IMG/VR virus record: IMGVR_UViG_3300045412_000355
Coordinates: 1-20,105 of that record
Strand: one strand, 5' to 3'
Length of the DNA: 20,105 bases
Origin: a virus
Of this stretch, positions 1 through 20,105 are shown one piece after another (the first letter of the stretch is position 1; each line of letters starts with the position of its first letter). Both the position numbers and the translations under genes were made by a program. The notes under the pieces are model-generated. The model was not told where the DNA came from, searched no databases, and was given only the letters and a program-made list of their open reading frames with translations.

Positions 1-310
1 AGAGATTTCTGAAATTAGTAAACTTCAGCAGAATATTTTGGTAAGCACCTTAAAGTTTCCAGAATATTCTGTAAAAGAAAAACTAACTCATGTTTCTCTT
101 CTTCGCAATCTTTTAGAAAAACAAAAAATATTGTACACAAGGTTATCCCTTTCAGACGATCCAGATGCAAAGGAACTCATGGAGCGTATGATTCATACTG
201 CTCGCATGATGGGACTTCCAATAGATGTGGATATCCGAGAAATGTTTTCGTTTCTTGAAGAACGCATTAAAACTATGGAGAAAGCACTTGACAATCCAGA
301 ATTGATCTGA
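1..310 (+). CDS. DUF1825-like protein, 3' part only
   Basis: The reading frame is open from position 2 to the TGA at 308-310, so the gene starts upstream of the window; the TTG at 38 is probably internal. The visible 102 residues are helical and charged. The stretch LLEKQKILYTRLSLSDDPDA, followed by a MGLPIDVDIREMF segment and a final ERIKTMEKAL helix, resembles from memory the C-terminal part of the cyanobacterial DUF1825 family (LMERYRIFMKRFELSDDF, then QFGITPQQMF, then ITLERMKAEL). No biochemical role is known to me. It lies just upstream of gp32, where T4-like phages often carry gp33 or gp59, so a divergent gp33 (late transcription co-activator) is an alternative. The last codons contain the -35 box of the gp32 promoter. 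Family assignment is inference; the coding call is firm. Confidence 0.7.
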   Translation, partial: EISEISKLQQNILVSTLKFPEYSVKEKLTHVSLLRNLLEKQKILYTRLSLSDDPDAKELMERMIHTARMMGLPIDVDIREMFSFLEERIKTMEKALDNPELI

Positions 311-316
311 TATAAT
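288..316 (+). promoter_or_regulatory. Consensus sigma70-type promoter for gp32
   Basis: TTGACA at 288-293 and TATAAT at 311-316 are both perfect consensus boxes, separated by exactly 17 nt. The -35 box lies inside the last codons of the upstream gene, and the -10 box starts right after its stop codon. Transcription would start near 323, giving a leader of about 34 nt to the gp32 ATG. It would let the host RNA polymerase transcribe gp32 independently of upstream genes. Confidence 0.8.
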
Positions 317-356
317 AAAACTGATCCTAATCAAATCACGCAAATACCCTAATTCT

Positions 357-1256
357 ATGTCATTTTCTGACCTAAAAAAACAATCTTCTCTCGGTAGCCT
401 TACGGCTAAATTGGTGAAAGAAGTGGAAAAACTTAATTCCACTGGTTCAACTGCAGATGAACGTCTTTGGAAACCTGAAGTTGATAAATCTGGTAATGGA
501 TATGCCGTTATTCGGTTTCTTCCTGCCCCAGAAGGTGAAGAACTTCCATTTGTAAAAGTTTATTCTCATGCATTTAAAGGTAGTGGTGGATGGTTTATTG
601 ATAACTGTCTGACCACATTGGGACAAACCTGCCCCGTATGCCAAGCAAATAGTCTTCTGTGGAATAGTGGATCTGATTCTAACAAAGAAATTGCTCGGAA
701 TCGTAAGCGTAAACTTTCTTACTATTCTAATATCTACGTTGTAAAAGATCCAGCAAATTCTGAAAACGAAGGTAAAGTATTTCTCTTCAAATATGGTAAA
801 AAGATCTTTGATAAGATTCAAGCCGCAATGAAACCCGAATTAGATTCAGAGGCATATGAATTTGAAGATGAAGATCCAATTAATCCCTTTGATTTCTGGC
901 AAGGAGCTAACTTCAAGTTGAAGATCAAGAATGTTGCTGGATACTGGAATTACGATTCTAGTGAATTTATGAAACCTTCTCCACTTCTTGAAGATGATTC
1001 TGCTATGGAAGCACTTTGGAATCGGGAATATTCTATTGCAGAATTTCTAAATCCTAGCAATTTCAAAACCGCTGAACAAATTCAAACTCGGTTAAATAAA
1101 GCTCTTGGACTTGCTGGCAGCCAGACCCCTGTAGATGAGTCTCTAGAGGACGAAGAAGAATTCCGGTACACAGAGTCCAAATCTTCAGCAAAGCCTTCTA
1201 CAGACGACGAGGACGATGCCCTGAGTTACTTCCAGCGTCTTGCTGAAGATGACTGA
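357..1256 (+). CDS. 32: gp32 single-stranded DNA-binding protein
   Basis: This 299-residue protein coats single-stranded DNA during phage replication, recombination and repair (T4 gp32, 301 aa). The T4 layout is visible. A basic N-terminal B domain (residues 1-20) serves cooperative binding. A core OB-fold holds the zinc site H71, C84, C92 and C95, whose spacing is close to T4 H64, C77, C87 and C90. The NRKRKLS stretch at 115-121 corresponds to the T4 basic LAST motif, and YYSNIYVVKDPANSENEGKV is nearly identical to T4. The tail from about 255 is strongly acidic (EDEEE, DDEDD, AEDD), as in the T4 A domain that contacts partner proteins. No Shine-Dalgarno sequence precedes the ATG. T4 gp32 represses its own translation by binding its leader, and the short A/T-rich leader would suit similar control, but that is inferred. 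The stop abuts the convergent gp53 stop. Confidence 0.97.
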   Translation: MSFSDLKKQSSLGSLTAKLVKEVEKLNSTGSTADERLWKPEVDKSGNGYAVIRFLPAPEGEELPFVKVYSHAFKGSGGWFIDNCLTTLGQTCPVCQANSLLWNSGSDSNKEIARNRKRKLSYYSNIYVVKDPANSENEGKVFLFKYGKKIFDKIQAAMKPELDSEAYEFEDEDPINPFDFWQGANFKLKIKNVAGYWNYDSSEFMKPSPLLEDDSAMEALWNREYSIAEFLNPSNFKTAEQIQTRLNKALGLAGSQTPVDESLEDEEEFRYTESKSSAKPSTDDEDDALSYFQRLAEDD

Positions 1257-1910
1257 TTAAGAAGTTCTAGGATTAAAAGTTTTGAGAGTCTTAGTGTTGT
1301 AAAATTCACTAGACTCTCTTTCGCTTATGTACAAAGTTTGAAGATCCTTTTCAACTGTATTAATATATTCTGGACGCAGAATCAAGATATTTCTTTTATC
1401 ATCGTTTCTACGAATTTCATTTTCAAAATATGAAACTGATATTACATCTGCAGTATTTTCAATTAATTGACCATAATCTGAATAGGTAATTATAAAATCA
1501 GAGTCAACTACAATTCCTTCTGGCATTATGATATTTCCAGAACTATCTCTGACCAATCGGGTTTCGTAATGATGAATTTGACTTAATTCCTGCGGAGTAT
1601 ATTTTTCTGTAATGTAGTTATTTAAATCGGATTGGCTCATTGGCCAATCTGTTCTTATATTTTGAATTTCATTTGTTAATAAAATCAACCAATCGTAGAA
1701 AGAATCGCCATAAATTTTCTGAGAAACTGTATCTGGGCGATCATCTCCAACAATTTTATATCTCTCAAACGCAGTAAAAATATTAATTAAATCATCTCGG
1801 ATTTTTGCACGTTTAAATAAATTTTTAATTAATGTATAATCCTTTGATGAAGTTCTTTCATTCCTTAAAGTTGGATATAGTAGATCTGGTATTTTGCGAA
1901 AGTATGACAT
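1257..1910 (-). CDS. 53: gp53 baseplate wedge subunit
   Basis: This 217-residue protein matches the T4 gp53 family (196 aa), the last wedge protein to join and the one that lets wedges associate around the hub. The N-terminus MSYFRKIPDLLYP and the block at residues 50-81 (YKIVGDDRPDTVSQKIYGD, then the DWLILLTN helix) are typical. This block is the LysM-like part of the family. Its ATG overlaps the gp48 stop in a TAATG junction, which suggests translational coupling. It is the last gene of a minus-strand operon and its TAA abuts the gp32 TGA with no spacer. Part of its 3' coding sequence also forms the proposed gp32 terminator hairpin. Confidence 0.9.
   Translation of the reverse strand: MSYFRKIPDLLYPTLRNERTSSKDYTLIKNLFKRAKIRDDLINIFTAFERYKIVGDDRPDTVSQKIYGDSFYDWLILLTNEIQNIRTDWPMSQSDLNNYITEKYTPQELSQIHHYETRLVRDSSGNIIMPEGIVVDSDFIITYSDYGQLIENTADVISVSYFENEIRRNDDKRNILILRPEYINTVEKDLQTLYISERESSEFYNTKTLKTFNPRTS
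1284..1318 (+). terminator. Hairpin, probable gp32 transcription terminator
   Basis: GAGAGTC (1284-1290) pairs with GACTCTC (1312-1318), and TAGTG (1292-1296) pairs with CACTA (1307-1311). One bulged T lies between the two helices and the loop has 10 nt. Three T residues follow on the plus strand, so the U-tract is short. The element lies 28 nt after the gp32 stop and inside the 3' end of gp53 on the other strand. The minus-strand copy lacks a U-run, so it probably acts on gp32 transcripts. Confidence 0.55.
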
Positions 1911-3310
1911 TAGAATCCTACATCGTCTGAGTAAGTTATCGCACCATTCTCCATATATTGATTTGCAAATATAGGAGTTAATTCTGTAAAGGCTAAAGAT
2001 ATAGTAGTAGCAGTTGGATGAGAATCTTCATATGCAGACCATCCAATACCATCTGGAGTATGATCTACTTGCATTCCAACCAATGCACAAATTTTTGGTT
2101 GAGGTAATGCAGTATTTCTTGTTGATCCAGATTTCATATATTCAATTTTGAAAACATTTGGAGTTTCCATAAAAATTGAACCACCATTATCTTTATTTGA
2201 AATTGATGGTAAAGAATTTACTTTAAAAAATCTAATTATTTTTCGGATTCGGCTACTATCGCCATCATCTCTTGGTGTCAATTTCCAAGCAAAATCAAAA
2301 GCTCTAATTTTTGGTGCTCGGAATAACATTTCTGCATTATTATTTACAACTGATCCAGTTGATCTGGCTAAAAGATCTTGAGGATTTACTTGAGATCGTA
2401 ATGGCAACTTATTGACGGCAGCAGCTACAACATCAGAAGTAATTTGTCTTCCTAAACTTCCAGATGCTCCAAGAACAACTCCTGCTCCAATAGCTTTATT
2501 CACAATGCTTTCTCCTGGAATAAGCCCAGTAAGTGCTGCAGAAGTAAGAAGTTTCCCTATAGGTGTATTAACATCAAGAACTCCTGATGCTGCAGCAGCT
2601 AATCCTAATCCTAAAGCATTTACATTACTCACACCCCATTCAGCTTGTACACCATCACGAACAGAAAGGGGCATTGGTAAAATTACTCCACCATAATATT
2701 CATAATTTTGTTCAAGAAATGAACTTAAATTTCCTCCTTGATTTAATGAAGTAATTCCTCTGGATAATATAGTTGCAGCAGCAGTTGAACCACCAAGTAA
2801 ACCTTGATTTGGAGGTTGGTATTTTAAAGCTTTAATTGACAGATAATCTGGTGTTAAGTTAGAATCAGTTCCGGGAGGAAATAAATCTTGTGGGAATATT
2901 ATTAAATCTTTTGGTTGAACTGCATACTGAATTGGAGTTAAACTATTTAAAAAGGCTTCATTTGGTCTTATCAGAGTTGGTTCAACTTTAGCCAATTCTT
3001 TATTTTCGTTTAAAATAGAAGCTTGAACCTTTGCTGATTGGGAATTATATTCAGTTGTTGGAGCTAATATGCTTACAACGTTATCTTTAGTTGATCCTAA
3101 ACTAACCCAAACTGGATTATTTTGTAAAACTTGTGAATTTTTTTGATTATCTAATACTTGTAAAGCTTCACTATGAGAAAGAACTCTTCCATTATTATCT
3201 AAAATAGTAACTATTTTTCCAGAACTTATACTCGTATATATCTTATATACAGTAGCGGGTTGACTACCATTTGGAATAAATATATAATTTTTTGTTTGCA
3301 AATCCGCCAT
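1910..3310 (-). CDS. 48: gp48 baseplate tail tube cap protein
   Basis: The product has 466 residues, against 364 for T4 gp48; the extra length is in the N-terminal half. The C-terminal part carries the gp48/gp54 signature: FRAPKIRAFDFAWKLTPRDD at about 330-349, then a helix RIRKIIRFFK, then an ICALVGMQVDHTPDG segment at 407-421, and a final beta strand TTISLAFTELTPI. T4 gp48 has equivalent LTPR and FDKTPNG segments. gp48 sits on the hub-wedge disc and starts tail tube growth. Residues 230-300 are rich in Ala and Gly and look like amphipathic helices. It joins gp53 and the upstream gene by TAATG overlaps. gp54 belongs to the same fold family, so this could be gp54 or serve both roles; no second member is seen in the window. 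Confidence 0.85.
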   Translation of the reverse strand: MADLQTKNYIFIPNGSQPATVYKIYTSISSGKIVTILDNNGRVLSHSEALQVLDNQKNSQVLQNNPVWVSLGSTKDNVVSILAPTTEYNSQSAKVQASILNENKELAKVEPTLIRPNEAFLNSLTPIQYAVQPKDLIIFPQDLFPPGTDSNLTPDYLSIKALKYQPPNQGLLGGSTAAATILSRGITSLNQGGNLSSFLEQNYEYYGGVILPMPLSVRDGVQAEWGVSNVNALGLGLAAAASGVLDVNTPIGKLLTSAALTGLIPGESIVNKAIGAGVVLGASGSLGRQITSDVVAAAVNKLPLRSQVNPQDLLARSTGSVVNNNAEMLFRAPKIRAFDFAWKLTPRDDGDSSRIRKIIRFFKVNSLPSISNKDNGGSIFMETPNVFKIEYMKSGSTRNTALPQPKICALVGMQVDHTPDGIGWSAYEDSHPTATTISLAFTELTPIFANQYMENGAITYSDDVGF

Positions 3311-3831
3311 TAGGAATTCCAGATTTTATTTACGGGGACTTTTTGATTATATTTATCTAAAAATTCTTCAATTCTTTGTGGAGGATTTACCAGTTCTGAA
3401 ATTTCACTATCAGGAATCCGATTTATGTTACTAATTTCGGAAAGATAGTACGAATGAAAACATTTTTCCGGAACATTTTGTTGAGATTTTAATAAATTTC
3501 TAGCAACTGGAGCACGAATATTTGGGCTTAAGTAGTGAATATTTGCTCCAAGAAATAAAACCTCCCCAGTTTTATACTTACTCATAGTGAGCATGATTGA
3601 CATTGGAAATATGTCATAAAACTTATATCTTTTTGGATATCTTGGGGAATAATTGAAGAAATAAAATTTTCCAAGTTCTATTCCATAAGTATCTAAATTA
3701 TCCCGAATATTAAATTCATTTTGTATTTTTCCAAGTTCGGAAAAAATATTAGATCTCCACCACTCTTTACCTTGGAATTTTCCTTTATACTGATACCGGA
3801 TTAGATCGTTAATCTCAGATAGTACACTCAT
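3310..3831 (-). CDS. Probable gp2-type DNA end protector / virion protein
   Basis: The product has 173 residues. Its central block (about 50-115) reads FYFFNYSPRYPKRYKFYDIF, then MSIML, then FLGANIHYLSPNIRAPVARN. I recall this pattern (F-x-Y-P, then YD-x-FP, then LG-x-N-x-HYL-x-P-x-x-R) from a widespread myovirus family found near gp4 and often labelled gp2, the DNA end protector that seals packaged DNA ends. T4 gp2 is longer (274 aa), so the identity rests on motif memory and on the neighbouring head completion gene gp4. The gene overlaps gp4 by 4 nt (ATGA) and gp48 by 1 nt (TAATG). No signal peptide or membrane segment is seen. A generic tail or neck structural protein is the alternative. 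Confidence 0.6.
   Translation of the reverse strand: MSVLSEINDLIRYQYKGKFQGKEWWRSNIFSELGKIQNEFNIRDNLDTYGIELGKFYFFNYSPRYPKRYKFYDIFPMSIMLTMSKYKTGEVLFLGANIHYLSPNIRAPVARNLLKSQQNVPEKCFHSYYLSEISNINRIPDSEISELVNPPQRIEEFLDKYNQKVPVNKIWNS
3350..3357 (-). promoter_or_regulatory. Candidate late promoter for gp48-gp53
   Basis: The minus strand reads GATAAATA here, one base away from the T4 late consensus TATAAATA and identical to the element at 5055-5062. It lies 40 nt before the gp48 start, inside the 3' end of the preceding gene. The motif is AT-rich and short, so chance occurrence is possible. Confidence 0.35.
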
Positions 3832-4271
3832 ATTCCTAAATCTTCCTCTGTTAGAATTTTAAATTCCATTATACGATCTTTACAGTATTCTCTTGCAGCT
3901 TCCCATTTAGCTTGATTTTTTGCATATTCATAATTTTCAGAAATCCAACGTTTAGTTTTTCTTTTTGGATTTGTATCTGGTGCAACAGTTTGATGCTTAG
4001 GCTTAATTTCAAATAAATATTTTTTTATGTCTCCAGTTTTTTCCTTTATTTTTGCATAACAGTCTACAAAGTAGCGATGATATTTTCCATCAATTGGAGA
4101 TTTATATGGAATTACGATTTCTTCACTATTCCATTCTAAAATATTTTCATTGATATCGCAAAAATTGAAAAATTTCAATTCCCAAGAAGATCTATAAAAT
4201 ACTCTAGTCGGATCTCCTTTATATTTCTTATAGTTTTTGGGTGAAAATTTTCCCTGATAATACATATACAT
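3828..4271 (-). CDS. 4: gp4 head completion protein, TnsA-like nuclease fold
   Basis: This 147-residue protein matches T4 gp4 (150 aa), which acts after DNA packaging to complete heads for tail joining. The opening YYQGKFSPKNYKKYKGDP and the block YRSSWELKFFNFCDINENIL are family hallmarks. The order E31 (SSWELKF), D70 (YFVDCYAK) and E88-x-K90 (FEIKPK) is the PD-(D/E)xK pattern of TnsA-type endonucleases, so it may trim or process DNA ends. A basic KRKTKRW segment at 103-109 follows. It is the first gene of the minus-strand operon. ATG codons at residues 1 and 3 are both possible starts, and neither has a clear Shine-Dalgarno sequence. The conserved QGKF segment begins right after either one. 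Confidence 0.9.
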   Translation of the reverse strand: MYMYYQGKFSPKNYKKYKGDPTRVFYRSSWELKFFNFCDINENILEWNSEEIVIPYKSPIDGKYHRYFVDCYAKIKEKTGDIKKYLFEIKPKHQTVAPDTNPKRKTKRWISENYEYAKNQAKWEAAREYCKDRIMEFKILTEEDLGI

Positions 4272-4287
4272 AATATAAGATCTAAAA

Positions 4288-4294
4288 TATTTAG
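4288..4294 (-). promoter_or_regulatory. Candidate late promoter for the gp4 operon
   Basis: The minus strand reads CTAAATA, resembling a T4-like late -10 element, 17 nt before the gp4 ATG. It sits in the 35-nt gap between divergent operons and overlaps a 15-nt palindrome. The implied leader would be very short, so this is tentative. Confidence 0.25.
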
Positions 4295-4305
4295 CTAATA
4301 GCTAA
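4291..4305. repeat. Perfect inverted repeat in the divergent gap
   Basis: TTAGCT (4291-4296) and AGCTAA (4300-4305) form a perfect dyad around AAT. It lies between the gp4 start and the tail tube ATG, ending 1 nt before that ATG. It could be an operator or an mRNA hairpin at the tube gene start. No protein is known to bind it. Confidence 0.5.
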
Positions 4306-4306
4306 A

Positions 4307-5059
4307 ATGGCAGCACCTACGGGGTTAAAACTTTACTACACTATAGAACAAGTAAAGAATACTTTTTCTAAAATTGCGTATTCTTCCTACTTCAAAACAT
4401 CTTTCCCACTCAGCAATAAGGGAGTGGCTGGGGGTTTAGTTGATTGGTTAACTGCGGCTGGAATTTATGATGCGAATGATAATTTTCCTGGATTGGATGC
4501 AATTGAATTGTTATGTTCCAATACAATTCTTCCTGGACCAAATTTTAAAACTACAGATACGATTGGAAATCGTCAGGGAGTAATTGAAAAATATCCAATT
4601 CTTCGTCAGTTTCCTGAACTTACAATGACATTTTATGTAGATTCAAATCATAAAGTCATCCGATTTTTTGAAGAGTGGTTTAATTATGTAAATCCATTAT
4701 ACAGTAAATCATTAGTAACATCTAGCCCAGAAGGTCAATCATATCGTGAGGCCGGTTCATCTAATTCTTATTATAGATTTAACTATCCTAAGAAATATTG
4801 TCAGACAATTCAAATCACAAAATTTGAAAAAGATTTGACAAATACTTATCAAAGTTCTTATCTTACTTATGAATTTGTTCAAGCATATCCCTCCAATATT
4901 ATTGTTGCTCCAGTAAGTTATCAAGCAAGTGAGATTTTAAATTTCACTGTAACATTCAACTACATTCGGTATTTTACAAGAAATTCCTTACCAAAGGGAA
5001 ATCCAAAAGTAATTACAGTCGCAGATACTCAAGTTTCAAATTTTTTAAATATAGGATAA
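4307..5059 (+). CDS. gp19-like tail tube protein (long version)
   Basis: The 250-residue product looks like a T4 gp19-family tail tube subunit (T4 gp19 is 163 aa), with a longer N-terminus and insertions. Supporting segments are FPELTMTFYVDSNHKVIRFF followed by an EEWFNYVNP helix, and the strands YCQTIQITKFEK and YEFVQAYPSNIIVAPVSYQ followed by LNFTVTFNYIRYF, the standard end of the family. Tube proteins stack as hexameric rings inside the sheath. Cyanomyoviruses usually have a separate gp19 next to the gp18 sheath gene, so this copy beside the hub genes is probably a second, specialised tube-fold protein, perhaps a tube initiator like gp54. No Shine-Dalgarno sequence precedes the ATG. It leads the plus-strand tail operon. 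Confidence 0.85.
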   Translation: MAAPTGLKLYYTIEQVKNTFSKIAYSSYFKTSFPLSNKGVAGGLVDWLTAAGIYDANDNFPGLDAIELLCSNTILPGPNFKTTDTIGNRQGVIEKYPILRQFPELTMTFYVDSNHKVIRFFEEWFNYVNPLYSKSLVTSSPEGQSYREAGSSNSYYRFNYPKKYCQTIQITKFEKDLTNTYQSSYLTYEFVQAYPSNIIVAPVSYQASEILNFTVTFNYIRYFTRNSLPKGNPKVITVADTQVSNFLNIG

Positions 5060-5062
5060 ATA
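5055..5062 (+). promoter_or_regulatory. Candidate late promoter before gp26
   Basis: GATAAATA lies across the stop codon of the tube gene, 20 nt before the gp26 ATG, one base away from the T4 late consensus TATAAATA. It falls in the only clear gap (23 nt) between tail genes in this part of the operon, which makes a functional role more plausible. Confidence 0.4.
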
Positions 5063-5082
5063 GTTAAAATTGATTTTATACA

Positions 5083-5808
5083 ATGGCTTTACCAGACAAT
5101 ACTGCACCGACATTTGAACTTACTCTTCCATCAAATGAAAAGAAGATTAAGTTTAGACCATTTATTGTGAAGGAAGAAAAACTTCTTATTCTTGCTTTAG
5201 AATCTAAGGATACAGCACAGATTACAAATACAATTAAACAAGTATTATCAAATTGTATTTTGACCAGGGGAGTCAAAGTGGAAGAACTTCCTTCATTTGA
5301 CATTGAATATTTGTTTTTGAATATTCGTGCCAAATCAATTGGGGAAGCAATTGATCTAATTTTAACTTGTTCTGATGATGGGAAAACTCAAATTCCTGTT
5401 ACAATTTTTGCAGATGAGATTCAGGTTATAAAACCAGATGACCATAACAATAAAGTTGATTTGGGAAATGGTTATACTATTCAAATGAAATACCCATCAC
5501 TATCACAATTTATTGAAAATAATTTTGATATTTCAGAAAAATCTTCCGAAAATGTTGATAGATCAATTAAATTAATTACGACTTGTATTGAGAGTGTTTA
5601 TAATGAGGATGATTGTTGGGTAGCTTCTGATTGTAGTGAAAAAGAACTTATTGATTATGTTGAAAAATTAACTCCAAAACAATATAAATTGATTGAGCAT
5701 TTCTTCAAAACTATGCCAAAATTGAGCCATACAATCACTGTTATCAATCCAAATACTGAAAAAGAGAATAGTGTCGTTTTGGAGGGCTTAACCGATTTTT
5801 TCGGCTGA
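5083..5808 (+). CDS. 26: gp26 baseplate hub/assembly protein
   Basis: The 241-residue product matches the T4 gp26 family (208 aa), needed for assembly of the baseplate hub. Hallmarks are IKFRPFIVKEEKLLILALES at 22-41, a KQVLSNCI segment, LPSFDIEYLFLNIRAKSIGE at 69-88, and the GYTIQMKYPSLSQF strand. Residues 75-88 are the most conserved part of the family. The gene lies directly between a tail tube gene and a large tail gene. That is the place held by the tail assembly chaperone in most tailed phages. Its last codons GAT TTT TTC GGC TGA contain a slippery heptamer, and a longer frameshifted product of about 299 residues is predicted (see 5802-5981). Start chosen at the only ATG before the conserved region. 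Confidence 0.88.
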   Translation: MALPDNTAPTFELTLPSNEKKIKFRPFIVKEEKLLILALESKDTAQITNTIKQVLSNCILTRGVKVEELPSFDIEYLFLNIRAKSIGEAIDLILTCSDDGKTQIPVTIFADEIQVIKPDDHNNKVDLGNGYTIQMKYPSLSQFIENNFDISEKSSENVDRSIKLITTCIESVYNEDDCWVASDCSEKELIDYVEKLTPKQYKLIEHFFKTMPKLSHTITVINPNTEKENSVVLEGLTDFFG

Positions 5809-5859
5809 TCTTAGCGAAAGAAGATCTTGAAACTTATTATAAAATTAATTTTTCGCTAA
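5781..5859 (+). promoter_or_regulatory. Candidate programmed -1 ribosomal frameshift signal
   Basis: Three elements lie in order. GGAGGG (5781-5786) resembles a Shine-Dalgarno site and sits 9 nt before the slip site, a placement like that in E. coli dnaX. T TTT TTC (5796-5802) is an X-XXY-YYZ heptamer in the gp26 frame, four codons before the stop counting the stop. After an 8-nt spacer, TTAGCGAAA (5811-5819) pairs perfectly with TTTCGCTAA (5851-5859) across a 31-nt loop; a G-U and an A-U pair could extend the stem inward. Slippage by -1 would enter the frame that runs to 5981. Confidence 0.7.
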
Positions 5860-5981
5860 TGCAGTACCATAAATATTCTCTTACAGAAATAGAAAATATG
5901 ATTCCTTGGGAAAGAGAAGTTTATTTAGAATTGCTTAAACAATACATAGAGGAAAAGGAAAAAGAAAAGGCCAATGGATGA
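5802..5981 (+). CDS. -1-frame extension of gp26 (gp51 position), hidden small ORF
   Basis: In the -1 frame relative to gp26, codons run open from the slip site to a TGA at 5979-5981: 59 residues beginning RLILAKEDLETYYKINFSLM. Then come QYHKYSLTEIENMIPWEREV, a YLELL-containing helix and a charged EEKEKEKANG end. The reading is strongly protein-like, with an IPWERE turn before an amphipathic helix. No ATG, GTG or TTG occurs between the upstream stop (5769-5771) and M20 (5859), and no Shine-Dalgarno sequence precedes 5859. Expression as a 299-residue fusion with gp26 by frameshifting is therefore the best explanation. Independent translation of the last 40 residues is the alternative. T4 has gene 51 (hub assembly) at this place. 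The ORF overlaps the next gene by 8 nt, allowing coupling. Confidence 0.75.
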   Translation, partial: RLILAKEDLETYYKINFSLMQYHKYSLTEIENMIPWEREVYLELLKQYIEEKEKEKANG

Positions 5982-7416
5982 ACAATCCCCAAAGAGCATA
6001 AAAATAAGTAACTTCTTTAATGGAACTCCAGGTTCTACTACAGGAGTTAAAGTAAGAAAATCTACTGACGTTAAAAGTCCTATCTTAATGTCAGGATCTG
6101 ATTTTGCAGCTATCTTGGGGATTATTCAAACTGAAACTGAAGTAGCACAAGCAGAAAAAGAAAAAGTTTTAGTTTTAAACAAGGAAATAATTAGGGAAAA
6201 TCAGAAGGATGATCGGGATGCCGCAAGATTACAAGCTTTTGTAAATTCATTAACCTTCCGAGTAAATGATTTAAGTAATCAACTCAGCGGATTTATGAAA
6301 TTAATATTTAAAGACCTTGAAGACCGAGAAAAAGAAACTAGAAATTACTTGAAGCAGGTAAAAGTTTCTGCAGCAGAAAGGAGTAAAAGAGCATCTTTAC
6401 AGAAAGTAGAATCTAGTATTTCAGAAGTTTCTGAAGGTGGTAAAAGTTTATCTCAAGGATTTGAGAAAGAAAGATCTGATGAGCAATATATTTCTAAACT
6501 TTTTGGAACTGCAGCAATTGCTGCTACTGCATTTGGATTAAATGCTGACGATAAACCTAATAACGAATATATGGGAAAAGATGAAGCTATTTCAAATCCA
6601 GTTCAAGCATTGCAAATTTATAATTATTTAATTTCTAAAGGAGTAGAAAAATATCATGCCATTGGAATGGTAAACAATATTTATCATGAATCCTCCTTCA
6701 ATTCTGGGGCTTATGTAATTGATAGTAATGGTAAGCCTAGTGGCGGATTATTTCAGCATAATGGGCCTAGATTTACTTCTATGGTAAAATATGTTGGAAA
6801 GGGATGGCAAAAAAATTGGCAAAAACAAATTGATTTTGCTTTAACTGAGGCTCAATATAAAGAATATCAAGGTAATAAATATACCAGTTCTGAAGATGCA
6901 TCTGTAGGATTTACACTTATATTTGAAATTCCAGATAATGCCAATTCAGTAGCAAAACAAAGATTAAAAACAATTAAATCTATAGAAAAAATTATAAACA
7001 ATTCCCCCACAAATAAAGCAAACCCAAATTCTAAATCTAATCAACAAGCATCAGCCGCATCAGCCACATCATCTCCAACTTCGCCATCAATGGCAATGAA
7101 TACTGAGCAGATAGAACGTAATCCAGAAATGAATCAAATGGCAGCAATGCCTTCTGCAATGCTTTCAGATATTGTATCGGATAGTTCTAAGATTGAACCA
7201 ACAGCGATTGATAAAAATTTCAATTATTCAACTGAAGATAATGTTCAAATTTTATCTCCCATAATTGCAAATACATCTCAGCCATCTTCACCACCAGATT
7301 ATGCAGTTGGAACCGAAAGAGTTGCTGATAATTTTGATAATGCTTCTCCATATCCCAGACCAACATATATTCCTGCAGTTGCAATAGCTTTAAATATTGC
7401 TAATATGGTTGGATAA
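5974..7416 (+). CDS. Tail hub protein with lysozyme-like domain
   Basis: The 480-residue product has three parts. Residues 45-165 are mostly charged helices suited to a coiled coil, followed by a short hydrophobic stretch (FGTAAIAATAFGL, 177-189). Residues 208-342 match the phage tail lysozyme family: QALQIYNYLISKG, then IGMVNNIYHESSFN with the likely catalytic glutamate E239, then GGLFQHNGPR, then the WQKQIDFALTE helix. Such domains cut the glycan strands of peptidoglycan during infection. Residues 345-480 are low-complexity Ser/Ala/Pro/Asn. By position after the tube and gp26 genes it occupies the slot of gp28/gp29 or a tape measure, and helical tape-measure-like proteins bearing hydrolase domains are known in other phages. 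ATG at 5974 overlaps the preceding small ORF by 8 nt. Domain call is fairly firm; structural role is inferred. Confidence 0.8.
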   Translation: MDEQSPKSIKISNFFNGTPGSTTGVKVRKSTDVKSPILMSGSDFAAILGIIQTETEVAQAEKEKVLVLNKEIIRENQKDDRDAARLQAFVNSLTFRVNDLSNQLSGFMKLIFKDLEDREKETRNYLKQVKVSAAERSKRASLQKVESSISEVSEGGKSLSQGFEKERSDEQYISKLFGTAAIAATAFGLNADDKPNNEYMGKDEAISNPVQALQIYNYLISKGVEKYHAIGMVNNIYHESSFNSGAYVIDSNGKPSGGLFQHNGPRFTSMVKYVGKGWQKNWQKQIDFALTEAQYKEYQGNKYTSSEDASVGFTLIFEIPDNANSVAKQRLKTIKSIEKIINNSPTNKANPNSKSNQQASAASATSSPTSPSMAMNTEQIERNPEMNQMAAMPSAMLSDIVSDSSKIEPTAIDKNFNYSTEDNVQILSPIIANTSQPSSPPDYAVGTERVADNFDNASPYPRPTYIPAVAIALNIANMVG

Positions 7417-8429
7417 TGCCTAAATTAAATACTCAAATTTTAGAAAAAAATTTAGTAATTAATTTAACTCGGGTTGGTAATCTGAAAAATTTTATTGTAT
7501 CGGAAAAAAATGAATATGCAACAAAAGTTAAATTGATATCCCGAGAAAATTCTTTATTAACTGATATTATAAGGAATCAGCAATATGAAGATGATAAGAA
7601 TCAGCAAATAGAAAAATCAACAATTAAGATACCTGAAAAAATTTCAACCCCCAAAGCAGTTGATAGAAAAAAAATTATCAAAGGTGCAATTTCAGCTAAC
7701 TTAATTGATTCTAAAAATATAACTCAGATATTAGGTTCAAATTTAGCTCAAGCAATTGGATTAGGTGTTGGATTAGAAGTTGCAGAATCTATACTTCCAT
7801 CAGATACTTATGAGAATAAAGAACCTTCTACCAGTTTTCGTCCTGATGGATCTAATGGAAGACTTTCAGATTCTCAATTGAAGAATGTTGGAGATGGATT
7901 TAAATTGTGGACACCAGCAGCAAATTCATATCTTAAAATGAAAGAAGCAGCAAAAAGAGATGGTGTTTATTTTGAATTGAGTGATGGATACCGAACTTAT
8001 CAGGACCAAGTGGAAATGAAAAAAAAATATGGAAAAGATGCAGCACAACCCGGAACTTCTAAACACGGTTGGGGTATTGCAATTGATATATCTTCTCCCG
8101 GATCAAGAGAATGGATTGTTAAAAATGGCCGTAAATATGGATGGATAAGACCGAGTTGGGCAAGTTGGTTTTATGAACCTTGGCACTTTGAATATATTGG
8201 AGAAACTGGAACAACTGTTCAACCAACTAAACCACAACTAAAAAAGGATAAAAACGGATATATAATTCATGATCGTATTAATACGGGAAAACAAATATCA
8301 TATCTTCCAATTATTAATGTAGATAATACACCCAAAGCAATACCAATTCCACAAAAAGCTCAAGAACCTAATTCCCCATCAATAAATACATTAGCTTCTA
8401 ATCCATTCTTTATTGTTGCAACTGGATAA
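7416..8429 (+). CDS. Tail hub protein with M15 (VanY-type) peptidase domain
   Basis: The 337-residue product has a helical N-terminus (1-70), a small hydrophobic segment near 105-125, and an M15-family zinc peptidase domain at about 155-262. The motif SKHGWGIAID (215-224) fits SxHxxGxAxD and supplies zinc ligands H217 and D224. EPWHFEY supplies the likely base E254 and ligand H257, and DGYRTYQDQ at 190-198 carries the usual arginine. Family members cleave peptide bonds in peptidoglycan stems (D-Ala-D-Ala carboxypeptidase or L-Ala-D-Glu endopeptidase); the exact bond cannot be told here. The plan of helical N-terminus, hydrophobic stretch, hydrolase and disordered tail mirrors the gene before it. 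Both flanking junctions are TAATG overlaps, so the three genes are probably translated together and placed in the same tail structure beside gp27. Confidence 0.85.
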   Translation: MPKLNTQILEKNLVINLTRVGNLKNFIVSEKNEYATKVKLISRENSLLTDIIRNQQYEDDKNQQIEKSTIKIPEKISTPKAVDRKKIIKGAISANLIDSKNITQILGSNLAQAIGLGVGLEVAESILPSDTYENKEPSTSFRPDGSNGRLSDSQLKNVGDGFKLWTPAANSYLKMKEAAKRDGVYFELSDGYRTYQDQVEMKKKYGKDAAQPGTSKHGWGIAIDISSPGSREWIVKNGRKYGWIRPSWASWFYEPWHFEYIGETGTTVQPTKPQLKKDKNGYIIHDRINTGKQISYLPIINVDNTPKAIPIPQKAQEPNSPSINTLASNPFFIVATG

Positions 8430-9715
8430 TGTCTGCAGAAAATATTTACAGTTATAGTGGAATACGAATAAAATTACTTAAAACAACTTCCACTATAAAG
8501 GAAATTGATTTTACAAGTAATGCTATAGCTTCTTTTTCGTATTATGAAAATATTTTATCTCCAACTATTCATGCAGAAATTATTTTTGCAGCATCTAATA
8601 TTTTTGGAAGCAATGGTGAATTTGAATTATATGGTGGAGAAGAATTTGTTGGAGAAATAAAAACTCCAGATTATCCAGATAAAGGATTATCATTTTCTTC
8701 AGATAAGGGAAATTCTTTAATCGTAAGAAAAATACAAACTCCCCAAAAGAATTCAAATGTGGGAACATATAAACTTGAATTAATTTCTCAAGAATGTGTA
8801 ACCAATGAAACTATTCGTGTTCCAAATAGATTTGATGGCCCAGTTCATACAAGTGTAGATAAAATATTTAAACAATTAAAAAGTAAAAAATCTTTAATTG
8901 TTAATGAACCAACATCAAATAATTATAATTTTATAGCTAATAACAAAAGACCCTTTGATATTTTTACTTTACTTTGCCCTAAGTCAATTTCTTCACAATA
9001 TCCAAATGGTCCTGGGTATTTGTTTTTTGAAACCTTAGATGGATTTAATTTTGTAAGTGTAAATAAATTATTGAATAGTTCTAATGGAAATGTTCCAGTC
9101 TATGTTCAAAATGAATCTGTAAGTGAAAATGACCCAAACAATAGATTTAGAATTTTAAACTCAACAGTTTTAGTTAATAATGACATTCTAAATTCTTTGA
9201 GAATTGGAATGTATGCATCTCAAAATAGTTTCTACAACTTGTATCAAAATACGGTAACATATAATAAACATACGGCAAAGGAAAAAATTTCAAATTCTTT
9301 ATTTCCAACATCATCTCAGAATAATTATGATACTTATCCAGTTTTAACAAATAGTTTGGAGAATGAAGTCTCTAGATATTATGTGAGAACTTTGGATATA
9401 GGAAATTTATCTAAAGATGGGAAACTTGAAAATATACAAAACTTGCCTAAATATCAAGCAGAAGCTTCCATCAGATATAATCTTTTATTTTCTCAAATTG
9501 TAAGAATTACAATACCATGTAATCCTACATTAAGAGCTGGTCAATTAATTGAATGTAGATTTCCAAAAACTTCAACAAGTCTTCAAAATAAATCAGATCG
9601 TTCTCAAGCTTCAGGAAAATATATTATTTCTGCACTACTTCAATTTTTTCAATCAAATAAATCTTATACAACGCTGGACTTGATTCGTGATTCTTATGAG
9701 ATTAATGTTACTTAG
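8429..9715 (+). CDS. 27: gp27 baseplate hub subunit
   Basis: The 428-residue product fits the T4 gp27 family (391 aa), which forms the trimeric ring that joins the tail tube to the gp5 spike. The opening YSYSGIRIKLLKTTSTIKEI followed by DFTSNAIASFSYYENILSPT matches the first tube-like domain, and a second such segment lies near 120-180 (GTYKLELISQECVTNETIR). The final part, with PCNPTLRAGQLIECRFP and SGKYIISALLQFF, has the strand pattern of hub proteins related to gpD and VgrG. It sits directly before gp5, as expected for proteins that form one complex. Its start overlaps the preceding stop by 1 nt. A motif ATAAATA at 8382-8388 might be a late promoter but lies inside coding sequence. Confidence 0.85.
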   Translation: MSAENIYSYSGIRIKLLKTTSTIKEIDFTSNAIASFSYYENILSPTIHAEIIFAASNIFGSNGEFELYGGEEFVGEIKTPDYPDKGLSFSSDKGNSLIVRKIQTPQKNSNVGTYKLELISQECVTNETIRVPNRFDGPVHTSVDKIFKQLKSKKSLIVNEPTSNNYNFIANNKRPFDIFTLLCPKSISSQYPNGPGYLFFETLDGFNFVSVNKLLNSSNGNVPVYVQNESVSENDPNNRFRILNSTVLVNNDILNSLRIGMYASQNSFYNLYQNTVTYNKHTAKEKISNSLFPTSSQNNYDTYPVLTNSLENEVSRYYVRTLDIGNLSKDGKLENIQNLPKYQAEASIRYNLLFSQIVRITIPCNPTLRAGQLIECRFPKTSTSLQNKSDRSQASGKYIISALLQFFQSNKSYTTLDLIRDSYEINVT

Positions 9716-9723
9716 ATAATAAA

Positions 9724-11799
9724 ATGCTTTTAGATTCATCTTCTAATCAACTATTAAAGACTCACTATCTCGGAAGAGATGGATTTGTTTGGTGGATTGG
9801 CCAAGTCCCATTGCCACAGACTGGAAATTGGAGTAGATCAGATATTAAACAAATTGACGTAGAAGGTCTTTATTATAATCGTGTAAAGGTTAGAATTTTT
9901 GGATATCATACTGAAAAATGTGGGTTTCTTTCTGATGATGATTTACCTTGGGCACATATTTTAGTTCCTCCCGGTGTTGCAAACGGAAATCTAAAATCTG
10001 GCAATTCCCATAACATTATCGGTGGAGAAACTGTATTTGGATTTTTTCTAGATGGTGATGATGGTCAACAACCAGTTATTGTAGGATCTCTATATAAAGG
10101 TTCTGTAGTTAAAGACGGACTGACTTCGGCAGATGTTGAAGGAAAGGGATGTTCTGCTTTTATGCCAGTAAATCCAGGACTTCCAATTGGGATACATCAG
10201 ATTAAAGTAAATCAAAATCCCGGAGGACAAAATGTTGTAACGGGAGTTGGTAATCCGGAAGATCCTGGGGCAAATAAAGAACAATCTCAGAATGGAATTG
10301 ACAATATTGTAAGTGATACAATTGCTAATGAAACTTTTAAGCAAAAAAGTGATGATAAAAGTCAAGCTCCAAATATATGTCAAGATGATGAAATTTCTAA
10401 AATTACTGATGCCTTAGATACTTTTATTGAAAAGGTTAAGGGCTATCAAAGATTTTTAAATGTTTATGTTGCTGGATCTGTAAATAAAATTGTAAATATT
10501 CAATCTGAATTACGTTCAATAGCTTCACTAATTGCTGGTATAATTACTAAATTGATTAAGAAGGGAATGAAAATTCTCTTTGATGAAATAACTAAAAAAT
10601 TAAACAATCTTATTGCAGATCTGTTTCCAAAACCAAAACAGTCAGAAGCAGCTCAAACAGTAAGAACTTTAATGTCGGCAATTTATTGTTTGTTTAAAAA
10701 ATTTCTTAAATCAATTTTGGAATATGTAATTAAGCAAATTACTTCATTGATTGGTCAAACATTAAGTGCAGCTTCTTGCATCGTTAATAATTTTATAGGA
10801 CAAATGTTGAGTCAATTATTTGATGCTTTAGATAGAACTATTGGACCAGCTCTAAATCAATTAAGCAGTTTTCTTGGAGGAGCACTTGGAACTGCAAATC
10901 AAATTTTAAAAGCAGCAATGTCCGCTGCTGGGTTTTTAAAATCTTTAATTAATTGTGAATCTAGAAATTGTACCCCCCCTACAAAATTTTCTGTTCGTTA
11001 TGGTCCAACTCAACAAGATGCCGATAATTTTAATAATATTTTGAATACTTATGGTGCTGGAGGAGTTGCAAATCTTTCAAATGATTTGGGATTAAGTGAT
11101 GTGAGCTACAATTATAATAATTGTAATGGAAATATTTTGAAATGTGGTCCACCTTCGGTTCAAATACTTGGTGGGGGTGGAATTGGAGCTACTGCAAATG
11201 CTGTTATAAATTCTTTAGGATACTTGATTGGTTTTAATGTTACAAAGGGTGGATCTGGATATTTTGAACCTCCATATGTTTCAATTATAGATGCATGTAA
11301 TAACGGAGATGGTGGTAGAGGAACAGCTATAATAGAAAATGGTTCTGTAATTAGAATTATTGTTGACGATTCTGGAGGAGGTTATTTAAATAATGAAACA
11401 TCTCAAGAGTATGGAAGTCCTCCAGTTAGTAATCCTACAGATTCTTCAAATGATGATCAATCAAATTCATATGTATCAGAAATTGGAAATGTAGTTGTTA
11501 AAACTCCTGGTCTTGGTTATGGGGATGATACTGGTATTGTAGTAATACCTGGAAATAATGATGTTGGGCAAATTAATGAGCCAGAATTTGAAATTGTCCT
11601 AGGACCAAACGGATCTATTACCGAAATTAAAGTTACTCAAATTGGTTATGGATATACTGAAATACCTACACTACAAATTGTCAGTCTTACTGGAGTTGGA
11701 GCTGAAATAACTCCAGTACTTAATTTCAAACCAGTGGATCAAGCTACAGATATTATTCAAGGACAAGTTATTAAAGTTGTTAATTGTGTGCAAAAATGA
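9724..11799 (+). CDS. 5: gp5-like baseplate hub spike protein, no lysozyme domain
   Basis: The 691-residue product begins with the gp5 OB-fold (about 18-126): FVWWIGQVPLP, YYNRVKVRIFGYH, DLPWAHILVPPGVANG, GETVFGFFLDGDDGQQPVIV then GSLYKG, all in the T4 order. T4 gp5 continues with a lysozyme domain and a C-terminal beta-helix needle. Neither is seen here. Residues 220-410 instead form hydrophobic and amphipathic helices (for example IASLIAGIITKLIKKGMKIL). Residues 470-691 are Gly-rich beta repeats with the motif GGSGYFEPPYVSI, then GGGYLNN, GLGYGDD and GYGYTEIPTLQI. The protein probably forms the membrane-facing spike base on gp27. The 5' gap to gp27 is 8 nt and its TGA overlaps the next ATG. 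Confidence 0.85.
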   Translation: MLLDSSSNQLLKTHYLGRDGFVWWIGQVPLPQTGNWSRSDIKQIDVEGLYYNRVKVRIFGYHTEKCGFLSDDDLPWAHILVPPGVANGNLKSGNSHNIIGGETVFGFFLDGDDGQQPVIVGSLYKGSVVKDGLTSADVEGKGCSAFMPVNPGLPIGIHQIKVNQNPGGQNVVTGVGNPEDPGANKEQSQNGIDNIVSDTIANETFKQKSDDKSQAPNICQDDEISKITDALDTFIEKVKGYQRFLNVYVAGSVNKIVNIQSELRSIASLIAGIITKLIKKGMKILFDEITKKLNNLIADLFPKPKQSEAAQTVRTLMSAIYCLFKKFLKSILEYVIKQITSLIGQTLSAASCIVNNFIGQMLSQLFDALDRTIGPALNQLSSFLGGALGTANQILKAAMSAAGFLKSLINCESRNCTPPTKFSVRYGPTQQDADNFNNILNTYGAGGVANLSNDLGLSDVSYNYNNCNGNILKCGPPSVQILGGGGIGATANAVINSLGYLIGFNVTKGGSGYFEPPYVSIIDACNNGDGGRGTAIIENGSVIRIIVDDSGGGYLNNETSQEYGSPPVSNPTDSSNDDQSNSYVSEIGNVVVKTPGLGYGDDTGIVVIPGNNDVGQINEPEFEIVLGPNGSITEIKVTQIGYGYTEIPTLQIVSLTGVGAEITPVLNFKPVDQATDIIQGQVIKVVNCVQK

Positions 11800-12383
11800 C
11801 AAAACCAAAACCAAATTTTAGTATAAATCCACATCACAGAATTGATGGTGGAACTAAAATGCCAATTCATGGAACTGTAAACTATGGAATGGTATGTAAA
11901 AATGGCGATGGAGTTATTTTTGGAGAAGATGGTCGTCAAGTTACAGTTGTAAGTTCATTTTCATACGAATCTGTAGGAAATGATTTGCCGGGAAATGTAG
12001 ATTCAAATCAACCATTTGTTCCAGCAAAGTGGATTCGTGCAAAAAATGGAGATATCTTAATTGAAGCTCCAAACGGATCAATTTATTTGAACGCAAGAAA
12101 TGTAGTGATTGCTGCAAGTGGAGTAGAAACTGATACTCAAAAGAACGGAAATGTAGATATTATTGCATCAAATGAAATTAATATTCATAGTAGTGATACT
12201 GTAAAAATTGATTGCACAAACGGAATAATAAATGCGTCTTTGGAGATGAATATTTGCGGAAAGGGATTTCTAAATATGGGAGGTCAATTTACTCAAGCAG
12301 GTTCTGCTGTTGATACTTCTAAGGGAGTTTTGGGAGCAACTGGTCAAGTATTAAAAAATTTAACTAGTCTTGGAGGTTTATAA
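11796..12383 (+). CDS. Beta-rich spike/needle protein associated with gp5
   Basis: The ATG at 11796 overlaps the gp5 TGA (ATGA) and gives 195 residues. An in-frame TTG at 11784 is upstream but lies further inside gp5 and is less likely. The N-terminus KPKPNFSINPHHRIDGG is Pro/His rich. Residues 70-165 show short alternating strands (GDILIEAPNGSIYLNARNVV, NVDIIASNEINIHSSDTVKI, then GIINASLEMNICG). This resembles the intertwined beta-prism or beta-helix of the gp5 C-terminus and VgrG spikes. I infer that the needle part missing from the gp5 gene is supplied by this separate protein. The exact family is not recognised. Confidence 0.7.
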   Translation: MTKPKPNFSINPHHRIDGGTKMPIHGTVNYGMVCKNGDGVIFGEDGRQVTVVSSFSYESVGNDLPGNVDSNQPFVPAKWIRAKNGDILIEAPNGSIYLNARNVVIAASGVETDTQKNGNVDIIASNEINIHSSDTVKIDCTNGIINASLEMNICGKGFLNMGGQFTQAGSAVDTSKGVLGATGQVLKNLTSLGGL

Positions 12384-13312
12384 TGAATGTACCAAAACTT
12401 GGAGCTGACATAAGTATACATGTTGGCGGAGTTGATCCAACTTATATTCCAAAAAATCCATTAAGTATTCCTGGATTGGCAACGATCAATGGCCCACTAA
12501 TCGTTGGGGGATTGGTTGATGGAGTTGCTGCTTTAAATGCAAAAAAAGCTTTAGTAAATATTATTCCTGGAATTTCTGCAGGAGTTCCCGCGATTCAAAT
12601 TAGTGCTTTGGGAGATGGTAAAACTCCATATCCTGGAGTTGGAATTGAAGCATCTGCTCTTAATTTCAATTTTAATTCCTTTACCGGATTTAATTTGAAA
12701 GGTGTAAATACAAATATTGATTCAATTTTAAATATTCGTGGTCCAAAATTTGAATTTAAATTGGGAACAATGAATGGACCTTCTATCTTCAATAAAATTG
12801 CCACATTTAATGCAGATGTAATTTTCAATAAAGGATTCAAGACTCAGGGAACAAATTCAATTAATGGGACATTGACTTTAACTGGTGTTGGAGATGTAGC
12901 CACTAATATTAATCTTGCAAAAACACTTCCAGCAAAACCCTTTGATATCAATCATCCATCAAAACCTGGATATAGACTAAGACATATTTCATTAGAAGGT
13001 CCAGAAATTTGTGTATTTTATCGTGGTAAAGGGAAAGGTAAAGTTATATTTTTACCAGAGTATTGGAAAGATTTAGTAGATGAAACTACAATTACTGTAC
13101 ACTTGACATCAATTAAACAACCTGCTACAATGTATGTTGAAAAAATAGAAAATAATCAAATCTGGGTTTCTTCTGATTGGTTTGGAACTGAATATTATTA
13201 TTATGTTGTTGCCGAAAGAAAAGATTTAGATAAATTGATTGTAGAATATGAAGGAACAAGCCCAAAAGATTATCCTGGGCAAGATTTTATAGGAATTAAA
13301 GATGGCATCTGA
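12383..13312 (+). CDS. Virion spike/fibre protein with conserved C-terminal module
   Basis: A strong Shine-Dalgarno GGAGGT (12372-12377) lies 5 nt before the ATG, which overlaps the previous stop (TAATG). The 309-residue product has a Gly/Ile/Asn-rich, strand-forming N-terminal half (about 30-180) like a fibre shaft. From residue 187 it carries a compact C-terminal module, FDINHPSKPGYRLRHISLEG followed by PEICVFYRGKGKGKV, then LPEYWKDLVD, ITVHLTSI and a VEYEG end. I recall this module (HP-x-x-P-x-Y-x-LRH-x-x-x-EGPE) as a common terminal domain of phage and bacterial fibre-like proteins. It probably trimerises or caps the fibre. Its position after the spike genes suggests a central tail fibre or spike tip. 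Exact role unknown. Confidence 0.7.
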   Translation: MNVPKLGADISIHVGGVDPTYIPKNPLSIPGLATINGPLIVGGLVDGVAALNAKKALVNIIPGISAGVPAIQISALGDGKTPYPGVGIEASALNFNFNSFTGFNLKGVNTNIDSILNIRGPKFEFKLGTMNGPSIFNKIATFNADVIFNKGFKTQGTNSINGTLTLTGVGDVATNINLAKTLPAKPFDINHPSKPGYRLRHISLEGPEICVFYRGKGKGKVIFLPEYWKDLVDETTITVHLTSIKQPATMYVEKIENNQIWVSSDWFGTEYYYYVVAERKDLDKLIVEYEGTSPKDYPGQDFIGIKDGI

Positions 13313-14039
13313 AAAAACTCAAAACTTAAAAATTGAACTGAATAAGAAAATTTCAGACAATCTTGAAAATATTGTAATTATCAATTCTTATATTCCAGAA
13401 ATAGAAAGTAAGATTGATAATTTTACACCTTCATGTGTTGGATTAGATTCTAATGTAGTTTCTATTGTTTCTAATATTAATATACTCAAATCTAAGATTG
13501 TGAGTATTGCTTCTACTGCTCAATCAATCGTAGGTTGTGGAACAACTGGGGTCACTTCAATAATTACTGATTTACTTTCTGCATTTTCTTGGAATGCTTC
13601 TTCATCATCATACATTGGAGATGATCCATTTGGATCAGTAACTTCTGTAGTCTTAACCGCAAATAATTCTGGAATAGGAACTTTTGATCTATTAACAACT
13701 AATGGGGGGAATTCTATTGGAACATATTATTCTCTCACTGGTCCTGGTTATGGAACTAGCACTGATGGAATTACGTTAATAACACCTACACCAACTGATA
13801 ATGCAAATTGTACTGCATGTATTAATGCAATTGCATCATTAGATGCTCAAATTACTACATTAAGAAATTCTTGCACAACTCCAATTACCTTAGTAAATTT
13901 ATTGAAAACTGAAAGAATTGAATATGAAATTCAGAGATATGGATATAATAAATCGGTCAAATATATGCAAGATGAAAATGTGCGGGTTGGAATTGCTTTA
14001 AACATTCTTAATGATCCTACATATGATGCCATCATTTAG
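13302..14039 (+). CDS. Unrecognised virion protein, last gene of the tail operon
   Basis: I do not recognise this 245-residue protein. Residues 1-75 are helical with heptad-like spacing (LKIELNKKISDNLENIVIIN and IVSIVSNINILKSKIVSI). Residues 95-165 are rich in Ser, Thr, Gly and Asn and look like strands and loops. A second helical part follows at 170-235. Cysteines occur at 45, 79, 170, 173 and 191, including a CTAC pair. The helix-beta-helix plan suits a small elongated structural protein. The ATG overlaps the end of the preceding gene by 11 nt and has AGGAATT upstream as a weak Shine-Dalgarno sequence, so it belongs to the tail operon. Presence in the virion is inferred from context only. 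Confidence 0.75.
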   Translation: MASEKTQNLKIELNKKISDNLENIVIINSYIPEIESKIDNFTPSCVGLDSNVVSIVSNINILKSKIVSIASTAQSIVGCGTTGVTSIITDLLSAFSWNASSSSYIGDDPFGSVTSVVLTANNSGIGTFDLLTTNGGNSIGTYYSLTGPGYGTSTDGITLITPTPTDNANCTACINAIASLDAQITTLRNSCTTPITLVNLLKTERIEYEIQRYGYNKSVKYMQDENVRVGIALNILNDPTYDAII

Positions 14040-14043
14040 GGGC

Positions 14044-14072
14044 TTGACAAATCAGAAACACCATGCTATATT
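14044..14072 (+). promoter_or_regulatory. Extended -10 sigma70-like promoter for the tRNA genes
   Basis: TTGACA (14044-14049), a 17-nt spacer and TATATT (14067-14072) form a near-consensus promoter. TGC directly before the -10 box makes it an extended -10. It starts 5 nt after the stop of the tail operon and about 50 nt before tRNA-Leu. It would let host polymerase express the tRNAs early, apart from the late tail genes. Confidence 0.7.
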
Positions 14073-14124
14073 ATAGCTGTAGTTAATACATGGGATTTCT
14101 TTAATCATAAGATTTCCCTTTTAT

Positions 14125-14208
14125 GCCTCTGTGGTGGAATCGGTAGACACATCGGACTTAAAATCCGTAGATCAATTGGTCGTGCAAGTTCAAGTCTTGT
14201 CAGAGGTA
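14125..14208 (+). tRNA. tRNA-Leu (anticodon UAA)
   Basis: The 84-nt sequence folds as a class II tRNA. The acceptor is GCCTCTG with CAGAGGT (a G-U pair at the end). The D arm has GGTAGA. The anticodon stem TCGGA/TCCGT encloses loop CTTAAAA, anticodon TAA. A long variable arm pairs GATC with GGTC, and the T arm GCAAG/CTTGT encloses TTCAAGT. CCA is not encoded, so the host must add it. It reads UUA, a codon used heavily in these phage genes. Confidence 0.95.
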
Positions 14209-14210
14209 TC

Positions 14211-14284
14211 GCCATAGTAGCTCAGTTGGATAGAGCAGGACTTTTGTAAAGTTCAGGTCGCAAGTTCAAATCTTGTCTGTGGCT
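14211..14284 (+). tRNA. tRNA-Thr (anticodon UGU)
   Basis: The 74-nt cloverleaf has acceptor GCCATAG with CTGTGGC (one wobble pair), D stem GCTC/GAGC, anticodon stem GGACT/AGTTC enclosing TTTGTAA with anticodon TGT, and T stem GCAAG/CTTGT enclosing TTCAAAT. CCA is not encoded. It follows tRNA-Leu after only 2 nt, so both are likely cut from one transcript. It reads ACA, frequent in the nearby genes. Confidence 0.93.
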
Positions 14285-14306
14285 TAAAATTAAATGACTT
14301 CCTGAG

Positions 14307-14314
14307 TATAAATA
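14307..14314 (+). promoter_or_regulatory. T4-type late promoter for the giant structural gene
   Basis: TATAAATA matches the T4 late promoter -10 consensus exactly and lies 30 nt before the ATG of the large fibre-like gene, in a noncoding gap after the tRNAs. T4-like phages use the sigma factor gp55 with gp33 and the sliding clamp at such sites. Confidence 0.7.
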
Positions 14315-14343
14315 AACCATAATAGTTACATGCGTAATATACG

Positions 14344-17300
14344 ATGCCTCTTTCAAGGTTAGAAAATTTTCTGAAGAATACTGATGGAAATATCGTTTAC
14401 GTTGATCCATCTGGATTAGATTCAACTGATGGTATTGAAAACCAAGGCAATTCTTTAACAAGACCTTTTAAAACAATTCAAAGAGCTTTACTTGAAGCTG
14501 CTAGATTTTCTTATAATATTGGACCAAATAATGATAAGTTTGATAAAACAACTATTTTACTTTATCCTGGTGTACATACTGTAGATAATCGTCCCGGATT
14601 AAGTGTTGCAAGTGTAGGTGGTGTACAAGAATTTAGAGATGTAAATGGAAATCTTGCAACTCTTTCAGAATTAACAAATGCAACGAATTATGATATTCAA
14701 GATCCTGGAAATGATCTTTACAAATATAATTCCGTAGGGGGTGGTATCATTGTCCCAAAGGGAACTTCAGTTGTAGGTTTAGATCTTCGTAAAACTAAAA
14801 TTCGTCCAAAGTTTGTTCCAGATCCTACAAATGCTGGAATTTCAAGTAGTAGTATATTCAGAATGACTGGTGGTTGTTATTTTTGGCAATTTTCTATTTT
14901 TGATGGAGATCTAAATAATTCTGTTTATTACGATTATAATGGAAGTACAAAAACTCCTAATTTTTCACACCATAAACTGGCATGTTTTGAATATGTTGAT
15001 GGAGTAAATGGAGTTGGAATTGGTACATCTTCCAGTTTATCTGATCTTCAGATGTATTACTATAAAGTCGCTAAGGCTTATGGTGATAGTTCTGGAAGAG
15101 GAATTGGAGATTATCCTTTAACTTTAGATTTTGAACCAAATACTCCAGAATTTAAAATTGTCGGTGCAGTTAATTCCAATGATATTGGTATTTCAAGTGC
15201 AATTTCCACTGGGCAAATTATTACAGTTGATACATCAATTGCACATGGATTAAGTATTGATGATTCAATTCGGATTAGTGGATTTACTTCCGAAACTTAT
15301 AACGGATCATATACTGTAGTTGGAGTTGGTAGTGCAAGTAGATTTCAATATAAAACAAATGCAGCACCTTCAACTGTTGGAGTAATTATTAATGGTGCAG
15401 AAAAACTTATTATTGAACCGGATAGTGTAAGTGGAGCATCTCCATACATTTTCAATTGTAGTTTGAGATCTACCTATGGAATGTGTGGATTAAATGCTGA
15501 TGGCAGTAGTGTCACAGGATTTAAATCTGTAGTTGTAGCTCAATTCACCGGAATTGGTTTGCAAAAAGATGATGATGCTTTTGTAATCTATGATAAAAAT
15601 AGTGGAACTTATCAGGATAATAATACAACTTCTTTGGCAAATCGCCCATTACATTTAAATTCAAGTGCAATTTATAAGCCAGGATATGCAAATTATCATA
15701 TTCGTGCTGCAAATGGATCTATTATTCAATGTGTTTCTATCTTTGCAATTGGATATGCAAATCATTTTCTTGCTGAATCTGGTGGTGATATGTCTATCAC
15801 CAACTCAAACTCCAATTTTGGCGCAAAATCTTTAATTGCTAAAGGTTATCAGTCACAATCTTTTGATCGGGATGATGTTGGATACATTACTCACATTGTT
15901 CCACCAAAAGATATTAATATTTCAGAAGATTCAATTTCTTGGTTGGCTTTAGATGTAGGATTATCTACTGCAACTTCTGGAGTTGGAACTACTTCTAGAA
16001 TATATCTTTATAATTTTACAGGCGAAGATAATCCTCCCCCCAATGTTCTAAGCTCTTATAAGATTGGTTCTCGGCAAGGTGAACTGTTAAGAATAAATGT
16101 TTCAACAGCTTCTTCGGAAGTGAGTGCATCAACTCCAATTTTAATGCCAGTTCCAAGTGGAGGGGATGGACCAAGTTCTGAAAAATCATACAAACTTATT
16201 CAAGTAGGTGCTGCAAATAGTATTACCTCTAATACTACTTTAAATCTTGAAACAAATCATGAATTATTTACAGGAGAATCTGTAAGAGTTTTTAGTGATA
16301 ATGCATCTTTTCCGAATGGAATTTTTGGAGATACTGTATATTATGCAATTACCACAGGTTTAGCAGCAAATCAAGTTCAATTGGCAAGAAGTTTTAATGA
16401 TGCTGTAATTGGAACACCAGTTCCAATTAATATTTTAAATATTAATGCAGGTCAATTAACTGTTGTTAGCCGAGTATCTGATAAATCTCCGGGAGAATAT
16501 GGTCACCCAATTCAATATGATGCAATAAGAGATAATTGGTATATTGTAGGTTCTGCAAATACTTCAAAAAATACAATTTATCCAGCATTTATACAATATA
16601 GGCAATTTTTAACAGATTCTAGCTCCAAAACTTATTTTAGTCGTCAGGCAGATACCCGAAATGTAAGTGATAGAATTTATAGATTCCGTTATATAATTCC
16701 AAAGGAATATGGTTCTGCTTCCACAAATGCAAAACCACCATCAATTGGTTATATTATTCAGGAAAGTAAAACCTCCAATGTTACTGGAGAAAGCGAATTT
16801 AATATAGTTACTGATCAATCTAAATTAAGAAATACCCGAATTATTCATTCAGTAGTTCATAATACTGCGGTTGGAATTTGTACAATTATAACAGAACTTC
16901 CTCATAAATTGAATGTGAAGGATACTGTAAAAATTAATAACATTAGAAGTTCAAATAACCCAAATGGAATTGGAAATTCTGGATTTAATGGAATCTTTCC
17001 AGTAACTGGAATTACAAGTGCTAAAGGATTTACAATCAATTTGAGTTCAACTCCGGGAACTTATATTAATGTATCTTCCAGCAGAAATCAAAATCTGCCA
17101 AATGTGGCCAGAAATGATTATAGAAATACTTATTCAATCTATAGAATTGATACAATTCAAGATCAGGAATATCAAAAATCTGATGGAATATATCATGTAA
17201 CATGCATTTTAAATAATGTCACTCCCACGGATCCGTATTTCTCCGGAGATGAATATCCTCAGAATATTGCAAATCTGTATCCCACAAGAGACAGAGATAA

Positions 17301-20105
17301 TATTAATGTTGATCCATCATCATCTGTAAGTTATGCTCAGAATTATAGATTGGGTAAAGTTGATATTAATGATAGAAGAAACAGCATTACTAAAGAAGCT
17401 GTAGAATATTTCTTCAAGGATAACCGAATTGGTGTAGGAATTACTTATGCACAAAATACTGCTGGAATTACAACAATTTACACTGACGTTGAGCATAATT
17501 TAAATAGTATTCGTTCACTTTCTATTTCTAGTGGTGGTTCATCTTATGGATATTCTGGCATCGCCACAGTTTTGTATAATGCATCATTAATTGGAATTGG
17601 AATTACTGGAGGTGGAGCAACTGCAAATGTATCTGTAAGTGCTGCAGGAACTGTAAATGGAATTACTTTAGTAGATGGTGGTTCTGCTTATGGTGTAGGA
17701 ATGACGATGAGTGTAGTTGGAGTTACTACACGGGCAAGTGGATTTATTCCTGCGATTGTTCAAGTTACAACAGTCAATAATTGTATTGGTGATGTAATTC
17801 AAGTCGTTGGAGTTGGAACAACTGGAAATAGAAATTATAGTGGATATAATGGTGCTTATAGAATTTCTGGAATTACCAGTACAAAATCAGTTACTTATAA
17901 TAATACAGTTAATCCTGGAATATTTACGAATACTTCATCTTCAGGATTCTTCTATCTTACTGATGATGCAAAATTAATTACCAATATTCAATATAGTAGT
18001 TCTACTAGTGGAATTGTAACAGTAACTACATCAGATTCTCATGGTTTATTTGTTGGTAATAAATTTACCATTGTCGGATCTGCTCAGACAATTTATAATG
18101 GAACTTTTAATGTTAAGAGTAAAATTGGAATTAGAACCTTTACTTATTATGATTCTTCAGGATATACTCCTGCGGCATTTACTGGGGGAAATGTATATGT
18201 TCTTAGAAATGCTCTTGCTTCTCAAAATGAAGATACAAGTGCAGAAAATGAAAAACTTTCTGGAAGACTTATTCCTCTGTATGCAGGAATTTCTACTACA
18301 GCACCTTCTGGAATCAGCACTACTGCAAGTACATTAACATTATCAAATATTGTTGGATTTAATACTGGAGATTTCTTACAAATTGATAGTGAAATTTTAA
18401 GAATCTCCGGAAACATAAATGCTGGATCTAATTCAGCTTCTGTTCTTCGTGGATTACTTGGAACACGTTCTGTTTCTCATGATGCAAATTCATTGGTGAG
18501 AAAAATTAAACCAATTCCAACTGAACTCAGAAGACACAGTATTCTTCGTGCATCTGGTCATACATTTGAATATGTTGGATATGGTCATGGTAATTATTCT
18601 GTAGCTTTACCCCAAAGACAGGATCGTAATTTAATTCGGGAAGAGAGACAACTTGCACAAGCAATTAGTCAAAATGGTGGTACTATAGCATATACTGGAA
18701 CAAATGATACTGGAGAATTCTTCATTGGAAATAAAATTATTGATCCAGTAAGCGGTGCTGAAGTTTCCATTAATATTCCCACAGAAACTTTTATTGGAGA
18801 TGTTGATTCTAGCTTGTCTGTAAGTTACGATGATGTAACTATTCGGAATACTCTTCAAGTTAATGGTGGAAGTGGAAATGTACAATCTTCAGAATTTCGT
18901 GGTCCAGTAAATTTCTATAATAAATTATCTTCAAATGCAACTGGAGGTATTGAAGCAATTCAATTCTTAATGAAAGGAACTGCATCTCAGGTAAGATCTT
19001 TAACTGTAGGAAATACTGTTCCGGTCATTGCTGGAACTCAGTCTGATATTGTTGTTGGAACTGGTGCTACAATTGGAGGATATCTTGGTTGGGTTTATAC
19101 TGGAGCTACTGGATGGAAGAGATTTGGCTTAATTAGTCAAAGTGCAACTCAAACAATTATTACTCCAGATCAAATTGGATTGGGAACAGATACTCCCAGA
19201 GATTTACTTGACATTCGTGGAGGTGGAGCTACTCTTCAACAGTTAAGAGTTACTGGAATTGTAACTTTTGATAATGGTGGAAACTTAAACAATGTTACCT
19301 TTGGAACTGCTGTTTTCCAAGGTATATCTACATTCCAAGGAGATATTAATCAAACCGCTGGTATTGCTACTTTTCAGAATATCTCGCTACCAAATGGAAG
19401 TTTCCAAGTTACTAATATTGTAATTCCAGGAATCTCTACCTTTAGTGGAACTGGAAATAATATTCAACAAACTGCTGGAACTGCAGCATTAAATCGTTTA
19501 ACAGTTGCTGGAGTTTCAACCTTTACTGGACAATTAAATGCCGGTACAATCTCTGCATCTTCTTTAATTGGAACTCTGAACAATACGCTTACATTTAATT
19601 CTCCACTGACAGGAACTTCGTATAACAACTCAGCAGCAGTATCACTTGGAATTAATGCTACAAGTGAAAATACGCCAAACTATGTTGTGCAAAGAAATAG
19701 TTCTGGTGGTTTTAGTGCTGGTATTATTACTGCTACTCAATTAAATGGATCACTTCAACATCCATTAACTTTTGGAACATATTTGACTGGAACTTCTTAT
19801 AATAATTCAAGTGCGGTTACAATTGCAACAAATGCTACAAGTGAAAATACTGCTTCTACTCTTGTTGCTCGTAATTCTTCTGGTGGTTTTAGTGCTGGTA
19901 CGATTGCTGCTACTCAATTAAATGGATCACTTCAGCATACATTAACTTTTGGAACATATTTGACTGGAACTTCTTATAATAATTCAAGTGCGGTTACAAT
20001 TGCAACAAATGCTACAAGTGCAAATACTGGTTCTACTCTTGTTGCTCGTAATTCTTCTGGTGGTTTTAGTGCTGGTATTATTACTGCAACAACATTATCA
20101 AATGC
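14344..20105 (+). CDS. Giant fibre-like virion structural protein, 3' end outside window
   Basis: From the ATG at 14344 the frame stays open to the window end (1,920 full codons, no stop); I checked every line in this frame. The N-terminus MPLSRLENFLKNTDGNIVYV, then RPFKTIQRALLEAARFSY, is the one I associate with the very long structural protein of marine cyanomyoviruses. The start resembles pectate-lyase-like beta-helix proteins (GNSLTRPFKTIQRAL). A beta-rich region at about 366-524 contains NGSIIQCVSIFAIGYANHFL. Gly/Tyr repeats lie at about 1060-1134. HTFEYVGYGHGNYSVALPQ lies near 1405-1423. Five GI(S/A)TF-like motifs lie at about 1638-1727. From about residue 1740 come 59-residue tandem repeats. 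Ser, Thr, Asn, Gly and Ile dominate throughout. It probably forms a baseplate-attached fibre or needle; the exact role is not established. A late promoter stands before it. Confidence 0.88.
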   Translation, partial: MPLSRLENFLKNTDGNIVYVDPSGLDSTDGIENQGNSLTRPFKTIQRALLEAARFSYNIGPNNDKFDKTTILLYPGVHTVDNRPGLSVASVGGVQEFRDVNGNLATLSELTNATNYDIQDPGNDLYKYNSVGGGIIVPKGTSVVGLDLRKTKIRPKFVPDPTNAGISSSSIFRMTGGCYFWQFSIFDGDLNNSVYYDYNGSTKTPNFSHHKLACFEYVDGVNGVGIGTSSSLSDLQMYYYKVAKAYGDSSGRGIGDYPLTLDFEPNTPEFKIVGAVNSNDIGISSAISTGQIITVDTSIAHGLSIDDSIRISGFTSETYNGSYTVVGVGSASRFQYKTNAAPSTVGVIINGAEKLIIEPDSVSGASPYIFNCSLRSTYGMCGLNADGSSVTGFKSVVVAQFTGIGLQKDDDAFVIYDKNSGTYQDNNTTSLANRPLHLNSSAIYKPGYANYHIRAANGSIIQCVSIFAIGYANHFLAESGGDMSITNSNSNFGAKSLIAKGYQSQSFDRDDVGYITHIVPPKDINISEDSISWLALDVGLSTATSGVGTTSRIYLYNFTGEDNPPPNVLSSYKIGSRQGELLRINVSTASSEVSASTPILMPVPSGGDGPSSEKSYKLIQVGAANSITSNTTLNLETNHELFTGESVRVFSDNASFPNGIFGDTVYYAITTGLAANQVQLARSFNDAVIGTPVPINILNINAGQLTVVSRVSDKSPGEYGHPIQYDAIRDNWYIVGSANTSKNTIYPAFIQYRQFLTDSSSKTYFSRQADTRNVSDRIYRFRYIIPKEYGSASTNAKPPSIGYIIQESKTSNVTGESEFNIVTDQSKLRNTRIIHSVVHNTAVGICTIITELPHKLNVKDTVKINNIRSSNNPNGIGNSGFNGIFPVTGITSAKGFTINLSSTPGTYINVSSSRNQNLPNVARNDYRNTYSIYRIDTIQDQEYQKSDGIYHVTCILNNVTPTDPYFSGDEYPQNIANLYPTRDRDNINVDPSSSVSYAQNYRLGKVDINDRRNSITKEAVEYFFKDNRIGVGITYAQNTAGITTIYTDVEHNLNSIRSLSISSGGSSYGYSGIATVLYNASLIGIGITGGGATANVSVSAAGTVNGITLVDGGSAYGVGMTMSVVGVTTRASGFIPAIVQVTTVNNCIGDVIQVVGVGTTGNRNYSGYNGAYRISGITSTKSVTYNNTVNPGIFTNTSSSGFFYLTDDAKLITNIQYSSSTSGIVTVTTSDSHGLFVGNKFTIVGSAQTIYNGTFNVKSKIGIRTFTYYDSSGYTPAAFTGGNVYVLRNALASQNEDTSAENEKLSGRLIPLYAGISTTAPSGISTTASTLTLSNIVGFNTGDFLQIDSEILRISGNINAGSNSASVLRGLLGTRSVSHDANSLVRKIKPIPTELRRHSILRASGHTFEYVGYGHGNYSVALPQRQDRNLIREERQLAQAISQNGGTIAYTGTNDTGEFFIGNKIIDPVSGAEVSINIPTETFIGDVDSSLSVSYDDVTIRNTLQVNGGSGNVQSSEFRGPVNFYNKLSSNATGGIEAIQFLMKGTASQVRSLTVGNTVPVIAGTQSDIVVGTGATIGGYLGWVYTGATGWKRFGLISQSATQTIITPDQIGLGTDTPRDLLDIRGGGATLQQLRVTGIVTFDNGGNLNNVTFGTAVFQGISTFQGDINQTAGIATFQNISLPNGSFQVTNIVIPGISTFSGTGNNIQQTAGTAALNRLTVAGVSTFTGQLNAGTISASSLIGTLNNTLTFNSPLTGTSYNNSAAVSLGINATSENTPNYVVQRNSSGGFSAGIITATQLNGSLQHPLTFGTYLTGTSYNNSSAVTIATNATSENTASTLVARNSSGGFSAGTIAATQLNGSLQHTLTFGTYLTGTSYNNSSAVTIATNATSANTGSTLVARNSSGGFSAGIITATTLSN
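19255..19524 (+). repeat. Degenerate G-(I/V)-x-T-F motif series in the fibre gene
   Basis: The motif G-(I/V)-x-T-F occurs with glycine codons at 19255, 19321, 19360, 19429 and 19510 (GIVTF, GISTF, GIATF, GISTF, GVSTF). The spacing is irregular (22, 13, 23 and 27 residues). Such repeats suggest stacked strands in a trimeric fibre shaft just before the tandem repeats. Confidence 0.6.
19561..20091 (+). repeat. 177-bp (59-residue) tandem repeats, three units visible
   Basis: Units start at 19561, 19738 and 19915, each 177 bp. Units 2 and 3 differ at 9 of 177 positions by hand count (about 95% identity); unit 1 is more diverged. Each unit carries LTF-x-x-x-LTGTSYNNS, then a NATS-x-NT segment and a NSSGGFSAG end. 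Similar LTGTSYNGS and DASGNFSAGTI repeats are familiar from phage fibre shafts. The array may continue past the window. Confidence 0.9.

Follow-up and report, generated by a model that had tools for sequence, protein, structure and literature searches.

Comparative sequence evidence for a probable programmed -1 ribosomal frameshift at the end of gp26 in cyanophages and related T4-like phages

The locus and the question it raises

The window, by which we mean the whole stretch of DNA that was analysed, is a virus record of 20,105 bases. Behind the end of its gp26 gene a second reading frame, shifted by -1, stays open up to the next gene, and the question is how this frame comes to be translated. 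The first-pass annotation, made from the letters of the window, had claimed that slippage of ribosomes in the last codons of gp26 yields both gp26 and a 299-aa extended protein. Comparative evidence makes this the best explanation: a programmed -1 ribosomal frameshift very probably takes place at the end of gp26 and gives gp26 and a 299-aa gp26-51 protein, the putative short and long forms of a tail assembly chaperone. The features of the locus are as follows.

5083-5808, + strand: gp26, 241 aa in the 0 frame, putative short form of a tail assembly chaperone (TAC-N)
5781-5786, + strand: GGAGGG, Shine-Dalgarno-like site and putative stimulator, 9 nt upstream of the heptamer
5796-5802, + strand: slippery heptamer T TTT TTC, with TTT as P-site and TTC as A-site codon, in phase for tandem -1 slippage
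5806-5808, + strand: TGA, 0-frame stop of gp26, 3 nt past the heptamer
5811-5859, + strand: possible stem in which 5811-5819 pairs with 5851-5859; relatives do not keep it
5802-5981, + strand: -1 frame extension of 59 codons and a stop, C-terminal domain of the putative long form, called 'gp51' in cyanophage annotation

The product of gp26 belongs to the T4 gp26 family, as the whole protein matches above the curated cut-off: it hits PF12322 (T4_baseplate) with an E-value of 2.8e-68 and 230 bits (cut-off 24.5) over residues 9-240, and phrog_150 (baseplate hub) with an E-value of 3.6e-73. A tail tube family gene lies directly upstream (4307-5059). Downstream of the gp26 region there are two adjoining genes (5974-8429; the nearer one 5974-7416). 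A phage tail lysozyme domain (PF18013) is found in one and a VanY peptidase domain (PF02557) in the other. Both genes also match tape measure families, weakly, and they may combine a tape measure role with wall-cutting domains. Farther along, a reading frame of 1920 codons (14344-20103) runs off the end of the window and probably encodes a very large virion protein. The closest isolate found was the lake Synechococcus phage DSL-LC03, whose annotation includes gp26 but lacks the extension.

Conservation of the slippery heptamer

Both upstream elements described by the first-pass annotation, the in-phase T TTT TTC in the last codons of gp26 and the GGAGGG 9 nt before it, were read at their positions in the window. 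The spaced pattern GGAGGG-N9-TTTTTTC occurs there once and in none of 100 shuffles. More decisive than the shuffle test for the reality of the cassette is its conservation. Relatives were collected with queries from four lineages and from named phages, which gave 214 distinct gp26 loci. Their alignment, proposed earlier as a check, had a favourable outcome: the in-phase T6 heptamer is kept in 212 of the 214 loci, at G + C contents of 30-58%, as TTTTTTC (200 loci), TTTTTTT (11) or TTTTTTG (1). All seven additional isolates, Aeh1 and DLP6 among them, carry T TTT TTC. The codon ahead of the heptamer varies (GAT, AGT, TCT, GCT, AAT, ACT, CAT) and always ends in T, which the T6 criterion itself demands of all 212 loci.

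The outcomes named by the first-pass annotation as speaking against its claim were not seen, except in the distant Vibrio phages K445 and VAP7. These lack the heptamer, and an ATG of the -1 frame overlaps the gp26 stop (TAATG; L083 3145-3348 and L088 3166-3369), which suggests that they switched from slippage to coupled initiation. Searches of viral_contigs with distant Vibrio-type queries found no relatives.

It might be argued that the heptamer is only a by-product of a conserved terminal Phe-Phe and has no role in frameshifting, since Gly-Leu-x-x-Phe-Phe stands at the end of gp26 in nearly all loci, T4 included. However, the codon choice is fixed at the terminal pair alone, so the heptamer is not merely an amino-acid need: the terminal Phe-Phe is written TTT TTC in 45 of 51 clusters (70% identity), compared with one of 56 other Phe-Phe pairs within the same gp26 genes (Fisher p 5e-23). 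An in-phase X XXY YYZ heptamer is thus conserved beyond what the protein requires. Moreover, the codons flip to TTC TTT where gp51 is a separate gene, and the -1 frame behind the heptamer is coding, so that this explanation is hardly credible.

The run of T residues also invites transcriptional slippage, in which a base is added in part of the mRNA; one added U would indeed lead into the -1 frame. The run, however, is exactly six T long in 201 of the 212 loci and never longer than eight, and a run of 6-8 T is short for polymerase slippage. It is furthermore held in codon phase and mostly ended by C, as re-pairing of tRNAs allows, and we regard transcriptional slippage as very improbable.

The homopolymer at the junction could likewise point to a sequencing error in what is truly one fused gene, or to the remnant of a pseudogene. 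This is already contradicted and can be practically discounted, as many assemblies show the same layout, at 212 distinct loci, and so do isolates such as P-SSM2, S-SSM7, Aeh1, DLP6 and DSL-LC03; the extension is, besides, under purifying selection.

Signals around the heptamer

The window has a Shine-Dalgarno-like GGAGGG at 9 nt, close to the distance of about 10 nt expected of an upstream stimulator. In 26 of 37 cluster representatives GAG encodes the Glu of this site, whereas at other places in gp26 the figure is 360 of 1111 (Fisher p 4e-6), and GGG is present at the site in 10 of 50 clusters compared with 19 of 395 elsewhere. This synonymous enrichment of GAG and GGG indicates that the site is selected at synonymous positions, and GGAGGG would accordingly be a candidate stimulator of slippage. 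The element is not universal: a simple search found no Shine-Dalgarno-like site upstream of the heptamer in 9 of the 212 loci.

The perfect 9-bp stem, which the first-pass annotation had counted as part of the cassette, is present in the window, where TTAGCGAAA (5811-5819) pairs with TTTCGCTAA (5851-5859) around a 31-nt loop, starting 8 nt past the heptamer (-13.1 kcal/mol, z -2.1). As a conserved part of the signal it did not hold, since only 3-7 of the 9 positions pair in relatives. The stem is therefore ruled out as a conserved element and is at best an optional, lineage-specific one. The downstream region as a whole folds mildly better than control stretches (mean z -1.29 vs -0.35, p 8e-5). 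A strong downstream hairpin is found in some clades only, such as GTATGGCTCA...TGAGTCATAC in P-SSM2; in one cyanophage group the strong hairpin of this sequence lies about 5 nt past the heptamer (L082 3220-3250; L062; L071; L076).

The distance from the heptamer to the gp26 stop is 3 nt in 188 of the 212 loci. In 14 of the 212 the stop abuts the heptamer (e.g., TTTTTTC followed by TAG or TGA; L263 1501-1513, L175), and pausing at the stop codon might there be an extra aid to slippage. Readthrough of the stop codon was also considered and rejected, because in-frame reading past the TGA would at once meet another stop, TAG at 5812-5814, and would not enter the extension, which is in the -1 frame.

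Coding potential of the -1 frame

The open stretch of the -1 frame begins at 5772 and ends with the stop at 5979-5981, and the first ATG, GTG or TTG in it is at 5859; the earlier statement that 59 codons stay open without a nearby start was thus borne out. So were the product lengths given there, 241 aa for gp26 and 299 aa for the extended form, the latter computed as 240 + 59 aa. The extension belongs to the gp51 family: it matches phrog_634 ('baseplate hub assembly catalyst', gp51) with an E-value of 9.6e-27, and a profile of the extension finds T4 gp51 by hmmsearch with an E-value of 7e-9. Searches of Pfam and NCBIfam with the extension gave nothing credible. In 708 pairs at 70-92% identity, which are not independent of one another, pN/pS of the extension is 0.20 in the -1 frame compared with 1.03 and 2.38 in the other two frames. 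By these ratios the -1 frame is the coding one, and the only one under purifying selection.

A coding frame could also be served by independent or coupled initiation, gp51 then being a separate small gene with its own start just after gp26. It is annotated as such in P-SSM2, S-SSM7, phiN3 and others. A start codon without a Shine-Dalgarno-like site is in range in 111 of the 212 loci, six loci have an ATG overlapping the gp26 stop (TRATG) that would permit coupled initiation, and both loci without a heptamer, K445 and VAP7, have TAATG. On the other hand, 98 of the 212 loci, including the window, lack any -1 frame start codon from which the conserved part of the extension would be translated, and only three have a start in range with a Shine-Dalgarno-like site. 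In the window, a start at 5859 would omit the conserved LETYYKINFSL part. These counts make independent initiation unlikely, although the start-site test is weaker than it appears, because the gp26 starts themselves have a Shine-Dalgarno-like site in only 90 of the 212 loci by the same search. Initiation at a separate gp51 start would moreover leave unexplained both the invariant heptamer and why T4 makes the corresponding part fused to a gp26-like domain, and we give it a small chance as the general explanation.

Relationship to gp26 and gp51 of phage T4

T4-type phages have a separate, full-length gp51 gene adjoining gp26. Four of the six T4-type phages (T4, EK29, K65 and Moon) keep Phe-Phe at the end of gp26, written as G TTC TTT or A TTC TTT, sequences that cannot slip; in PS2 and JK32 the second Phe is lost from the gp26 end. 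By their sequences the T4-type phages are a natural control for the frameshift claim, which makes it directly testable.

Profile comparison aligned T4 gp26 with the 0-frame product (probability 99.3%) and T4 gp51 end to end with the virtual fusion of gp26 and the extension (236 columns, 98.8%); in this alignment FKL of T4 gp51 stands opposite the junction FF-RL, and the C-terminus of T4 gp51 opposite the extension. T4 gp26 and T4 gp51 also match each other (97.3%). In the tree, which is unrooted and in which the T4-type clades have long branches, the T4-type gp26 copies and the T4-type gp51 copies each form a clade, and these two clades are joined opposite the frameshift type (98/94), the pattern that a single duplication would leave.

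We consider it likely that T4 is the derived state. In the common ancestor of the T4-like phages, -1 slippage at T TTT TTC would have let one gene supply both gp26 and gp26-51; a single duplication in the T4 line would then have provided a separate gene for each of them, and the slippery codons would have changed afterwards. Cyanophages, Aeh1 and the Vibrio Straboviridae 6E35.1a and PG216 appear to keep the ancestral slippage arrangement.

The frameshift, together with the homology of the fusion, offers one explanation for two annotation puzzles. Cyanophage gp51 was described as about 20% of the length of other gp51 proteins, without their first ~200 residues, and gp51 was reported as missing in Aeh1 (PMC3037559, 2010). 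The 'truncated' cyanophage gp51 would be the end of the long form, and in Aeh1 (NC_005260) the extension is found unannotated behind gp26. The cyanophage and related records that we examined carry an incomplete gene model, in which the long form is unannotated or its end appears as a separate small gene. In the record of Citrobacter phage Moon (NC_027331; L260 2156-3794) gp27 and gp28 are annotated as joined into a 'GT-like fusion protein'; given the homology of gp26 and gp51, the chaperone pair of Moon is more likely gp26 and gp51.

Proposed mechanism and function

We propose that most ribosomes would stop at 5806-5808 and release gp26 of 241 aa. A minority would pause at T TTT TTC, aided by contact of the anti-Shine-Dalgarno sequence with GGAGGG 9 nt upstream; both tRNAs would then shift back by one base to pair with TTT TTT, and 59 further codons would be translated to give the 299-aa gp26-51 protein. 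We infer both the occurrence and the efficiency of this slippage from sequence comparison. If they act like gpG and gpGT of lambda, the two forms would cover the tape measure protein and bring in subunits of the tail tube.

The two products are best read as a tail assembly chaperone like lambda G/GT, with gp26 as its short form and gp26-51 as its long form. The sequence predicts one gene with two products, the longer of which carries an additional C-terminal domain. The chaperone function itself is a putative assignment taken mostly from T4, since the matches of the neighbouring genes to tape measure families are weak, so that a tape measure gene next door is not firm, and the match to the HK97 fold is not significant: the model of gp26 (pLDDT 84.8) ranked the HK97 gp13 chaperone (PDB 2ob9) second and seventh, with an E-value of about 1. 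A search of solved structures by sequence gave no match to gp26. Hub assembly chaperone is the role listed for both T4 gp26 and T4 gp51, and the latter is reportedly not part of the final particle (PMC3004832).

Comparison with known systems

The first-pass annotation did not know of a gp26 frameshift described in T4-like phages. This needs correction, as the kind of event is the known frameshift of tail assembly chaperones, and Vladimirov et al. 2022 (Virology 566:9-15) reportedly identified T4-like chaperone genes. Papers that draw on this study cite it for T4-like phages with one short and one long gene replacing the frameshift (PMC10885494) and for poly-T frameshift signals in T4-like phages (PMC12846349); from these citations, the phenomenon has probably been described in part already. 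What this analysis itself can answer for comprises the survey, the controls at codon level, an account of gp51 in Aeh1 and cyanophages, and the misannotation.

With T4 the likeness is one of direct homologues, gp26 of the window corresponding to T4 gp26 and the virtual fusion to the whole of T4 gp51. The difference is that T4 has two divergent genes, one per form, whereas the window has one gene and a frameshift.

The review PMC5009743 cites Levin 1993 and Xu 2004 for the tail assembly chaperones G/GT of lambda and their -1 frameshift in long-tailed phages. Both lambda forms bind the tape measure protein, and the extra part of the long one binds the tube subunit; the same review calls this scheme widely conserved 'except T4'. 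Our results bear on this stated exception of T4 to tail-chaperone frameshifting. The locus in the window resembles lambda G/GT in that a short and a long form would arise from one gene by -1 slippage, here beside a tail tube gene; it differs in that its heptamer is T TTT TTC and no detectable sequence similarity to the lambda proteins was found.

In the Vandenendeviridae and Andersonviridae (PMC12846349), as is predicted for the window, -1 frameshifting takes place at a poly-T motif where the short form ends, and there too the downstream part is misannotated as a hypothetical gene or omitted. They differ in their motif, GTTTTT, and belong to other phage families.
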